From an uncultured Alphaproteobacteria bacterium (GTDB lineage Bacteria > Pseudomonadota > Alphaproteobacteria > Micropepsales > Micropepsaceae): a stretch of DNA of 64,000 bases. Shown in pieces: positions 1 to 64,000 of the stretch; the first letter of the stretch is position 1; the number at the start of each line of letters is the position of its first letter. A program made the translations under genes and the position numbers. The stretch is from positions 1 to 64,000 of the forward strand of contig CAIUCH010000007.1 of the NCBI GenBank assembly GCA_903897605.1. The letters run 5' to 3'. The notes below the pieces were generated by a model that ran no database searches, was not told the origin of the DNA, and was given only the letters and a program-made list of their open reading frames with translations.

Positions 1-162
1 ATCATCCAGTTCGCGCCGGGATTGCCCAAGACCCGTTCGGGCAAGATCATGCGCCGCATCCTGCGCAAGATCGCCGAAGGCGACACCAAAAGCCTCGGCG
101 ATATCTCAACCCTCGCCGATCCTTCCGTGGTCGATGACCTGATCAAGAACGCAAAGACCTGA
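1..162 (+). CDS. acs: Acetyl-CoA synthetase, C-terminal end (partial)
   Basis: Only the last 53 codons are present, because the gene enters from the left edge. The reading frame shows the C-terminal lid of AMP-forming acetyl-CoA synthetase: the motif [10 protein letters not shown], whose SGK lysine is the catalytic residue that protein acetylation inactivates in this family, followed by the typical LRKIAEGD and [11 protein letters not shown] tail. The enzyme activates acetate with ATP and CoA to acetyl-CoA in the cytoplasm. The stop codon overlaps the start of the next small gene (TGATG), which suggests co-transcription. The family call is firm; the rest of the gene is outside the window. Confidence 0.93.
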
Positions 163-335
163 TGATTGTTTTTCTCTGGTTCCTGGCGTCCATGGGTGTC
201 GCCTATGCCGCAAAGCTGTCGCGGCGGTACCCGTTCCTGTGGTTCCTGCTTGCCGTGTTCCTGTCGCCGCTGGTGGGCAGCATCTTGCTCTGGGCGGCGA
301 ACCGCTGGAACTTCAGGCTCATCCGCCCGACATGA
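162..335 (+). CDS. Small membrane protein, unknown function
   Basis: A 57-residue frame starts at an ATG that overlaps the acs stop codon by one base. It is almost wholly hydrophobic, with two likely membrane helices (about residues 1-17 and 24-46) separated by a basic turn (KLSRRYP), and ends in a short basic tail. I do not recognise a family. Translational coupling to acs and the membrane-like composition support a real gene, but small hydrophobic frames can occur by chance. Its last bases overlap the 3' end of the convergent phhB gene. Confidence 0.55.
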
Positions 336-621
336 GGGTGGCGTAACCGTCCATCGCCATCGCAAGGTCGATGTCCTTCTGCGTTACGCCATTGGCGTCA
401 TGGGTGGCGAGCGTCACCTCGACCCTGTTGTAGACGTTGAACCATTCGGGATGGTGATCCATCTTCGCCGCCAGCAGCGCCACGCGGGTCATGAATGCAA
501 AAGCGGCGTCGAAATCCACGAACTGGAATTTGCGGATGATCGCTTCGCGCCCGTCGGCGAGCCGCCAGTCGGGCAGCCGCTTCAATGCGGCTTTCAAGTC
601 ATCAATCGGCAATTTTTGCAT
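319..621 (-). CDS. phhB: Pterin-4a-carbinolamine dehydratase
   Basis: The 100-residue product has the size and signature of the PCD/DCoH family: the active-site block KMDHHPEW (residues 53-60, His56 and His57) and the second histidine in LATHD (His74). The enzyme dehydrates 4a-hydroxytetrahydrobiopterin during aromatic amino acid hydroxylation; in bacteria without phenylalanine hydroxylase it may serve other pterin or molybdopterin steps. The start at MQKLP was chosen over an upstream ATG because a GGAGG ribosome site lies about seven bases before it and the length fits the family. It overlaps the end of thpR by 20 bases and is the last gene of a leftward operon with murJ. Confidence 0.9.
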
Positions 622-1156
622 CACGAGCCTCCAAGGGATATTCGCGTTCGACCGCATAAACACTGCCGTCACTGGTCAGGCGGCTGGAATAAAGACGGAA
701 CACATCGACAGGGAATTCGGCACTGGTATAGAGCGCATTATAGGCCAACCATTCGATCATCCTGGCGCCGTCCGGATTGCGCAGCCGCGCCAGGGTGACA
801 TGCGGGGTGAATCTATGCGCATCCTGCGGTTGCCCAACCCGGCGGATGGCATTGTCCACTTTACGCTGCAGATGCTCCAGCGCTTCGGATTTCCGCATGC
901 CTGCCCATAATGTGTGTGGCAGCTTGTTGCCGAACTGGCCCACGCCATGCGACTGCAAGGCGAAGGCTGGTGCCGCGATCCCCGCCAACGCGTCGTCCAG
1001 CATGGCGGTCTCGCGGCCACCCACCTCGCCGATGAAACGCAAAGTGAGATGCAACTGCTCGCGGCTTTGCCAGCGCGCCCCGGGCACGCCGCCCTGGATC
1101 AGCATGATGCTCTGCGCCACGGTCTGCGGGATCGGCAACGCAACGAACAGTCTCAT
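602..1156 (-). CDS. thpR: RNA 2',3'-cyclic phosphodiesterase (2'-5' RNA ligase family)
   Basis: The 184-residue protein starts [10 protein letters not shown], typical of the 2H phosphoesterase ThpR/LigT family, and carries both HxTx motifs: HLTL at residues 36-39 and HVTL at 119-122. These two His-Thr pairs form the active site, which opens 2',3'-cyclic phosphates on RNA ends and in vitro joins tRNA halves. The ATG overlaps the murJ stop codon (ATGA), so it is translated with murJ. A longer frame continues upstream inside murJ but has no family support. Its physiological role is not settled for any bacterium. Confidence 0.9.
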
Positions 1157-2679
1157 CTTGCGAATTTGCCCAGCGGCAGGCTCTTGCGGAACAGGAACAG
1201 CACGGCGCCATAACCGGCCGACGCACAAACTATGGCGACAATCAGCGCCGCCACGTCGGCATAGTGCCCACCTATCGCGCTTTCGCCCAGCCGCGCGCCC
1301 GCCCAGGCCCCCGCGCCGCATGCCAGCGCCGCCAGCAAGGCCGGCGTCAAGGACCTGAGGAAAATCTTCTCGATCGCCAGAAGCGCCCGGCTATGACCAT
1401 ACCAGGTCAACATGCCGACATTGATCCAGGCGCCCAATGCGGTTCCCAGCGCCACGCCCGGCACCCCCAGATGCAACCCCCAGACGAACACGACCTTCAG
1501 GGCGATGTTGCAGATCATCGCGGTCACGGTGGCGCGTACCGGCGTCATTGTGTCGTGACGCGCATAGAAAGTGGAGGCGATGATCCGCACCATCGCCATC
1601 GCCGGCAGGCCCACGCCATAGGCCGCCAGCACCTGCCCCGCCTCCGACGCTGCGGTGGAATCGAAAGCCCCGTGCGCGAACACCGCCCGCATGATGGTCC
1701 CAGGTATGAGAAGAAAGGTGAAAACAAAGGGCAATGTCAGCAACAGACTCACCGCCGCGGAACGGTTCTGCGCCGCATCCGATCCGGCTCGGTCGCCCAA
1801 GGTCAGCCGGGACGACATCTGCGGCAGCAGGACAGTGCCCAAAGCGATGCCCAGCACGCCCAGCGGCAGCTGATTGATACGGTCGGCATAGTAAAGGACC
1901 GTGCGGCTGCCGACCGGCAGATAGGTGACGATCACCGTGTCGATGAAAGGCGCGATCACCACACTGGCGGCGCCGACAGTCACCGCACCGAAGGCGATGA
2001 AAAACTCCCTGATCTCCGGCGTCCAGCGCGGCCAGGAGAGTTTCAGCCAAAGACCTTCGCGGCGGCCCGCCCAGAGAATGAAGATCAGTTGCGCCACACC
2101 ACCGCCGAGCACGCCCCAGGCCGCCGCATAGGCGCTGCTGGGAAACCAGCGCCAGGCGATCAGGGTCGCGATCATGGAGAGATTAAGCAGATTGGACCAG
2201 GCCGCCGCGGCCCAGAAGCGATCGATGGCATTCAGCATGGCCGAGAGCTGCACCGCCACCAAAGTCAGCATCAGATAAGGAAAGGTGACGCGCGCCAGGC
2301 TCACCATCAGCGCCAACTCGGCCGAATTGTCGGCATAGCCCGCCGCCAGCAGGCGGATGATCTGGGGCATGAAGATCATCGCCAATCCCAGCAAAACGAT
2401 CTGCGCCGCCATCTGCCAGGAGAAGACGTGATCGGCGAATTTCGCCGCGGCGGCCTTTTCGCCCTTGGCCTGCAATGCCGCGTAACGCGGCAGGAAGGCG
2501 GGATTGATGGTGCCTTCGCCGAAGATCGCCCGAAAATTGTTGGGAAACAGGAACGCGACGAAGAAGGCGTCCGACATCAGGCCCTTGCCCATCACCCAGG
2601 CCAGCAGCATGTCGCGCGCAAAGCCGGTGATGCGCGACAGGAGCGTGAAACCGCCAACCGAGAGGAGCCGCCGGAACAT
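1153..2679 (-). CDS. murJ: Lipid II flippase MurJ
   Basis: The 508-residue polytopic membrane protein matches the MurJ/MviN family in length and in its N-terminus, where SRITGFARDMLLA and FAFLFPNNFRAIFGEG-type sequence marks the first two helices with the conserved arginines and the acidic loop. About 14 membrane segments are apparent. MurJ moves lipid II across the cytoplasmic membrane for peptidoglycan synthesis and is usually essential. Its start codon overlaps the stop of the upstream tesA-like gene by one base (TGATG), and its stop overlaps the thpR start, so the four genes form one leftward operon. Confidence 0.95.
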   Translation of the reverse strand: MFRRLLSVGGFTLLSRITGFARDMLLAWVMGKGLMSDAFFVAFLFPNNFRAIFGEGTINPAFLPRYAALQAKGEKAAAAKFADHVFSWQMAAQIVLLGLAMIFMPQIIRLLAAGYADNSAELALMVSLARVTFPYLMLTLVAVQLSAMLNAIDRFWAAAAWSNLLNLSMIATLIAWRWFPSSAYAAAWGVLGGGVAQLIFILWAGRREGLWLKLSWPRWTPEIREFFIAFGAVTVGAASVVIAPFIDTVIVTYLPVGSRTVLYYADRINQLPLGVLGIALGTVLLPQMSSRLTLGDRAGSDAAQNRSAAVSLLLTLPFVFTFLLIPGTIMRAVFAHGAFDSTAASEAGQVLAAYGVGLPAMAMVRIIASTFYARHDTMTPVRATVTAMICNIALKVVFVWGLHLGVPGVALGTALGAWINVGMLTWYGHSRALLAIEKIFLRSLTPALLAALACGAGAWAGARLGESAIGGHYADVAALIVAIVCASAGYGAVLFLFRKSLPLGKFAR

Positions 2680-3341
2680 CAGGGCTTGTTCTTCACGCTG
2701 GCCGTCTGCGCGATCAGTTTCTTCACATCCGGCAGGATGCGCGCCACGATGATCTTCACCCCGGCCGGATTGGGATGCAGTCCGTCCGCCTGATTGAGCT
2801 TGGGATTGAGCGCCACGCCGTCCAGGATGAAGGGGTAGAAGATCACAGGATATTCCTTGGCCAGGCGCGGATAGATGGCGTCGAACTCAGCCACATAGTC
2901 CGGACCCAGATTGCGCTGGGCGTGCATGCCGGTGAAGAGGACGGGCACATGACTCTTTCGCAAGGCGGAAAGAATCGCGCGCAGATTTTTTTCCGTCACG
3001 GCAGGCGGCACGCCCCGCAGCATGTCATTGGAGCCCAGCTCCAAGATCGCGGCGTCGGGATGATCGGCGAGCGACCAGTCCAGCCGCGACAGTCCGCTTG
3101 AACTTGTGTCGCCCGACACCCCGGCATTGACGATATCGGCGTCGATCCCTTGCGCCTTCAGCGCCGCCTGCAACTGGGTGGTGAATTCGGTTCCCGGCGG
3201 CAACCCATAGCCCTGGGTCAGGCTGGTACCCATGGCGAGAATCTTGACCGGGCGTGCGCCGGCGGGACTGAAATTGCCCAATCCGCCAAGCAGCGAAAGC
3301 GCCAGCCCCATGCTAAGGAAGAACTTGAATCGGCCGGTCAT
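2679..3341 (-). CDS. Periplasmic SGNH-family arylesterase / lysophospholipase, TesA-like
   Basis: The 220-residue protein has an N-terminal signal peptide (residues 1-29, ending near AGA-R) and SGNH hydrolase blocks: block I around Ser40 in MGTSLTQGYG, block II NAGVSGDT, block III GSND (Asn105) and block V DGLHP (Asp186, His189). Block I is odd: the usual GDSL Asp is Thr39. The family hydrolyses thioesters, aryl esters or lysophospholipids in the periplasm. It is divergent from a YbbA/YbbP-like ABC pair, as tesA is in Escherichia coli, which supports the TesA-like call. I chose the ATG that gives a clean signal peptide; an in-frame ATG lies 36 bases upstream. Confidence 0.85.
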   Translation of the reverse strand: MTGRFKFFLSMGLALSLLGGLGNFSPAGARPVKILAMGTSLTQGYGLPPGTEFTTQLQAALKAQGIDADIVNAGVSGDTSSSGLSRLDWSLADHPDAAILELGSNDMLRGVPPAVTEKNLRAILSALRKSHVPVLFTGMHAQRNLGPDYVAEFDAIYPRLAKEYPVIFYPFILDGVALNPKLNQADGLHPNPAGVKIIVARILPDVKKLIAQTASVKNKP

Positions 3342-3377
3342 GATCGCCACGTCCCATCCTATCCTATCGAGCGCCAT

Positions 3378-4103
3378 ATGCAGCCCCCTCCGCCTGCCGA
3401 CAAATTGCCAGCCATTCTGCTCGACAATGTGGCGCTGACGCTGTCGAGCGCCGCGGGGCCGGTCAATATCCTGCGCGGGGTCACTCTGGCGGTGCCTTCC
3501 GGTCAGACGGTGGCGCTCACCGGTCCATCCGGCTCCGGCAAATCCTCGCTTCTGATGGTGGCGGCGGGACTGGAGCGTCCCAGTGGCGGGCGCATCCGGG
3601 TGGCCGGCACCGACATCACCAACATGGGCGAGGATGCGGCGGCGCGTTTCCGGCGCGGCCGAGTCGGGATCGTGTTTCAATCCTTTCATCTCATCCCCAC
3701 CATGACGGCGCTGGAGAATGTCGCCGTGCCGCTGGAACTGAACGGTGTCGCCGATGCCTGGGACCTCGCCGCCGCGGAACTGAAGGCAGTAGGGCTTGCC
3801 GACCGCGGCCATCACTATCCTGGCCAATTGTCCGGCGGCGAACAGCAGCGCGTGGCGCTGGCGCGGGCCATGGCGCCCAGGCCGCAAGTCTTGTTCGCCG
3901 ACGAGCCCACCGGAAATCTTGACAGCAGCAATGGCGAGGCGATCGCCGATCTGCTGTTCGGCTTGAACGCGGATCGCGGCGCGACCCTGTTCCTGGTCAC
4001 GCATGAGGAAAATCTTGCCCGCCGCTGTCAGCGTGTGGTGCGGCTGGAGAGCGGCCGCATCGTCGCCGATGAGCTATCCCGCGCATCAGCGGTTACGGCG
4101 TGA
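3378..4103 (+). CDS. ABC transporter ATP-binding protein, YbbA/LolD-like
   Basis: The 241-residue ATPase has Walker A GPSGSGKSS (about residues 49-57), a Q-loop in VFQSFHLIPTMTALENV, signature LSGGEQQR, Walker B VLFADEPTGNLD and a switch histidine in LVTHE. This is the MacB/LolD/FtsE branch that works with FtsX-type permeases. The stop overlaps the GTG start of the permease gene, so the two make one complex. Position next to a tesA-like gene points to YbbA rather than LolD; substrate is unknown. The start at 3378 leaves 36 bases to the divergent gene, so both promoters would overlap coding sequence or lie in that gap. Confidence 0.9.
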   Translation: MQPPPPADKLPAILLDNVALTLSSAAGPVNILRGVTLAVPSGQTVALTGPSGSGKSSLLMVAAGLERPSGGRIRVAGTDITNMGEDAAARFRRGRVGIVFQSFHLIPTMTALENVAVPLELNGVADAWDLAAAELKAVGLADRGHHYPGQLSGGEQQRVALARAMAPRPQVLFADEPTGNLDSSNGEAIADLLFGLNADRGATLFLVTHEENLARRCQRVVRLESGRIVADELSRASAVTA

Positions 4104-6634
4104 GCGGCTTTTCACTCGCCTGGAAATTGGCGCGGCGCGAGTTGCGCGGCGGCCTGAAGGGTTTTCGGATATTCTTTCTCTGCCTGCTGCTGGGCACCGC
4201 CGCCATCGCCGGCGTGGAATCGCTCAGCGACGCCTTTCTCACTGGCTTGCGCGATTCGGGTCAGACATTCCTGGGCGGCGATATCGCCGTCACCCTGGTA
4301 CACCGGCCCACCACAAAACAGGAAAGCGCTTTCCTTGCCCGGTATGGCCGGCAATCCAGCAACGTCTCGATGCAGTCGATGGCCTATGCCCTGCGGGACG
4401 GCAAGCAGGCCGAGCGTGAACTGGTCGAAATCAAGGCGGTGAATGACAGCTGGCCGCTATTCGGCACACCAAGTTTCACGCCGGCGCAGAGCCTGCCGGA
4501 TATCTTGCATTGCGAGGATGACGGCATCTGCGGCGCGGCGGCGGAGCAGACCTTGCTCGACCGGCTGCATATCAAGCGCGGCGATCTGCTCAAGCTCGGC
4601 GGCGCCACTTTCCGGATCATCGGCACCCTCAACAGCGAGCCCGACCGCATCTCGATGGGCTTTTCGCTGGGGCCCCATATCCTGATATCGACAAAGGCCT
4701 TGGCGGGCACCGGCCTGGAACAGCCGGGCAGTCTGATCGACTACACCTATCGCGTCGCCTTTGCGCATGGCGAGACCATCGAAGGCTTCAAGGCCGATGC
4801 CGCGCGCGCCTTTCCCGATGCGGGTTGGCAGATCCGCGACCGCAACGACGCCGCGCCAGGCATCAGGCGTTTTGTCGAGCAGGTGGCGATGTTCCTGACC
4901 CTGGTGGGATTGACCGCACTGGGTGTCGGCGGTGTCGGTGCCAGCGAAGCGGTGTCGGCTTTCCTGGATCGCAAGCGTTTCGACATCGCAATCCTGAAGT
5001 CGCTGGGCGCGGACGGACGGCTGGTGTTCATGATCTTCTTCCTGCAGGTGATGGCCATTGCGCTGGCAGCGCTTGTTCTGGGTGTCGCGATCGGCGCCAC
5101 CGCCCCATTCCTGCTGGCGCAATTTTTCGGTGACATTCTTCCGCTGCCGCCGGCCCTGGGGATTTATCCGGGGCCATTGCTGCTGGCGGCGGGCTTCGGA
5201 TTATTGTCGGCGATCGCCTTTTCCGTGCCGCCCTTGGGCCGTGCCCGCGAAATCCCCCCCGCCAGCCTGCTGCGCGAAACCGTGGCGCCGGACAAGACAC
5301 GCCTTCGGCCGGTCTATTGGTTGGCGGCCGGCGCCGCCGGCCTCGGGATTACGGGGTTGATGCTGGCACTGGCGCCCTCGCCGCTTTACGCGGGCGGATT
5401 TCTGGGCGGCGCGATTGTGCTTTTGGGTTTGCTGCGCGCGGTGGCCGGGGCCCTGACATGGACGTTGCGCAAACTGCCCCGGCCCCGCTCGCCCCTGGCG
5501 CGTCTGGCGGTGGGGGACCTCACCCGTCCTGGCGCGGCGACCCAAGGCGTGGTCACCGCGCTGGGCCTGGGGCTGACTTTGCTGGCGACCATCATCCTGC
5601 TCGATCGCACCATGGCCGCCGAAGTGAACGAAGCCCTGCCCAGCCGCGCGCCCAGTTTTTTCTTTGTCGATATCCAGCCCGACCAGGTTGGCGATTTTGA
5701 CCGCACCATTGCCGCCTTCAAGACGCGGCAGGACTATAAGCGCACGCCAATGATCCGTGGACGGATCACGTCCCTGAACGGCGTGCCATCCGCCCAGGCG
5801 AAAGTCGATCCGGATGTGAAATGGGCGCTGTCGGGCGATCGCGGCATCACCTACGCGATGACGCCGCCGCCCGGCACCATCATCACCAGCGGAGGCTGGT
5901 GGGACGCGAACTATACTGGCCCCACCTTGATTTCATTGGACCAGGAAGTGGCCAAGGGCACCGGTCTCAAGATCGGCGACGCCATGAGCCTCAATGTGCT
6001 GGGGCGGCAGATCGACGGCAGGATCGCCAATCTGCGCAAGGTGGACTTCCGCAGCGGCGGGCAGAATTTCATCCTGGTGCTGTCGCCCGGCCTGATCGAC
6101 AAGGCGCCGCATTCCTTCCTCGCCACCGTCCGCGTCGCGCCGGCGGAGGAAAACGCGATGTACATGGCGGTGACGGAGAAATTCCCCAATATCTCCGCCG
6201 TGCGGGTGAAGGACGCCATCGCCCAGGTCGACACATTGTTGCAGCAGCTGGCGCAAGGCATCCGCGCCGCCAGCCTTGTCACCATCCTGGCGGGGCTTCT
6301 GGTGCTGGCGGGGACCATCGCGGCAGGCGCGCGCACGAGGCTTTACGATGCCACGGTGCTGAAAGTGGTGGGCGCAACCCGGGCCCAGATCGGGATGGTC
6401 TATGTGCTGGAATATGGCCTTCTGGGAATCGCCACCGGCATCATCGCCCTGGGCGCGGGCACCCTGGCCGCCAGCGTGATCGCGCGACAGGTGCTGGACA
6501 CCAGCTTCGTCTTTGACGCCCAGGCGGCACTCTGGACGGTCGTGGGCGGCGGCGCGGCGACCCTCCTGTTCGGCCTTTTTGGCGCCATCGCGGCCCTGAA
6601 CGCGCGGCCCGCAGGCCGGCTGCGGAACGCCTGA
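4100..6634 (+). CDS. ABC transporter permease, YbbP-like (FtsX family)
   Basis: The 844-residue protein starts with GTG overlapping the ATPase stop. It has an N-terminal membrane helix (about 20-40) followed by a large periplasmic domain, three helices near 255-375 with an FtsX domain, a central pair of helices near 410-460 and 490-515, a second periplasmic domain, and a final FtsX domain with three helices (about 715-835). Duplicated FtsX domains with ten membrane segments are the hallmark of the YbbP/LolC-E-type mechanotransmission permeases. Inference: it exports or extracts a lipophilic substrate, perhaps connected with the neighbouring SGNH hydrolase. The substrate cannot be read from sequence. 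Confidence 0.88.
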   Translation: MSGFSLAWKLARRELRGGLKGFRIFFLCLLLGTAAIAGVESLSDAFLTGLRDSGQTFLGGDIAVTLVHRPTTKQESAFLARYGRQSSNVSMQSMAYALRDGKQAERELVEIKAVNDSWPLFGTPSFTPAQSLPDILHCEDDGICGAAAEQTLLDRLHIKRGDLLKLGGATFRIIGTLNSEPDRISMGFSLGPHILISTKALAGTGLEQPGSLIDYTYRVAFAHGETIEGFKADAARAFPDAGWQIRDRNDAAPGIRRFVEQVAMFLTLVGLTALGVGGVGASEAVSAFLDRKRFDIAILKSLGADGRLVFMIFFLQVMAIALAALVLGVAIGATAPFLLAQFFGDILPLPPALGIYPGPLLLAAGFGLLSAIAFSVPPLGRAREIPPASLLRETVAPDKTRLRPVYWLAAGAAGLGITGLMLALAPSPLYAGGFLGGAIVLLGLLRAVAGALTWTLRKLPRPRSPLARLAVGDLTRPGAATQGVVTALGLGLTLLATIILLDRTMAAEVNEALPSRAPSFFFVDIQPDQVGDFDRTIAAFKTRQDYKRTPMIRGRITSLNGVPSAQAKVDPDVKWALSGDRGITYAMTPPPGTIITSGGWWDANYTGPTLISLDQEVAKGTGLKIGDAMSLNVLGRQIDGRIANLRKVDFRSGGQNFILVLSPGLIDKAPHSFLATVRVAPAEENAMYMAVTEKFPNISAVRVKDAIAQVDTLLQQLAQGIRAASLVTILAGLLVLAGTIAAGARTRLYDATVLKVVGATRAQIGMVYVLEYGLLGIATGIIALGAGTLAASVIARQVLDTSFVFDAQAALWTVVGGGAATLLFGLFGAIAALNARPAGRLRNA

Positions 6635-6697
6635 CAAATCCACATTAACGCTTGGAAATCTGGCGTTTAGCACCATTCCGATTTTTTGGCTTGCCGC

Positions 6698-6726
6698 TTG
6701 ATACCCCTGTCGCAAATCACGATATA
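6698..6726 (+). promoter_or_regulatory. Putative sigma-70 promoter before the Bax inhibitor-like gene
   Basis: TTGATA at 6698-6703 and GATATA at 6721-6726 are separated by 17 bases, 25 bases before the ATG at 6751. The 116-base gap after the permease gene fits an independent promoter. This is a pattern match only. Confidence 0.4.
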
Positions 6727-6750
6727 GTGGGAGTTCAAAGGGAGTTCCTC

Positions 6751-7497
6751 ATGGCGGACTATGACAATCGGCTTGTGCGCGGCGCGGCCAGCGGCGTTGC
6801 TTCGGTGGATGCCGGCCTGCGTGCCCATATGCTGCGCGTCTACAATTACATGGTCGGCGCGCTGGCGCTGACCGGCGCGGTGGCCTGGCTCACGGCCAAT
6901 TCGCCGCTGATGGCGGTCCTGTATCGTCAGGTGGCAACGTCCGGCGGTGTTGCGCTGCAGCCCACCATCCCGGGATATATCGTCCTGTTTGCACCTCTGG
7001 CGCTGATTTTCTTCCTGTCCTTCCGAATCGCCAGCATGAGCTATAGCGCGGCGCAGACAACCTTCTGGGTCTATGCCGCCCTGGTGGGCGCCTCGCTGGC
7101 TTCGATTTTCGCGGCCTATACCGCCGCCAGCATTGCCAGCACCTTCTTCGTGACGGCGGCGACCTTCGGCGTCATGAGCCTGTGGGGCTACACCACGGGC
7201 CGGGATCTGACCGGCTTTGGCAGCTTCCTGATGATGGGCGTGTTCGGCATCATCATCGCGATGGTCGTGAACATGTTCTTCCATTCCGCGGCGGTGAATT
7301 TCTTGGTCAGCATTCTGGGCGTTCTGATTTTTACGGGCCTGACCGCCTATGACACCCAGAAGATCAAGAATTACTATTATGCCGGCGACAATGGCGAGAT
7401 GGCGGGAAAGAAGGCGATCATGGGCGCGCTGTCGCTCTATCTCGACTTCCTGAACATCTTCCTGTTCCTGCTCCGCTTCATGGGGAACAGGCGGTAG
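6751..7497 (+). CDS. Bax inhibitor-1 (TMBIM/YccA) family membrane protein
   Basis: The 248-residue protein has a short hydrophilic N-terminus and seven predicted membrane helices, ending in the family block GLTAYDTQKIKNYY (near residues 198-211), where the aspartate belongs to the pH-sensing di-aspartyl latch seen in BsYetJ-type proteins. Members conduct Ca2+ or modulate membrane proteases such as FtsH. The ATG at 6751 is chosen because AAAGGGAG lies before it and the protein then begins as other alphaproteobacterial members do; the frame is open further upstream without support. The gene stands alone, with a promoter-like site in front and hairpins behind. Confidence 0.92.
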   Translation: MADYDNRLVRGAASGVASVDAGLRAHMLRVYNYMVGALALTGAVAWLTANSPLMAVLYRQVATSGGVALQPTIPGYIVLFAPLALIFFLSFRIASMSYSAAQTTFWVYAALVGASLASIFAAYTAASIASTFFVTAATFGVMSLWGYTTGRDLTGFGSFLMMGVFGIIIAMVVNMFFHSAAVNFLVSILGVLIFTGLTAYDTQKIKNYYYAGDNGEMAGKKAIMGALSLYLDFLNIFLFLLRFMGNRR

Positions 7498-7510
7498 TTT
7501 TCAGAGACAT

Positions 7511-7543
7511 CTCCCCCTGCCAGCGCTTCGCGCGCAGGGGGAG
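7511..7543 (+). terminator. Hairpin after the Bax inhibitor-like gene
   Basis: A perfect 10-base inverted repeat, CTCCCCCTGC and GCAGGGGGAG, encloses 13 bases just after the stop codon at 7497. No T-run follows, so termination here would be weak or the hairpin protects the 3' end. Confidence 0.45.
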
Positions 7544-7568
7544 AAATTCCCGACCAAGTTCCAAGACG

Positions 7569-7598
7569 AAAAAGCCCGGCGCGCTGCCGGGCTTTTTT
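7569..7598. terminator. Bidirectional intrinsic terminator
   Basis: GCCCGGC and GCCGGGC enclose five bases; the hairpin is preceded by AAAAA and followed by TTTTTT, so it can stop transcription from both sides. It separates the rightward Bax inhibitor-like gene from the leftward DUF2794 gene, whose stop codon lies directly beside it at 7601. Confidence 0.85.
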
Positions 7599-7600
7599 CT

Positions 7601-7999
7601 TTATTCGGCAAGGGCTTTGAACAGTTTCTTGTCGAAGACCTTGAGCACCTGGGCGAGGTCATGGCCGCGCGTCATCACCAGGCCACCGGCGGCGATGACG
7701 CAATACTGACCCTGTTTGGCACGCAGCTTGGGACGTTTCTCCACCTGGTACAGCGGCATCTCGCTGGCGCGGCGGAAAATGGAGAACACCGCCCTCTCTT
7801 CCAGAAAATCCAACGCATAATCGCGCCATTCGCCAGCCGCGACCATCCGGCCATACACGGTAAGGATGCGGTTAAGTTCGCCCCGATCAAAGCGGGTCAC
7901 AGGGACGACAGCGCCGTTTTCCGGGAATTTCCGCGCCGCCTCCCTGACGAAGGACGCGGCGCGGTGAAACGCTATGGGTTCTTCCGCCATTATGGCCAT
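7601..7999 (-). CDS. DUF2794 family protein
   Basis: About 132 residues. The centre, FDRGELNRILTVYGRMVAAGEWRDYALDFLE, followed by AVFSIFRRASE and a KRPKLRAKQGQY segment, is the conserved core of the alphaproteobacterial DUF2794 family. The function is unknown. There is no signal peptide or membrane segment, so it should be cytoplasmic. The start is uncertain: ATGs lie at 8026, 7999 and 7990, and none has a strong ribosome site. I prefer 7999, giving MAIMAEEP. It ends at a shared bidirectional terminator. Confidence 0.82.
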   Translation of the reverse strand: MAIMAEEPIAFHRAASFVREAARKFPENGAVVPVTRFDRGELNRILTVYGRMVAAGEWRDYALDFLEERAVFSIFRRASEMPLYQVEKRPKLRAKQGQYCVIAAGGLVMTRGHDLAQVLKVFDKKLFKALAE

Positions 8000-8202
8000 G
8001 ATGGGCCGGGAACTTCGGCGCCGCAAGTCTTTCGCATTTGTAATCGCTGCCCTGAAATGGTCACGATTGAACCATGCGCTGGCCGCTTTCGGGACCCAGC
8101 ATCCCTATGTCGGTTGGCCGTGCTTTTTGAGTCGGCCCGGAACTTCAAGCCCCCCAGCCCTTTCCGGGTTCGGCCTGATCGCGCCAACCGACGCTTCCTC
8201 CC

Positions 8203-8577
8203 TCAGCGCTGCGAACGAATGAACGCTTTGAACAGCGCGTCAAGCTGGCCGAACAGCCCGCCCACCGCGCCTGTAAAGGTCAGGACCATCACGCCATAGG
8301 GAATGTAGAGATCCGGCCGGTCGCCGAAGAGATTCGCGGCAGCCACTGCTACAAAGCCGCACAGAGCCCCTGCCGCGGCGCCGCCAAAGGCTCCCGCACC
8401 AAAGCCCCGCGCCAGGTCGCGGGCATAGAGCAGCCCCGCCACGCCCGCGATCAGCATGCAGCCGAACATCAGGAAAGGCTTGAGCAAGGGGCGATAATGC
8501 GCCGCCACCACCAGCAGCAGTTCGAACATCACGCCCACGGCGATGGCGCGGCGCAGGATCTTGAGATTGACCACCAA
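8203..8577 (-). CDS. Small integral membrane protein, unknown
   Basis: The 124-residue product has four likely membrane helices (about 9-27, 33-50, 58-80 and 92-110) and a Gly/Ala-rich third segment of the kind found in helix-packing regions (FGAGAFGGAAAGALCG). I do not recognise a family. It is divergent from the ATP-binding gene at 8666. The 176 bases between it and the DUF2794 gene (8027-8202) hold no gene that I can support. Confidence 0.65.
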   Translation of the reverse strand: MVVNLKILRRAIAVGVMFELLLVVAAHYRPLLKPFLMFGCMLIAGVAGLLYARDLARGFGAGAFGGAAAGALCGFVAVAAANLFGDRPDLYIPYGVMVLTFTGAVGGLFGQLDALFKAFIRSQR

Positions 8578-8665
8578 TACTCCCCTGGCGGACCGTGACG
8601 AGAGGCCCGCTTGCGGCTCGGTTTCGATTTCTCTAAACGGAGAAAAACCGGGTTCCCCGCCGACT

Positions 8666-9406
8666 ATGATCGAAATTCAGAATCTCACCAAGCGTTTCGG
8701 CCCGGTCGCGGCGGTGACGGATCTCAGCCTGATCGTCAGGCCGGGGGAAGTGCTGGGATTCCTGGGGCCGAATGGCGCGGGCAAGTCCACCACCATGAAA
8801 ATGGCGACGGGCTATCTCGCTCCTGACCAAGGTTCGGTCCGCATCTGCGGCCACGACATCGTCAGCGACACCATCGCCGCCCAAAAGCGGCTGGGCTATC
8901 TGCCGGAAGGCGCGCCGGCCTATGGCGAAATGACGCCGCGCCAATTTCTTCATTTCATCACCGGAATTCGTGAATTGTCCGGCGCCGCGGCACGGACGGC
9001 GACCGAACGGGCCATTGCCGGCACCGAGCTTCAGGGCGTGCTGGATCAGCCGATCGAGACTCTGTCCAAGGGTTTTCGCCGCCGCGTCGGTCTGGCCCAG
9101 GCGATCCTCCACGATCCCGACGTGCTGATCCTCGACGAGCCCACCGATGGCCTCGACCCCAACCAGAAACACGCGGTGCGCGGCCTGATCCGCGGCATGG
9201 CCAAGGACAAGACCATCATCATCTCCACCCATCTTCTGGAAGAGGTGGAGGCGATCTGCACCCGCGCCGTCATCATCGATCAGGGCCGCATCGTCGCCGA
9301 CGCCACCCCAGCTGCCCTGGCGGGGCGCACGCCCAGCGGGCGGCTCGACGATATTTTCCGTCAGCTCACCACCGGCGACACCGTGGCAAGCGGAGCGGCG
9401 GCATGA
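8666..9406 (+). CDS. ABC transporter ATP-binding protein, GldA-like
   Basis: The 246-residue ATPase starts MIEIQNLTKRFG and has Walker A GPNGAGKSTT, a Q-loop in YLPEGAPAYGEMT, signature LSKGFRRR, Walker B VLILDEPTDGLDPNQ and switch histidine STHLLEE. The SKGFRRR signature and the following genes (ABC-2 permease, GldG-like protein, DUF4340) place it with the Gld-type exporters seen outside Bacteroidetes, where the substrate is unknown. The frame is open upstream to 8543, but the domain begins at this ATG. Its stop overlaps the permease start by four bases. Confidence 0.9.
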   Translation: MIEIQNLTKRFGPVAAVTDLSLIVRPGEVLGFLGPNGAGKSTTMKMATGYLAPDQGSVRICGHDIVSDTIAAQKRLGYLPEGAPAYGEMTPRQFLHFITGIRELSGAAARTATERAIAGTELQGVLDQPIETLSKGFRRRVGLAQAILHDPDVLILDEPTDGLDPNQKHAVRGLIRGMAKDKTIIISTHLLEEVEAICTRAVIIDQGRIVADATPAALAGRTPSGRLDDIFRQLTTGDTVASGAAA

Positions 9407-10137
9407 ATTTACTGTGGCCGGTTTTTGCGCGGGAGTTCAGATCGTATTTCGCGACCCCGCTCGCATTCGTCTTCATCGTCATCTTCCTGTTCGCGATGGG
9501 CGCATTCACTTTCTATGTCGGTCATTTCTACGACAATGGCGTCGCCGACCTTTCGGTCTTTTTCGGCTATCATCCCTGGCTGTATCTGTTCCTGGTGCCG
9601 GCGCTGGCGATGCGGCTCTGGGCCGAAGAGCGCCGCAGCGGGACGATGGAATTGCTGCTGACGCTTCCGGTTCCGCTCTGGGTCACGGTGCTGGGCAAGT
9701 TTCTTGCCGCCTGGGCCTTCACCGGACTGGCGTTGCTGCTCACCTTCCCGATCTGGCTGACGGTGAATTATCTCGGCCATCCCGACAATGGCGTAATCTT
9801 GGCTTCCTATGTCGGCAGTTTCCTGATGGCGGGGGCCTATTTGTCGATCGGCGCCTGCGTCTCTTCGGCCACTTCGAACCAGGTGATCGCCTTCATCATC
9901 AGCGTGGTGGTGTGCTTCCTGTTCACGATTTCCGGCGCGCCCCTGGTGCTGGATGCGTTTCGCGGCTGGGCGCCCCTGCCGCTGGTGGAAGCGATTTCGT
10001 CCTTCAGCTTCCTCACCCATTTTGCCGCCATCACGGCAGGCGTGATCGATCTGCGCGATGTCGTGTTCTTCTTTTCCCTGATCGGCCTGTTCCTGTATGC
10101 GAACATGCTGATCGTGGATCTGCGCAAGAGCGGCTGA
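9403..10137 (+). CDS. ABC-2 type permease, GldF-like
   Basis: The 244-residue protein has six predicted membrane segments and the ABC-2 signature features: an N-terminal FAREFRSYFATPLAFVF helix, the conserved RLWAEERRSGTMELLLTLPV coupling segment after the second helix, and a C-terminal helix ending in IVDLRKSG. It pairs with the ATPase before it (ATGA overlap) and the GldG-like protein starting two bases after its stop. The complex is presumably an exporter or extractor in the cytoplasmic membrane. Confidence 0.9.
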   Translation: MNLLWPVFAREFRSYFATPLAFVFIVIFLFAMGAFTFYVGHFYDNGVADLSVFFGYHPWLYLFLVPALAMRLWAEERRSGTMELLLTLPVPLWVTVLGKFLAAWAFTGLALLLTFPIWLTVNYLGHPDNGVILASYVGSFLMAGAYLSIGACVSSATSNQVIAFIISVVVCFLFTISGAPLVLDAFRGWAPLPLVEAISSFSFLTHFAAITAGVIDLRDVVFFFSLIGLFLYANMLIVDLRKSG

Positions 10138-10138
10138 T

Positions 10139-11947
10139 ATGATTTCCCGCCGCACCTATGCCTTTTCCGCCTTGGCGCTGGCCGCGCTCCTGTTCGTCGG
10201 CATCAACATCCTTGCCGGCAATTTCTTCACCGGCGCGCGGCTGGACCTCACCCGGAACGGCCAATTCACTTTGAGCCGGGGCACCCGCGATATCCTGGTC
10301 AAGCTGCAAGAGCCGGTGACCTTGAAATTCTATTACTCGCGGACGACGGGCGCGCGCTATGCCTCCACCGCGTCCTACGCCAAGCGGGTGCGCGATCTTC
10401 TGGATGAGTATGTGGCGCTTGGCCATGGCAAGTTGATCCTGCAGGAAATCGACCCCGAACCCTTCACGCCGGAGGAAGATCAGGCTGGCGCGGCCGGACT
10501 GACGCCCGCGCCCACCGACCGGGGCGATGTGGTCTATTTCGGGCTCTCCGGCTCCAACAGCATCGACGGGCATCAGACCATCGCGTATTTCGCCGCGGCA
10601 CGTGAGGCGTATCTGGAATATGATCTCTCCGCGCTGATCTATCATTTGGCGACGCCCAAGAAACCCGCGATCGGACTTCTCACCGCGCTGCCGGTGATGG
10701 GCGCGCCGCAAAATCCGCAACCGCTGGCGGCCTATGCCGCGCTGGCACAGGAATATGACGTCACCACCCTGACCAATGATTTCACCGCGATCCCCGCCAA
10801 TATCGATCTGCTGGTGCTGGCGCATCCGCAGCAATTGTCGCCGCCCCAATTGCTGGCAATCGACAATTTTGTGCTTGGCGGCCATCGCGCCCTGATCTTC
10901 GTCGATCCTTTGTCGGAACTGGCGCAGCAGGGCGGACCGCAATCGGCGCTGTCGTCCGACCTGGGTCCGTTGCTGCATAGTTGGGGCGTGGACTTTCCTG
11001 CCAACATGGTGCTGCTGGATCGCGCTTCGGCGCAGCAGGTGGCGGCGGGGAGCGATCCGCGCGAGCCGTCCATCGCCTATCCGATCTGGCTGCATCTGAC
11101 GCCGCAGGATTTCGATCCGCGCGATCCCGTTACCGCCTCGCTGCAAAACATTAACATGGCCACGGCCGGCGAAATCGCGCCGCTGCGAGGCGCAACCACC
11201 ATCTTTCACACTCTGATTTCCTCGTCCGACCAAGCCAACATGATGGACCGCGCCCAGTTGATGAATTTGCGCGATCCCAGCCACCTGATCGACGCGGTGC
11301 GCCCCACCGGCGTGCGCTATGCCTTGGCCGCGCGCATCACCGGTCCTGCCCAAACTGCCTTCCCCAACGCGCCCGGCGCGGTGGCGAAAGGCAATGTGCA
11401 ACTCATGATCATCGCCGACAGCGATGTTTGGGATGATCGCTTCTGGGTCCATGTCTCCAATCAGCTGGGCCGCCCGGTGGCCGATCCTTTTGCCGACAAT
11501 GGCGCCCTTATCCTCAACGCGGTGGAAAACCTCACCGGTTCGGACGATCTGATATCCCTGCGTACCCGCGCTTCCAGCGACCGGCCTTTCACGGTGGTGC
11601 AGGCGCTGCGCCAGACCGCCGAGGTCAAATATCGCGAAACCGAAACCGCGCTTCAATCCAGCCTGACTCAAGCACAGCAAGCCCTGCGGCAACTGCAACA
11701 AGGCGCCGGCGGCAACGCCATCACCCTGACGCAGAAACAGAAGGATGAGATCGATCGCCTGCGCCGCGGCATGGCCGAAACGCGCGGACAGTTGCGCGAT
11801 GTGCAGCACAATCTTCGCGCCGAGGTGGATGCCTTGGGCAACCGTCTGGCCTTTCTCAACATCTTCGGCGTGCCGATCCTGGTCGGGGCCTTCGCGCTGG
11901 TCCTGGGCCTGATCCGCCGCGGGCGCCGCGCGCGGAGGACGGCATGA
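10139..11947 (+). CDS. GldG-like ABC-type transport auxiliary protein
   Basis: The 602-residue protein has one N-terminal membrane helix (about 8-27), a DLTRNGQFTLSRGTRDIL segment typical of the GldG/IFT52-like ABC_transp_aux family, a large periplasmic body, a coiled-coil stretch near 490-570 with Gln- and Arg-rich heptads, and a C-terminal helix (about 572-592) before a poly-basic tail. Together with the ATPase and permease it forms the three-part Gld-type transporter. In Bacteroidetes these proteins serve gliding; no gliding genes are seen here, so the role is open. Confidence 0.85.
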   Translation: MISRRTYAFSALALAALLFVGINILAGNFFTGARLDLTRNGQFTLSRGTRDILVKLQEPVTLKFYYSRTTGARYASTASYAKRVRDLLDEYVALGHGKLILQEIDPEPFTPEEDQAGAAGLTPAPTDRGDVVYFGLSGSNSIDGHQTIAYFAAAREAYLEYDLSALIYHLATPKKPAIGLLTALPVMGAPQNPQPLAAYAALAQEYDVTTLTNDFTAIPANIDLLVLAHPQQLSPPQLLAIDNFVLGGHRALIFVDPLSELAQQGGPQSALSSDLGPLLHSWGVDFPANMVLLDRASAQQVAAGSDPREPSIAYPIWLHLTPQDFDPRDPVTASLQNINMATAGEIAPLRGATTIFHTLISSSDQANMMDRAQLMNLRDPSHLIDAVRPTGVRYALAARITGPAQTAFPNAPGAVAKGNVQLMIIADSDVWDDRFWVHVSNQLGRPVADPFADNGALILNAVENLTGSDDLISLRTRASSDRPFTVVQALRQTAEVKYRETETALQSSLTQAQQALRQLQQGAGGNAITLTQKQKDEIDRLRRGMAETRGQLRDVQHNLRAEVDALGNRLAFLNIFGVPILVGAFALVLGLIRRGRRARRTA

Positions 11948-13044
11948 CCGATTTTCGCCGCCGCAATCTGATCGTATTGGGCGCGCTGGCCATTCTCAGT
12001 ATCGCCCTCGCCGCCATCGTGCTGAGTGTCCGGGCCAAGGAGAGCCGGGCGCGTTTTGCGCCCGGCGAATTCCTGCCGGGATTTGCCACACGCGTGAAGG
12101 AGGCCGCACGGATCCATATTGTCTCCCATGACGGCGCCTTCGACATCAATTATCAACCCGCCAAGGGTTGGGTGCTTCCGGCGCGGGGCAATTATCCCGC
12201 CGATTTCGACCAGGTGCGTCACACTCTGATCGGTCTGGCGACCCTGGAGTCCGTCGAGCCCAAGACGGCGCGGGCCGACTGGCTATCCTTTGTCGGGCTG
12301 GACACGCCGCCCAAGGGCGACGGCATTGCCATCACGGTGACCGACAAATCCGATCATGCGTTGGCCGCCGTCATCATCGGTCATGCCGCCGATCTGGACA
12401 GCGCCCAGGGCGGCAGCGGCGTATTTGTCCGCCATCCTGGCGACAACCAAAGCTATCTTGCCCGCACCGTCTTCGCCCTGCACGGCAATGTCGCCGACTG
12501 GCTGGAAACCGGCGTGATGACGATCGAACCGGCGCGGCTTAACACCGTCACCATCACGCCGGCGGACGGCGCCGCATTCACGGTGATGCGCGATCATCCC
12601 TCGGACCGGGAATACAAGCTGCAAGGCGCGCCCGCGCCCAAGGGGTTGCTGATCAATCCCGTCAGCATCAACCTGATCCCCCAATTGATCACGGAATTCG
12701 CTTTTGTGGATGTCGCACCCGCCTCGCAGATCGACTTCTCCAAGGCCGCGCATCTGACCGCCCATACCTTCGACATGCAGAATGTCCATATGGACGCCGT
12801 ATCCGTGAAGGGCGTGGTCTGGGTCCGGATTTCGGCGCAAGCCGATCCCGGCACCCCCACCATGCAGCGCCAGGAAGCCGGGATGATTACTGCGCGCGCC
12901 GCCGGATGGGCTTATAAGCTGTCGCCGGACAAGGGGCGGCTATTGCTGATGAAGCGCGACGAGCTCATGACCAAGGCGGATGCCGGCGGGCCCCCGGGCC
13001 AGCCTGTGCTGCCGCCCGGCATGTCCTTTGGCGCACCCAACTGA
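11944..13044 (+). CDS. DUF4340 domain-containing protein
   Basis: The 366-residue protein has an N-terminal membrane anchor (about 9-29) and a periplasmic region with repeated beta-rich DUF4340 modules, including GWVLPARGNYPADFDQVRHTL-like sequence. DUF4340 proteins habitually follow GldG-like genes and are thought to be an accessory subunit of the same transporter. It overlaps the GldG-like gene by four bases and the Rieske oxygenase gene by one base. The function beyond this context is unknown. Confidence 0.85.
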   Translation: MTDFRRRNLIVLGALAILSIALAAIVLSVRAKESRARFAPGEFLPGFATRVKEAARIHIVSHDGAFDINYQPAKGWVLPARGNYPADFDQVRHTLIGLATLESVEPKTARADWLSFVGLDTPPKGDGIAITVTDKSDHALAAVIIGHAADLDSAQGGSGVFVRHPGDNQSYLARTVFALHGNVADWLETGVMTIEPARLNTVTITPADGAAFTVMRDHPSDREYKLQGAPAPKGLLINPVSINLIPQLITEFAFVDVAPASQIDFSKAAHLTAHTFDMQNVHMDAVSVKGVVWVRISAQADPGTPTMQRQEAGMITARAAGWAYKLSPDKGRLLLMKRDELMTKADAGGPPGQPVLPPGMSFGAPN

Positions 13045-14156
13045 TGGCCGCTGAAGCCGAACCTCTGCGTGGCCTCTGGTACATGCCTGCGCTGGCGTCC
13101 AGCTTGGCGCCAGGACAGATGCGCCGCGAAATGCTGCTGGGCGAGCCGCTGCTGCTAGGCCGCATGCGCGACGGACAGCCATTCGCCATGCGCGATATCT
13201 GCCCCCATCGTGGGGTGCCGCTGTCGGCCGGAAAGATCCTGGCCGAGAACACCATCGAATGCCCCTATCATGGCTGGCGCTTTCGCCGCGACGGTGTCTG
13301 CAGCGCGATCCCGTCGCTGGTCGAGGGCCAGGACCTGGATCCCAACAAGATCCGTGTACGGCATTATCCCGTGCGCGAGCAGGACGGCCTGCTCTGGGTC
13401 TATGTCGCGGCCAAGAACGAAGCTCCGGTATCGGAGCCGCCGAGAGTACCAAATGTGGATTCCCGGAGTATCGGCCAGGAAAAGTACGGCCCCGACTCGG
13501 AAACACGGGGCCGTGATTTTCCGTCCGGCCGTGCGACCAACCAAAAACCGCGCTGGACCGATATCCAGGACTTTCCCTGCGGGATCGACCATGCCGTGAT
13601 CGGGCTGATGGACCCGGTCCATGCCGCTTATGTCCATGACCATTGGTGGTGGAAACGTCCGCAGCGCCTGAAGGAAAAACACTACGCGCCCTTGCCGACC
13701 GGCTTTGCGATGACGCCCCACAAGCCGTCAAAGCCCGCGTACAAGCTGCTCGGCGACGTCACCACCGAGATCACCTTCGAGCTGCCTTCCACCCGCTTCG
13801 AGATCATCAAGGGCAAGCTGTTCGGCAAAGCCTTCACAGTGATCGGCCTGACGCTCTGCACGCCTCGGGATGGCGAGACGACGTCCGTCATCCAAGTCTT
13901 TTACTGGCCGGGCTGGCTGTTCTTCATCCGCCCCTTTTTCATGATCTTGGGCCCCACCTTCATCGCCGACGACCGCAAGATCGTGGAATTGCAGCGCGAG
14001 GGCCTGAGATTTTCCCCGAATCTGATGCTGATCCAGGATTCCGACCAGCCGGCGATCTGGTACCACCGGGTCAAGAAGGCCTGGGCGGAATCGCTCGAAT
14101 CCGGCACGGAATTCGTCAATCCTGTGCAGGAACGGATCCTGCGCTGGAAAAGCTGA
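13044..14156 (+). CDS. Rieske [2Fe-2S] aromatic ring-hydroxylating oxygenase, alpha subunit-like
   Basis: The 370-residue protein has a Rieske centre CPHRG (Cys53, His55) and CPYHGW (Cys73, His76), then the mononuclear iron region IDHAVIGLMDPVHAAYVH with ligands His193 and His198. This is the VanA/PobA-like class of one-component oxygenases that demethylate or hydroxylate aromatic or cyclic substrates using an external reductase. Residues about 142-165 are foreign: they are encoded by a palindromic repeat (13467-13540) read in frame between the Rieske and catalytic domains. The gene ends the Gld-type ABC operon (one-base overlap). No dedicated reductase is adjacent; the ferredoxin pair at 29.6-31.1 kb is a candidate by inference only. 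Confidence 0.88.
   Translation: MAAEAEPLRGLWYMPALASSLAPGQMRREMLLGEPLLLGRMRDGQPFAMRDICPHRGVPLSAGKILAENTIECPYHGWRFRRDGVCSAIPSLVEGQDLDPNKIRVRHYPVREQDGLLWVYVAAKNEAPVSEPPRVPNVDSRSIGQEKYGPDSETRGRDFPSGRATNQKPRWTDIQDFPCGIDHAVIGLMDPVHAAYVHDHWWWKRPQRLKEKHYAPLPTGFAMTPHKPSKPAYKLLGDVTTEITFELPSTRFEIIKGKLFGKAFTVIGLTLCTPRDGETTSVIQVFYWPGWLFFIRPFFMILGPTFIADDRKIVELQREGLRFSPNLMLIQDSDQPAIWYHRVKKAWAESLESGTEFVNPVQERILRWKS
13467..13540 (+). repeat. Palindromic coding repeat, copy 1 (inside Rieske oxygenase)
   Basis: The ends are GGCCAGGAAAAG (13473-13484) and TTTTCCGTCCGGCC (13517-13530), an imperfect inverted repeat. The middle has its own perfect 9-base inverted repeat, ACGGCCCCG (13486-13494) and CGGGGCCGT (13506-13514). 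Read in the host frame it encodes SIGQEK, a variable stretch, and FPSGRATN. The same ends recur at 18907-18974 (opposite strand) and 39822-39874. Confidence 0.85.
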
Positions 14157-14284
14157 CCGGCCCTTCCGATTCAGGGTTGCAGCGGACGGCAGGACCATCT
14201 AGACGGTCCCCTTAACCTACAACTTGGCCGGCCCCCAAAGCGCTTCATCGCGCGGGTCCGTCCGCGCGCGCCAAAAGAGACGAG

Positions 14285-17635
<3,351 letters not shown>

Positions 17636-17706
17636 CACCCAAATCTTACAAAAACCCAGCACGATCAATGTTTTATGGCGGTACTGAGACCCCATTCCGG
17701 ACCATC

Positions 17707-17737
17707 TGGCCGGACGGAGGGTTCTTTTGGCCCAACG
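17707..17737 (-). repeat. Degenerate copy of the palindromic repeat before greA
   Basis: Read on the minus strand, this stretch has GGGCCAAAAG followed by TCCGTCCGGCC, matching the left and right arms of the repeat with nearly all of the middle missing. Its minus-strand translation, GQKNPPSG, resembles the GQEK...PSG peptide of the full copies. It lies over the possible TTG start and ribosome site of greA. It is short, so chance similarity is possible. Confidence 0.4.
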
Positions 17738-17750
17738 GGATTCGACGGCA

Positions 17751-18224
17751 ATGGAAAAAATTCCCATGACGGCTTCTGGCTTCAAAGGCCTGGAGGACGA
17801 ACTGAACCGGCTCAAGAATGTGGATCGCCATGAAATCATCAAGGCGATCTCGGAGGCGCGCGCCCATGGCGACCTGTCGGAGAATGCCGAGTATCACGCC
17901 GCCAAGGAACGCCAGAGTTTCATCGAAGGCCGGGTCATGGAACTGGAAGACCAGATCGGCCGCGCCGAAGTGATCGATATTTCCAAATTGTCGGGCGCCA
18001 GCGTGAAGTTCGGCGCCACCGTCACCCTGGTGGATGAAGACACCGACCAGAAGCGCAAATACCAGATCGTGGGAGATGTGGAATCCGACGCCAAGAAGGG
18101 CCGCATCTCGCTCTCCTCGCCCATCGCGCGCGCCCTGATCGGCAAGAGCAAGGGCGATACGGTCGAAGTGGCCGCGCCGGGCGGCGCCCGCTCCTACGAA
18201 ATTCTGAAGGTCGAGTTCGTCTGA
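17751..18224 (+). CDS. greA: Transcription elongation factor GreA
   Basis: With the ATG at 17751 the protein has 157 residues, the normal GreA length, and shows the N-terminal coiled coil with [14 protein letters not shown] (tip acidic residues that chelate Mg2+ in the RNA polymerase active site) and the C-terminal FKBP-like domain ending in [13 protein letters not shown]. GreA rescues backtracked RNA polymerase by stimulating cleavage of the nascent transcript. An in-frame TTG at 17727 has a GGAGG six bases before it and would add eight residues, so the start is not certain. A degenerate palindromic repeat lies just upstream. Confidence 0.95.
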
Positions 18225-18228
18225 ATCG

Positions 18229-18903
18229 TCAGACGATGCCAAATCGCTTCACGCGCGCGCGATAGCTTTCATATTCGGGATAGGCGGCGCGCAAGACGCG
18301 TTCCTCGAAGACCGTGCGCAACACCTGCAACACGGTCACGCCCAGCGCCAGCATCGCCGCCCAGGGTTGGGCGAACTGGATGGTGGTGCCGAGCAGGGTC
18401 AGAAACTCCAGCACATAAAGCGGATGCCGGGCCCAGCGATAAGGTCCCGACGTCACCAAGCTGCGCGCTTCCGGCATGATCGAAAAGGACTTTCCCAATC
18501 GCGCCAGCACCACGGCCGAACCCAGACCGCCCACCAGCAACAAGGCGACGGCAACCATTTGCCAGGGCAAGGACAGGCTGACCGGCTTCAAATGTAGAAT
18601 GCCGACGCCCAGAAAGGTGCCGGCAAAGCCGCAAAGCCGCGGCAACACGCCTGGCGAACGGCTCACGGGCTCCGTCCGCACCACGATCAGGTAAATCAAC
18701 AGGAGATTGAACGCGACGGCCGCGAACAGCGCGAAGAATCGCATATTCGCCAAGAGGCTGTCGGGCTGCATCAGAACCGCCCGGGCATCGGCGGCAAGAT
18801 TGGGCCGCAGTTGCACCGTGCTGTAACCGAACCACAGAATTAGCGGCAGGCCCGCTATCAGATCGTAGAGTTTGCCGCGGCGGAATTCCTGCAGGTCAGT
18901 CAT
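18229..18903 (-). CDS. Isoprenylcysteine carboxyl methyltransferase / phospholipid methyltransferase-like membrane protein
   Basis: The 224-residue protein has about five membrane helices and the ICMT/PEMT-type C-terminus: SGPYRWARHPLYVLEFL, a helix, then EERVLRAAYPEYESYRARVKRF. This signature binds S-adenosylmethionine and the substrate headgroup at the membrane face. In bacteria such proteins methylate phosphatidylethanolamine, or have unknown substrates. Its ATG overlaps the TAA of the upstream methyltransferase gene (TAATG), so the two form an operon convergent with greA; the stops are only four bases apart. Confidence 0.8.
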   Translation of the reverse strand: MTDLQEFRRGKLYDLIAGLPLILWFGYSTVQLRPNLAADARAVLMQPDSLLANMRFFALFAAVAFNLLLIYLIVVRTEPVSRSPGVLPRLCGFAGTFLGVGILHLKPVSLSLPWQMVAVALLLVGGLGSAVVLARLGKSFSIMPEARSLVTSGPYRWARHPLYVLEFLTLLGTTIQFAQPWAAMLALGVTVLQVLRTVFEERVLRAAYPEYESYRARVKRFGIV

Positions 18904-19772
18904 TATTTGGTCGCACGGCCGGACGGAAAACCGCTTCGCGCATTGGGCGCTTCACACTTTTCCTGGCCGATGCTCCCTTCTCGTCTCGCCACCAGCGCCA
19001 CCATTTCCGCGATCTCCGTGAAGCGCCCTTCCGGGGAAAGCGCGCGCAACCGGTCGCGCAACTCGGCTTCGAAATCGTCGGTCCGCGTGCCCAGCTTTTC
19101 GGACGACGTGGTGGATTGCGAAAAGGCCCGTCCGACAATCTCGTCTTCGGTGATCGGTTTGCGGATGGTCACGCTCAGTCCGTCCAGCTTCGTGAAGACG
19201 GATTGATAGAGCGATGTCTCATAGCGGCGATGTCCCAGCGCCTTGCGCTCCGCGATATGCGGCTGGGCGGCGCGGCCATATCGATCGCCCACCTTGCACA
19301 AAATCTTGAACCACTGATTTTCAGGGAGCACCGGATGCGCATCATGGAAGAACACCACCGCGCCGCCTGGAACCAATATCCGGTCCAGCATGGCGAGAGT
19401 CGCCAGCCGGTCCATCCAGTGAAACGCCCGGCCGATACTGACCACACGGTAGGGACCCATCTGGGGCACAAGATCGTAGGAACCGCCCTGCCAAAGGGTA
19501 AGCGTTACACCGGCAGTCTGGGCAGCCGCCTGCGCCGCCGCCAGCATCCGTGGCTCGGGATCGGCGGCGGTGACGTCCATGCCGGCTCGGGCGAAGGGCA
19601 GCGACAACGATCCGGGGCCGCATCCCAGGTCCAGCACCGCGTTGCCTGGGGCGAGCCCCAACAACGCCACCACGCGCGCGATCAGGCACTCGGGGTAGCT
19701 CAGCCGATAACGCTCATAATAGGGTACCGCGCTTTGAAAACGGCGCGGTTCATAGGGAACGGGTCGGTCCAT
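18903..19772 (-). CDS. Class I SAM-dependent methyltransferase with repeat-derived C-terminus
   Basis: The 289-residue protein has a Rossmann methyltransferase core: motif [13 protein letters not shown] (about residues 46-57), acidic loop DVTAADPEP, and motif IV region [11 protein letters not shown], typical of the Methyltransf_11 class. The substrate is unknown. The last 24 residues, GSIGQEK...FPSGRATK, come from the palindromic repeat at 18907-18974, and the stop codon TAA lies directly after it, overlapping the next gene's ATG. The repeat appears to have replaced or extended the native C-terminus. The enzyme may still fold, since the catalytic core ends well before this tail. Confidence 0.85.
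18907..18974 (-). repeat. Palindromic coding repeat, copy 2 (C-terminus of methyltransferase)
   Basis: On the minus strand it begins AGCATCGGCCAGGAAAAGT and ends TTTTCCGTCCGGCCGTGCG plus ACCAA. The ends match copy 1 base for base over most of their length, while the middle is different. It is read in the same frame as copy 1, giving SIGQEK, a variable stretch and FPSGRATK, followed at once by TAA. Confidence 0.85.
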
Positions 19773-19857
19773 AGGAAGTTCTCAAAAGTTCCATAAGTCT
19801 TTGCTTTGCCGGTCAGGGCCTTATACTAAGACCTGCCGCGACCCGCCTGGAAATTTT

Positions 19858-20559
19858 ATGGCCAATATTGCCCTTGTCGACGACGATAAGAATATTCTGG
19901 AATCGGTCACCATGCTGCTGGAGCAGGAGGGCTATCAGGTCCGCAGCTTTTCCGACCCTGCCGCGGCCTTGACCGCGCTCACTACCACGCCGCCCGATCT
20001 GGCCGTTCTGGACATCAAGATGCCGCGCATGGATGGGCTGGAGCTGCTCCGCCGCCTGCGCCAGGGCGCACCCGATCTTCCGGTCATCTTTCTGACTTCC
20101 AAGGACGAAGAAATCGACGAGTTGATGGGCCTGAATGCCGGCGCCGACGACTATATCCGCAAGCCCTTCTCGCAGCGTCTGCTGCTGGAGCGGGTGCGGG
20201 CGGTGCTGCGCCGCGCCGAAGCCAAAAGCGCGCCCGCCGCACCCGGAGAGCAGAAGAAGGAAGCGCTGGTGCGCGGCAAGCTCGCGCTCGATCCCCAGCG
20301 CCATGAATGCACCTGGGAGGGCAAGCCGGTGCGCCCCACCGTCACCGAATTCCTGATCTTGCAGGCGCTGGCGCAGCGGCCAGGCTTTGTCAAAAGCCGC
20401 GACAGCCTGATGGACGCGGCTTATGACGACCAAGTCTATGTCGACGACCGCACCATCGACAGCCACATCAAGCGGTTGCGCAAGAAATTCAAGGTCGTGG
20501 CCGACGATTTCGATGCCATCGAGACGCTTTACGGCGTGGGCTATCGCTACAAGGAGTAA
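19858..20559 (+). CDS. chvI: Response regulator ChvI
   Basis: The 233-residue OmpR-family regulator has a receiver domain with VDDD (residues 7-10), phosphoacceptor Asp52 in [11 protein letters not shown], Thr80/Ser81 and Lys102 in IRKPF, and a C-terminal winged helix ending in [11 protein letters not shown]. Together with ChvG it senses envelope stress or acid in alphaproteobacteria and controls surface polysaccharide and virulence or symbiosis genes. The ATG at 19858 gives the normal N-terminus; an open frame upstream to 19801 lacks support. A TATACT-like -10 element lies near 19822. The chvG ribosome site overlaps its last codons. Confidence 0.93.
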
Positions 20560-20568
20560 GCGGCGCTG
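20551..20568 (+). promoter_or_regulatory. Ribosome site pointing to a CTG start for chvG
   Basis: AAGGAG at 20551-20556, within the last codons of chvI, lies nine bases before an in-frame CTG at 20566. No ATG, GTG or TTG occurs in this frame between the chvI stop (20557-20559) and TTG 20617, which has no good ribosome site and would cut the first membrane helix. Confidence 0.5.
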
Positions 20569-22143
20569 TTTCCGCATTTCTCCGCTCTCACCTGGCGCAT
20601 CATCGCCTTCAATGCCTTGGCGCTGCTGATTTTGACCGGCGGCGTGATCGGCGTGCAATCGTCCGGCCGCGGCCTGGTGGAGGAACGGCTCACCGCCATT
20701 CAGGAACAGGCCGCTATCGTGGCCGGCACCCTGGCGGAATATGCCACCGATCCCCAGACCCATACCCTGCGCGTGGCGGAAGCCGAGCCGCTGCTGCGCC
20801 AGTTGATCCAGCCGACCAGGCTGAGAGCGCGGCTTTATCTTCCCAATGGTCGTCAGGTCGTGGATACGCGGCTGCTGTTGGCACGCGATGTCGTGAAGAT
20901 CACCGAGCTGCCGCCGCTGGACCGCTGGAGCCGGATCAAGGAAATGGGTCAGCGAATCTATGACGGCGTGATGGGTGTGCGCCCTTTTACCCGCCTTGCC
21001 TCTTATTCCGAAGGCGGCGAGGACGGGCGCATCTATCAGGAAGTCAACGAAGCCATGACCGGCCAGGCCTCCAGCGCCGAGCGCGTGGACGACCAGAACA
21101 AGCTGGTCCTGTCGGTGGCGGTGCCGGTTCAGCGCTTCAAAGCCATCTATGGCGAATTGTTCCTCACCACCGAAGGTGGCGACATCGACGACATCCTGCG
21201 CCAGGAACGATTCGTCCTGTTCGAGGTCTTCCTGGTGGCCTTCGGGGTGATGCTGCTGTCGTCTCTCTATCTGGCGGGCACCATTGCCGAACCGGTGCGG
21301 CGGCTGGCGGCAGCGGCGGATCAGGTGCGCTTCGGCTCGGGCGGGCGCGACGCCATTCCCGGATTTCCCGAACGCAATGACGAAATCGGCGACCTGGCCG
21401 ACAGTTTCAAGGAAATGACCGCGGCGCTTTATGACCGGATCGGCGCCATCGAGCGCTTTGCCGCTGATGTCGCCCACGAACTGAAGAATCCCCTCACCTC
21501 GCTGGCCTCGGCGATGGAGATGCTGGTGCGCGCGCCCGACGAAGCGGCGCGGCAGAAGCTGATGGTTCTGGCGCGCGCCGATGTGAAGCGCATTGACCGG
21601 CTCATCACCGACATTTCCGACGCTTCGCGGCTCGATGCCGAACTGTCGCGTGAGGCGCGCACCGAGATCGATCTTTCGCATTTGCTCAAGACCATCGTGG
21701 ATATTTACGATGTCACCGATCGCGGCAAGAATGTCGCCGTCACCTTGCGCGACGAGCTTGCCGCCGGCACCAAGGTGACGGGCCATGACGAGAGGCTGGG
21801 TCAGGTTTTCCGCAACTTGATCGACAACGCGATTTCATTCAGTCCGGACGGCACCGCGATCTTGATCACGGCGCAGCTGCATCACGCCTTTGCCCGCGTG
21901 ACGGTGGAGGATACCGGCCCCGGTATTCCGCCGGACAATCTGGAATCCATTTTCGAGCGCTTCTATACCGAACGGCCGGGCGATACCTTCGGCAAGAATT
22001 CAGGCCTCGGCCTTTCGATCGCACGCCAGATCACCCAGAATGCCGGCGGCCGCATCTGGGCCGAGAACCGCCCGCCCCAGGTCCAGGGTGAAGCCAGCGG
22101 CGGAGCGCGCTTTGTCGTCGAGTTGCCCATCTCGCATGCGTAA
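20566..22143 (+). CDS. chvG: Sensor histidine kinase ChvG
   Basis: The kinase has a first membrane helix (FNALALLILTGGVIGVQ region), a periplasmic sensor domain, a second helix (FEVFLVAFGVMLLSSLYLAG), a HAMP domain, the H-box DVAHELKNPLTS and a HATPase domain with N-box NLIDNAIS and GxG motifs near DTGPGI and SGLGLS. It is the partner of ChvI. The start is the doubtful point: TTG at 20617 (508 residues) cuts the first helix short, whereas CTG at 20566 adds LFPHFSALTWRIIAFNA, which matches the usual N-terminus (TRRIIAFN-type) and has AAGGAG nine bases upstream. I therefore prefer a rare CTG start (525 residues). Confidence 0.9.
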   Translation: MFPHFSALTWRIIAFNALALLILTGGVIGVQSSGRGLVEERLTAIQEQAAIVAGTLAEYATDPQTHTLRVAEAEPLLRQLIQPTRLRARLYLPNGRQVVDTRLLLARDVVKITELPPLDRWSRIKEMGQRIYDGVMGVRPFTRLASYSEGGEDGRIYQEVNEAMTGQASSAERVDDQNKLVLSVAVPVQRFKAIYGELFLTTEGGDIDDILRQERFVLFEVFLVAFGVMLLSSLYLAGTIAEPVRRLAAAADQVRFGSGGRDAIPGFPERNDEIGDLADSFKEMTAALYDRIGAIERFAADVAHELKNPLTSLASAMEMLVRAPDEAARQKLMVLARADVKRIDRLITDISDASRLDAELSREARTEIDLSHLLKTIVDIYDVTDRGKNVAVTLRDELAAGTKVTGHDERLGQVFRNLIDNAISFSPDGTAILITAQLHHAFARVTVEDTGPGIPPDNLESIFERFYTERPGDTFGKNSGLGLSIARQITQNAGGRIWAENRPPQVQGEASGGARFVVELPISHA

Positions 22144-22161
22144 GCAGATCTTCAAGGACGA

Positions 22162-22632
22162 GTGTTGCAGATGAAGGTGGTCAACATTCACGCCAGTTGT
22201 GTCGTGATCGGCAAGCGGGGCGTGCTGATCTTGGGCGACAGCGGCGCGGGCAAGTCGGATCTGGCGCTTCGACTGATCGACGGCGGCGCCAGACTGGTGT
22301 CCGATGATCGTACCGAGCTTTATGTCGCGCGCGGCCGGCTTTGCGCCCGGACGCCAAGATCGATTGCCGGGCTGATGGAAGTGCGGGGATTGGGCGTCGT
22401 TGCCCTGCCTTTTGCCAGGACTGCAGTCTTGGCATTGGCCGTCAAACTTAGTTCCTCGCGGACGCGCCTGCCGGACGCCGCGTTTTATGAACCCCCGGCA
22501 CCGATCAAATCGGTCAAATCCCTGCCGTTCATCATGTTGGACGGGGCTTTGCCTTCCGCGCCTGCCCGGATTCGCCTCGCTTTGGCGGCTTTTGGCAAAG
22601 GCTTGTTCCGCGAGGATTTTAACCCCACATAG
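22162..22632 (+). CDS. hprK: HPr kinase/phosphorylase, short alphaproteobacterial form
   Basis: The 156-residue protein is the truncated HprK type that lacks the N-terminal domain of the Firmicutes enzyme. It has HASCVVIGKRGVLILGDSGAGKSDLALRLI (Walker A at about 25-32) and VSDDRTELYV, followed by EVRGLGVV, the HPrK signature. It phosphorylates a serine of HPr using ATP and can reverse the reaction with phosphate. It follows chvG by 18 bases and precedes EIIA and HPr genes, the standard alphaproteobacterial arrangement that links the ChvG/ChvI pathway to the regulatory PTS. GTG 22162 or ATG 22171 may be the start; AAGGA lies at 22154. Confidence 0.9.
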   Translation: MLQMKVVNIHASCVVIGKRGVLILGDSGAGKSDLALRLIDGGARLVSDDRTELYVARGRLCARTPRSIAGLMEVRGLGVVALPFARTAVLALAVKLSSSRTRLPDAAFYEPPAPIKSVKSLPFIMLDGALPSAPARIRLALAAFGKGLFREDFNPT

Positions 22633-22702
22633 TTAAGCTGGAAATAAGCCTTGCCTTGCGCAACTTCCGGCCTATTTTCCCCTGCTTTCAACGGACCTTT
22701 TC

Positions 22703-23107
22703 ATGCTCGGACTTGTTCTGGTTACTCACGGCCGCCTTGCCCAGGAATTCATCGCGGCGATGGAGCATATGGTCGGACCTCAGACCAATTTGCGCGCCGT
22801 CTGCATCGGACCGGAAGATGATATCGAGCGCCGCCAGCGCGAGATCGCCGCGGCAGCAAGGGCCGTGGATACCGGCCACGGCGTGGTCATCGCCACCGAC
22901 ATGTTCGGCGGTACGCCCTGCAATCTGGCGCTCACCTTGCTCGACCGCACCAAGATCGAAGTGCTGGCGGGGATGAACCTGCCCAGCTTGATTAAGCTGA
23001 TCGACATCCGCAACAAGCTGCCGCTGGAACAGGCGGTCAAGGAGGCGATCGACGCGGGCCGCAAATACATGCGCGCCGGCTCGGTCGATCTGGGCGCGCC
23101 GGCGTGA
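22703..23107 (+). CDS. PTS EIIA component, mannose (ManX) type
   Basis: The 134-residue protein starts MLGLVLVTHG, where His9 is the phosphorylation site of the EIIA-Man family, and contains ATDMFGGTPCNLA and LAGMNLPSLIKL, both family hallmarks. No sugar permease is nearby, so this is a regulatory phosphotransfer protein that receives phosphate from HPr. The 70-base gap after hprK includes no obvious terminator. Its stop overlaps the GTG start of the HPr gene by four bases. Confidence 0.92.
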   Translation: MLGLVLVTHGRLAQEFIAAMEHMVGPQTNLRAVCIGPEDDIERRQREIAAAARAVDTGHGVVIATDMFGGTPCNLALTLLDRTKIEVLAGMNLPSLIKLIDIRNKLPLEQAVKEAIDAGRKYMRAGSVDLGAPA

Positions 23108-23379
23108 GCGAGCCGGTTCGGGCCGTCGCAAAGATCACCAACAAGCGCGGCCTGCACGCGCGCGCCAGCGCCAAAGTGGTGGAAGCTGCCGCCCGGTTTC
23201 AATCGGAAATCACCATCGTCAAGGACGGCACACGGGTGAATGCCCGCTCGATCATGGGACTGATGATGCTGGCAGCCAGTCTGGGCAGCGAGATCGGCGT
23301 CGAAGCGGAAGGTCCCGACGCCGATGGTGCGATGATGGCGATGCTGGCCCTAATTGACGCGAAGTTCGGTGAAGAGTGA
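23104..23379 (+). CDS. ptsH: Phosphocarrier protein HPr
   Basis: The 91-residue HPr has the active-site block GLHARAS (His18, phosphorylated by enzyme I) and the regulatory-serine region NARSIMGLMML (Ser49, target of HprK). The GTG start overlaps the EIIA stop. Together with hprK it makes a minimal regulatory PTS branch; enzyme I is not in the window, and EIIA-Ntr (ptsN) is at 59.7 kb. The 83 bases after its stop hold no terminator I would defend. Confidence 0.93.
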   Translation: MSEPVRAVAKITNKRGLHARASAKVVEAAARFQSEITIVKDGTRVNARSIMGLMMLAASLGSEIGVEAEGPDADGAMMAMLALIDAKFGEE

Positions 23380-23462
23380 TTTGAACCGTCATCGGCGGGT
23401 CAAATTACGCCAAGCACGACCGCGCGACAGCGTCTTCGGTCGTGCGCGGCAGGAAGGATAAA

Positions 23463-24344
23463 ATGCGTTTTCGACCCTTGCTCGCAGCCCTGTCACTGCT
23501 TCTCGGACTTGTCCCCGCCGCCGCAGCACCGGTCATTCACGCCCATCCCGCGCTGTGGCACGTCAAGGGGCCGGAAGGCGAAGTCTATCTGTTCGGCTCC
23601 ATTCATCTTCTGCCGGACAATATCGAATGGCACACGCCGGCCATCAACGCTGCCATTGGCAAAGCCAATGTCTTCGTCTTCGAAGTTTCCATGGATGAAA
23701 AAGCGCAAACCGAAATCCGCAAGCTGGTTGCCCAGATGGGCCTGCTGGCGCCGGGTCAATCGCTCCGCGAGATGTTGCAGCCATCGGCGCGTGCCGATTT
23801 CGACGCCGCGATAGAAACCGCGCATCTGCCGCCGGATGTGGTGGACCATGAAAAACCCTGGCTGGTGTCGCTGCAATTGCTGGTCGCCGAAGGTACCGCC
23901 AAGCAATATTCCGCCGATGCCGGCGTCGATCATGCGGTGATGACAATCGCCGCCAAGGCGCAAAAGCCGATGCGCTTCTTCGAGACCATCGAACAGCAAA
24001 TCCGCCTTCTGGCCGGAAGCGACGACAAGCTCCAGCTGGAGGAGTTCCAAGCCGATCTCAAGGATTACCAGAAAGGCGACGACGATCTTGGTCCCATGGT
24101 CGCCGCCTGGAGCCAGGGCAAGGCCGACAAGCTTGCCGCTCTGATGAATTCCGAACTGGCCGCCGAGCCCGAAATGAAAAAGGCCCTGCTCACGGATCGC
24201 AATCAACGCTGGGCTCTGCAGATCCAGACCATGCTGCGGGAAAAACGCGCGTTCTTCATCACCGTTGGCGCCGGGCACCTGGCCGGACCCGACGGCGTGC
24301 CTGCGCTGCTGCGCAAGGCCGGATACAGGGTCGAGGGCCCATAA
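23463..24344 (+). CDS. TraB/GumN family exported protein
   Basis: The 293-residue protein has a signal peptide (cleaved near AAAA-PVIHAH) and the TraB/GumN pattern: HPALWHVKGPEGEVYLFGSIHLLP near the N-terminus and a C-terminal VGAGHLAGPDGVPALLRKAGYRVE. The GxxH and VGAGH motifs resemble those of Tiki/TraB metalloproteases. GumN-type proteins are widespread in proteobacteria and their role is unclear. The ATG at 23463 is preceded by GGAAGGA and gives a good signal sequence. Confidence 0.87.
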   Translation: MRFRPLLAALSLLLGLVPAAAAPVIHAHPALWHVKGPEGEVYLFGSIHLLPDNIEWHTPAINAAIGKANVFVFEVSMDEKAQTEIRKLVAQMGLLAPGQSLREMLQPSARADFDAAIETAHLPPDVVDHEKPWLVSLQLLVAEGTAKQYSADAGVDHAVMTIAAKAQKPMRFFETIEQQIRLLAGSDDKLQLEEFQADLKDYQKGDDDLGPMVAAWSQGKADKLAALMNSELAAEPEMKKALLTDRNQRWALQIQTMLREKRAFFITVGAGHLAGPDGVPALLRKAGYRVEGP

Positions 24345-24395
24345 TCGCAGGGAAAAGCCGGCGGACCGGGATATGCAGTTTTCTTTATATCCTGC

Positions 24396-24424
24396 TTGCC
24401 CCTGCCCCGCGCCGCTGCTATAGC
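24396..24424 (+). promoter_or_regulatory. Putative ahcY promoter
   Basis: TTGCCC at 24396-24401 and TATAGC at 24419-24424, 17 bases apart, with GCTATAGC resembling the alphaproteobacterial -10 element GCTANAWC. It lies 29 bases before the ahcY start. I saw no convincing SAH or SAM riboswitch in the 108-base leader. Confidence 0.35.
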
Positions 24425-24452
24425 CGGCCCGCAATTGAGGGAATCTCCGACC

Positions 24453-25856
24453 ATGGCCGCCAACACCGATTACGTCGTCAAGGACATCAGCTTGGCCGAA
24501 TGGGGCCGCAAGGAATTGACGATCGCCGAGATCGAGATGCCCGGCCTGATGGCGACCCGCGCGGAATATGGTCCCAAGCAAATACTGAAGGGCGCGCGCA
24601 TCGCCGGCTCCCTGCACATGACCATCCAGACCGCCGTCCTGATCGAAACCCTGGCCGCCCTTGGCGCCGATATCCGTTGGGCCTCCTGCAATATCTATTC
24701 GACCCAGGATCACGCCGCCGCCGCCATCGCCGCCAAGGGCATTCCCGTGTTCGCGGTCAAAGGCGAGAGCCTGGTCGAATATTGGAACTACACCCGCAAG
24801 ATCCTGGAATGGGGTGATGGCGGATTGCCCAACATGATCCTGGACGATGGCGGCGACGCCACCATGCTGGTGCATCACGGCCTGCGCGCCGAAAAGGGCG
24901 ACACCGCGTTCCTGGACAAGCCGGAGAATGAAGAAGAAGAAGTTTTCTATGCCCTGATCAAGCGCATCTTGAAGGAAAAGCCAGGCTGGTTCGCCCAGCT
25001 CGCCGCCAGCATCAAGGGCGTCTCGGAAGAAACTACAACCGGCGTGCATCGTCTTTATCAGATGGAAAAAGACGGCAAGCTGCTGTTCCCCGCCATCAAT
25101 GTGAATGACAGCGTCACCAAGTCGAAATTCGACAATCTCTATGGCTGCCGCGAAAGCCTGGTCGACGGCATCCGCCGCGGCACCGATGTGATGATGTCGG
25201 GCAAAGTGGCGATGGTCGCGGGCTTCGGCGATGTTGGCAAAGGCTCGGCCGCCTCACTGCGCCAGGCCGGTTGCCGCGTCTTGGTCAGTGAAATCGATCC
25301 CATCTGCGCGCTGCAGGCGGCGATGGAAGGCTATGAGGTGGTGACGATGGAAGAAGCGGCGCCCCGCGCCGACATCTTCGTTACGGCCACCGGCAATATC
25401 GATGTCATCACCGTTGATCACATGCGGGCGATGAAGGATCGCGCCATCGTCTGCAATATCGGTCATTTCGACAGCGAAATTCAGGTCGGCGCGCTGAAGA
25501 ATTTCCAGTGGCACAATGTCAAACCGCAGGTCGATGAAATCGAATTCCCCGGCGGCAAGCGCATTATCCTTTTGTCGGAAGGCCGGCTGGTCAATCTGGG
25601 CAATGCGATGGGCCACCCCTCCTTCGTGATGAGCGCGTCGTTCACCAATCAGACCTTGGCGCAGATCGAACTCTTCACAAATCCGGGCAAGTATCAGAAG
25701 AAGGTCTATACCCTGCCCAAGACGCTGGACGAGAAAGTGGCGCGGCTGCATCTGGCCAAGATCGGCGTGCATCTCACCGAGCTTTCCACCAAGCAATCCG
25801 ATTATGTCAGCATTCCCAAGACCGGCCCGTATAAGCCGGATACTTATAGGTACTGA
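24453..25856 (+). CDS. ahcY: S-adenosylhomocysteinase
   Basis: The 467-residue enzyme matches the long bacterial form of AhcY. It contains [16 protein letters not shown], the NAD-binding [28 protein letters not shown], and the C-terminal Lys-Tyr pair ([11 protein letters not shown]) that reaches into the neighbouring subunit's cofactor site. It splits S-adenosylhomocysteine into adenosine and homocysteine, removing the inhibitor of methyltransferases. The ATG at 24453 follows a GAGGGA ribosome site; an upstream open frame lacks support. It appears monocistronic, with a promoter-like element before and a strong hairpin after it. Confidence 0.97.
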
Positions 25857-25873
25857 TCGCTTGATCCCTGCGG

Positions 25874-25910
25874 AAAGGGCGCGCTAGCTAACGGCATGCG
25901 CGCCCTTTTT
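25874..25910 (+). terminator. Intrinsic terminator of ahcY, overlapping the lipoprotein start
   Basis: AAAGGGCGCG (25874-25883) and CGCGCCCTTT (25899-25908) form a ten-pair hairpin with a 15-base loop, followed by further T residues. The ATG of the next gene (25896-25898) lies in the loop, and its codons 2-5 form the second arm and T-run. Confidence 0.75.
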
Positions 25911-26183
25911 CTTTGCCTTGTCCTGACCGCGTTGGCTGGGTGCAGCAGTGTGATCCGCCAGGATGGTGATGCGTTCGAAGCGTCGCGCGTGTCCCCAGAG
26001 CGATTCGAAACGGATGACGATTCCTGCCGCATCCAGGCCGAGACGTATCTCACCTATGACGTGCGCGGCATGGAAGGAACCCGGTACCGCCGGAATCGGA
26101 TCTACAATGCCCTCTATGGCCGCTGCATGATCGCACGGGGTTATCGCCGCCGGCCCAATTACAAGAATTTGTTGCCGGGCTGA
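25896..26183 (+). CDS. Small lipoprotein, unknown
   Basis: The 95-residue protein has a lipoprotein signal: a short basic start (MRA), a hydrophobic stretch and the lipobox LAGC (Cys16). The mature part is hydrophilic, with two further cysteines and a basic C-terminus (GYRRRPNYKNLLPG). I do not recognise a family. Its start codon is inside the ahcY terminator hairpin and there is no ribosome site, so translation would need a leaderless transcript or read-through. The next 61 bases hold no gene. Confidence 0.68.
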   Translation: MRALFLCLVLTALAGCSSVIRQDGDAFEASRVSPERFETDDDSCRIQAETYLTYDVRGMEGTRYRRNRIYNALYGRCMIARGYRRRPNYKNLLPG

Positions 26184-26244
26184 GATCGCCCTGACTTCAG
26201 GATTTCACCCCGACCCGCGGATCGGGAGTCTAATTCCCTGATCT

Positions 26245-26252
26245 GACTCATA
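26245..26252 (+). repeat. Target-site duplication, left
   Basis: GACTCATA directly abuts the left end of the IS1595-type element and recurs directly after its right end (26924-26931). Confidence 0.85.
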
Positions 26253-26274
26253 GGCGTTTATAAAGATGGCATAC
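26253..26274 (+). repeat. Terminal inverted repeat, left
   Basis: GGCGTTTATAAAGATGGCAT plus AC; inverted partner at 26902-26923 with four mismatches. Confidence 0.8.
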
Positions 26275-26331
26275 GGAACAGATTTATGGTATCCTTTGGT
26301 TGCGAATTACTCGCAAGTTAAAGGACATCCA

Positions 26332-26874
26332 TCATGGCTGAAGAAGTCGAGATGGAGTACTGCGTGTTGAATATTGCGGCCACTCCACATCCCGCCGGTA
26401 TATAACGCCCTTTTCCTTGCCGCCAACATAGGTCTCATCGGCCTCCACGTGGCCGCCCAGCTTCGGGTCGCCGTCGATCATCGCCATGTACTTGCGAATT
26501 TCGTGCGCCATGCGGAAAGCGGTCGGATAAGAGACACCCAACTGGCGCTCCAATTCCTTGGCAGGGACACCGTGGTGGGAAGTTGTGAATAGATAGATCG
26601 CGTAAAACCATTTGAACAAAGGGACGTGAGTCCGAGCGAAAGGCGTCCCAACCATCGGGTGAATGTGATGACCGCACCACGGGCAGGAATACGCCAATTC
26701 GGATACTAGACGCGAAAACCGCCCTGTTTTCTTGCACTTAGGGCATTCGAGCGTGCGGCCAAACCTAATGGTCATCAGATGTTCAAGACAGGCCGCGTCA
26801 TCCGGAAAACGGACCATAAAATCGTTTAATGTGAATGGCTTAGCTTGCTTGATCTTTTTCATTGCCGTCTCCAT
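26332..26874 (-). pseudogene. IS1595-family transposase, C-terminally truncated
   Basis: The 180-codon frame has the zinc-ribbon of IS1595 transposases (CPKC and CPWC pairs, about residues 44-73), then TPFARTHVPLFKWFYAIYLF and the helix-turn-helix-like KELERQLGVSYPTAFRMAHEIRK, then the first catalytic aspartate in EADETYVGGKEKG. After that the sequence changes to an unrelated tail of about 24 residues and stops, so the remaining catalytic residues of the ISXO2-like DDE domain are absent. It cannot be an active transposase alone, but could bind the ends. On the other strand a 23-codon frame with AAAGGA before its ATG (26334-26405) may be a remnant or chance. Confidence 0.85.
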
Positions 26875-26901
26875 TCCTATCTATATAGGCGAACGGCTTA
26901 C

Positions 26902-26923
26902 GTATGTCAACTTTATAATTGCC
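26902..26923 (-). repeat. Terminal inverted repeat, right
   Basis: Read on the minus strand it starts GGCAATTATAAAGTTGACAT, matching the left repeat at 18 of 22 bases. Confidence 0.8.
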
Positions 26924-26931
26924 GACTCATA
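26924..26931 (+). repeat. Target-site duplication, right
   Basis: GACTCATA, identical to 26245-26252. Confidence 0.85.
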
Positions 26932-26939
26932 AGACTGTC

Positions 26940-26965
26940 CACAGGGCGCAACTTATGGCCCTGTG
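26940..26965. terminator. Hairpin between the insertion sequence and divL
   Basis: CACAGGGC and GCCCTGTG form a perfect eight-pair stem with a ten-base loop and no T-run. Before the insertion it would have been about 80 bases after the lipoprotein gene, so it may be part of that gene's 3' end. Confidence 0.4.
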
Positions 26966-27088
26966 CGCCACAGCTAGATTTTCATACTTTATTAACCACA
27001 ATCTCTATGCCGGATGGCCCCCTGCCGGTATCTTGTTGATTCTACAGTGATTCGACCGTTCGCGGCGGATTCGAGGGGACAGTCAGGC

Positions 27089-29476
27089 ATGAGTCCCAAA
27101 TTGGGACATATCGGGAAGGGCAAGCCGGGATTCTGCGTGGTCCTGGCCATATTCCTGCCCGCCCCGGCCTGGGCGGCGGACCCGGTCGATTTGGTCATCG
27201 GTTTCGACGCCGGCCGGCTGATGGTGCTGAGCGCGCTGGCGGCGGGGGCCGTGGCGCTGGCAATTGCCGCTTCCCTCTGGGCCCTGGCCGAACAACGCAG
27301 CGCCCAGCGCCTTCGGCGCAGCCTGCGCGTCACGGGCGCGCGCACCCGCAATGCGGTGGGCGAACGCGATGCCTTGCTGGGCGCCGGCCGCGAGGCGCTG
27401 GTGGTATGGGGCCGCGATGGGTCCGGTCCTTTCTCCTATGGCGGCGGCGAGCAGGCGCTGGAATCCTGTCTCAAGGGCGCGGACGCCTTGGCGCTTTCCA
27501 CCGCGCTTGATGATCTTTCCGATCGCGGTGTCGCGTTCCGCATTCCCCTGAGCGATGCCAGCGGACGCAAGCTGACGGCGCGCGGCCGCGCCGTCGGTTC
27601 GATGGCGGCGGTGTGGCTGGAAGAACAGGGCGCGCAAAGCGCCTCGGCGGATTTCCGCGCCATCCTCGATGCCCTGCCCATTCCGGTATGGCTCAGGGAC
27701 AAAGGCCTGGCGCTCTCCTGGGGCAATCATGCCTTCCTGACCTCGACCGGCGCTGCCGACATCGCCGCGGCGCGCGCCTCGCAAGTGGCGCTGGACAAGA
27801 CCGAGCGCGATCTCGCCGCGTCCGCCCGAGCCCAGAATGTCGTGGTTGAGGCCAAGCGTTTCGCAGTGGTGAGCGGCGAGCGCCGCGCCATCACTTTCAC
27901 CGAAATCCCTCTGGGCGATGCCGGCATCATCGGCACGGCGATCGATGTGACGGATGTGGCGGCGGCCGAAGCCCGGCTGCAGCAGCATGTCGATGCCCAT
28001 GTCGATACCCTGGACAAGCTCGCCACCGCGGTGGCGATTTTCAGCCGCGACCAGAAACTGACTTTCTACAATCGCGCCTTCGCCCGGGTCTGGGGTCTGT
28101 CGGAAGACTGGCTGGACCGTCATCCCAGCGATGGCGAAATCCTCGACCGGCTGCGCGAAGGCCGCAAGCTTCCCGAGCAGCGCGATTATCAAGCCTGGAA
28201 GCGGGGACGGTTGGCGCTTTACCAGGATGCCCGCGACCGCACCACCGAAGAACTTTGGCACGTCCCCGGCGGCCAGACCATGCGGGTGATCAGTCAGCCC
28301 CATCCCTTTGGCGGGCTCACTTTCCTTTACGAAGATGTCAGCGAGAAGCTGAACCTGGAATCCAGCTACAACACCCTGATCAAGGTGCAGTCGGCCACCT
28401 TGGATACGCTGCTCGAAGGCGTCGCCGTGTTCGGTCCCGATGGCCGGTTGAAACTGCACAATGCGGCTTTCGCCCGTATCTGGGATCTGGACACCGATGA
28501 CATGCGCGGAGAACCCCATGTCCGCGCCATTGCCGCTCTTTGCACCCTCAAATTCGGCGACGGCGCGATGTGGGACCGCCTGATTCAGGCGATCGTCTCC
28601 GAAGCCGGCGTGACGCGCGATCTGGGCGAGGTCGAGCGCAACGACCGCACCATCTTGTCGCTCGGCCTGTCGCCGCTTCCCGACGGCGCCAGCCTGGTGA
28701 CATTCGCCGATGTCACCGACCGGTTCCGCATCGAAACCGCGTTGCGCGATCGCAACGACGCGCTGGAGGCCGCCGACCGGCTCAAATCCGATTTCATCAA
28801 GCATGTCTCTTATGAACTGCGCACACCGCTCAACACCATTCTGGGTTTCGCCGAGCATCTTGCTTCGGGCGTGCCGGGGGATCTCAATCCACGCCAGACC
28901 GAATATGTCGGCGCCATCGTCGAAGGCTCCAATACGCTCAAGGACCTGATCAACGACATTCTGGATCTGGCGCTGATCGAATCCGGCGCGTTGCGGCTGG
29001 AGCTGGAGCGGATCGATCTTTATGGCTTGCTGGCCGAGATCGCCAACCATGCCGGCGATTGGGCCGCCAAGATGGGTCTCAGCCTGGAATTGGATTGCGA
29101 ACAGGATGCCGGACTGTTCCTCGCCGATCAGCGCCGAATGCGCCAGATCGTGTTCAATCTGCTTTCCAATGCCTTCAAATTCACGCCTTCGGGCGGGATC
29201 ATTCGCCTGTCGGGACGGATCGTGGGCGAGGATGTGCAGATCACCGTCGCCGACAATGGTCCCGGCCTGGCGCCCGATGTGAAAGCCAATGTGTTCGAGC
29301 GTTTCTCGGCCCAGAATCAGACCGGAAGGCGGGCCGGCGCCGGGCTGGGACTGGCGCTGGTCAATCGCTTCCTGGAATTGCATGACGGTTGGGTGGAAAT
29401 CGAAAGCAGCAATGGCACGGTGGTCCGCTGCCACATCCCGCGCCGCATCGCCGACAGCCGCGCCGCTTCGTTATAA
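27089..29476 (+). CDS. divL: DivL-type pseudo histidine kinase (Tyr in H-box)
   Basis: The protein (795 residues from ATG 27089) has an N-terminal signal or membrane segment, a second helix (about 37-60), several PAS-like domains, a dimerisation helix with HVSYELRTPLNTILGF, and a HATPase domain with N-box NLLSNAFKFTPSGG, DNGPGL and GAGLGLALV. The phosphoacceptor position, normally His, is Tyr575. This Tyr substitution and the length define DivL, the essential cell-cycle regulator that binds DivK and CckA at the pole in Caulobacter. The genes after it (tsaE onwards) follow the usual alphaproteobacterial order, but a reversed ferredoxin/reductase pair lies between. GAGGGGAC precedes the start. 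Confidence 0.9.
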   Translation: MSPKLGHIGKGKPGFCVVLAIFLPAPAWAADPVDLVIGFDAGRLMVLSALAAGAVALAIAASLWALAEQRSAQRLRRSLRVTGARTRNAVGERDALLGAGREALVVWGRDGSGPFSYGGGEQALESCLKGADALALSTALDDLSDRGVAFRIPLSDASGRKLTARGRAVGSMAAVWLEEQGAQSASADFRAILDALPIPVWLRDKGLALSWGNHAFLTSTGAADIAAARASQVALDKTERDLAASARAQNVVVEAKRFAVVSGERRAITFTEIPLGDAGIIGTAIDVTDVAAAEARLQQHVDAHVDTLDKLATAVAIFSRDQKLTFYNRAFARVWGLSEDWLDRHPSDGEILDRLREGRKLPEQRDYQAWKRGRLALYQDARDRTTEELWHVPGGQTMRVISQPHPFGGLTFLYEDVSEKLNLESSYNTLIKVQSATLDTLLEGVAVFGPDGRLKLHNAAFARIWDLDTDDMRGEPHVRAIAALCTLKFGDGAMWDRLIQAIVSEAGVTRDLGEVERNDRTILSLGLSPLPDGASLVTFADVTDRFRIETALRDRNDALEAADRLKSDFIKHVSYELRTPLNTILGFAEHLASGVPGDLNPRQTEYVGAIVEGSNTLKDLINDILDLALIESGALRLELERIDLYGLLAEIANHAGDWAAKMGLSLELDCEQDAGLFLADQRRMRQIVFNLLSNAFKFTPSGGIIRLSGRIVGEDVQITVADNGPGLAPDVKANVFERFSAQNQTGRRAGAGLGLALVNRFLELHDGWVEIESSNGTVVRCHIPRRIADSRAASL

Positions 29477-29570
29477 GCGTTCGGTCAATTGCGCCGCGCC
29501 GGCCAGGGCCGGCAGATTTCGGTTACAGTCCGTTGCCGTTCGCGCTTGGCTATCAGACGCCGATAGGGGC

Positions 29571-29891
29571 TCAGTGCTGCGCAATCGGTACCCGCACGAT
29601 CAGCCCGTCCAGGTCCGAGGTGACGCGCAACTGGCAGGATAGGCGGCTGTTGGGCGCCGCCGTCTGGGCGAAATCCAGCATCGTCTCTTCCATCTCGGAT
29701 TTGGCCGGTAGCGCCGCCAGCCAGGCCGGATCGACATAGACATGGCAGGTGGCGCAGGCACAGGCGCCACCGCAATCCGCATCGATACCGGGGACCAGAC
29801 TTCTAACCGCCCCTTCCATCACCGACCAGCCAGCGACGACCTCTACCGTCTGCTCGGCGCCATCGGGCTGAATGAAGGTGATCTTGGGCAT
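29571..29891 (-). CDS. [2Fe-2S] ferredoxin, adrenodoxin type
   Basis: The 106-residue ferredoxin starts [11 protein letters not shown] and has the cluster ligands Cys40, Cys46 and Cys49 (CGGACACATC, with an extra Cys44) and Cys86 in SCQLRV. This is the adrenodoxin/putidaredoxin/Isc-Fdx branch, which passes electrons from a flavoprotein reductase to oxygenases, P450s or cluster assembly. The gene for such a reductase lies nine bases upstream in the same direction, so the two form an electron-transfer pair. No P450 is in the window. Confidence 0.92.
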
Positions 29892-29900
29892 GGCGCTTAT

Positions 29901-31115
29901 CTAGTCCTGGGCCATCTGTTTCATGGGGATGGAAAGATCGGCCAGCTTCTCCGGCGGGACCTTTGCGCCATCCGCGATCAGCTTCCTGCCGGTCAGATAT
30001 TCCGGCGCGGCATTGATCGCCTCCACCGCCGCGACCACGCCGTCCCTGAGATGGAAGACGGCGAATTTGCGCGAAGCCGGATCGCCGCGCAGCACCAGCC
30101 GGTCGGGGGGCCGGGCCAGCCCGGCGATTTGCAGCTTGAGGTCATATTGGTCCGACCAGAACCAGGGTACCTCGCTATAGATTTTGGCGCGGCCCACCAT
30201 GGCCAGGGCCGCGTGCTTGGCCTGATCGATGGCGTTCTGGACACACTCCAGCCGGATCTCGATGCCCTCGCGGCCATGATGGCGGGTGCAGTCGCCGGCC
30301 GCGAAAATCGAGGGATCGGACGTCATGGCATTGCGGTCCACGATGATGCCATCCTGGCAGGGCAGCCCGGATTCGCGTGCCAACATGTCATTGGGAACCA
30401 CCCCAATCCCTACCAGGACCATATCCGCAGGATGTGCTGTTCCGCCCGCCACTACAGCTTCTATTTTATTATTTCCTTCAAAGCTTTCCACGCCTGTGTT
30501 CAGATTCAACTTTACACCGGATCGGGTATGCTCGGCGGCATAGAAATCCGAAACCGGCTGGGAAACCGCCCGCGCCATCAAGCGATCCGCCGCTTCGAAC
30601 ACCGTCACATCCAGACCCCGCTTGGCACCGACCGCGGCAACTTCCAGACCGATATAGCCACCGCCGACAATGGCCAGGCGGATGCCCGACTTGAACCCGT
30701 CCTGCAGGCCATCCACGTCGGCGATATCGCGCAGATATTGAACCCCCGGCAGCCCGGCACCTGGGCAGGCGAGCCTGCGCACCCGCGTGCCCGTCGCCAG
30801 CAGCAATTTGTCATAAGCCAGGGTCCGCCCATCCTGCAGCGACACCGTCTTGGCGGCACGGTCGATCTTGTCCACGCGGGCATTGAGAATCAGATCGCAA
30901 CCGGCTTCGCGGTAGAATGCAGCCGGTTTCAGGAACAATCGCTCGCGGGCGAAGGTGCCTAGCAGATAGGCCTTGGAGAGTGGCGGGCGTTGATATGGCG
31001 GGTAGGCTTCGTCGCCGATCATGGTGATGGCGCCTGAGAATCCTTCGCTCCGCAGGCTTTGAACCGCTTGCACGCCCGCCTGGCCCGCACCGACAATGAC
31101 AATCTGTCCCGACAT
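29901..31115 (-). CDS. NAD(P)H-dependent ferredoxin reductase (FAD-dependent pyridine nucleotide-disulfide family)
   Basis: The 404-residue flavoprotein has an N-terminal FAD-binding GAGQAGVQAVQSLR, a second GxGxxG-type NAD(P)H site VGGGYIGLEVAAVGAKRG, the FAD C-motif SIFAAGDCTRH and a reductase C-terminal domain. It matches the putidaredoxin/rhodocoxin reductase class. With the ferredoxin gene downstream it probably supplies electrons to a monooxygenase; the Rieske oxygenase at 13 kb is one possible partner, by inference. The pair is inverted relative to the divL-tsaE genes on both sides. Confidence 0.93.
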   Translation of the reverse strand: MSGQIVIVGAGQAGVQAVQSLRSEGFSGAITMIGDEAYPPYQRPPLSKAYLLGTFARERLFLKPAAFYREAGCDLILNARVDKIDRAAKTVSLQDGRTLAYDKLLLATGTRVRRLACPGAGLPGVQYLRDIADVDGLQDGFKSGIRLAIVGGGYIGLEVAAVGAKRGLDVTVFEAADRLMARAVSQPVSDFYAAEHTRSGVKLNLNTGVESFEGNNKIEAVVAGGTAHPADMVLVGIGVVPNDMLARESGLPCQDGIIVDRNAMTSDPSIFAAGDCTRHHGREGIEIRLECVQNAIDQAKHAALAMVGRAKIYSEVPWFWSDQYDLKLQIAGLARPPDRLVLRGDPASRKFAVFHLRDGVVAAVEAINAAPEYLTGRKLIADGAKVPPEKLADLSIPMKQMAQD

Positions 31116-31218
31116 GATTTTTCCGCAGAAACCGGCCGGGGGCTAGCATGGCTTCCGGGCCTGGCGCAAACGCCCCGATGCCGTTGAGACAGTGGCCAAA
31201 CGCGGGCTAGAACAAGAC

Positions 31219-31677
31219 ATGACGGACAGGTTTCGCATGATGGTGCCGCTGCCGGATCTGGCGGCCACCCAGGCCTTGGGCATGGCGATCGCGGGGCAGC
31301 TGACGCGCGGCGACGCCGTGCTGCTGCAAGGCGATCTGGGCAGCGGCAAGACCACCTTGGCCCGCGCCATTCTTGTGGCCCTTGGGGTAGCGGAAGCTGT
31401 GCCGAGCCCTACCTTCACCTTGGTGCAGGCCTATGACACGCCCCGCCTCACCGTCAGCCATTATGACCTTTATCGCCTGAAGCGCGCGGCGGAACTGGAC
31501 GAGTTGGGGCTTGGCGAGGCACTGGAAGACGGCGCCGCCCTGATCGAATGGCCCGAACGGGCCGAAGGCCGCCTGCCCCGCGACGCACTAACGATTCGCC
31601 TGCAAGCCGACGCCGAGCGCCGCGCGGTGCTGGAAGGCCCAATGCGCTGGCAAAGCCTGGAAATCGCCAATGTCTGA
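31219..31677 (+). CDS. tsaE: tRNA threonylcarbamoyladenosine biosynthesis ATPase TsaE
   Basis: About 152 residues, with Walker A GDLGSGKTTLARA, the SPTFTLVQAYDT block and HYDLYRLKRAAELDELGL, all characteristic of TsaE (YjeE). It works with TsaB and TsaD in making the t6A base of ANN-decoding tRNAs. A GTG at 31192 could extend the start by nine residues; I chose the ATG. Its end overlaps the start of the kinase gene amgK by eight bases, opening a five-gene rightward operon. Confidence 0.93.
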   Translation: MTDRFRMMVPLPDLAATQALGMAIAGQLTRGDAVLLQGDLGSGKTTLARAILVALGVAEAVPSPTFTLVQAYDTPRLTVSHYDLYRLKRAAELDELGLGEALEDGAALIEWPERAEGRLPRDALTIRLQADAERRAVLEGPMRWQSLEIANV

Positions 31678-32767
31678 CCGCCAGAATTTTCTCCGCGCCG
31701 CGGGATGGGGTGACGCAGAGATCGCACCGCTGCCGGGCGATGCCTCCACCCGTCATTATGCCCGCCTGCACCAGAATGGCCGCCGCGCCATGCTGATGGA
31801 TCAGCCGCGGGGAGCCGAGACCGCGATTGCGCCCTCGGATGCCGATGAATCCGTCCGCCGCGCCCTGGGCTACGACGCGATTGCGCGGCTGGCCGGCGGC
31901 GACTGCCGCCGCTTCGCCGCCGTCGCGGAATTCCTGCGTGGGCGCGGATTTGGTGCGCCCATCATCCATGCCGCCGATTATCCGAATGGCTGGATGGTGC
32001 TGGAGGATCTGGGCGACACGTTGTTCACCGATGTGCTGGCCAAGGGCGGTTCGGAAGAAGAATTGTACAAGGCGGCGGCGGAAGTCCTGGCCAGGATTCA
32101 CCAGGAGGACGCCCCTGCCCTGCTGGCGCCGGACATTCCTCTCTTCATCTATGACGAGATCGCGCTGGTCGCAGAAACCGATTTGATGCTGGAATGGTTC
32201 CTGCCGCTGGCGCTGGGACGAAAAGCGACGGAGAGCGAATATCAGGAACACAGAGCCTTGTGGCGCAAGGTCCTTGGCGCCGTGGCGGTCAGAACACCTG
32301 TCTTCGTTCATCGCGACTACCACGCCCAGAACCTGATGTGGTTGCCGGAACGAAATGGTCTGGCGCGAATCGGTCTGATCGATTTCCAGGACGCAGTGGC
32401 CGGAAGCCGGGCCTACGATCTGATCTCCCTGATCGAGGATGCGCGCCGCGATGTCGCGCCCGAACTGGCGAAGATCACCGCCGCCCATTATCTGGCGGCG
32501 ATGCGCGCGCAAGGCACACCCCTGGACGAAGCCCATTTCCGCGCCGAGATGGCGGTGATGGCGGCCCAGCGCAACACCAAGATCGTGGGCATCTTCGCGC
32601 GGCTTTATGCCCGCGATGGCAAGCGGCGCTATCTGTCCTATCTGCCGCGGGTCTGGACCTATCTGGAGCGCGACCTGTCGCATCCGCTATTGGGCGAACT
32701 GCGCGCCTGGTACGACCGCGTCCTTCCCAAGGAACGGCGCAGCTTGCCAGAACTGGAATCCGCGTGA
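31670..32767 (+). CDS. amgK: Anomeric N-acetylmuramate/N-acetylglucosamine kinase (AmgK-like phosphotransferase)
   Basis: The 365-residue protein is in the aminoglycoside phosphotransferase fold, with catalytic loop FVHRDYHAQNLMWL and metal-binding LIDFQDAVAGSRAYDLISL. In the MurU salvage pathway AmgK phosphorylates MurNAc or GlcNAc at C1, bypassing de novo UDP-MurNAc synthesis and giving fosfomycin tolerance. The directly adjoining murU gene (GTGA overlap) is the reason for this call over a generic APH. Confidence 0.88.
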   Translation: MSDRQNFLRAAGWGDAEIAPLPGDASTRHYARLHQNGRRAMLMDQPRGAETAIAPSDADESVRRALGYDAIARLAGGDCRRFAAVAEFLRGRGFGAPIIHAADYPNGWMVLEDLGDTLFTDVLAKGGSEEELYKAAAEVLARIHQEDAPALLAPDIPLFIYDEIALVAETDLMLEWFLPLALGRKATESEYQEHRALWRKVLGAVAVRTPVFVHRDYHAQNLMWLPERNGLARIGLIDFQDAVAGSRAYDLISLIEDARRDVAPELAKITAAHYLAAMRAQGTPLDEAHFRAEMAVMAAQRNTKIVGIFARLYARDGKRRYLSYLPRVWTYLERDLSHPLLGELRAWYDRVLPKERRSLPELESA

Positions 32768-33483
32768 TCCGCCGCGCCATGGTCATGGCGGCGGGCTTGG
32801 GCGTGCGCATGCGCCCGCTCACCGATGACCGTCCCAAGCCGTTGATTCCGGTCGCCGGCAAAGCATTGATAGACCATTGCCTGGACCGGCTGGTGGCCGC
32901 GGGCGTGGAGTTGGCCGTGGTCAATCTTCACTACAGGGCTGAAATGCTGCGTGCCCATCTGAGCCAGCGCCGCGATATCGAAATCCGCTACTCGTCGGAA
33001 GACGATGCGCTGCTGGACACCGGCGGCGGCGTGGTCAAGGCCTTGCCCCATTTCCAGAACGAGCCTTTCTTCATTCTCAATTCGGATTCCATCTGGGTGG
33101 AAGGTTACAGTTCCGCCCTGCCGACCATGGCACGGCTTTGGGACGAAACACGGATGGATGGTCTTCTGCTGCTCGCTTCCATGGTGTCGGCGCTGGGCTA
33201 TGAAGGCTGGCGCGGCGATTTTCGCCTTTCCGCCACCGGCCATGTCAGCCGCGTGCCGGACCGGGTGATCTCGCCTTTCGCATTCCCCGGTGTGCAACTG
33301 GTTCATCCTCGGCTGTTTGCCGAACCGCCGGCAGCGGTCTTTTCCACCAACGTGATGTGGGATCGCGCCATCGCCAAGCAGCGCCTTCACGGCACAAGAC
33401 TGGATGGGGTGTGGCTGCATGTCGGCAGTCCGCAGGCGCGCGACGACGCCGAAGCCTTTATTGCCCGGCTGGGACGGGCGTGA
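32764..33483 (+). CDS. murU: N-acetylmuramate-1-phosphate uridylyltransferase MurU
   Basis: The 239-residue nucleotidyltransferase starts at a GTG overlapping the amgK stop and has the signature AAGLGVRMRPLTDDRPKPLIPVAGK and LNSDSIW metal site. MurU makes UDP-MurNAc from MurNAc-1-phosphate in peptidoglycan recycling. Its stop overlaps the GTG start of addB. A longer frame upstream lies inside amgK in another phase and is not part of the protein. Confidence 0.9.
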   Translation: MIRRAMVMAAGLGVRMRPLTDDRPKPLIPVAGKALIDHCLDRLVAAGVELAVVNLHYRAEMLRAHLSQRRDIEIRYSSEDDALLDTGGGVVKALPHFQNEPFFILNSDSIWVEGYSSALPTMARLWDETRMDGLLLLASMVSALGYEGWRGDFRLSATGHVSRVPDRVISPFAFPGVQLVHPRLFAEPPAAVFSTNVMWDRAIAKQRLHGTRLDGVWLHVGSPQARDDAEAFIARLGRA

Positions 33484-36431
33484 GCGGCGTCTTCACGATC
33501 GGCGCCAGCGCAGCTTTCGGCGAGACCTTGGCGCGCGGCCTGCTGGAGCGGATAGAACAAGGCCCATTCGCCTTGTCTGAGGTCACGATCTATCTGCCGA
33601 CGCGGCGCGCGGCGCGGACCTTCGGCGAGGCTTTCGCACGGGTGCTGGGCGGGGCGGCTTTGCTGCCGCAATTTCGTGCCCTTGGAGACAGCGACGAGGA
33701 CGATTTCCTGTTCGACGCGGTAAGCGACGGGCTGGAATTGCCGCCCGCGATTTCGTCCATCCGCCGCCAATTGCTGCTCGCCGCGCTGATCCGGCAATGG
33801 AGCGCGCGCCAGGACGAGAAAATGAATTTTTCCCAGGCCGCCGCCCTGGCGGAAAGCCTGGCCAAGGTGATCGACGATGTCGAACGTCAAGGCGCCGATC
33901 TTGCAAACCTGGACGCGCTGGTGCCGCTGTCCCTGGCGGCGCATTGGGAAAATGTCACCCGCTTTCTGGTCCTGATCCGCGATCAATGGCCGGCATTGCT
34001 GGCGGCAGAGGGCGCGATCAATCCCGCCGCACGGCGCAATCTGGCTCTCGCCCATCTGGCGGAACGGCTCCAGAAACACCCACCGCGCGGCATGGTGATC
34101 GCGGCGGGATCGACGGGCTCCATTCCCGCCACCGCAAGACTGCTGGGAGTGATTGCGCGGCTGCTGCAAGGCGCATTGGTGCTGCCGGGCCTGGACCGCA
34201 GGCTGGACGAAAAAAGTTGGCATGTGCTGGATCCTGGGCATCCGCAATATGGCCTGAAGCAATTGCTGGATTCGATCGGCGCGGCGCGCGATGACGTAAA
34301 GGACTGGCATGGTCCCTGTCCCGATCCGGCGCGTGAGAGTCTGTTGCGCGAGTGTCTGCGGCCCGCGCCCACCACAGATGCCTGGCGCGCGCTGGCCGAT
34401 GCCGGTGGCGGCGATATCGCGCAGGGCCTTGATGGCGTCACGCTCGTCACCGCGAATGATTTGGCGCAAGAAGCACTCATCATTGCGCTCGCTTTGCGCG
34501 AAACACTCGAACATGAGGGCCGCACCGCTGCCTTGATTACGCCTGACCGGACCTTGGCGCGGCGCGTGGCAAGTGAGTTGGGACGCTGGCGGATCGCCAT
34601 CGACGATTCCGCCGGCCGGCCATTGGCTCACACAAGCGCCGGCGCGTTCCTGTGCCTGCTGGCGGAAGCGGCCGAAGTCCAGTTTGCACCGGTGCCGCTT
34701 TTGGCGCTGCTGAAACATCCCTTCGCCACCATGGGCGAAGATCCCGCTCTGTTCCGTCATCAGGCGCGCATGCTGGACCGGCTGGCCCTGCGCGGGCCCC
34801 GCGCCGATCCGGGCGTTGCCGGAATTGCCAGGGCTATTGCCGGCGCCACTGCAATAGCCCGTACCGAGGAGATCACGCAAGCTTGCAAGTCCCTCGCCGC
34901 TTGGTGGGTGCGCGTGTCAGCGCTCCTGTCGCCACTGGAGACGGCTTTCGCGAAGTCTGAAATAGCGCTGCAAGATCTTCTCGCCATTCATCTCCAAACC
35001 GCCGAGCAGCTATCCTGTGCCGAGGCGCAGGATTGTCCGGTTTGGCGCGACGCGGACGGCGAAGCGGCGGCTTTGTTTTTCCAAGCCTTCCGCGAGGACG
35101 CCGCCGGGCTGCCCTCCCTGGAGCCCGGTGCCTATCCGGCCTTGCTGCGCGCGCTGGCGATGAAGACCCCCGTGCGTCCCCGATTCAATCGCCATCGCGC
35201 CATCGCCATTCTGGGCCCGCTCGAAGCACGCCTGCAAAATTTCGATCTCACCATCCTGGGCGGACTGAATGAAGGAACTTGGCCACAAACCACCCCGGCG
35301 GATCCTTGGTTCTCGCGGCCGATGCGCGAAACATTGGGACTGGAACAGCCCGAACGCGGCATCGGCCTGGCGGCGCATGATTTCGCCGGGCTGGCGGCAA
35401 GTGGTGACGTATTGCTGACGCGCGCCGCCAAAGCCGATGGCGCACCGACCATCGCGTCGCGCTGGCTGCAGCGGTTGACGCAATTGACCGGCGGTCTTGG
35501 CCAGGAAATTTCCGGCGGCCCCTATGCAGAGCGCGCGCGCCAACTGTGCGATGTGCGGCCCGTTCCGCCTATCCTGCCGCCGGCGCCAAGACCGCCGGTC
35601 GAAACGCGGCCCCGCAGACTGTCCGTCACCGAAATCGAAACCTGGCTGCGCGATCCCTATGCGATCTATGCGCGCCATGTGTTGAAGCTGCGGCCGCTGG
35701 ACCCGCTGGATGCGCCGATTGGCCCCATGGAGCGTGGCACCGCGCTGCATCGCGCCTTGGAATTGTACAAACGCCGCTTTCCCGGCGCACCACCGGACGA
35801 TGCCGTGGCGCAGTTGATGGCGATAGCGGACGGCGTGTTTGAAGAACTTGCCATTCCCAGGTCCGCCTTGTCGGTGTGGCGCCCGCGTTTCCAGAATGCG
35901 GCTCGCTGGTTCGCCGAGCTGGAACGCGAGCGGGCGGACGGCATTTCGCGCAGCGTATTGGAAATCCGTGGCACCCGCATGTTCGCCGCGCCCGGTGGCG
36001 ATTTCATTTTAAGCGGCGTGGCCGATCGCATCGACCTTCTCAATGACGGCAACGCGGCCATTCTGGACTACAAAACGGGGCGGCCCCCCAGCACTCCGCA
36101 GGTTCGCGAATTGCTGGCGCCGCAACTGCCGCTGGAAGGCGCCATCCTGGCGGAAGGCGGTTTTCCGGACCTTGGCAAGCTGGCCGTGGAAGAACTTTTA
36201 TATCTTCACATTTCCGGCGGCGCCGAAGGCGGCAAGATACAGCCCATTCCCGATGTACCGGATCTGATCGCAAAAGCCGTCGCGCAGCTTGCCGCACGCA
36301 TTGCCCGCTTCGACGATCCCGCCACGCCCTATCACGCACGGGTACGCCCGTTCAGCACCACCTCCGAAGGCGATTACGATCATCTGGCGCGGGTGCGCGA
36401 ATGGTCGGTTTCCGGCACGGAGGAGGCATGA
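33480..36431 (+). CDS. addB: Double-strand break repair protein AddB, alphaproteobacterial type
   Basis: The 983-residue protein lacks a full Walker A but shows the inactivated helicase fold of AddB (TIYLPTRRAARTF, GGLNEGTWPQ) and a C-terminal RecB-type nuclease: GTALHRALELYKRRFPG and DYKTGRPPS. Iron-sulfur cysteines of the Firmicutes form are not evident, as is usual for this clade. With AddA it processes double-strand breaks for RecA loading at Chi-like sites. GTG start overlaps murU; its end overlaps addA by four bases. Confidence 0.92.
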   Translation: MSGVFTIGASAAFGETLARGLLERIEQGPFALSEVTIYLPTRRAARTFGEAFARVLGGAALLPQFRALGDSDEDDFLFDAVSDGLELPPAISSIRRQLLLAALIRQWSARQDEKMNFSQAAALAESLAKVIDDVERQGADLANLDALVPLSLAAHWENVTRFLVLIRDQWPALLAAEGAINPAARRNLALAHLAERLQKHPPRGMVIAAGSTGSIPATARLLGVIARLLQGALVLPGLDRRLDEKSWHVLDPGHPQYGLKQLLDSIGAARDDVKDWHGPCPDPARESLLRECLRPAPTTDAWRALADAGGGDIAQGLDGVTLVTANDLAQEALIIALALRETLEHEGRTAALITPDRTLARRVASELGRWRIAIDDSAGRPLAHTSAGAFLCLLAEAAEVQFAPVPLLALLKHPFATMGEDPALFRHQARMLDRLALRGPRADPGVAGIARAIAGATAIARTEEITQACKSLAAWWVRVSALLSPLETAFAKSEIALQDLLAIHLQTAEQLSCAEAQDCPVWRDADGEAAALFFQAFREDAAGLPSLEPGAYPALLRALAMKTPVRPRFNRHRAIAILGPLEARLQNFDLTILGGLNEGTWPQTTPADPWFSRPMRETLGLEQPERGIGLAAHDFAGLAASGDVLLTRAAKADGAPTIASRWLQRLTQLTGGLGQEISGGPYAERARQLCDVRPVPPILPPAPRPPVETRPRRLSVTEIETWLRDPYAIYARHVLKLRPLDPLDAPIGPMERGTALHRALELYKRRFPGAPPDDAVAQLMAIADGVFEELAIPRSALSVWRPRFQNAARWFAELERERADGISRSVLEIRGTRMFAAPGGDFILSGVADRIDLLNDGNAAILDYKTGRPPSTPQVRELLAPQLPLEGAILAEGGFPDLGKLAVEELLYLHISGGAEGGKIQPIPDVPDLIAKAVAQLAARIARFDDPATPYHARVRPFSTTSEGDYDHLARVREWSVSGTEEA

Positions 36432-39400
36432 GCGGCAACCTCGCCTCCGATCCGTCGCTGTCGGCCTGGGTGGCCGCGAATGCCGGCGCGGGCAAGACTT
36501 ACACCCTGGCCAATCGCGTGGCGCGGCTGCTGCTGGCGGACGCCAGGCCGGAAAAGATTCTCTGCCTCACATTCACCAAGGCAGCGGCCGCCGAGATGCA
36601 GCACCGCCTGTTCCGGCAGCTGGGCGAATGGGCGATGCTTCCCGACGCCAGATTGGCGGAAAACATCCGCGCCATCGGCGCCGAGCCGGATGACTTGCCC
36701 AAGGCTCGACGCCTGTTCGCCCAGGCGCTGGAGACGCCGGGCGGCTTGAAAGTGCTGACCTTGCACGCCTTCTGCCAGATCGTGCTGGCGCGCTTTCCCA
36801 TCGAGGCAGGTGTATCTCCCGGCTTTGATGTCCTGGATGACGCCTCGGCCCGGTCGCAGATCGCCGAGGCCCGCCAGATCGTCCTGGAACGCGCCGGCGA
36901 TGGCGAGACACGCTTGCATGATGCGGTCGCGCGGCTGGCGACGGAAGCAGGCGAAGCGCGGCTCAACGATATTCTGCAGGCCGCGTTGGGCAACGACCGG
37001 CGCAAGATGGATCGGTTCTTCGAGGGCCTGAACGGCGTGCCTTTCGAAGATGCGGTCTGGCGGGCGCATGGCGCGGAACGCGGCACCGATGCCGCCCAAG
37101 ATTTCTGCAACGCACTGCGGGGGGAAATCGAGCTGCTGCGTGCCGTGCGCGGCTGGCTGCATGACGGCGGCAAGCTCGATGCCGAAGCGGGAACCAAAGT
37201 GGCAAAGATTCTGGCGCTGGATTTGGCGCCGGAAAGTTTCGCGCTGCTGCGCGATTGGCTGATGACCAAGGACGGCGCGCCGCGCAAGAAGCTCGCCGCC
37301 AAAGCCCTGGCCGATGCGCGGCCCGATCTACTCGCCTACCTGACCGATCTGCAGGAGCGCTTTTGCCGGGCCGAAGACCGCCAGCGCGCGGCGCGGGCGG
37401 CGCAGCTCGCGGAAGCGGCGTTGACCCTCATCGACGCCATGCGCCGGGAATATGCCCACGCCAAGGCGCGCCGTGCGGTTCTGGATTATGACGATCTGAT
37501 CGTGAAGACCCTGGCCTTGCTGGAACGCGGCAATGCCGCGCAATGGGTGCTCTACAAGCTCGACAATGGCATCGACCATATCCTGATCGATGAAGCCCAG
37601 GACACCAGCCCGGAGCAATGGGCGATCGTGCGCAAATTGACCGAAGAATTTTTCGCCGGTGCTGGCCGGGACCGGAAATTGGCCCGGACCGTCTTCGCGG
37701 TGGGCGACGAGAAGCAATCCATTTTCAGCTTTCAGGGCGCCGATCCCACCCAGTTCGACATCAATCGGAATTACTTCGAACGCCTTGCGGCCCAGGCCGA
37801 GCAACCCTTTGTGGACCAGCCGCTGGTCACGTCACGCCGCTCGGCGCCGGAAATCCTGCAATTCGTGGATCAGGTTTTCTTGGGCACCACGGCGCGCGCG
37901 GGTCTCACGTCGCGCGACCAGCCGATCACCCATCTGGCCCACCGTGCCGCGGCCAAGGGCGGGATCGAATTCTGGACCGCCCTGGCGCCGGGCCCTGTGG
38001 TTGCCGTGGATCCCTATCTTCCGGTCGACGCGGTGCAGCCGGACAGCCCAATCGTCGTGCTGGCGCAGCGCATCGCCGGACAAATCCAAACCTGGCTGGA
38101 TTCTGGTGCGACGCTGCCCGGCCATGAAAGGCCGATCACGCCTGGCGACATCATGATCCTGCTGCCGCGCCGCGAGCCGTTCGGCGGGGAAATCATCCGA
38201 CAATTGAAGTTGCGGAATATCCCGGTGGCGGGCGCCGATCGCATCACGCTCACCGAACAGATCGCGGTGATGGACCTGATGGCGCTCGGCCGTTTTGCCC
38301 TGCAACGGGAGGACGATCTCAATCTGGCATCACTGTTGCGCTCGCCATTATGCGCTGTGAGCGAGGATGATCTCTTCGCCCTTTGCCACGGGCGCACGGG
38401 CACAGTGTGGCAGGCGCTCCGCGAGCAAAAAAATCAGACGCGTTTCGAAGCGGCGCATATTTTCCTGTCCGAAATGTTGGCGCGGGCCGATTTCGCGCCG
38501 CCCTTCGAATTCTACGGCCATGCTCTGACGGCACTGGACAAGAAACACGATCTTGTTGCCCGGCTCGGGCCGGAATCGACCGATGCGATCGAGGAATTTC
38601 TTTCCCTAGCGCTGGCCTATGAACGCATGCATACGCCGTCTCTGGAAGGTTTTCTGGACTGGCTGGCGCGCGGCAATACCCAGATCAAGCGCGACATGGA
38701 GCGCGGCCGCAATGAAGTGCGGGTCATGACGGTGCATGGCGCCAAGGGACTGGAAGCCGATATCGTCATCCTGCCCGACACCACCGCCTTGCCCGATCCG
38801 CCGTCGCGCAAGGGGCATCTTCTGTATGGCGAGACCGGCGTGCTGTTTCCCCTGGCCGAAGGCGACGCGCCGCAAAGCGTCAAGGCGGCCAAGTGCGCCG
38901 AGGAAGACCAGACGCTGCGAGAGCATCGCCGCCTGCTCTATGTCGCGCTGACCCGCGCGCGCGACAGGCTGTATGTCTGCGGCTTCGAGAACAGGCGCGG
39001 CGTGCGGGACGGTTCCTGGTACGCATTGGCGCGCGCGGCGGCCGAAGCGCTGGGCCGGCCGATCATCCGGCATGGCGAGGCTGGATCGGCTTTCGGGCAT
39101 GTCGAGGATGAAACGCGCGCCTCCGAAGCGGCAGAGGCGCCAACCGCAAGGCCATTGCCGGGATGGATGACACGTCCAGCGCCACCAGAGCAGGTTTCGC
39201 CTCGCCTGATCCGGCCGTCCGATGCGCTCGATATGCCCGAACAGGCACCCTTGTCGCCGCTGACAGCCGGACCCGGCCGCTTCAAGCGCGGCAATGTCGT
39301 GCATGCCCTGCTGGCGCGGCTGCCGGACGTTCCGGCCGAAGAGCGCCGCGCGCTGGCAATCCGATATGCGATGGCACGAGGCTTCGACGCTGACGCTGCC

Positions 39401-39814
39401 GCGGCGCTGGCGGATGAAACATTGCGGCTGTTGGACGATCCACAATTCGCGCCCGCCTTTGCACCGTCCAGCCGCGCGGAAGTCGCCTTCCTGGCGGCCC
39501 TGCCCGAACTGGGTCCCGGCGCCCAGGTCAATGGCCGGGTGGACCGGCTGGCGGTGACGGACACGGAAGTTCTGATCCTGGATTTCAAGACCAACCGCCC
39601 GCCGCCTGCCCATGAAGAGGATGTCAGTCCCATTTACCTTGCCCAGATGGCGCTCTACCGCGCCGCCGCGGCCCAGATTTTCCCGGACCGGCGAATCGAC
39701 TGTGGCCTGGTTTGGACCGATGGACCCTCCCTGATGCGGCTTTCCGACGCCATTCTGGACCGCCAGATGGCCCTGATCCGCAGACGGCTTGACCCCGAAG
39801 GGGCCCATTCCTAG
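36428..39814 (+). CDS. addA: Double-strand break repair helicase AddA
   Basis: The 1128-residue UvrD/RecB-like protein has Walker A ANAGAGKTYTL, motif Ia FTKAAAAEM, Walker B LIDEAQDTS, GDEKQSIFSFQGADP, motif V TVHGAKGLEADIV and VALTRARDRLYVCG, and a C-terminal nuclease with ILDFKTNRPPP. It is the helicase-nuclease partner of AddB. The ATG overlaps the addB stop. A palindromic repeat begins eight bases after its stop codon. Confidence 0.95.
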   Translation: MSGNLASDPSLSAWVAANAGAGKTYTLANRVARLLLADARPEKILCLTFTKAAAAEMQHRLFRQLGEWAMLPDARLAENIRAIGAEPDDLPKARRLFAQALETPGGLKVLTLHAFCQIVLARFPIEAGVSPGFDVLDDASARSQIAEARQIVLERAGDGETRLHDAVARLATEAGEARLNDILQAALGNDRRKMDRFFEGLNGVPFEDAVWRAHGAERGTDAAQDFCNALRGEIELLRAVRGWLHDGGKLDAEAGTKVAKILALDLAPESFALLRDWLMTKDGAPRKKLAAKALADARPDLLAYLTDLQERFCRAEDRQRAARAAQLAEAALTLIDAMRREYAHAKARRAVLDYDDLIVKTLALLERGNAAQWVLYKLDNGIDHILIDEAQDTSPEQWAIVRKLTEEFFAGAGRDRKLARTVFAVGDEKQSIFSFQGADPTQFDINRNYFERLAAQAEQPFVDQPLVTSRRSAPEILQFVDQVFLGTTARAGLTSRDQPITHLAHRAAAKGGIEFWTALAPGPVVAVDPYLPVDAVQPDSPIVVLAQRIAGQIQTWLDSGATLPGHERPITPGDIMILLPRREPFGGEIIRQLKLRNIPVAGADRITLTEQIAVMDLMALGRFALQREDDLNLASLLRSPLCAVSEDDLFALCHGRTGTVWQALREQKNQTRFEAAHIFLSEMLARADFAPPFEFYGHALTALDKKHDLVARLGPESTDAIEEFLSLALAYERMHTPSLEGFLDWLARGNTQIKRDMERGRNEVRVMTVHGAKGLEADIVILPDTTALPDPPSRKGHLLYGETGVLFPLAEGDAPQSVKAAKCAEEDQTLREHRRLLYVALTRARDRLYVCGFENRRGVRDGSWYALARAAAEALGRPIIRHGEAGSAFGHVEDETRASEAAEAPTARPLPGWMTRPAPPEQVSPRLIRPSDALDMPEQAPLSPLTAGPGRFKRGNVVHALLARLPDVPAEERRALAIRYAMARGFDADAAAALADETLRLLDDPQFAPAFAPSSRAEVAFLAALPELGPGAQVNGRVDRLAVTDTEVLILDFKTNRPPPAHEEDVSPIYLAQMALYRAAAAQIFPDRRIDCGLVWTDGPSLMRLSDAILDRQMALIRRRLDPEGAHS

Positions 39815-39821
39815 ATATAAG

Positions 39822-39874
39822 AGCGTCGGCCAGGAAAAGTGGCAAACCGGTTGTCCGTCCGGCCGCGCGGTCTT
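39822..39874 (+). repeat. Palindromic repeat, copy 3 (between addA and trxA)
   Basis: AGCGTCGGCCAGGAAAAGTG, a short middle, then GTCCGTCCGGCCGCGCGGTC. The arms match copies 1 and 2; the middle is shorter and the right end has diverged (GCGCGGTCTT for GTGCGACCAA). Here it is intergenic, in the trxA leader; if translated in the phase of the other copies it would read SVGQEK...CPSGRAV. Confidence 0.8.
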
Positions 39875-39901
39875 AAAAGTGCGAGTTAAAGGACAGCAGC
39901 C

Positions 39902-40219
39902 ATGCCCATCAAAGTCTCGGATGCCTCGTTTCAGGCCGATGTTCTGGACGCCACGAAGCCGGTCCTGGTGGATTTCTGGGCCGAATGGTGCGGCCCCTGC
40001 CGCATGATCGCCCCGGCATTGGATGAACTGTCCGCCGAGATGGGCGACAAAGTGACCATCGCCAAGATCAATATTGACGAGAATCCGCACGTCCCCACCA
40101 AATATGGCGTGCGCGGCATTCCCACCATGATGATCTTCTCGCAAGGCCAAGTTGCGGCGACCAAGGTCGGCGCCTTGCCCAAATCCAAGATTAAAGAGTG
40201 GATCGAATCCTCGATCTGA
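39902..40219 (+). CDS. trxA: Thioredoxin
   Basis: The 105-residue protein has the active site WAEWCGPCRM and the conserved cis-proline region GVRGIPTMMIF, standard for thioredoxin 1. It reduces cytoplasmic disulfides using thioredoxin reductase. AAAGGACAGC precedes the ATG. It follows addA, as in many alphaproteobacteria, but a palindromic repeat occupies most of the 87-base gap. Confidence 0.96.
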   Translation: MPIKVSDASFQADVLDATKPVLVDFWAEWCGPCRMIAPALDELSAEMGDKVTIAKINIDENPHVPTKYGVRGIPTMMIFSQGQVAATKVGALPKSKIKEWIESSI

Positions 40220-40298
40220 TTTTTCCCGCCTTCCCGGCGTGACGCCGCGGAAAACCGCCGATACGATGGCTCGCAAGAAACATCGGTCGGGGGTTTTC

Positions 40299-42536
40299 AT
40301 GCGGCGTTCGGTTCTTTGCAGTCTGGCGGGCCTTCTTCTGACCGGCGCGGCCTTCGCGCAAACCTCCAACGACGATGCCGGGCTGCTGACGCGCTTCGAT
40401 GCCGCGATCAATCCCCATGATCTGGATGGCTGGATGAAGCTTCTGGCGGCGGAGCCGAACCAGGTCGGCTCGCCCCATGACAAAAGCAACGCCGACTGGA
40501 TTTTGAAACAATTCCAAAGCTTCGGCTGGGATGCCCATATCGAAACCTACCGCGTGCTCTACCCCACGCCGGTGAGCGAGACCTTGGAAATGCCGAACCT
40601 CAACGGCAAGCCCTGGAAGGCGACCTTGCAGGAGCGGCCGATCCCCGGCGACAGCTCCGCCACCGCCAAGCAATATGCCCTGCCCGCCTATCTGGAATAT
40701 CAAGGCGACGGCGATGTCACCGCGCCGCTGGTCTATGTCAATTATGGCAATGAGGACGATTACAAGCGGCTCGAGACGCTCGGCATTTCGGTCAAGGGCA
40801 AGATCGTCATCTCGCGTTACGGCCAGGGCTGGCGCGGTCTCAAGGTCAAGCTGGCGCAAGACCATGGCGCCATCGGCGCGCTGATCTATTCGGATCCCGC
40901 CGATGACGGCTATTCGGTCGATGCCGTCTATCCCAAGGGTTCGATGCGTCCGCCGCAGGGTTTCCAGCGCGGCTCGGTCGCCGACATGACGATCTATCCG
41001 GGCGATCCGCTCACGCCCGGCATCGCGGCTACGGAAAATGCCAAGCGTCTGACGCGCGAAACCTCGCCTTCAATCCTCAAAATCCCGGCGCTGCCGATTT
41101 CCTATGCCGATGCGCAAGTGATGTTGGGCGCGATGGACGGCATGGTGGCGCCAGACAATTGGCGCGGCCATCTCGGCATCACCTATCGCGTCACCGGCAA
41201 GGTGCCGGTGCATCTGGCGGTGAAGTCGGAATGGAGCCTCAAGACCATCTATGACGTGATCGCCACCTTGAAGGGATCGCAATATCCCGACCAGTGGGTG
41301 ATCCGCGGCAATCATCATGACGGCTGGGTGTTCGGCGCCAGCGATCCTCTGTCCGGCCAGACCTCCCTTCTGGCCGAAGCGAAATCGCTGGGGCAGCTGG
41401 TCAAGGGCGGCTGGAAGCCCAAGCGCACCATCGTTTACACCAGCTGGGACGCGGAAGAGCCCATGTTGCTGGGCTCGACCGAATGGGCCGAGGATCATGG
41501 CGACGAGCTGAGGCAGAAGGCGGTTCTCTACATCAACAGCGACGGCAATGGCCGCGGCATTCTCAATGTCGGCGGCAGCGAGGATCTGGAGAAATTCGTC
41601 AGCGACACATTGGCGGGCGTGATCGATCCGGAGACCAACCAGCCGGTGGATGCGCGCCGGCGCGCCCACCTGCGCATGGCCGGGCCGATGGCCGACGAGC
41701 ATGATCGCGCCATGGGCCGCCAGGCGGCGGATGCGGCCAAAAATATGCCGCTGGAGCCGCTGGGTTCGGGTTCGGACTATTCCGCCTATCTCCAGCATCT
41801 CGGGCTGGCGACGTTGGATTATGGCTTTGGCGGCGAAGGCCGTTCCACCGGCGTCTATCACTCCCGCTATGACACCTATGAGCATCACAGCAAGTTCGTC
41901 GATCCTGGCTTTGTCTATGACGCGCTTCTGGCCAAGACGGTGGGCCGGGCAGTGATCAAGGCCGCCGATGCCGATCTGCCGATCCAGCAGGCATCGGACT
42001 TCGCCGATGCCATCGACCAATATGTCGGCGAAGTGAAGCGTCTGGCCGATACGCGGCGTGGCGCGGCGGAAAGCCAGAAAAAGATGCTGGCGGACAATGT
42101 CTATGCCCTGGCCGCCGATCCCACCAAGCCGCACGCCAATCCGACAGCGCTGCAGGAGGTGCCGAAATTCGATTTCGCGCCATTGGACGATGCGGCGGCG
42201 AATTTGAAGAAAAGCGCCAAGGCCTATGACGACGCCCTGGCGGCGAATGGCGCCAGCCTGCCCGCCGCGGATCGCGTACGCCTGCAAGGCGTGATGCAGT
42301 CGATCGACCAGACCCTGCTGCTGGACAAGGGCCTGCCGGGCCGCGACTGGTACAAGAACTCGATCTATGCCCCCGGCCGCTTCACCGGCTACGGCGCCAA
42401 GACATTGCCCGGCGTGCGCGAGGCAATCGAGGAAGAGCGCTGGAGCGATGCCACCCAATATATCGGGCTGACGGCGGGCACCATCAACGCTTACAGCGCA
42501 CGGTTGGACCAGGCGACGGCGATCCTGAAGCGTTAG
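40299..42536 (+). CDS. Secreted M28-family metallopeptidase, glutamate carboxypeptidase II-like
   Basis: The 745-residue protein has a signal peptide (cleaved after AFA-Q), a PA insert domain (about residues 120-300), the M28 zinc site with HHDGWVFGASDP, the catalytic pair DAEEPMLLGSTEW and a later YHSRYDTYEHHSKFVDP histidine, and a C-terminal TFR-like dimerisation domain. This plan matches PSMA/glutamate carboxypeptidase II and the bacterial periplasmic homologues that trim acidic peptides. An ATG 33 bases upstream is in frame. Its stop overlaps the convergent folC stop by four bases. Confidence 0.92.
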   Translation: MRRSVLCSLAGLLLTGAAFAQTSNDDAGLLTRFDAAINPHDLDGWMKLLAAEPNQVGSPHDKSNADWILKQFQSFGWDAHIETYRVLYPTPVSETLEMPNLNGKPWKATLQERPIPGDSSATAKQYALPAYLEYQGDGDVTAPLVYVNYGNEDDYKRLETLGISVKGKIVISRYGQGWRGLKVKLAQDHGAIGALIYSDPADDGYSVDAVYPKGSMRPPQGFQRGSVADMTIYPGDPLTPGIAATENAKRLTRETSPSILKIPALPISYADAQVMLGAMDGMVAPDNWRGHLGITYRVTGKVPVHLAVKSEWSLKTIYDVIATLKGSQYPDQWVIRGNHHDGWVFGASDPLSGQTSLLAEAKSLGQLVKGGWKPKRTIVYTSWDAEEPMLLGSTEWAEDHGDELRQKAVLYINSDGNGRGILNVGGSEDLEKFVSDTLAGVIDPETNQPVDARRRAHLRMAGPMADEHDRAMGRQAADAAKNMPLEPLGSGSDYSAYLQHLGLATLDYGFGGEGRSTGVYHSRYDTYEHHSKFVDPGFVYDALLAKTVGRAVIKAADADLPIQQASDFADAIDQYVGEVKRLADTRRGAAESQKKMLADNVYALAADPTKPHANPTALQEVPKFDFAPLDDAAANLKKSAKAYDDALAANGASLPAADRVRLQGVMQSIDQTLLLDKGLPGRDWYKNSIYAPGRFTGYGAKTLPGVREAIEEERWSDATQYIGLTAGTINAYSARLDQATAILKR

Positions 42537-43864
42537 CTATTATCCGTCAGGACATGGCCTGCCAAATAAAGCGAGCCGCAGATGAGAATCCGCGGCGGCG
42601 GCTCCTTGGGGTGGGCGCGGGCCCAGGCACCCACCTGCAGCATGGCGTCCTCCAAATCCTCGGCCGGCGCGGCGTCCAGGCCGGCGGCGCGCGCGGCATC
42701 ATAGAGCGCGCCGGCGCCCAGGCTGGCCGCCGCACCGGGGATAGAAACCGTCACAACATGTCGCGCCAAGCCTTTGAAAGCCGAAAGAAATCCCACTGCG
42801 TCCTTGGTCCTTAGCATGGCGCAGATCAGATAGAGCGGCCGGTCCACCTTTTCGTCCAGATCGGCGATGGCGCGGCTAACGGCGGCAGCGCAGTGCGGAT
42901 TGTGGCCTCCGTCCAGCCAGATTTCGGAATCGGCGGGGGCATCATCCACCAGTGGGCCATGGGACAGATGTTGCAGCCGTCCCGGCCAATCGACGCTGCG
43001 CAGGCCCTTTTCCACCGCCGCATCTTCCCCCCAGCCAAGGGTCCGCCCATCCCGCGCGGCATGGCGAAGAGCGGCGATGGCGACGGCAGCGTTATCGATC
43101 TGGTGGCGGCCGATCAGGCGCGGCATCGGCAGATCCAGCAGCCCCATCTCGTCCTCATAAACCATGCGGCCATGCTCCTGGCGGCCGAAGAAATCCTGGC
43201 CATACACAAAGGCTGGGGCACTCACCTTGTCGGCGCGGCGCAGGATCACTTCCCGGGCAATCTCGTCCTGCGGACCCACCACCACCGGAATGCCGGACTT
43301 GATGATGCCGGCCTTCTCGCCCGCGATGGTGGCGATGTCGTTGCCCAGAAATTCCAGATGATCCAGCCCCACCGGCTGCACGATGGTCATGGCCGGCCTG
43401 GGCACAACATTGGTGGCATCGTATTTTCCGCCAAGACCGACCTCCAGCACCAGGGCGTCGGCGGGATGGCGCGAGAAAGCCAGGAACATCGCCGCGCCCG
43501 TAATCTCGAAAAAAGTGATGGGGGCGCCGTCATTGACGCGCTCCACCTCCTCCAGGACATCGCAGAGCTCGTCTTCGGAGATCAGTTCGCCCGCGATGCG
43601 GATGCGCTCGTGAAAACGCATCAGATGGGGCGAGGTGTGCACATGGACCTTGAGCCCCTGCGCCTCCAGCATGGCCCGCGCGAAGGCGCAGGCCGATCCC
43701 TTGCCGTTGGTGCCCGCGACATGGATCACCGGCGGCAATATCAGCTGCGGATTGCCCAGAGTGCCCAGCAACCGCAGCATGCGGTCCAGCGCCAGATCGA
43801 TCTTCTTGGGATGGAGTGCCAGCAGCCGGTCGAGAATCGCCGAACTGCGCGGAAACTCATTCAT
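42533..43864 (-). CDS. folC: Bifunctional folylpolyglutamate synthase / dihydrofolate synthase
   Basis: The 443-residue Mur-ligase-family protein has the P-loop VAGTNGKGSACAFARAML, HTSPHLMRFHERIRI and LVLEVGLGGKYDATNV, which define FolC. It adds glutamate to dihydropteroate and extends folate polyglutamate tails. It starts four bases inside the accD end and is the last gene of a leftward operon trpF-trpB-trpA-accD-folC, the conserved alphaproteobacterial order. Confidence 0.95.
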   Translation of the reverse strand: MNEFPRSSAILDRLLALHPKKIDLALDRMLRLLGTLGNPQLILPPVIHVAGTNGKGSACAFARAMLEAQGLKVHVHTSPHLMRFHERIRIAGELISEDELCDVLEEVERVNDGAPITFFEITGAAMFLAFSRHPADALVLEVGLGGKYDATNVVPRPAMTIVQPVGLDHLEFLGNDIATIAGEKAGIIKSGIPVVVGPQDEIAREVILRRADKVSAPAFVYGQDFFGRQEHGRMVYEDEMGLLDLPMPRLIGRHQIDNAAVAIAALRHAARDGRTLGWGEDAAVEKGLRSVDWPGRLQHLSHGPLVDDAPADSEIWLDGGHNPHCAAAVSRAIADLDEKVDRPLYLICAMLRTKDAVGFLSAFKGLARHVVTVSIPGAAASLGAGALYDAARAAGLDAAPAEDLEDAMLQVGAWARAHPKEPPPRILICGSLYLAGHVLTDNS

Positions 43865-44790
43865 TGCGCGGCAACGGCAGCACGCCCGTTGCCGTTGAGT
43901 GCAGGCGGCGGCAGGTCCCTGGCCTTGGGCCGCGGCTTCTTCAGGAGCAGATGCAGCAGGCGGGACAGGGTCTCGCGCATCTTGCGGCGCGGCGTCACCA
44001 TGTCCAGCATGCCATGGGCGAGAAGATATTCGGCCCGTTGAAATCCTTCCGGCAATTTTTCGCGAATGGTCTGGGCGATGACCCGAGCGCCGGCAAAGCC
44101 GATCTGCGCGCCGGGCTCGGCGATCTGGACATCGCCCAGCATGGCATAGGAGGCCGAGACCCCGCCAAAGGTGGGATCGGTGAAGACCGCCACATAAGGC
44201 AGGCCCGCTTCCTTCAGCATCTGCACGGCGATGGTGGTGCGCGGCATCTGCATCAACGAGAGCATGCTTTCCTGCATGCGGGCGCCGCCGGATGAGACAA
44301 AGAGAATAAAGGCCCGCTTCTCCGCCACCGCGGCTTCCGCCGCCTGGACGAAGGCTTCGCCCACCGCCATGCCCAGCGAACCGCCCAGGAAATCGAACGC
44401 CTGCACGGAAACAAGGATCGGCAAACCATCGAGCGTGCCACGCGCGGCGCTGAAGGCTTCCGGCCGCGCGGTCTTGGCGCGCGCCGCCTTGATCTCGTCA
44501 CTGTAGCGTTTTTCGGCCTTGAAGCGCAGCGGATCGCTGGTGACCTGTGGCGGCGGCAGCTCTGTGTAGGAATTGGCATCAAAGGTGAAGGCGAAACGCT
44601 CCGCCGGGCCGATCCGCAGATGATGGCCGCAATTGGGGCAGACATAGAAATTCGCCACCAGCTCGCGGTGAAAAATCATCTCGCCGCAGGCCGAGCATTT
44701 GCGCCAGAGATTTTCCGGCGTATCGCGGCCACCGCCCTTGGTGATCAATTTCTTGATGCGGGGGCGGACGAGATTGGTGATCCAGTTCAT
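43861..44790 (-). CDS. accD: Acetyl-CoA carboxylase carboxyltransferase subunit beta
   Basis: The 309-residue protein has the N-terminal zinc ribbon (CSACGEMIF and CPNCGHH) and the crotonase-like carboxyltransferase core with FLGGSLGMAVGEAF and SSGGARMQESMLSLMQM. With AccA it transfers the carboxyl group from biotin to acetyl-CoA, the first step of fatty acid synthesis. Start and stop overlap trpA and folC by four bases each. Confidence 0.96.
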   Translation of the reverse strand: MNWITNLVRPRIKKLITKGGGRDTPENLWRKCSACGEMIFHRELVANFYVCPNCGHHLRIGPAERFAFTFDANSYTELPPPQVTSDPLRFKAEKRYSDEIKAARAKTARPEAFSAARGTLDGLPILVSVQAFDFLGGSLGMAVGEAFVQAAEAAVAEKRAFILFVSSGGARMQESMLSLMQMPRTTIAVQMLKEAGLPYVAVFTDPTFGGVSASYAMLGDVQIAEPGAQIGFAGARVIAQTIREKLPEGFQRAEYLLAHGMLDMVTPRRKMRETLSRLLHLLLKKPRPKARDLPPPALNGNGRAAVAAQ

Positions 44791-45617
44791 GCCCGCACCT
44801 TAGCACCGGCCTGGGCGTGAATGGAATCCGCCAGGGCGCGGCAAAGCTCCGAGACCGCTGCCACGATCTTGTCCTTGCCGTCCTTCTGCCGTTCGGCGAT
44901 GACGCTGACGATGGCCGATCCCACCACCGCGGCGTCGGCGATGCGGGCAATCTGGGCCGCCTGGGCCGGCGTGCGGATGCCGAACCCCACCGCGACGGGA
45001 AGCGTGCTGGCTTTTTTGATCCGCGCCAGCGCCGTCTTGACGTCATTCTCGGCAAAGCTCTTGGTGCCGGTAACGCCGGTGATGGAGACATAGTAAAGAT
45101 AACCGCTGGCGCCATTCAGAACCGTCACCAATCGCGCGTCATGCGTGGTGGGCGTCACCAGCCGGATGATATCGATGCCGGCCGCGTTGGCGGGCTTGAG
45201 CAGTACCGCATCTTCCTCCGGCGGCAGATCGACGATGATGAAGCCATCGACGCCAGCTTCCGCCGCTTCGCGCACGAAGCGCTCGGCGCCACGGGCATGG
45301 ACGGGATTGTAATACCCCATCAGCACGATCGGGGTCTTGGCATCGCGCTGGCGAAAGCCGCGCACCAGCTTGAAAGTGCGCGCCATGGTGGCGCCCGCAT
45401 GCAATGCCCGCAAGGACGAGGCCTGTACCGCCGGGCCATCGGCCATCGGATCGGAGAAGGGCATGCCCAGCTCGATCAAATCAGCGCCTGCGCCCGGCAA
45501 GGCTTCCAGGATCGCGCGCGAGGTGTCGAAGTCGGGATCGCCCGCGGTGACAAACGGCACGAAGGCGGCACGGCCCTGCGCCTTCAATTCGGCAAAGCAC
45601 GCCGCGATCCGGCTCAT
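44787..45617 (-). CDS. trpA: Tryptophan synthase alpha chain
   Basis: The 276-residue TIM-barrel protein has the catalytic glutamate in [16 protein letters not shown] and aspartate in IIVDLPPEE, and [14 protein letters not shown] at the phosphate site. It releases indole from indole-3-glycerol phosphate and passes it to TrpB. The ATG overlaps the trpB stop (ATGA). A long frame upstream on the same strand is out of phase with trpB and is not part of the gene. Confidence 0.96.
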
Positions 45618-46828
45618 ATCTTTTCCCCAAGCGCTTGGGCAACGGAGAACACATCCTTGTCGCCGCGGCCCGACAGGCAGACCGCGATGGCCTGGTCCTT
45701 GCGCATCTTGGGCGCGATCTTGGCGACATGGGCCAACGCATGGGCCGATTCCAGCGCGGGAATGATGCCTTCCAGCCGGGAGAGAAGCTGGAAGGAATCC
45801 AGCGCCTCCTGATCGGTGGCGGAGAAATATTTCACCCGCCCGATATCCTTGAGCCAGGAATGCTCTGGCCCGACGCCGGGATAATCCAGCCCGGCGGAAA
45901 TCGAATGGGCCTCCAGGATTTGGCCTTCGGCGTCTTGGAGCAGATACGACCGCGCGCCATGCAACACGCCTGGCGATCCCTTGGTGATGGTGGCGGCATG
46001 GCGCGATGTGTCCACGCCCTCGCCCGCCGCTTCCACGCCATGGATTTCGACCTCGGCGTCGTCGACGAAAGGATGAAACATGCCGATAGCGTTGGAGCCG
46101 CCGCCGACGCAAGCCACCACCAGATCGGGCAGTTTGCCGTCCTGCGCCAGCATCTGGGCGCGGGTTTCGTTGCCGATCACGGTCTGAAAATCGCGCACGA
46201 TGGTGGGATAAGGATGCGGCCCCACTACCGAACCGATGATGTAGAAAGTATCCTCGACATTGGCGACCCAGTCGCGCAGCGCCTCGTTCGTCGCATCCTT
46301 CAGGGTGCGCGAACCGGAGGTGACGGGCCGCACCGTCGCGCCCAGAAGATTCATCCGGAAGACATTGGGCTTTTGGCGTTCGGTATCCACCTCGCCCATA
46401 TAGACCACGCAGGGAAGCCCGAAGCGGGCCGCCACCGTCGCCGTCGCCACGCCATGCTGGCCCGCGCCGGTTTCCGCGATGATGCGGGTCTTGCCCATGC
46501 GCCGCGCCAGCAAAATCTGGCCCAGGCAATTGTTGATCTTGTGCGCGCCGGTGTGATTGAGGTCTTCGCGCTTCAAATAGATTTTGGCGCCGCCGAAATG
46601 CTCGGTCAGGCGCGGCGCGAAATAAAGCGGGCTCTCGCGCCCAACATAATGGGTGAGAAGCCCATCGAGTTCCTTGTGAAAGGACGGATCATTCTGCGCC
46701 GCTTCATAAGCCTGTTCCAGCTCCAGCAGCAGCGGCATCAAGGTTTCGGCGACGAAGCGCCCGCCAAAAGCCCCAAAATGCCCCGACGCGTCGGGACCGG
46801 ACCGAATGGAATTGGGCAATGTGCTCAT
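45614..46828 (-). CDS. trpB: Tryptophan synthase beta chain
   Basis: The 404-residue PLP enzyme has the cofactor lysine in [18 protein letters not shown] with the catalytic glutamate, and the phosphate loop [10 protein letters not shown]. It condenses indole with serine to tryptophan. It lies between trpF and trpA with four-base overlaps on both sides, so the three are translated in sequence. Confidence 0.97.
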
Positions 46829-47475
46829 GCGCGCACCGGTTGTTTCGCCGCCGCGACGAATTCGGCGATGCGGGTTTCGCTTTTCACGCCGGGCGTGCTT
46901 TCCACGCCGGAAGAAACATCGACCATGGTCGCGCCGCTGATTTCGATGGCGCGGGCGACGTTTTGCGGCGTCAATCCTCCGGCCAGAAACCAGGGGCGCG
47001 CGAATCGCCGGTCCTGCAATATCTGCCAGTCGAACGGCGCGCCATGGCCGCCGGGGCGGGTGGCCCCGGCCGCGGGCGATGCGTCGAACATAAGTATCTC
47101 CGCCACATCGTCATAGGCAATGGCCCTGGCGAAATCGCCGGGCTCGGCCACCGGCAAAGCCTTGATCACCGGGATGCCAAAGCGGGCGCGAATATCGGCG
47201 GCGCGCTCGGGCGTCTCCTTGCCATGCAGCTGGAAAAAATCCGGTTTCACCGCGGCCGCAATCGCCGCCAGCCTTTCGTCGCTTTCGTCCACCACCAGCG
47301 CCGCCTGCCGGAGCCGCCCGCGCATGCGCGCGCCCAGCATCTCGCCCTGCTCGAGGGTCAGATTGCGGGGGCTCCTGGCGAAGAACACCAGCCCGCCAAA
47401 ATCGGCACCGGCGCGAACCGCCGCATCGGCAGCGGCCGCCGAATTGATCCCGCAGATTTTGACCTGGACCGGCAT
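46825..47475 (-). CDS. trpF: Phosphoribosylanthranilate isomerase
   Basis: The 216-residue protein starts VQVKICGIN with the catalytic cysteine, contains [22 protein letters not shown] with the catalytic aspartate region, [10 protein letters not shown], and [10 protein letters not shown], and so is TrpF. It isomerises phosphoribosylanthranilate in tryptophan synthesis. The start at MPVQVK fits the family; an open frame upstream lacks support. The 63 bases to pyrF hold no gene. Confidence 0.95.
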
Positions 47476-47538
47476 GGGATGGGGCTTATGGGCTGGCAAA
47501 GACCCAAAATCAAGCAAACCGGGACCCAGCGCCTAACC

Positions 47539-48237
47539 TCAGGAAAAGCCCAAGCTTTCGGCAATCGCGCGGGCGGCTTGGACCGGGTCGGGAGCAGCGG
47601 TGATCGGCCGGCCGATCACCAGGATACTGGCGCCGGCGTCCAGGGCTTCGCGGGGGCCCATGACCCGCTGCTGGTCGCCCAGATCGGCGCCTTTGGGCCG
47701 GATGCCGGGCACCACCAGCAGGAAATCCGGCCCCAGGGTGGCACGCAACATGGCGATCTCGTGCGCCGAACACACCACGCCGTCCAGGCCGCATTGCCGG
47801 GCGAGACCCGCCAGCCGGGCGACCTGTTCTGCCGCCGGGCCGCGTTGGCCGACGGCTTCCAGATCCGCGTCCGCCAAGCTGGTCAGCACCGTCACCGCAA
47901 TCACCTTCGTATCGGCCTTCACGCCACGTGCGGCTTCCACAGCCGCTTTCAGCATGGTGGGACCGCCTGCGGCATGGACGTTGAGAATGTCGACGCCAAG
48001 ATTGGTCGCCGCGCGAACCGCGCCCGCGACCGTATTGGGAATGTCATGGAATTTGAGATCCAGAAAGATCGGCAACCCGATACCCGCAAAGGCCCGCACG
48101 CCATCGGGCCCATGGGCGGAGAAAAACTCCAGCCCCAGCTTTACGCCGCCAATATAGGGTTTCAGGCGCGCGGCAAGGGCGCGCGCATATTCCAGATCGC
48201 TGGTGTCGATCGCGACAAAAACGGGATTCGGGGTCAC
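47539..48237 (-). CDS. pyrF: Orotidine 5'-phosphate decarboxylase
   Basis: The 232-residue barrel enzyme has the catalytic motif [13 protein letters not shown]-terminal [11 protein letters not shown] and C-terminal VVPGIRP and [13 protein letters not shown], typical of the short PyrF family. It makes UMP in pyrimidine synthesis. Its start overlaps the ihfB stop by four bases; the lapA gene that often lies between ihfB and pyrF is absent here. Confidence 0.96.
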
Positions 48238-48527
48238 ACTTTTGGCGTACCGCCATTTAGGCGTTCGCGCAATTCCTTGCCGGTGCGGAAAAACGGCGCA
48301 CGTTTTTCACCGACCGACACCGGCTCGCCGGTGCGCGGATTGCGACCCATCCGTGACGGCCGCACCTTTACCGAGAAAGCGCCAAAGCCACGCAACTCCA
48401 CCCGATGACCGTCGGCCAGCGCCTTGGTGATGCTGTCCAGCATCGTCGTAACGATTCGCTCCACATCGCGGTGGTAGAGATGCGGATATCGCGCGGTCAG
48501 CCGCGCCACCAATTCAGACTTGATCAT
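48234..48527 (-). CDS. ihfB: Integration host factor beta subunit
   Basis: The 97-residue HU/IHF-family protein has [28 protein letters not shown], where the arm proline and basic residues intercalate and bend DNA. [10 protein letters not shown] at the start and the [13 protein letters not shown] tail distinguish IhfB from HU. It pairs with IhfA for nucleoid structure, recombination and sigma-54 promoters; rpoN is at 60 kb. The 213-base upstream gap (48528-48740) should hold its promoter but I could not pick one reliably. Confidence 0.94.
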
Positions 48528-48740
48528 CCCAGCCCCTACGGGACATTACCGACCGTGTAACGCCGCCCGGCTCGGTTAAATTGTCAGAGGGGCCAAGGCG
48601 CGTCAACGGGAAGCTCCTGAAAGTTCAGGCTTTTTTTGCGTTCCTATTAAGCCTGTTGGCGGGGCTTGAGGGGGCCATAGTCCGGCTGGTTCCCTCCTCT
48701 GCCCCCCGCTAGGCTGGCCATTTCGACATTGGGAGAGGTC

Positions 48741-49298
48741 ATGGAACACGATCCGGCGCTGGAAGCACAGGAACACGCCGAACATGCCGAGCATGCCGCC
48801 CATGCGCGGGACCCCTTCATTTCCAAGGTTTCCATAACCATTGCGGTGCTGGCCGTGCTGGCGGCCGCGGCCGGCAGCCTGGAGACCGTGGAAGGCGGCC
48901 GCGCCATCACGGAATCCTCGGAAGCGGTCCTTGCCCAGGACCAAGCCACCGATGCCTGGAATGAATACCAGGCCGATAGCCTTAAGCGGCATATGTACGA
49001 TATCGCCGCCGAAAACGGACTGGCCCATTACCGCGCCGACAGTGCCAGCGAGCGCGGCGCCCAGACCAAGGCCCGGGCCAAGGCCGACGACGCGGAAAAG
49101 GAACGCGACGCCAGGATCGTGGAAAGTGCCCGCCACGAAGGACGCCATCACTGGTTGACCGGCGCCGCCACCCTGATCGAAATCGGCATTGCCTTGTCCA
49201 CCGTGGCGATCATCACCCGCCGCCAGGCCTTCTGGCTGGGCGCGATGGGATTGGGTGCTGCCGGCATCGCCCTCTTCGCCACCGCCTATCTGACTTGA
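48741..49298 (+). CDS. DUF4337 family membrane protein
   Basis: The 185-residue protein has an acidic His/Glu-rich start with repeated EHAEHAEHAAHA, a membrane helix (about 31-47), a long Ala/Glu/Arg helical stretch that may form a coiled coil outside the membrane, and two C-terminal helices (about 138-158 and 163-183). This matches DUF4337, whose function is unknown. GGGAGAGG lies before the ATG. It is the first gene of the accessory block between ihfB and rpsA. Confidence 0.85.
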   Translation: MEHDPALEAQEHAEHAEHAAHARDPFISKVSITIAVLAVLAAAAGSLETVEGGRAITESSEAVLAQDQATDAWNEYQADSLKRHMYDIAAENGLAHYRADSASERGAQTKARAKADDAEKERDARIVESARHEGRHHWLTGAATLIEIGIALSTVAIITRRQAFWLGAMGLGAAGIALFATAYLT

Positions 49299-49400
49299 AA
49301 GCTGGCCTGCGAGCCGGCCCGAGAGCCGGAATGCGCAAACCGCAGGACTGAAGCATCGGGGCCCCGATTATATTGGCGGCTTACAAGCCAAGAGGATTTC

Positions 49401-50312
49401 GTGGGCAACTCTTCCCTTTCATACCGTGACCTTTTGCTGGCGCTGGCAGTGGTGTTCGTCTGGGGCACCAATTTCGTCGTTATTCGGTTGGGATTGAACG
49501 CGTTGCCGCCTCTTCTGTTTGCGTCACTGCGGTTCACCTTCGTGCTGGTGCCGATGGTGTTTTTTCTGCCCCGCCCCAAGATGCGGCTCGCCAATTTGGT
49601 GACCTATGGCGTTGCCATCGGCCTGGGGCAATTTGGTCTTCTGTTCATTGCCATGAATGGCATGATCTCGCCTGGCCTGGCGTCATTGGTGGTGCAGATG
49701 CAGGTTTTCTTCACCATCGGTCTATCGATGCTGCGCAGCGGCGAACGGCTGAAGCCGCACCAGCTGGGTGCATTTGCCCTGGCCTTTAGCGGCATCGGCG
49801 TAATCGTGGCCCATAACGGCCATGGCGCCACCATCGCGGGCCTGGTCCTGACCCTGGGCGCGGCGGCCAGCTGGGCGCTCGCCAACCAGAGCTCCAAGGA
49901 AGCGGGAAAAGTGAACACCCTCGCCTATGTGGTCTGGGCCAGCCTCTTTTCGCTGCCGCCACTTTATCTTCTGTCGCTCTGGCGCGAAGGCTGGCCCGCG
50001 ATCGTGACAGGGCTGAGCCATGCCACGCTCGGCACTTGGGCAGTGGTGTTGTGGCAGAGCGCCGGCAACACGATGTTCGGTTATGGCGTCTGGGCCTGGC
50101 TGCTGGCGCGTCATCCCGCCGCGACGGTGTCGCCTTTGTCCTTGCTGGTGCCGGTATTCGGCTTCGGCGCTTCGGCGCTGATTCTGGGCGAACCCTTGGA
50201 AGGCTGGAAGATCGGCGCCGGCCTACTGGTGATGAGCGGCCTTGCGCTCAATCTGTTTTGGGGGAGACGTCAGCCAAAATTCACGCCCGTGCCGGAAGCG
50301 AACGCGCCTTAG
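49401..50312 (+). CDS. EamA/DMT-superfamily transporter
   Basis: The 303-residue protein has ten predicted membrane helices in two EamA repeats, with N-terminal VWGTNFVVIRLGLNALPPLLFASLRF, the standard first-repeat signature, and C-terminal SPLSLLVPVFGFGASALILGEP. It is probably an exporter of amino acids or metabolites (YdcZ/RhaT/RarD-like superfamily; O-acetylserine/cysteine exporters are close in layout). It starts with GTG after AGAGGATTTC. Its stop overlaps the convergent cupin gene by four bases. Confidence 0.9.
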   Translation: MGNSSLSYRDLLLALAVVFVWGTNFVVIRLGLNALPPLLFASLRFTFVLVPMVFFLPRPKMRLANLVTYGVAIGLGQFGLLFIAMNGMISPGLASLVVQMQVFFTIGLSMLRSGERLKPHQLGAFALAFSGIGVIVAHNGHGATIAGLVLTLGAAASWALANQSSKEAGKVNTLAYVVWASLFSLPPLYLLSLWREGWPAIVTGLSHATLGTWAVVLWQSAGNTMFGYGVWAWLLARHPAATVSPLSLLVPVFGFGASALILGEPLEGWKIGAGLLVMSGLALNLFWGRRQPKFTPVPEANAP

Positions 50313-50761
50313 TCTTTGCGCCCGGGGACCCGGAATACGACATAGCGGATATGACCGCCGGCATGCGGCTTGATCCATTGCGCCATGCCCGCCGGGATTT
50401 GGATGATGTCGTCCTTGTGGATCTCGAGGCTCTTGGTATCGCCGCTCAGGGAAGAACCGCGAAACTCGGCTTCGGAAATCATCCGGGAGTCCTTCATGTC
50501 GCCGCCATAGATCAGGGTGGCATCGCCGTCCAGGACCACGATGTTGTCGATCCCTTCCAGATGCAGTTCGGTCTCGGCGACCTTGTCGCGATACATGATC
50601 ACACCCTGAAAGCGTTCGCCCTTGAGCGCGACATTGGCGGCGCCATCTGTCGGCGGCGCCATCACACCACCGGGCTGATACACAAGATCGGCGGCGGCGG
50701 CTGGCGCGGCCAAAAGCGACATGATCCCGGCAGCGATCCAAAATCCTTGGCTATTGCGCAT
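50309..50761 (-). CDS. Exported cupin-like protein
   Basis: The 150-residue protein has a signal peptide (cleaved near AAA-ADLVYQP) and a beta-rich body with ETELHLEGIDNIVVLDGDATLIYGGDM and HKDDIIQIPAGMAQWIKPHAGGHIRYVVFRV, which reads as a small cupin with two conserved boxes. Metal ligands may be His and Glu residues in these boxes. Function unknown. It lies between the EamA gene and the lysine-rich protein gene. Confidence 0.75.
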   Translation of the reverse strand: MRNSQGFWIAAGIMSLLAAPAAAADLVYQPGGVMAPPTDGAANVALKGERFQGVIMYRDKVAETELHLEGIDNIVVLDGDATLIYGGDMKDSRMISEAEFRGSSLSGDTKSLEIHKDDIIQIPAGMAQWIKPHAGGHIRYVVFRVPGRKD

Positions 50762-50812
50762 CAAAACCTCTGTAAATTGCTGGATTAAAGGTACGCCAAA
50801 GACCGGGCAAGC

Positions 50813-50843
50813 AAAAGGGCGCGCCTCTTATCGAAGCGCGCCC
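50813..50843 (-). terminator. Intrinsic terminator of the lysine-rich protein gene
   Basis: On the minus strand GGGCGCGC pairs with GCGCGCCC around an 11-base loop and is followed by TTTT. It lies 19 bases after the stop codon at 50862. Confidence 0.8.
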
Positions 50844-50861
50844 CTGCCATGACATTCGATC

Positions 50862-51113
50862 CTAGCGGCGCGCCTTGCGCTTGGCCTTGCGGACAACCTT
50901 CTTGGTGGCTTTTTTCGCCTTCTTGCCGGACTTCTTCGCCGGCTTCTTGGCCTTTTTCACCGCACCCTTGGCGGCGGCCTTGGCGGTCTTGCGCTTGGCC
51001 TTGCGGCGCTTCTTTGCCTTCGGCGCCGGCGGCTCGCCCGTGAACATACGGGTCACCGCGTCTTCCAATTCATTGACCCGCTGGGCCAGCACGCTCTTCT
51101 TCTTCGCAGCCAT
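50862..51113 (-). CDS. Lysine/alanine-rich histone H1-like protein
   Basis: The 83-residue protein has a short N-terminal helix with SVLAQRVNELEDAVTRMF, which could dimerise, and a C-terminal tail built of Lys-Lys-Ala and Lys-Ala-Lys repeats (about 40% Lys). Such tails bind DNA or RNA without sequence specificity, as in bacterial H1-like proteins. The function is inferred from composition. The ATG is preceded by GAGGAGC. It has its own terminator and sits between rpsA and the cupin gene. Confidence 0.75.
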   Translation of the reverse strand: MAAKKKSVLAQRVNELEDAVTRMFTGEPPAPKAKKRRKAKRKTAKAAAKGAVKKAKKPAKKSGKKAKKATKKVVRKAKRKARR

Positions 51114-51211
51114 AAAATGCTCCTCGGTTGGAAATGCACACAATCATGATTCTGCAGGCAAACAAATGAATCGTTAATTGGTTCCCTACGCCAAGACACC
51201 GGACCGTAAAG

Positions 51212-51240
51212 AAAAAGGGCGCGCGATAAATCGCGCGCCC
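51212..51240 (-). terminator. Intrinsic terminator of rpsA
   Basis: On the minus strand GGGCGCGCGA and TCGCGCGCCC form a perfect ten-pair stem with a four-base loop, followed by TTTTT. It lies 57 bases after the rpsA stop codon. Confidence 0.85.
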
Positions 51241-51296
51241 CAATTCGGTCCCTCTATCTTCAGCCCTGACAGGCCGAAGATGAAGCGAAGGTTCGA

Positions 51297-53048
51297 CTAT
51301 TCCGTATCACCCTTCTTGGTCTTCTTCTTGAGCGCGGCGCCCAGAATGTCACCCAGCGACGCGCCGGAGTCCGACGAACCGAACTGCGCCACGGCTTCCT
51401 TCTCTTCGGAGATTTCCCGCGCCTTGATGGAGAGGGAAACCTTGCGGCTGGATTTGTCGACACTGGTGACCAGGGCGTCGACCTTGTCGCCTTTGCCGAA
51501 ACGCTCCGGACGCTGGTCGTTGCGATCACGCGCCAGGTCGGCCCGGCGGATGAAGGACTTCACGCCATCGGCCAGCGACACCTCGATGCCACCGTCATTG
51601 ACTTCGGTGACCGTCGCGGTGACGACCTGGTTCTTGCGCAGCGCCCCGCCGCCGGCACCGGCCTTTTCGATCGGATCGCTGCCCAGCTGCTTGATGCCCA
51701 GCGACACGCGCTCCTTCTCGACATCGATGTCCAGCACCTTGGCCTTGACCATCTGGCCCTTTTCATAGGCCTTGATCGCCTCTTCGCCCGGTTCGGTCCA
51801 GGACAGGTCGGAAAGATGCACCATGCCGTCGATGTCCTGGTCCAGGCCGATGAACAGGCCGAACTCGGTGATCGATTTGACCTCGCCTTCGATGATGCTG
51901 TCGATGGGATGGCGATCGGTGAAGCCGGTCCAGGGATTTTCCTGGGTCTGCTTCAGGCCCAGCGAGATGCGGCGCTTGTTGGAATCCACTTCCAGCACCT
52001 GCACATCGACTTCCGTGCCGGGTGTGACCAGCTTGGAAGGAGCAAGATTCTTTTTCACCCAAGACATTTCGCTGACATGGACCAGGCCTTCGACGCCCGG
52101 CTCCAGCTCCACGAAGGCGCCGTAATCGGTGACATTGGTGACCTTGCCGGCGAACTTGGCGCCGACCGGGTATTTGACGCTGACGCCTTCCCAGGGATCG
52201 GTCTGCAGCTGCTTCATACCCAGCGAAATGCGCTGGGTGTCGTGGTTGATCTTGATGATCTGCACCGTGACGGTCTGGCCGACGGAGAGAACTTCGGTCG
52301 GGTGCGAAACGCGGCGCCAGGCAATGTCGGTGACATGCAGCAGGCCGTCCACGCCGCCCAGATCCACGAAGGCGCCGTAATCGGTGATGTTCTTGACGGT
52401 GCCTTCGACCACTTGGCCTTCGGCGAGCGAGGCCACGAGTTCCGAACGCTCTTCGGCGCGGCGTTCTTCGAGAACGGCGCGGCGCGAGACAACGATGTTG
52501 CCGCGGCGGCGATCCATTTTCAGGATCTGGAAAGGCTGGGGCTGGTTCATCAGCGGTCCAACATCGCGGGTGGGACGCACATCGACCTGGCTGCCAGGCA
52601 GGAAGGCCACGGCGCCGTCGAGATCGACAGTGAAGCCGCCCTTGACCCGGCCAAAGATCACGCCGCTGACGCGCGACTGGTCGTTGAAGGCCTTTTCCAG
52701 CTTGATCCAGCTTTCTTCGCGGCGCGCCTTGTCGCGGGAGAGCACTGCTTCGCCCAGCGCATTCTCGACTCGTTCCAGATAGACTTCGACCTCGTCACCC
52801 ACCTGCACATTGGCGGGCACGCCCGGCATCGCGAATTCCTTCAGCGACACCCGGCCCTCGGTCTTGAGGCCGACATCGACCATGGCGAAGTCGTTCTCGA
52901 TGGCGACGATCTTGCCTTTGATGACGGCGCCTTCCTGAGGCGATTGGGTAACGAAACTCTGTTCCAGCATGGCCGCGAAATCCTCGCGGCTGGGGGAAGC
53001 GATGGAATTTTCGCTGGTGTTCTTGGTCTGCATTGCGACGCGGGCCAT
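51297..53048 (-). CDS. rpsA: 30S ribosomal protein S1
   Basis: The 583-residue protein has six S1 OB-fold repeats spaced about 85 residues apart from residue 38 onwards, each with the VKGKV/DYGAFV-type core, and an acidic then basic C-terminal tail. S1 binds mRNA leaders and helps the small subunit start translation. AAGGAT lies seven bases before the ATG. It is downstream of cmk and aroA on the same strand. The usual next gene, ihfB, is separated from it by four accessory genes here. Confidence 0.97.
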   Translation of the reverse strand: MARVAMQTKNTSENSIASPSREDFAAMLEQSFVTQSPQEGAVIKGKIVAIENDFAMVDVGLKTEGRVSLKEFAMPGVPANVQVGDEVEVYLERVENALGEAVLSRDKARREESWIKLEKAFNDQSRVSGVIFGRVKGGFTVDLDGAVAFLPGSQVDVRPTRDVGPLMNQPQPFQILKMDRRRGNIVVSRRAVLEERRAEERSELVASLAEGQVVEGTVKNITDYGAFVDLGGVDGLLHVTDIAWRRVSHPTEVLSVGQTVTVQIIKINHDTQRISLGMKQLQTDPWEGVSVKYPVGAKFAGKVTNVTDYGAFVELEPGVEGLVHVSEMSWVKKNLAPSKLVTPGTEVDVQVLEVDSNKRRISLGLKQTQENPWTGFTDRHPIDSIIEGEVKSITEFGLFIGLDQDIDGMVHLSDLSWTEPGEEAIKAYEKGQMVKAKVLDIDVEKERVSLGIKQLGSDPIEKAGAGGGALRKNQVVTATVTEVNDGGIEVSLADGVKSFIRRADLARDRNDQRPERFGKGDKVDALVTSVDKSSRKVSLSIKAREISEEKEAVAQFGSSDSGASLGDILGAALKKKTKKGDTE

Positions 53049-53070
53049 TCGAAATCCTTAAGGTACGGTC

Positions 53071-53116
53071 ATGCCGAATGGCATTTGCCACTGGACTTCC
53101 CATGCGGATGCATGGG
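53071..53116 (-). promoter_or_regulatory. Paired hairpins in the rpsA leader
   Basis: Two perfect stems lie 23-68 bases before the rpsA start: CCCATGC/GCATGGG (53099-53116, four-base loop) and ATGCC/GGCAT (53071-53084, four-base loop). S1 is autoregulated through leader structure in other proteobacteria, so a similar role is possible here. I infer this from position only. Confidence 0.35.
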
Positions 53117-53169
53117 CGAAAACGTTGATGGAAGAAGTAAGCGGTTGGCCCGAAAGCCGCCGGGCCTCC

Positions 53170-53844
53170 TTAGCCCCTGTGGCGGTCCTTGAGCGCGCCT
53201 TCGACCTTGGGTGAAACCAGGGCAAGGGCTGCCGCGAACGCCGCGTCTATACCCAAATCGGAGGTATCGAGCAAGGCGGCGTCCGGGGCCTGCTTCAGGG
53301 GCGAAATTGGCCGGGATTTGTCGGCCGCGTCCCGGGCATTGAGTTCCGCCAGGAGGCCCTGCTCGTCGCGGAGGATGCCCATGCCCTGGAGCTCCAGCCA
53401 GCGGCGATGGGCGCGAAGCGCCGGCCGGGCATCGATATAGAGTTTGGCGACCGCTTCGGGGCAGATCACGGTGCCGATATCGCGCCCGTCCATCACCGCG
53501 CCGGGACTGCCGCCCGGGGGGGATCTGAGAAAGCTGCGCTGGAAATCCAGCAGCGCCTGGCGCACCGCGCCGATCGCCGCGACATGGGAGGCCGCTTGCC
53601 CCACCACATCGGTGCGGATGGCGGGATCGCCAGCCAGGGACAGGTCGATGGTCTGCGCGCCCTTCACGGCATCGGTTTCGTTTTTGGGATCGCCGCCGAC
53701 GCTGAGCACCGCCAGCGCGGTCAGACGGTACAGCGCCCCGGAATCAAGATGCGCGAAACCGAAATGTGCCGCCAGTTTTTTCGCCAAGGTGCCCTTGCCC
53801 GACGCGGCGGTGCCGTCCACGGCGATGACAATCGATCTGCTCAT
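53170..53844 (-). CDS. cmk: Cytidylate kinase
   Basis: The 224-residue kinase has P-loop [38 protein letters not shown] and a LID region with [13 protein letters not shown], as in Cmk. It phosphorylates CMP and dCMP. It starts four bases inside the aroA 3' end and precedes rpsA by 121 bases; this order is widespread in proteobacteria. Confidence 0.96.
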
Positions 53845-55199
53845 GGATCTGGCACCACGAAGTCGGCGCCGAGACCGCGCATCAGACCCTGATAGCTGGG
53901 AAAGCTGGTGGCGATCATGGCGATGTCATCCACCATCACCGGGTCGCGCGCCGCCATGCCCAGGGTAAGAAAGGCCATGGCGATGCGATGATCCATATGG
54001 GTCGACACCATGCCGCCGCCCATGACCCGGCACGCGCCTGTCACGGTCAGGCCGTCCGGCGTTTCACTGACGGCGACCCCGTTGGCTTCAAGGCCCCGTG
54101 CGATGGCGGAAAGCCGATCGCTTTCCTTGACCCGCAATTCTTCCAGCCCCTGCATCACGGTGACGCCGTCGGCGAAAGCGGCGGCGACCGCCAGGATGGG
54201 ATATTCGTCGATCATGGACGGCGCGCGTTCGGCCGGCACGGTTACGCCTTTCAAGGCGGAATGCCGCACGACCAGGTCGCCGATCTCTTCGCCGCCGCTG
54301 CTGCGCCGGTTTTGAATCCGGATATCGGCGCCCATTTCCAGCAAGGTCTCGATCAGGCCGATCCGCCGGGGATTGAGCAGGATTGCGGGAATCGAAATCT
54401 CGGAGCCCGGAACGATCAGCGCCGCCACCAGCGGAAAGGCCGCCGAAGACGGATCGCGCGGCACCTCGATCGCGCAGGCCAAAAGTGGCTTGCGCCCCGC
54501 GACAAGTATTTTTTCACCGCCATCCCCCAGCGGCTCGACCGAAATCCCGGCACCGAAGGCACTCAACATTTTTTCCGTGTGATCACGGGTGAGTATTTTC
54601 TGTGTGATGCAGCTTGTTCCTTGCGCGTTCAGCGCCGCCAGCAGCATCGCCGACTTCACCTGGGCCGAAGCCACCGCCACATCATAGGAAATCGCCTTTG
54701 CATCCCCGGCGCCGATCACCGTGAGTGGCATCAACGCCTTGGCGCCCTGCGCCTGGTAGCGTGTGCCAAACCGGGTCAAAGGATCGAGCACCCGCGCCAT
54801 CGGCCGCGACCTGAGGCTGGCATCGCCGGTGAAAGTCGCGGTGATCGGCGTGGTTGCAATCGCTCCCATCATCAGCCGCGAACCGGTCCCCGAATTTCCG
54901 AAATCCAGGATCTTGTCCGGTTGCCGCCAGTTCCCGACCCCAGTGCCCGTCACCCGCCAATGCCCTTCGCCGTCGCAGGTCACCACCGCGCCCAGGGTCC
55001 GGACCGCGCCAGCCGTATTCAGCACGTCCTCGGATTCCAGCAGGCCGGAAATCCGAGTTTCGCCCCGGGCCATGCCGCCCAGGATCAGGGCCCGCTGGGA
55101 AATGGATTTGTCCCCTGGAACCAGCGCAATCCCCTTCAGGGCGGCGCCCTTTCGGGCGCCCAGAGGCTGGACTTTGTCGGGTACCGGGGTGGCAGGCAT
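53841..55199 (-). CDS. aroA: 3-phosphoshikimate 1-carboxyvinyltransferase (EPSP synthase)
   Basis: The 452-residue protein has [28 protein letters not shown] and [15 protein letters not shown], the class II-like EPSP synthase signatures. In the GNSGT loop the site that is NAGT in class I enzymes reads GNSGT, as in the alphaproteobacterial (CP4-related) group that is often glyphosate-tolerant; tolerance here is not shown. It makes EPSP in the shikimate pathway, feeding the trp genes. The open frame extends upstream past the ATG at 55199 into the FYDLN gene on the other strand, without support. Confidence 0.95.
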
Positions 55200-55286
55200 C
55201 GGGGGACTTCGATTGACCTTTACAGGCGAGGCGAGAAGTGGCAAACGCGCCCCTCCAACCATCTCTTCTTCATAGGAACGAGCACC

Positions 55287-55787
55287 TTGGTCAAGGCGGA
55301 TCTTGGAACGAAACGGGGCTGCCCCAGTTGTGGCGCACGCTTCTACGACCTTACGAAGCGTCCGATCGAATGCCCGAAGTGCGGCTTCTCGTTCGAGCCG
55401 GAAGCACTTTACAAGCAGCGCCGCGGCCGTCAGCCCGAGCCCGCAGTCGCCGTCGTGCCCGTTGCCGAGGCGGAAGACGAAGAGGCGGAGAACGAGAATG
55501 AGGAGGCCGAAACCGAGGAAGAGGAAGAGGAAGTCGTCGAGCAAGCACCGCTGATCGTGGCCGCCACCGGCGAGGAAGAAGACGAAACCGCCGAAGAAGA
55601 GGAAGCCGAGGCGGAGTCCGGCATGAGCGTTGTCGAGGGTGACGAAGAGGTCGCCATCGAGGATATCGAAGTCGAAGACGAGGACGACGACGAGGAAGGC
55701 GATGACAGCCTTCTCGCCGAAGTCGAGGAAGACGAAGAAGACGTCGCCGGCATCATTGATCCGGGCATTGCCAAGGACGAAGCCTAG
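55287..55787 (+). CDS. FYDLN-acid family protein (TIGR02300 type)
   Basis: The 166-residue protein starts at TTG with [33 protein letters not shown], a four-cysteine zinc ribbon (two CxxC pairs) with the FYDL motif, then a very acidic low-complexity tail rich in Glu and Asp to the end. This is a known alphaproteobacterial family with no assigned function. It normally lies between aroA and a tRNA-Ala gene, as here. TTG is the only start that fits the domain; AGGAACGAG is a weak ribosome site. The 50 bases after its stop lead to the tRNA. Confidence 0.88.
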
Positions 55788-55836
55788 ACAGGGAATTGCG
55801 CGCCGCCCGCGACCAGCAGGGAAGGCGTCTGAAATC

Positions 55837-55912
55837 GGGGCCATAGCTCAGCTGGGAGAGCGCCTGCATGGCATGCAGGAGGTCAGCGGTTCGATCCCGC
55901 TTGGCTCCACCA
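55837..55912 (+). tRNA. tRNA-Ala (GGC anticodon)
   Basis: The 76-base sequence folds as a cloverleaf: acceptor GGGGCCA with TGGCTCC, D-arm GCTC...GAGC, anticodon stem CCTGC/GCAGG with loop ATGGCAT (anticodon GGC), T-arm with GTTCGATCC-type loop, discriminator A and an encoded CCA at 55910-55912. Confidence 0.97.
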
Positions 55913-55980
55913 TTTCCCGCCTCCACGATTTTGCAGAACCCGCACCGCCCGCGCCAGCGGGAAATGGTGGAGCCAAGCGG
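55897..55980. repeat. 24-bp inverted duplication of the tRNA-Ala 3' end
   Basis: CCGCTTGGCTCCACCATTTC plus CCGC (55897-55920), covering the tRNA T-arm edge, acceptor strand, CCA and eight following bases, is repeated exactly in reverse complement at 55957-55980 after a 36-base spacer. It could fold into a very stable hairpin. The rest of 55981-56162 has GC-rich stems but no gene I can support. Confidence 0.85.
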
Positions 55981-56162
55981 CCGAGTGCGCCGCGCGCCAG
56001 CGTCTTAAGGCGCACGAGGCGCGCAGGCGGGTTCCAAGCGATCACCACCACGTCCTCCCCACCTGACGCCAAATTCACCCGCCCGGGACAACTCGCTACA
56101 ATTGCAGCAGACATCGCGTCCCTGGCGGGGCTAAAATCCCTGGCCGTCAACGGATATGTCTA

Positions 56163-57665
56163 TTGAGCGCCTTTCTGGACGCCCGCACCCTCCCCCGGGA
56201 AACAATTCTTTCTCCCGATCTGGCGATCATCGGCGGCGGACCCGCCGGCATCAGCCTGGCGCTGGCGATGGCCGATAGCGGCCAGAATGTCCTGTTGTTG
56301 GAAGCGGGCGCCCTGGCCTTCGAGGCGGGCGCGCAAAAACTCTATCAGGGCAGCGAGAGCGGCGTTGCCTACACCGCATTGGACGGCGGACGACTGCGGT
56401 TTCTGGGCGGCAGCACCAATCATTGGGGCGGCTGGTGCCGGCCGCTGGACAAGATCGATTTCGACAGTCGTGACGGCGTGCCCCATTCCGGCTGGCCCTT
56501 TGCACGCAGCGAGATCGAACCGTATTTCGCGCGCGCCCAGTCACTGGTGGAGGCGGGACCCTGGATCTATGACGGCGCCGATCATTCAGTATCGGACAGC
56601 GGTTCGCTGCTGCGGCTGGGACCCGGCGGCGTCTATACGAGCTGGTTTCAATTCTCCAAGACCCAGGGCGGCATCCTGCCCACCCATTTCGGTGAGCGTT
56701 ACCAGAACGATCTCAAGCGCGCACCCCACATCACGCCGCTGCTCAACGCCAATGTCACCGGCATCAAACTCTCAGGCGACGCAAGTCATGTCGACCATCT
56801 CGATATCGTGACCCTTTCCGGCAACCGCCTGACGGTGAAGCCCCGCTATACGGTGCTGGCGGCGGGTGCGATCGAGAATGCGCGGCTTTTGCTCGCCTCC
56901 AACGACGTGATGGCGGCGGGCGTGGGCAATGGCAATGATGTGGTGGGCCGTTTCTTCGCCGACCATCCCATTCCGCGCAACGTCGCCACCCTGGTGCTGT
57001 TCGACGGAAGGGTGGCGCCCTTCTATTCCAACTTTCTGACCTTGCCGAACGGCGCGGTATTGCGCGCAGTCTTGTCGCCACGGGAAGAATTTCTGCGCGC
57101 CCATGGCGTGGCGGGATCGCTGTCCACCGTGGAAAACGAAATCAAGCTCGACCCATTGGCGATCGCCGCGGTGGAAACCACCGCCGGGGCGCTGGGGGTG
57201 GATGCATCGGGCGCCAAGGCTTTTTCGCTTGGTTGCGGCATGGAGCTGGCGCCGGACCCCGAGCGCCGTGTCACGCTCGGCCAGGAACGCGACGCGCTCG
57301 GCCTGCCGCAGCCCAATCTCCACATGACGATCACCGACGATGACTTTTCGCATTTCCGCCAGACCCTGGCGGAGCTGGGCCGCCAGCTGCTCGCAGCGAA
57401 ATCCGGCATGATCCATCTGAGCTACAGCCAGCGGCACGACTGGCTGGCCGCGATGGATTGGGGCAATCACCATCTGGGCACCACCCGCATGAGCGCCGAT
57501 CCCAGGCAGGGCGTCGTTGATGCCGCCAGCAAGGTTCACGGTGTGGCCAATCTGTATGTGGCGGGCGGTTCGGTATTTCCCACCTATGGCTCGTCCAATC
57601 CCACGCTCAATTTGGTGGCGCTGACCTTGCGCCTGGCCGACCGGCTGAAAAAGGTGATGGCATGA
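56163..57665 (+). CDS. GMC-family FAD-dependent oxidoreductase
   Basis: The 500-residue protein has an N-terminal FAD site DLAIIGGGPAGISLALAMADSG, a LRFLGGSTNHWGGWCRPL segment, and the C-terminal GMC signature HHLGTTRMSADPRQGVVD followed by NLYVAGGSVFPTYGSSNPTLNL. The histidine of HHLGT is the usual catalytic base. Members oxidise sugars, polyols or alcohols. It starts with TTG, and a small exported-type protein gene overlaps its end, suggesting a two-subunit dehydrogenase. Substrate unknown. There is no signal peptide of its own. Confidence 0.88.
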   Translation: MSAFLDARTLPRETILSPDLAIIGGGPAGISLALAMADSGQNVLLLEAGALAFEAGAQKLYQGSESGVAYTALDGGRLRFLGGSTNHWGGWCRPLDKIDFDSRDGVPHSGWPFARSEIEPYFARAQSLVEAGPWIYDGADHSVSDSGSLLRLGPGGVYTSWFQFSKTQGGILPTHFGERYQNDLKRAPHITPLLNANVTGIKLSGDASHVDHLDIVTLSGNRLTVKPRYTVLAAGAIENARLLLASNDVMAAGVGNGNDVVGRFFADHPIPRNVATLVLFDGRVAPFYSNFLTLPNGAVLRAVLSPREEFLRAHGVAGSLSTVENEIKLDPLAIAAVETTAGALGVDASGAKAFSLGCGMELAPDPERRVTLGQERDALGLPQPNLHMTITDDDFSHFRQTLAELGRQLLAAKSGMIHLSYSQRHDWLAAMDWGNHHLGTTRMSADPRQGVVDAASKVHGVANLYVAGGSVFPTYGSSNPTLNLVALTLRLADRLKKVMA

Positions 57666-58003
57666 GACGGCGCAATGTTCTGGCCGGATTGGGCGCGCTG
57701 ATCGCAGCGGCGGCGGGCGGCGTAGCCTGGAAGTTCCATTTCTTCGGCAAGCATTATCCGCCGACACCCTATGACGACCTGCTGAACCAGATTGCCGATC
57801 GCGAGCCCGCCATCGTCTTTGGCCAGGCCGCTGGCAAGTCCATGCCGCGTGCCGGCGCGCTGGCGGCTCAGCTGCGCCGGGACGGCCGCACCTTGTCCGT
57901 GCGCGCCGCCATGGAGCCGGGTGAGGCGCAAATCTCCGAAGTGGCAGGTTGGGTGGTGCCGCAAAGTGTGGCGCTGTACGCCGCGCTGGCGGCCCAGGCC
58001 TGA
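57662..58003 (+). CDS. Small Tat-like or membrane-anchored protein, possible dehydrogenase subunit
   Basis: The 113-residue protein starts MRRRNVLAGLGALIAAAAGGVAW, which combines an arginine cluster with a hydrophobic helix as in Tat signals, then a mature part ending in APAQ-type loops. It overlaps the GMC oxidoreductase stop by four bases (ATGA). Small Tat-exported subunits that carry a GMC partner across the membrane are known for fructose and gluconate dehydrogenases; this one is shorter and I do not recognise it, so the role is inference. Confidence 0.65.
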   Translation: MRRRNVLAGLGALIAAAAGGVAWKFHFFGKHYPPTPYDDLLNQIADREPAIVFGQAAGKSMPRAGALAAQLRRDGRTLSVRAAMEPGEAQISEVAGWVVPQSVALYAALAAQA

Positions 58004-58110
58004 GCCCATCGCTGCCACGATCGCGCCGCAATCGGGGCTTGAAGCAGAACAAAACGACACCATCTTTCTTCTGTAACTTTCGGCGCTCGCAAGAGGCCGT
58101 AGTTTTGCAG

Positions 58111-58134
58111 GCCGCTCGGAAGGAGGGCTTGAAG
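58111..58134 (+). promoter_or_regulatory. Possible RNA thermometer over the hsp20 ribosome site
   Basis: GCCGCTC (58111-58117) can pair with GAGGGC (58123-58128), leaving one G (58114) bulged and a five-base loop. GAGGGC overlaps the AAGGAGGG ribosome site. A ribosome site closed by a short helix with a bulged G is the pattern of ROSE elements before small heat-shock genes in alphaproteobacteria. No covariance evidence is available from one sequence. Confidence 0.4.
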
Positions 58135-58554
58135 ATGACGCGCAATCTGTATTTCGACAGCCCTTTTCTCTTGGGTTTCGAGCCGCTGGAACAGCTTCTG
58201 GAACGCACCGCCAAAAGCGCGGGCGACAGCTATCCGCCTTACAATATCGAGAAGGCCCAGGATGGCGGCATCGTCATCACCCTGGCGGTCGCCGGCTTCG
58301 GCAAGAATGAGATCGCCATCACGGTGGAGGACCGCCAGCTGGTCATTCGGGGCCGTCAGAATGAGGCCGGCAGCAAAACGTTCCTGCACCGCGGCATCGC
58401 GGCACGACAATTTTTGCGGGCTTTCGTGCTCGCCGATGGCATCGAAGTCAAATCTGCCGCGTTGGAAAATGGATTGCTGAAAATAGATTTGTCGCGTCCG
58501 GACATCCAACCCAGCGTCAGGGTCGTAGAAATCAAGACTGGAGGCATATCATGA
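58135..58554 (+). CDS. Small heat-shock protein Hsp20 (IbpA-like)
   Basis: The 139-residue protein has a short N-terminus (FDSPFLLGFEPLEQLLER, as in IbpA/HspA) and an alpha-crystallin domain with PPYNIEKAQDGGIVITLAVAGF, VRGRQ-like strand and the ALENGLLKIDL motif equivalent to A-x-x-x-n-G-v-L. It holds unfolding proteins as a chaperone. AAGGAGGG lies seven bases before the ATG. Its end overlaps the DUF1150 gene by four bases, the usual pair in this class. Confidence 0.93.
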   Translation: MTRNLYFDSPFLLGFEPLEQLLERTAKSAGDSYPPYNIEKAQDGGIVITLAVAGFGKNEIAITVEDRQLVIRGRQNEAGSKTFLHRGIAARQFLRAFVLADGIEVKSAALENGLLKIDLSRPDIQPSVRVVEIKTGGIS

Positions 58555-58787
58555 ATGACATTTTCACGGCTGAATCGGGCCAGGGCCGGATCGCCTATAT
58601 CAAGCCCACTGGCAGCGAAGAGGCGCACCGGCTTGGTTTGATTCCGGCCAATGTCGAATTGCCCCAGGGCGTGACGCTTTATGTCCTTCATGCCGAAGAC
58701 GGCCGTGTGCTGGGTTATACCGACGCCTATGCCTCGGCCTATGGCGCGGCGGTGCAGAATGAACTGACACCGGTGAGTGTGCACTGA
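58551..58787 (+). CDS. DUF1150 family protein
   Basis: The 78-residue protein contains IAYIKPTGSEEA and GVTLYVLHAEDGRVLGYTDAYASAYGAA, the DUF1150 pattern, and follows hsp20 with an ATGA overlap. Function unknown; the constant pairing suggests a role tied to heat-shock response. A strong terminator follows 28 bases after the stop. Confidence 0.88.
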   Translation: MNDIFTAESGQGRIAYIKPTGSEEAHRLGLIPANVELPQGVTLYVLHAEDGRVLGYTDAYASAYGAAVQNELTPVSVH

Positions 58788-58815
58788 GCCTCGCCGGTCC
58801 CATGTTTGGAAAAAA

Positions 58816-58842
58816 GCCGGAAGCCTCGCTTCCGGCTTTTTT
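58816..58842 (+). terminator. Intrinsic terminator after hsp20-DUF1150
   Basis: GCCGGAAGC and GCTTCCGGC form a nine-pair stem with a three-base loop, preceded by AAAAAA and followed by TTTTTT. Confidence 0.9.
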
Positions 58843-58886
58843 GTTTCGTGGAGCATTGCTAGTCTCCAATCTCGGGAGGGACTTGC

Positions 58887-59603
58887 ATGCGTTCAATCAC
58901 CATCGCCGCCATGCTGGTGTTCCTATCGGGGACCGCGTTCGCGCAGGGCGTTCCAGCAACAGCTCCCCCGCCCGGCGGTTCGACCACGCCCGCGGCGACC
59001 GATGCGGCACCCCCGGCCAATGCTCCGGCTGCTGCGGCCATTCCACCCATGACCGGACCGCAGATTCTGATTTCGACCAGCATGGGCGACATCACCTTGC
59101 AGCTCGATTCCGTGCGCGCGCCCAAAAGTGTGGCCAGTATTCTGCGCTATGTGAGGGACCGGCATTACAACGGCACGGTGGTCTACCGCGTCGTCAAGGG
59201 CTTCATCATCCAGATGGGCAGCTGGGACGCCAACGTCAAAGGACGGCCAGGACACGCCCCCTCGCCGCTGGAGGCCAACAATGGCCTCAGCAATTTGCGC
59301 GGCACCGTGGCGCTGGCGCATGGCGATGATCTGGGCGCTTCGGCGGATCTCTTCATCAACCTCGCCGACAATACCGCGCTCGATCACAGGGCTGAGGATA
59401 CCGGCAATGCCACCGGCTTCACCGTCTTCGGTCAGGTCGCTTCCGGCATGGAGGTGGCCGATGCCATTTCCAATGTCGCCGTGGGCGATCACGGTCCCAT
59501 GCCCGGGCAGGCGCCGGTCGATCCGATCCTGATCAAGAAAGTCTCGGTGGTGGGCGAACCGGAAACGCCCGCACCCAAAGCGCCGGCGAAGAAAAAGAAA
59601 TAA
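58887..59603 (+). CDS. Exported peptidyl-prolyl cis-trans isomerase (cyclophilin type)
   Basis: The 238-residue protein has a signal peptide (cleaved after AFA-Q), a Pro/Ala-rich linker (about 21-55), and a cyclophilin domain with YNGTVVYRVVKGFIIQMGSW, LRGTVALAHGDDLGASADLFINL and FTVFGQVASGMEVADAI. The catalytic arginine is in YRVV. It ends in a Lys-rich tail. It should assist protein folding in the periplasm. GGGAGGGA lies upstream of the ATG. Confidence 0.92.
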   Translation: MRSITIAAMLVFLSGTAFAQGVPATAPPPGGSTTPAATDAAPPANAPAAAAIPPMTGPQILISTSMGDITLQLDSVRAPKSVASILRYVRDRHYNGTVVYRVVKGFIIQMGSWDANVKGRPGHAPSPLEANNGLSNLRGTVALAHGDDLGASADLFINLADNTALDHRAEDTGNATGFTVFGQVASGMEVADAISNVAVGDHGPMPGQAPVDPILIKKVSVVGEPETPAPKAPAKKKK

Positions 59604-59632
59604 CCTCAATGTATCGACGCGAGAAGTTTTGG

Positions 59633-59717
59633 CTTCTGAGCAGGGTTGCCTAGCGACAGCGTAGGCAACGCGCGGAGCGTGCGCCTATCACATGAGCACG
59701 CGCGACGAACTCAGAAG
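59633..59717. ncRNA. Structured intergenic element (three-way junction)
   Basis: An outer eight-pair stem, CTTCTGAG (59633-59640) with CTCAGAAG (59710-59717), encloses two hairpins: GTTGCCTA/TAGGCAAC (59645-59652 and 59662-59669) and GCGTGC/GCACGC (59677-59682 and 59696-59701). All three stems are perfect. It lies between the cyclophilin and the convergent ptsN gene, so it may be a 3' terminator structure, a small RNA or a repeat unit. No named family is recognised. Confidence 0.5.
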
Positions 59718-59732
59718 ACAAAAGGACCGCGC

Positions 59733-60203
59733 CTAGGCAGCTTGGCTCGAAGAGCCGGTCTGGTCGATAAGGATGGCGTATAGTGCTTCGCCGCTTTGCG
59801 CCGAACGCAGCTTTTCGCAGGTCTGCTGATTGCGCAGAAGGCGGGACACACGTGCCAGTGCCTTCAAATGATCGGCACCGGCATTTTCCGGCGCCAGCAG
59901 CATGAACACCAGATCCACCGGTTGACCGTCCACCGCCTCGTAATCGATCGCGCTTTCCAGGCGCGCGAAAACGCCGGTGATGCCGGTGGCGCCCGCCATG
60001 CGGCCGTGCGGAATGGCAATGCCCGAGCCCACGCCCGTGGTGCCCAACTTTTCGCGTTCATTCAAGGTTTCAAAGATCTGCTTTTCCGGCAGATGCGCGC
60101 GCGCGGATGCGCGCGCTGCAAGTTCCTGCAGCAGCTGCTTCTTGGTCTGGGCTTTCAACGAGGCAAGCACCGCTTCGGGAGCGAGCAGGTCGGAGATGTT
60201 CAT
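59733..60203 (-). CDS. ptsN: PTS EIIA-Ntr (nitrogen regulatory IIA protein)
   Basis: The 156-residue protein has LGTTGVGSGIAIPHGRM with the phosphorylated histidine and LVFMLLAPENAGADHLKAL, as in PtsN. It takes phosphate from EI-Ntr/NPr and regulates potassium transport and nitrogen or stress responses. GAGAAG precedes the ATG at 60203; an ATG four codons upstream is less likely. It follows rpoN on the same strand, but the hpf gene that normally stands between them is missing. It also complements the HprK-HPr genes at 22-23 kb. Confidence 0.93.
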   Translation of the reverse strand: MNISDLLAPEAVLASLKAQTKKQLLQELAARASARAHLPEKQIFETLNEREKLGTTGVGSGIAIPHGRMAGATGITGVFARLESAIDYEAVDGQPVDLVFMLLAPENAGADHLKALARVSRLLRNQQTCEKLRSAQSGEALYAILIDQTGSSSQAA

Positions 60204-60310
60204 CAAGCTTCTCATACGGTTTGCGAGCTGCCTTCCGGGGTTCCGCCCTGTCCCCGAAAAGCGGCGGGTTCATAGGCCGGTGCTTTCCGAAAGTCAAACT
60301 TGACCCGAGC

Positions 60311-60327
60311 GCCGCCAGAATGGCGGC
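60311..60327 (-). terminator. Hairpin between rpoN and ptsN
   Basis: GCCGCCA and TGGCGGC form a seven-pair stem with a three-base loop, 13 bases after the rpoN stop codon. No T-run follows, so it may attenuate rather than end transcription. The remaining gap (60204-60310) shows no gene. Confidence 0.4.
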
Positions 60328-60339
60328 ATTTGGTGGAAA

Positions 60340-61833
60340 TCAAACACCTGATTTGAGTCGACGGCGCTCCACGGAAGATGGGATTCGCATGGCTTCGCGA
60401 TATTTGGCGACCGTGCGGCGCGCGATGTTAACGCCATCGGCGGTCAGCAATGATACGATGCGATCGTCGGAAAGAATGTCGCGGCCTTCCTCATTCTCGA
60501 TCATTTCGCGGATGCGGTCGCGCACCGCCTCGGCGCTGTGCGATTCGGCACCGTTAACCGCCTGGATCGAAGCAGTGAAGAAATATTTCAGTTCGAAGAC
60601 ACCGCGCGGCGTGGCGATATACTTGTTGGACGTGACACGGCTGACCGTCGATTCATGCATCTGGATGGCATCGGCAATGGTGCGCAAATTGAGCGGCCGC
60701 AAATGCCGCACGCCATAGGTGAGGAAACCATCCTGCTGGCGCACGATTTCGCTGGCCACCTTCAGGATGGTGCGGGCACGCTGATCCAGGCTTTTCACCA
60801 GCCAGTTGGCATTGTTGAGACAGTCGGTGAGGTAGGTCTTGGATTCCTTGTCGCGGGCGCTCTTGTTGACCTTGGCGAAATAACGCGAATTGACCAGCAG
60901 CCGCGGCAGGGTGTCGGAATTGAGCTCGATCAGCCAGGCGCCGTCTGGGCCGACCCGCACAAATACGTCGGGGACGACGGGGGCGACCTGTTCGGACCCG
61001 AACGCCAGTCCGGGCTTGGGATTGAGATCGCGGATCTCCGCGATCATATCGGCGATGTCCTCGGCATCGACGCCGCAAAGCGCCGTCAACCCCGCCACAT
61101 CGCGCCGCGCCAGTAGATCGAGCCGCGTCAGCAACATCGCCATGGCGGGATCGAGCCGGTCCCTTGCCTGCAACTGCAGCGAAAGACATTCGGCCAGGTC
61201 GCGCGCGGCCACACCCACCGGATCGAAGCCCTGGAGCACGCCCAGCACCGCCTCGACATCCTCGATCTCGGTGCCCAAACGTTCCGCAAGTTCGCCGAGG
61301 TCGCCCCGCAGATAGCCGGCCTCATCGATGCTGTCGATCAGGGCCATGCAGATCATGCGGTCGTCCGGCAGAAGCGCGGCGATCGCGACTTGCTCTTCCA
61401 GATGTCCCTTGAGCGTGCCGACGCCCGCAACGGTCGACTCCAAAGAATCTTCGTCGCCGTCGAAACGGTTGGCGGATTTGACGCTGGTCCAGTCGGTCAG
61501 CGGCTGTCCGCCTGCCGGCGCGGGCGCGGCGGCATCCGCGTCATACATATTGTCATGCGCCGACTGGTCCAAATCCGCGACCTTGGAGAAATCCTCACGC
61601 GCCAGGGATTCGTCGGCACGTTCGGAAGGGCTGTCACGCTCCACCGTCTCGCGTTCGGTTTCGCGCGGCGCGGTTTCATCGCGCTCGAGGAGCGGATTCT
61701 TTTCCAGTTCGGTTTCGCAATATTCGGCCAGCTCGATATTGGACAATTGCAGCAGCTTGATCGCCTGCTGCAATTGCGGCGTCATGACCAGCGACTGGCC
61801 TTGCCGTATTTCGAGTCTCTGCCCCAATGCCAT
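60340..61833 (-). CDS. rpoN: RNA polymerase sigma-54 factor
   Basis: The 497-residue protein has the glutamine-rich region I (LVMTPQLQQAIKLLQLSNIEL), an acidic region II (about 60-110), the core-binding domain and the C-terminal RpoN box ARRTVAKYREAM. It directs polymerase to -24/-12 promoters that need enhancer-binding activators. It follows lptB on the same strand by 12 bases, in the common order lptA-lptB-rpoN. Confidence 0.96.
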   Translation of the reverse strand: MALGQRLEIRQGQSLVMTPQLQQAIKLLQLSNIELAEYCETELEKNPLLERDETAPRETERETVERDSPSERADESLAREDFSKVADLDQSAHDNMYDADAAAPAPAGGQPLTDWTSVKSANRFDGDEDSLESTVAGVGTLKGHLEEQVAIAALLPDDRMICMALIDSIDEAGYLRGDLGELAERLGTEIEDVEAVLGVLQGFDPVGVAARDLAECLSLQLQARDRLDPAMAMLLTRLDLLARRDVAGLTALCGVDAEDIADMIAEIRDLNPKPGLAFGSEQVAPVVPDVFVRVGPDGAWLIELNSDTLPRLLVNSRYFAKVNKSARDKESKTYLTDCLNNANWLVKSLDQRARTILKVASEIVRQQDGFLTYGVRHLRPLNLRTIADAIQMHESTVSRVTSNKYIATPRGVFELKYFFTASIQAVNGAESHSAEAVRDRIREMIENEEGRDILSDDRIVSLLTADGVNIARRTVAKYREAMRIPSSVERRRLKSGV

Positions 61834-61845
61834 GCGTTTGCGCGC

Positions 61846-62646
61846 CTATAACGAGAACTTCTCGCCCAGATATACGCGGCGTACGTCACGGTCGGCGACG
61901 ATATCGGCGGGCGTGCCTTCCTTCAGCACACGGCCATCGTGCAAGATATAGGCGCGGTCGATGATCTCCAGCGCTTCGCGGACATTGTGGTCGGTGATGA
62001 GAACGCCGATGCCGCGATCCTTGAGGTGGCGAATGAGATCGCGGATTTCACCAACCGCAATGGGATCGATGCCGGCCAAGGGTTCGTCGAGCAGGATATA
62101 GGAAGGGTGGGTCGCCAACGCGCGGGCGATTTCGACCCGGCGCCGTTCGCCGCCCGACAGCGCGATGGCCGGGGTATTGCGGATATGGGTGATACCGAAT
62201 TCGGCCAGCAGAGCTTCGACCGCCGCCTCCAGCCGCGCCGGATCGGGCTCGATCAATTCGGCGGTGGCGCGGATATTCTGCTCGGCGGTAAGGCCACGAA
62301 AAATCGACGCTTCCTGCGGCAGATAGCCGACGCCCATCCGCGCCCTGCGATACATTGGCAGGCTGGTGACGTCATGGCCATCCACTTCGATCGAGCCGGT
62401 GTCGGCGGGGATGAGTCCGGAAATCATGTAGAAGCAGGTGGTCTTGCCGGCGCCATTGGGGCCCAGAAGGCCCACCACTTCGCCGCGGCGAACCGACAGG
62501 CTGACGGACCGCACCACCGGGCGCTTGTTGAAGCTCTTGCCCACCCGGCTGACCACCAAACCACGACCGCCCTCGACCACGCGCGGCTTCACGGCCGCGC
62601 TATCGGCGGGGTTTTCGGCGGGATTTGGGCTCTCTTCAAAACTCAT
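61846..62646 (-). CDS. lptB: LPS export ABC transporter ATP-binding protein
   Basis: The 266-residue ATPase has Walker [15 protein letters not shown]-loop YLPQEASIF, signature LSGGERRR, Walker [14 protein letters not shown] and the LptB-specific [10 protein letters not shown]. An extra N-terminal stretch of about 25 residues precedes the domain, and a longer open frame upstream has no support. It powers LPS extraction through LptF/G, which are not in the window. lptA is 34 bases upstream on the same strand. Confidence 0.96.
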
Positions 62647-62680
62647 ACAAAAATCATGCCTGTTTGTGCTTAACGAAGCC

Positions 62681-63229
62681 CTAATTGGCGCCTTGCGGAG
62701 GCGTCGCACCAGAAGACGGCGGCGGCGTGAAGATTCCTTGCACACGCCCACCACCGGGCGTTCCAGGCGTTGCACCCGTTGCTTTGGTACCGCCACCCAA
62801 GGTTGCAAGACCGGTATCCAGATTGACGGTGAGCTGGCTGCCGCGCATCACATTCTTTTCCTTGGTCAGCACCACCTTGCCCGTCATCGTGACAGTGTGC
62901 GCCACCACGTCATAGAGGCCATTGTCGCCAGTGACCGTACCGCTGTTGGGCGAATCCACCACCACATTGCCGGTGGCGAAAATCTTGTCCGGCTTGTTGT
63001 CCTTGCCCACGACATTGAGACGCACCGAATTGGCCCGCATCCGCATGTCGCCCTGGATCACGACCACATTGCCGGTCCAGGTGCCGGTCTTGGAATTACT
63101 GTCGGCGAGGAATTTGTCGGCGGAGACATTGATCGGCGCATTGGCGTCATGTTTGCCTGTCGGAGCCGGGGTGGCCGCCATGGCTGGCGTGGCCAGAATA
63201 AGCAGCAGGGTAAAAGTCAGGCGCGTCAT
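62681..63229 (-). CDS. lptA: LPS transport periplasmic protein LptA
   Basis: The 182-residue protein has a signal peptide (cleaved after AMA-A) and OstA-type beta-jellyroll repeats with [30 protein letters not shown] and [25 protein letters not shown]. It forms the periplasmic bridge for LPS from LptC to LptD. A Pro/Gly/Thr-rich tail of about 35 residues is extra. Its start overlaps the lptC stop by four bases. Confidence 0.93.
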
Positions 63230-63882
63230 TTCTTGTTCCCAATCAGCGTCATTTGCACATGCCCATCCAATGCAAGCTGATGACTGCCGCGATCATAATG
63301 AAACATGTCGGCGCGCAAGGTGCCCAAAGGCCCCTGCCCCGTCACCTCATTGTGCCCATGCACGATCCATTTGTTGAGATCAAGCGATGCGGACTGACTG
63401 TGCAGGGTATAACCAGAATCGGAAAAGACATCGATGCCGCCACCCAGCTCCAGGTTGCCTGCCTTCATGTCCACCACGCCATTGGCGGCGTTGGCGTTAA
63501 GCCAGCCATTCTTGTCCAGCACCAGATCGGCCTCGACCTTGCGCAGCCGCGCCCGCTTGGGATTCTTGGCGTCCTGGATCGCCGCATCGGCGGTAATGAC
63601 GAAGGGATTGCCGTTGCCATCCGCGCCGATCAGGCGCGGCTTGATCATCGCCAGGTCATTCTCGATCGAACCCAGCTTCTCATACGTCATCGAAACCTTG
63701 TTGGGCTGGCGGGCAACGAAGAAGAAGGCGAGAACCGCCGCGATCACCGCGAAGGCCGCCGCCGGCAGGGCCCGCTTCATCACCCCAACGAACTGGGTGT
63801 AGCGCAAGGCATCCATGGCGGTGGAACGCGCGCGCGCCGACCAGTCGTGGCGTGGCGCCGCGCCTTCCGCCCGCGGATTCAT
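63226..63882 (-). CDS. lptC: LPS export protein LptC
   Basis: The 218-residue protein has an N-terminal membrane anchor (about 36-58) and a periplasmic jellyroll with ADAAIQDAKNPKRARLRKVEADL and GGGIDVFSDSGYTLHSQSASLDL, matching the alphaproteobacterial LptC/YrbK family. It passes LPS from LptBFG to LptA. ATG overlaps the kdsD stop; order kdsD-lptC-lptA-lptB-rpoN is typical. Confidence 0.92.
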   Translation of the reverse strand: MNPRAEGAAPRHDWSARARSTAMDALRYTQFVGVMKRALPAAAFAVIAAVLAFFFVARQPNKVSMTYEKLGSIENDLAMIKPRLIGADGNGNPFVITADAAIQDAKNPKRARLRKVEADLVLDKNGWLNANAANGVVDMKAGNLELGGGIDVFSDSGYTLHSQSASLDLNKWIVHGHNEVTGQGPLGTLRADMFHYDRGSHQLALDGHVQMTLIGNKK

Positions 63883-64000
63883 CCCAGCCCCGCGCGCAGG
63901 CAGTCATGGATGTGCAAGATCCCCGCGGGTATCTTGCTCTGCGCCGCCAAAACGAAAAGACGGGTGATCTTCTTCTCGTTCATGAAAGCCAGGGCTTCGG
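63879..64000 (-). CDS. kdsD: Arabinose-5-phosphate isomerase KdsD, C-terminal end (partial)
   Basis: The last 39 codons read as the end of a CBS domain: ALAFMNEKKITRLFVLAAQ and GILHIHDCLRAGLG, the usual KdsD/KpsF terminus. KdsD makes arabinose 5-phosphate for Kdo, the sugar joining lipid A to the LPS core, which fits the adjacent lpt genes. The gene continues beyond the right edge. Confidence 0.88.
   Translation of the reverse strand, partial: EALAFMNEKKITRLFVLAAQSKIPAGILHIHDCLRAGLG

Follow-up and report, generated by a model that had tools for sequence, protein, structure and literature searches.

A dispersed palindromic repeat of Alphaproteobacteria, probably a non-autonomous mobile element, lies mostly at gene ends and in a few genes adds in-frame protein segments

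The window, the whole 64,000-nucleotide stretch of DNA analysed here, carries three copies of a short palindromic element. One lies inside a gene, one forms the end of a gene and one is intergenic. The scores given below refer to R1, a covariance model of the element built from eleven copies.

13044–14156, plus strand: host gene 1, a Rieske [2Fe-2S] oxygenase of 370 residues (Pfam PF00355, E 2.9e-21)
13461–13542, plus strand: element copy 1, 82 nt with a long apical hairpin, lying in frame within the Rieske oxygenase gene (R1 62.7 bits)
18903–19772, minus strand: host gene 2, a class I SAM-dependent methyltransferase of 289 residues (Pfam PF13649, E 2.1e-14)
18905–18980, minus strand: element copy 2, 76 nt, encoding the C-terminal 22 or so residues of the methyltransferase (R1 72.6 bits)
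39816–39876, plus strand: element copy 3, 61 nt, intergenic (R1 64.6 bits)

Direct reading of the three copies bears out the original prediction that they have common ends and differing middles. All three contain the arms GGCCAGGAAAAG and CCGTCCGGCC; GGAGC (or GGAGT, AGAGC) stands before them and GYGCGACCA after them, the latter replaced in copy 3 by CGCGGTCT. When the window was scanned with R1, the three copies scored strongly (E 3e-20 to 4e-17) and the next best match had an E value of 0.02. Three or four copies per 64 kb had been noted; the three stand, and the R1 search of the 64-kb window gave no convincing fourth. The only match to Rfam at gathering score in the window is a tRNA, weak matches on the element falling below threshold.

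Copies 1 and 2 are read in the same phase, as first noted, giving (S)IGQEK...FPSGRAT, with the correction that copy 2 forms a C-terminus rather than an internal segment. Copy 1 encodes the peptide SRSIGQEKYGPDSETRGRDFPSGRATN. Rieske orthologues align to the host protein as separate pieces, at about residues 7–137 and 168–370; the copy 1 segment is missing from all 12 orthologues, and the linker is variable there. In an AlphaFold2 model, residues 142–164 have pLDDT below 50 and lie between two better-modelled domains, which fits a flexible segment. Methyltransferase orthologues match the host protein to about residue 266 only, and all eight end where copy 2 begins. The new stop codon of this gene, TAA, overlaps the ATG of the next one. 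An addA-like gene ends with its stop (39812–39814) a few nucleotides before copy 3, and a thioredoxin-like gene starts behind the copy at 39902.

The same element is abundant in the rest of the genome (2.79 Mb in 60 contigs). Covariance-model searches with R1, on which the genome counts rest, found about 42 copies with conserved ends at E≤0.02 and 39 at E≤0.001, within the tens to hundreds per genome that had been forecast. The exact two-arm pattern occurs 11 times and the single arms 26 and 22 times, against zero for each reversed pattern; the three window copies are therefore not a chance resemblance. Nearly all copies measure 52–103 nt, a length to which flanking positions of the model contribute a few bases, and 60 nt is the commonest length. 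The general layout is GGAGC…GGCCAGGAAAAG, a variable tip, TTTTCCGTCCGGCC…GCGACCA and an A-rich tail, which together form an imperfect hairpin. No relevant paper was found when the open-access literature was searched for the literal element sequence.

Most copies fold into a two-step stem. The outer pairs end in CGGCC/GGCCG; an unpaired A opposite GUCC interrupts the stem, which continues with GGAAAA paired to UUUUCC. Beyond this point the apical hairpin varies freely in sequence and length between copies. The core contains at least 11 pairs with an internal bulge, and the tips are about 10–35 nt long. In an alignment of 84 copies from many genomes, 10 of the 12 modelled pairs show changes on both sides, compensated cells in the stem number 28 as compared with 1.0 in shuffles, and shifting the partner by one base lowers paired cells from 98.9% to 55–65%. 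The RNA folding proposed as a check was strong for the window copies, with z about −3.8 for two of them and −1.6 for the third. Outside the stem, GGAG on the left and GCGACCA plus about nine A-rich bases on the right are conserved, after which the composition returns to background. The terminal GG..GC and GC..CC are paired in most folds, giving the short, terminal inverted repeats that are a trait of MITEs. A mean of 5.2 of the six reading frames is open per copy as compared with 3.6 in shuffles, an excess that partly reflects one shared consensus, the copies not being independent.

A second short palindrome, GTTGCCTACGCTGTCGCTAGGCAAC, stands alone at 59640–59675 on the minus strand of the window and is also contained in the variable tip of some copies of the element. 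It is present at L065, L087, L175, L197, L207 and other loci, and is apparently another small repeat family.

The placement of 184 distinct copies, of which 179 could be assessed, was surveyed by open reading frame and codon score together with homology checks; the codon model was trained on 21 window ORFs, which makes the survey numbers approximate. Most copies are intergenic, and about half adjoin a stop codon closely. Where the upstream gene is co-directional, its stop lies within 6 nt of the left end in 42 of 82 copies, compared with 4.3% of random flank positions; at the right end, a convergent stop lies within 6 nt in 32 of 67 copies, compared with 3.4%. Genic copies are the minority, 7 of about 42 in the window's own genome when RlmN is counted as three. 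A strict codon-score coding test undercounted them and missed the radical-SAM case described below; checks by ORF, homology and solved chains took its place.

The element occurs in frame in seven unrelated genes, one of them the C-terminal fusion of the methyltransferase. At least five hosts are in the genome of the window, where the inserts add about 20 to 55 residues to conserved enzymes. In RlmN, three tandem copies encode repeats of a 17-residue sequence, 54 residues in all, and the protein has 66 residues where the solved chain of E. coli RlmN (3rf9) has 10. KsgA is longer than the chain of 4jxj by about 30 residues, which fall between positions 142 and 145 of that chain. The MATE transporter carries the element in another frame (SARKS), and the RlmN copies use the RPGK frame; an Smr protein and a radical-SAM protein carry the element in relatives. 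In-frame insertion into unrelated genes, the behaviour that had been likened to the Rickettsia palindromic elements (RPE), is thus seen in seven hosts, but it is a minor fate of a mostly intergenic repeat and is not confined to the phase first noticed. All genic copies lie in the sense direction of the element (7/7 hosts) and all three sense frames are used; with n=7 the orientation bias is no more than suggestive (p about 0.016, two-sided binomial). An antisense candidate, L071:2588, was rejected as an extended ORF between divergent genes.

Head-to-tail tandem arrays with periods of about 54–84 nt were observed in RlmN of this genome (L021/L022/L028, G000:C38:5383-5550) and also at L066, L090, G018:C160 and G286.

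Filled and empty states of the same site can be compared between sister species. The joined flanks of 17 copies were searched in three sister genomes, which gave six clear empty intergenic sites; the pair L098/L023 brings the number to seven, at 80–94% DNA identity. At four sites a stop codon is retained whether the element is present or not. The element follows directly after the kept stop codon at L052/L259, L089/L256 and L098/L023. At L060/L255, the four-base ATGA, an overlapping stop and start, is present on both sides of the insert, and therefore both genes keep their signals. Wherever the junction is clear, the A-rich tail is missing from the empty site and so came with the element. A possible target duplication of about 4 nt (ATGA) is seen at one site; elsewhere none is obvious, and next to the junction some of the empty sites have diverged. 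The pair L093/L265 was dropped as an empty site because L265 keeps a remnant of the right end.

The radical-SAM gene is the cleanest insertion case. It is filled in three genomes (G031, G032 and G033) and empty in the genome of the window, at 92% amino-acid identity, and in all other aligned orthologues. The 12-nt sequence GATGAYGGGTGG stands on either side of the insert, but this part of the gene is repetitive in its own right. Together with the 12 Rieske orthologues, the eight methyltransferase orthologues and the seven intergenic sites, this gene supplies the empty orthologous sites that the original prediction had called for. In G033 (L285, around 600–720) the element has in turn received roughly 40 nt in frame, which hold two small hairpins, so that one insertion is nested in another.

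The distribution of the element is patchy. Among 18 genomes of the same genus, eleven give one match or more at E up to 0.001, nine of them with 4 to 81; seven congeners hold 19–81 copies and others of the genus hold none. Across the class, under stricter filters (E up to 1e-6), 20 of 387 genomes and 13 of 263 genera match. An exact-pattern scan of species genomes returned 61 stretches, whose records are titled as Alphaproteobacteria, as subgroups of that class or as Proteobacteria MAGs. On plasmids, mostly of Rhizobium and Sinorhizobium, a repeat that is about 85% identical to the element is common (446 records).

Taken together, the segments are very probably copies of a non-autonomous mobile palindrome of REP/MITE-like kind, whose scarcity of stop codons would make its rare insertions into genes tolerable. 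The mobile unit would span about 55–100 nt, with 5′ GGAGC, the covarying two-step stem, the free apical hairpin, 3′ GCGACCA and, last, about 9 nt of A-rich tail. Some machinery would recognise the hairpin and the ends and insert them with no long constant target duplication. Most surviving copies sit exactly at gene 3′ ends and add the hairpin just behind the stop codon. Where a copy has entered a gene in the sense direction with the frame preserved, its sequence, poor in stops, leaves the gene open. The open frame is evident at the sequence level; its product, if translated and compatible with protein function, would be an insert of 20–55 residues, probably flexible. In the window, the Rieske protein would have gained its linker insert in this way, and the methyltransferase its new tail. 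Flexible placement may explain why such inserts are tolerated, and copies at gene ends may bring some benefit. In arm searches of four genomes, in which unpaired arms were not followed singly, no separate transposon ends were evident and no autonomous relative was recognised. Since neither a transposase nor active transposition was found either, the case for mobility rests on comparative evidence, which suggests that the element may be actively mobile.

Other explanations were weighed against this reading. That the segments are ordinary protein sequence, palindromic at the DNA level by chance, agrees with the open frames and with nothing beyond them; it is refuted because the same DNA is also found intergenically, is read in more than one frame, recurs in proteins unrelated to each other and is absent from orthologues. 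A reading with a real though minor claim holds that the copies are cellular regulatory hairpins (mRNA 3′-end stabilisers or terminators) selected at gene ends and spread by recombination, the genic copies being accidents. Stop codons adjoining tightly on both sides and a structure kept by covariation are what such hairpins would show. A copy number running from 0 to 81 within one genus, clean presence or absence between sister species and tandem expansion inside RlmN all argue in the other direction; and because the hairpin is followed by no U-run, the element cannot be a standard intrinsic terminator. Mobility and a function at gene ends can coexist.

The bulged hairpin of near REP size, the tandem arrays and the position behind stop codons also recall RAYT-driven REP systems, in which a Y1 tyrosine transposase mobilises the hairpin, as in Enterobacteria and Pseudomonas. 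The genome does encode one Y1_Tnp protein (L012, G000:C42:16751-17077), but no copy of the element lies within 1.5 kb on either side of the gene, and position frequencies before the stem reveal no conserved 5′ GTAG tag. The copy-rich genomes G006 (34 copies), G007 (81), G009 (45) and G010 (19), which are 92–100% complete, have no Y1_Tnp match, and G003 and G004 have six and five matches and zero copies. A RAYT is not a likely mobiliser because several of the genomes richest in copies lack Y1_Tnp, which is most frequent where there is no copy; this explanation is mostly refuted and we regard it as improbable. Direct common descent with RPE is likewise improbable. The behaviour is the same, a hairpin with in-frame genic copies in Alphaproteobacteria, but RPE are about 105–150 bp (PMC2229807, PMC10969869) and the element is shorter; RPE-4 and RPE-6 are CGTC-type REPs whose stems begin with AT (PMC3733652), a feature that the element lacks, the comparison being with their description and not with RPE sequence.

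The non-autonomous mobile palindrome can be given a more specific, and tentative, form: a RAYT-independent hairpin with an A-rich 3′ tail, present in many alphaproteobacterial families and moved by an unrecognised mobiliser that targets the junction behind stops, might create new peptide segments in enzymes such as RlmN and KsgA as a side effect. Exact post-stop placement in genomes with no RAYT gene points to such a further mobiliser. In-frame palindromic inserts have so far been seen largely as an oddity of the obligate intracellular genus Rickettsia; here they occur in a different lineage, one known mostly from metagenome-assembled genomes. With empty and filled states available in sister species, the birth of protein segments from mobile hairpins becomes countable and testable.

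The closest known relatives are the palindromic repeats of Rhizobium and Sinorhizobium. These are about 85% identical over 45–47 nt, have the same arms (CCAGGAAAAGTG...CGGTTTTCCGTCCGG), carry GAGC-like bases before the stem and TGCG...AAAA after it, and match R1 at 40–53 bits (E 1e-15 to 2e-11); in two annotated examples the repeat comes directly after the end of a gene. Their outer stem, in contrast, is TTCC/GGAA. They may belong to the S. meliloti REP elements (PMC2873474) or to the RIMEs and A/B/C palindromes (PMC2573895), Sm-repeats being another candidate name. The suggestion that the family is undescribed therefore holds in part: it is apparently unnamed, but these similar repeats are common, and in-frame palindromes outside Rickettsia have been catalogued (PMC3733652).

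RPE, of 105–146 bp (PMC2229807) or about 150 bp (PMC10969869) with many in-frame insertions, are likewise palindromic, dispersed and in frame in unrelated genes, where the insert is likely tolerated as a flexible segment. The element differs in length and host, is mostly intergenic at stop codons and uses several frames. Intragenic GTAG and CGTC repeats occur in many species, and RPE-4 and RPE-6 have been equated with CGTC REPs (Di Nocera 2013, PMC3733652). Like the element, CGTC REPs are mainly alphaproteobacterial hairpins with a CCA-like tail, no dedicated transposase and some copies in genes. Their 8–9 bp stems start from AT and enclose loops of 4–5 nt (PMC3733652), whereas the stem of the element is longer, bulged and starts with G/C, and its tip varies in length. 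CGTC REPs are defined by an unpaired terminal CGTC, TGTC or CCTC followed by A-T pairs; the left end of the element reads GGAGC[AG]NCGGCC, and the bases there vary and partly pair. GTAG REPs associated with RAYT are also small bulged hairpins behind genes that form tandem arrays, but the element has neither the GTAG tag nor the RAYT association. It is small and apparently non-autonomous like MITEs; no parent transposon and no constant target duplication was found for it, the arm searches covering four genomes. The best reading is of a new and apparently unnamed family within a known kind, one that works like RPE and falls outside the definitions of CGTC and GTAG REPs.

Follow-up and report, generated by a model that had tools for sequence, protein, structure and literature searches.

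A tRNA-Ala(GGC) 3' end and its exact inverted copy form a hairpin kept across an alphaproteobacterial clade and met again in unrelated bacteria

Template switching, as argued in one study (PMC8794818), creates RNA stems, while its role in their maintenance is less clear; on that account such stems can originate from template-switch mutation, and may be preserved with its help, in the absence of any regulation, and how long perfect stems arise and persist is posed as an open question. The hairpin described here, at a tRNA-Ala(GGC) gene of an uncultured alphaproteobacterium, resembles the hairpins treated there in its perfect reverse-complement stem, of the kind that arises in one event, and in later compensatory multi-base changes. 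It differs from what is presented there in that one arm is locked in a mature tRNA, which the stem would dismantle, and in that it is maintained over a whole clade. The att repeats of integrative elements likewise consist of a tRNA 3' end plus a few downstream bases, but here the copied segment is inverted and 36 nt off, its trailer covaries, and the genome holds no direct repeat or element. GC-rich palindromes, which come after the copy here and after the tRNA itself elsewhere in the genus, resemble REP-like palindromic repeats; unlike such repeats, the tRNA-derived part is found at this one locus of its genome. Bidirectional intrinsic terminators also place a hairpin immediately after an RNA gene, and related repeats in Paenibacillaceae and at tmRNA genes contain a terminator-like hairpin, whereas the stem described here reaches 16 nt into the tRNA and has neither a T-run nor a terminator call. 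Among the records listed in a literature search, none describes such an inverted copy of a tRNA end.

Table 1. Features of the tRNA-Ala(GGC) locus, in positions of the window (the whole stretch of 64,000 nt that was analysed)
Feature	Position	Strand	Remarks
TIGR02300/FYDLN_acid gene upstream of tRNA-Ala(GGC)	55293..55787	+	synteny anchor; start codon unsettled
tRNA-Ala(GGC) gene, CCA encoded	55837..55912	+	ARAGORN; Rfam RF00005, 62.2 bits
Left arm: tRNA positions 61-76 plus 8 trailer bases	55897..55920	+	24 nt; 24/24 (100%) complementary to 55957-55980, 36 nt between the arms
Trailer part of left arm, TTTCCCGC	55913..55920	+	covarying portion of the stem
Loop, 36 nt	55921..55956	+	C-rich and G-poor (17 C, 7 G)
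Trailer part of right arm, GCGGGAAA	55957..55964	+	24/24 arm match
Inverted copy, tRNA positions 76-61	55965..55980	+	the - strand reads as a tRNA-Ala 3' end
GC-rich palindromic repeat-like stretch directly after the inverted copy	55981..56036	.	short matches only elsewhere in its own genome

A sequence-only reading had reported an exact 24-bp inverted duplication with arms 36 bases apart, and all 24 positions indeed match (Table 1). It had named the acceptor strand, CCA, and eight downstream bases as the copied segment, which is correct for those parts and overlooked the T stem: the left arm runs through the 3' strand of the T stem, the 3' strand of the acceptor stem, the discriminator, and CCA, and then takes in eight trailer bases, giving 16 bp of tRNA and 8 bp of trailer. 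An exact reverse-complement copy this near its source (24/24, 36 nt apart) is as expected of a template-switch hairpin. This is the longest perfect inverted repeat in the 64-kb window at spans of up to ~260, with a runner-up of 16 bp, and the RNA from 55837 to 55990 is predicted to fold 4.0 sd below shuffled sequences. Inverted repeats with arms of at least 19 bp number three in 400 kb of the genome's other contigs, one of them reaching 25 bp; in C57 of this genome, a 25-bp perfect inverted repeat with a 112-nt loop lies just past the apparent end of a coding region (L239:13579-13740). Of the genome's tRNA genes (36 Rfam tRNA hits), 31 were inspected; one has an inverted copy of its 3' end, and the other 30 have nothing comparable. 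Trailer hairpins at a few other tRNAs of the genome take in the final CA only, with the stem starting exactly at the CA of CCA (L056, L066, L076), and hairpins that start in the same way follow tRNAs in the relative G035 (L255:1550-1589 and L259:17119-17153). Among Rfam models, the tRNA alone passes the cut-off; miRNA, permuted-tmRNA, and other weak hits stay below their gathering scores.

The source genus belongs to the Alphaproteobacteria and is represented mostly by draft genomes. The exact pattern TGGCTCCACCAN{35,65}TGGTGGAGCCA occurs in 11 of its 69 genomes, at a single site in each. Eight genomes have no usable tRNA-Ala(GGC) locus in the set used, and imperfect copies were examined at the 61 loci inspected singly: 11 carry the exact hairpin, four have one or a few mismatches (G070, G071, G087, and G017), one is degenerate (G012), and 45 are without it. 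These tRNA genes are orthologous by position, with the TIGR02300 gene upstream at 59 of the 61 loci. In a tree built from two short proteins (aroA and TIGR02300) of 55 genomes, from which G001, G017, G011, G031, G080, and G085 are absent, all 14 hairpin genomes included fall within a single clade (support 99/100). It has 23 members, and in nine of them the tRNA is without the hairpin. The hairpin label needs nine gains or losses on this tree, six of them forced by well supported branches, so a single origin is plausible, not established; one gain followed by several losses seems to us the simplest reading. In several of the nine hairpin-less members the DNA after CCA looks, by eye, inserted or replaced. 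In G066 the inverted copy is intact but displaced, standing 6,661 bp from the tRNA on its downstream side; it is the sole displaced copy in a hairpin-less genome among the matches listed, which leave out G092 and part of G091. Outside the clade, trailers appear by eye too diverged for a comparison that could reveal an ancestral sequence from before the copy arose. In the wider class, the pattern occurs in 4 of 385 genomes, two of them members of the genus; the other two matches were read, from sequence alone, as chance.

Several further arrangements were seen around these loci. GC-rich palindromic stretches similar to that in the window follow the inverted copy in other species of the clade, and in some genus members a GC-rich palindromic element begins directly at the CCA of tRNA-Ala (L022, L023, L028, L105, and L106). 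The motif CTAGCGNCAGCGTAG lies in a small palindrome of the window (59650-59664) and occurs four times in ~464 kb of the genome. G063 carries a unit, CTCCACCAAATTTCC, that is tandemly repeated with small variations after a partial tRNA-Ala 3' end (L128:1580), and in G090 (L091) a second, degenerate inverted copy (GCAGGAAATTGTTGGAGCCAGGCG) stands in tandem downstream of the first. In G081 another tRNA-Ala locus (L125) shows the repeat with a short loop and a gap of one base; this bin probably mixes two species, because a TIGR02300 gene is upstream at both of its tRNA-Ala loci.

To compare rates of change, we used two deep branches of the clade (4 by 10 species, 40 species pairs, G012 and G017 left out). 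Between them the 16-nt copy is 92% identical, while identity is 45% in the loop (38% when shuffled), 44% in the 60 nt downstream (38% shuffled), and 35% in the 45 nt upstream of the tRNA (33% shuffled). These alignments show an inverted copy that was maintained while its loop and flanks drifted. The tRNA half of the stem cannot covary because the tRNA is fixed, and the evidence there is conservation; the trailer stem, extending 8-11 bp beyond CCA, varies in sequence by species with complementarity mostly kept. Its left arm reads TTTCCCGC, ATTCCCGC, ATTTCCCGC, TTTCCGCC, or TTTTCGCC depending on the species, and the partner arm follows. Single-base indels are matched on both sides (ATTCCC/GGGAAT beside ATTTCCC/GGGAAAT, and TTTCCCGCC/GGCGGGAAA beside TTTCCGCC/GGCGGAAA), and the first trailer pair, at position 77, is A-T in nine species and T-A in seven, a double transversion without a G-U intermediate. 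Across the alignment 94.5% of cells are paired and the covariation score is 0.108, neither of which was reached in 500 shuffles; structures slid along the alignment have 30-52% of cells paired and score at most 0.052. Twelve cells changed on both sides (0/500 shuffles as high), and the number of pairs changing on both sides (three) is not above shuffles (91/500 as high). As aligned, the trailer stem shows compensatory changes. Aligning relatives had been proposed as a check on whether the copy co-varies with the tRNA: the copy is kept across relatives rather than absent from the close ones, and its trailer part covaries. The stem is broken in 5 of 16 species (G070, G071, G087, G017, and G012), mostly by non-wobble mismatches, and exact pairing is therefore not essential. 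Selection and a template-switch process are not separable here as the keeper of the perfect stem; the matched indels and mostly non-wobble mismatches lean towards template switching, and clade-wide conservation and the conserved loop composition lean towards selection.

We surveyed 84,980 genomes, one per species, with the pattern GGCTCCACCAN{34,64}TGGTGGAGCC, which covers alanine-type ends. It yielded 63 stretches, of which 11 belong to the source genus by sequence, and many of the remainder overlap no RNA gene and resemble chance matches in coding sequence. Taken together with a sample of Paenibacillaceae, the survey gives 21 distinct cases outside the genus in which a tRNA-like T arm stands at the expected distance; their trailer arms are of 16 different sequences. 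Of these cases, 18 are on tRNA-Ala(GGC) in Paenibacillaceae (two with partial tRNAs), and three are on tmRNA, with its identity confirmed, in two further lineages. Isolate genomes of Paenibacillus and Cohnella are among the sources. In the Paenibacillaceae sample 13 of 197 genomes are positive, a count that includes four genomes reached because they were positive, and the loop in this family contains a terminator-like hairpin with a T-run. A 14-bp version occurs at a tRNA-Thr in Brevibacterium. In uncultured Pseudoteredinibacter (L137:931-995 and L180:5778-5842) the tmRNA 3' end and a terminator-like hairpin make up perfect inverted repeats of 31-33 bp. After the tRNA-Ala of P. harenae (L226:3261-3572) comes a 236-bp unit that contains a terminator-like hairpin, with the inverted copy towards one end and, at the opposite end, 17 bp copied directly from the tRNA 3' end; similar units lie past a few genes, near 5586-6049 (L226), and the 236-bp unit looks like a tiny integrative unit. 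A viral origin was considered and rejected: 20 viral stretches have the pattern, none with a tRNA found there, and a single non-tRNA repeat family accounts for 18 of the 20.

In the predicted folds of the window's own sequence, the full hairpin gains 16.5 kcal/mol over the most stable structure in which the cloverleaf is preserved. Over 15 species the advantage ranges from 3.1 to 26.3 kcal/mol (G017, whose tRNA is cut by the contig end, was omitted); the minimum-energy fold of G012 does not use the hairpin. When the transcript is modelled as it grows, the acceptor stem is last intact 57 nt after CCA, alongside the trailer stem, and is gone from 60 nt after CCA onward. Between 30 and 48 nt after CCA the minimum-energy fold also lacks the acceptor stem, but the cause there is a different one, and a simple two-state picture is the weaker for it. 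The hairpin is thus predicted to displace the cloverleaf when the RNA extends ~60 nt past CCA. The suggestion that it competes with folding of the tRNA agrees with the predicted gain of 16.5 kcal/mol, with the restriction that the full hairpin would compete only from that point on. An intrinsic terminator, one of the roles suggested earlier, is not borne out: none was found at 55600-56300, and the stem, with its 36-nt loop, is not followed by a T-run. The earlier reading also named an RNase target and a control of tRNA maturation, which are candidate roles.

The loop contains more C than G in all 16 hairpin species. Over the 45 nt after CCA these species average 20.0 C and 6.9 G, with C exceeding G in 16 of 16, and the rest of the genus averages 13.8 C and 11.5 G, with C exceeding G in 28 of 45. 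Rho prefers C-rich, G-poor RNA. The loop composition suits Rho, and composition is what the Rho idea rests on.

The hairpin is real and no accident, because it has been kept perfect for long in relatives and is met again in unrelated bacteria. Chance or an assembly artefact, such as a fold-back read, might be suspected where many of the genomes are draft metagenome assemblies, but this reading, to which we give next to no credence, is already contradicted: 11 of 69 species genomes share the hairpin, each species with a trailer arm of its own, and isolates of Paenibacillus and Cohnella carry it as well. The explanation that we favour, at somewhat less than even odds, is a transcript-end hairpin that arose by template switching, is kept near-perfect, and acts at the end of the tRNA transcript. 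An inverted duplication would have copied the tRNA 3' half and eight trailer bases 36 nt further on. In the normal course the nascent tRNA would fold and be processed, with the C-rich, G-poor loop loading Rho or, alternatively, the 8-11 bp trailer stem marking the transcript end. Should the polymerase run through the copy, the trailer stem would nucleate the 24-bp hairpin, which could branch-migrate into the acceptor and T arms and so fold read-through transcripts out of the tRNA pool. On these models the hairpin probably acts by loading Rho and by removing read-through RNA from the pool. What keeps the stem perfect may be selection for pairing, template-switch repair from the functionally fixed tRNA arm, or both. 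A bolder form of the proposal, which we judge improbable, is a cis-encoded anti-tRNA arm: a sequence exactly complementary to the mature 3' end, downstream of RNAs that accept alanine (tRNA-Ala(GGC) or tmRNA), that would have evolved in several unrelated bacteria, nucleate on the covarying trailer stem, and dismantle over-extended precursors as a fail-safe coupling 3'-end formation to tRNA survival.

The strongest competitor, unlikely as we judge it, keeps the template switches and dispenses with function: the stem would be made and re-perfected by quasipalindrome correction, with its tRNA-derived part doing nothing. The matched indels, the double transversions, and the mostly non-wobble mismatches of imperfect members all speak for it, as do the similar repeats built around terminator-like hairpins in Paenibacillaceae and at tmRNA genes, and the mechanism is described in PMC8794818; yet a 36-nt loop seems to us long for hairpin priming, clade-wide upkeep without benefit would need frequent correction, and the C-rich composition of the loop is conserved too. 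It is improbable that the copy is instead the end of a small element (the copy plus palindromic repeat) using the tRNA 3' end, akin to the tRNA-Ala units of Paenibacillus. The 236-bp unit of P. harenae, which has CCCCCTAGGCTCCACCA at the end remote from the inverted copy, and the further such units would fit an element, and so would the repeat-like palindromes after the alphaproteobacterial copy, the second degenerate copy downstream in G090, and the intact copy 6.66 kb from its tRNA in G066. Against an element, the copy is single in its genome, the downstream DNA contains no direct repeat of the tRNA end, and trailer covariation is unexpected of an inserted end. The copy with its flank has one full-length match in the genome and is not multi-copy in the manner of REP or MITE repeats; inversion of the loop, a sign of recombination, was not seen by eye in the aligned loops. 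The 144-nt segment compared with its own genome gave no further direct copy at the locus, and the earlier view that this is not a standard att remnant stands, the copy being inverted and the genome without a direct repeat of the tRNA end. A regulated switch, in which control over the balance between hairpin and cloverleaf would set the level of tRNA-Ala(GGC), seems more improbable still: two exclusive folds are predicted, and the preference passes from one to the other 57-60 nt after CCA, but no sensor domain or Rfam family was found, arm spacing varies by a few nt, and five members are imperfect.

Because tRNA function fixes one arm of this hairpin, the direction of repair is known, and the locus offers a test between selection and template-switch correction. 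Should the hairpin act, bacteria of at least two phyla would have in it a means to discard read-through tRNA precursors.
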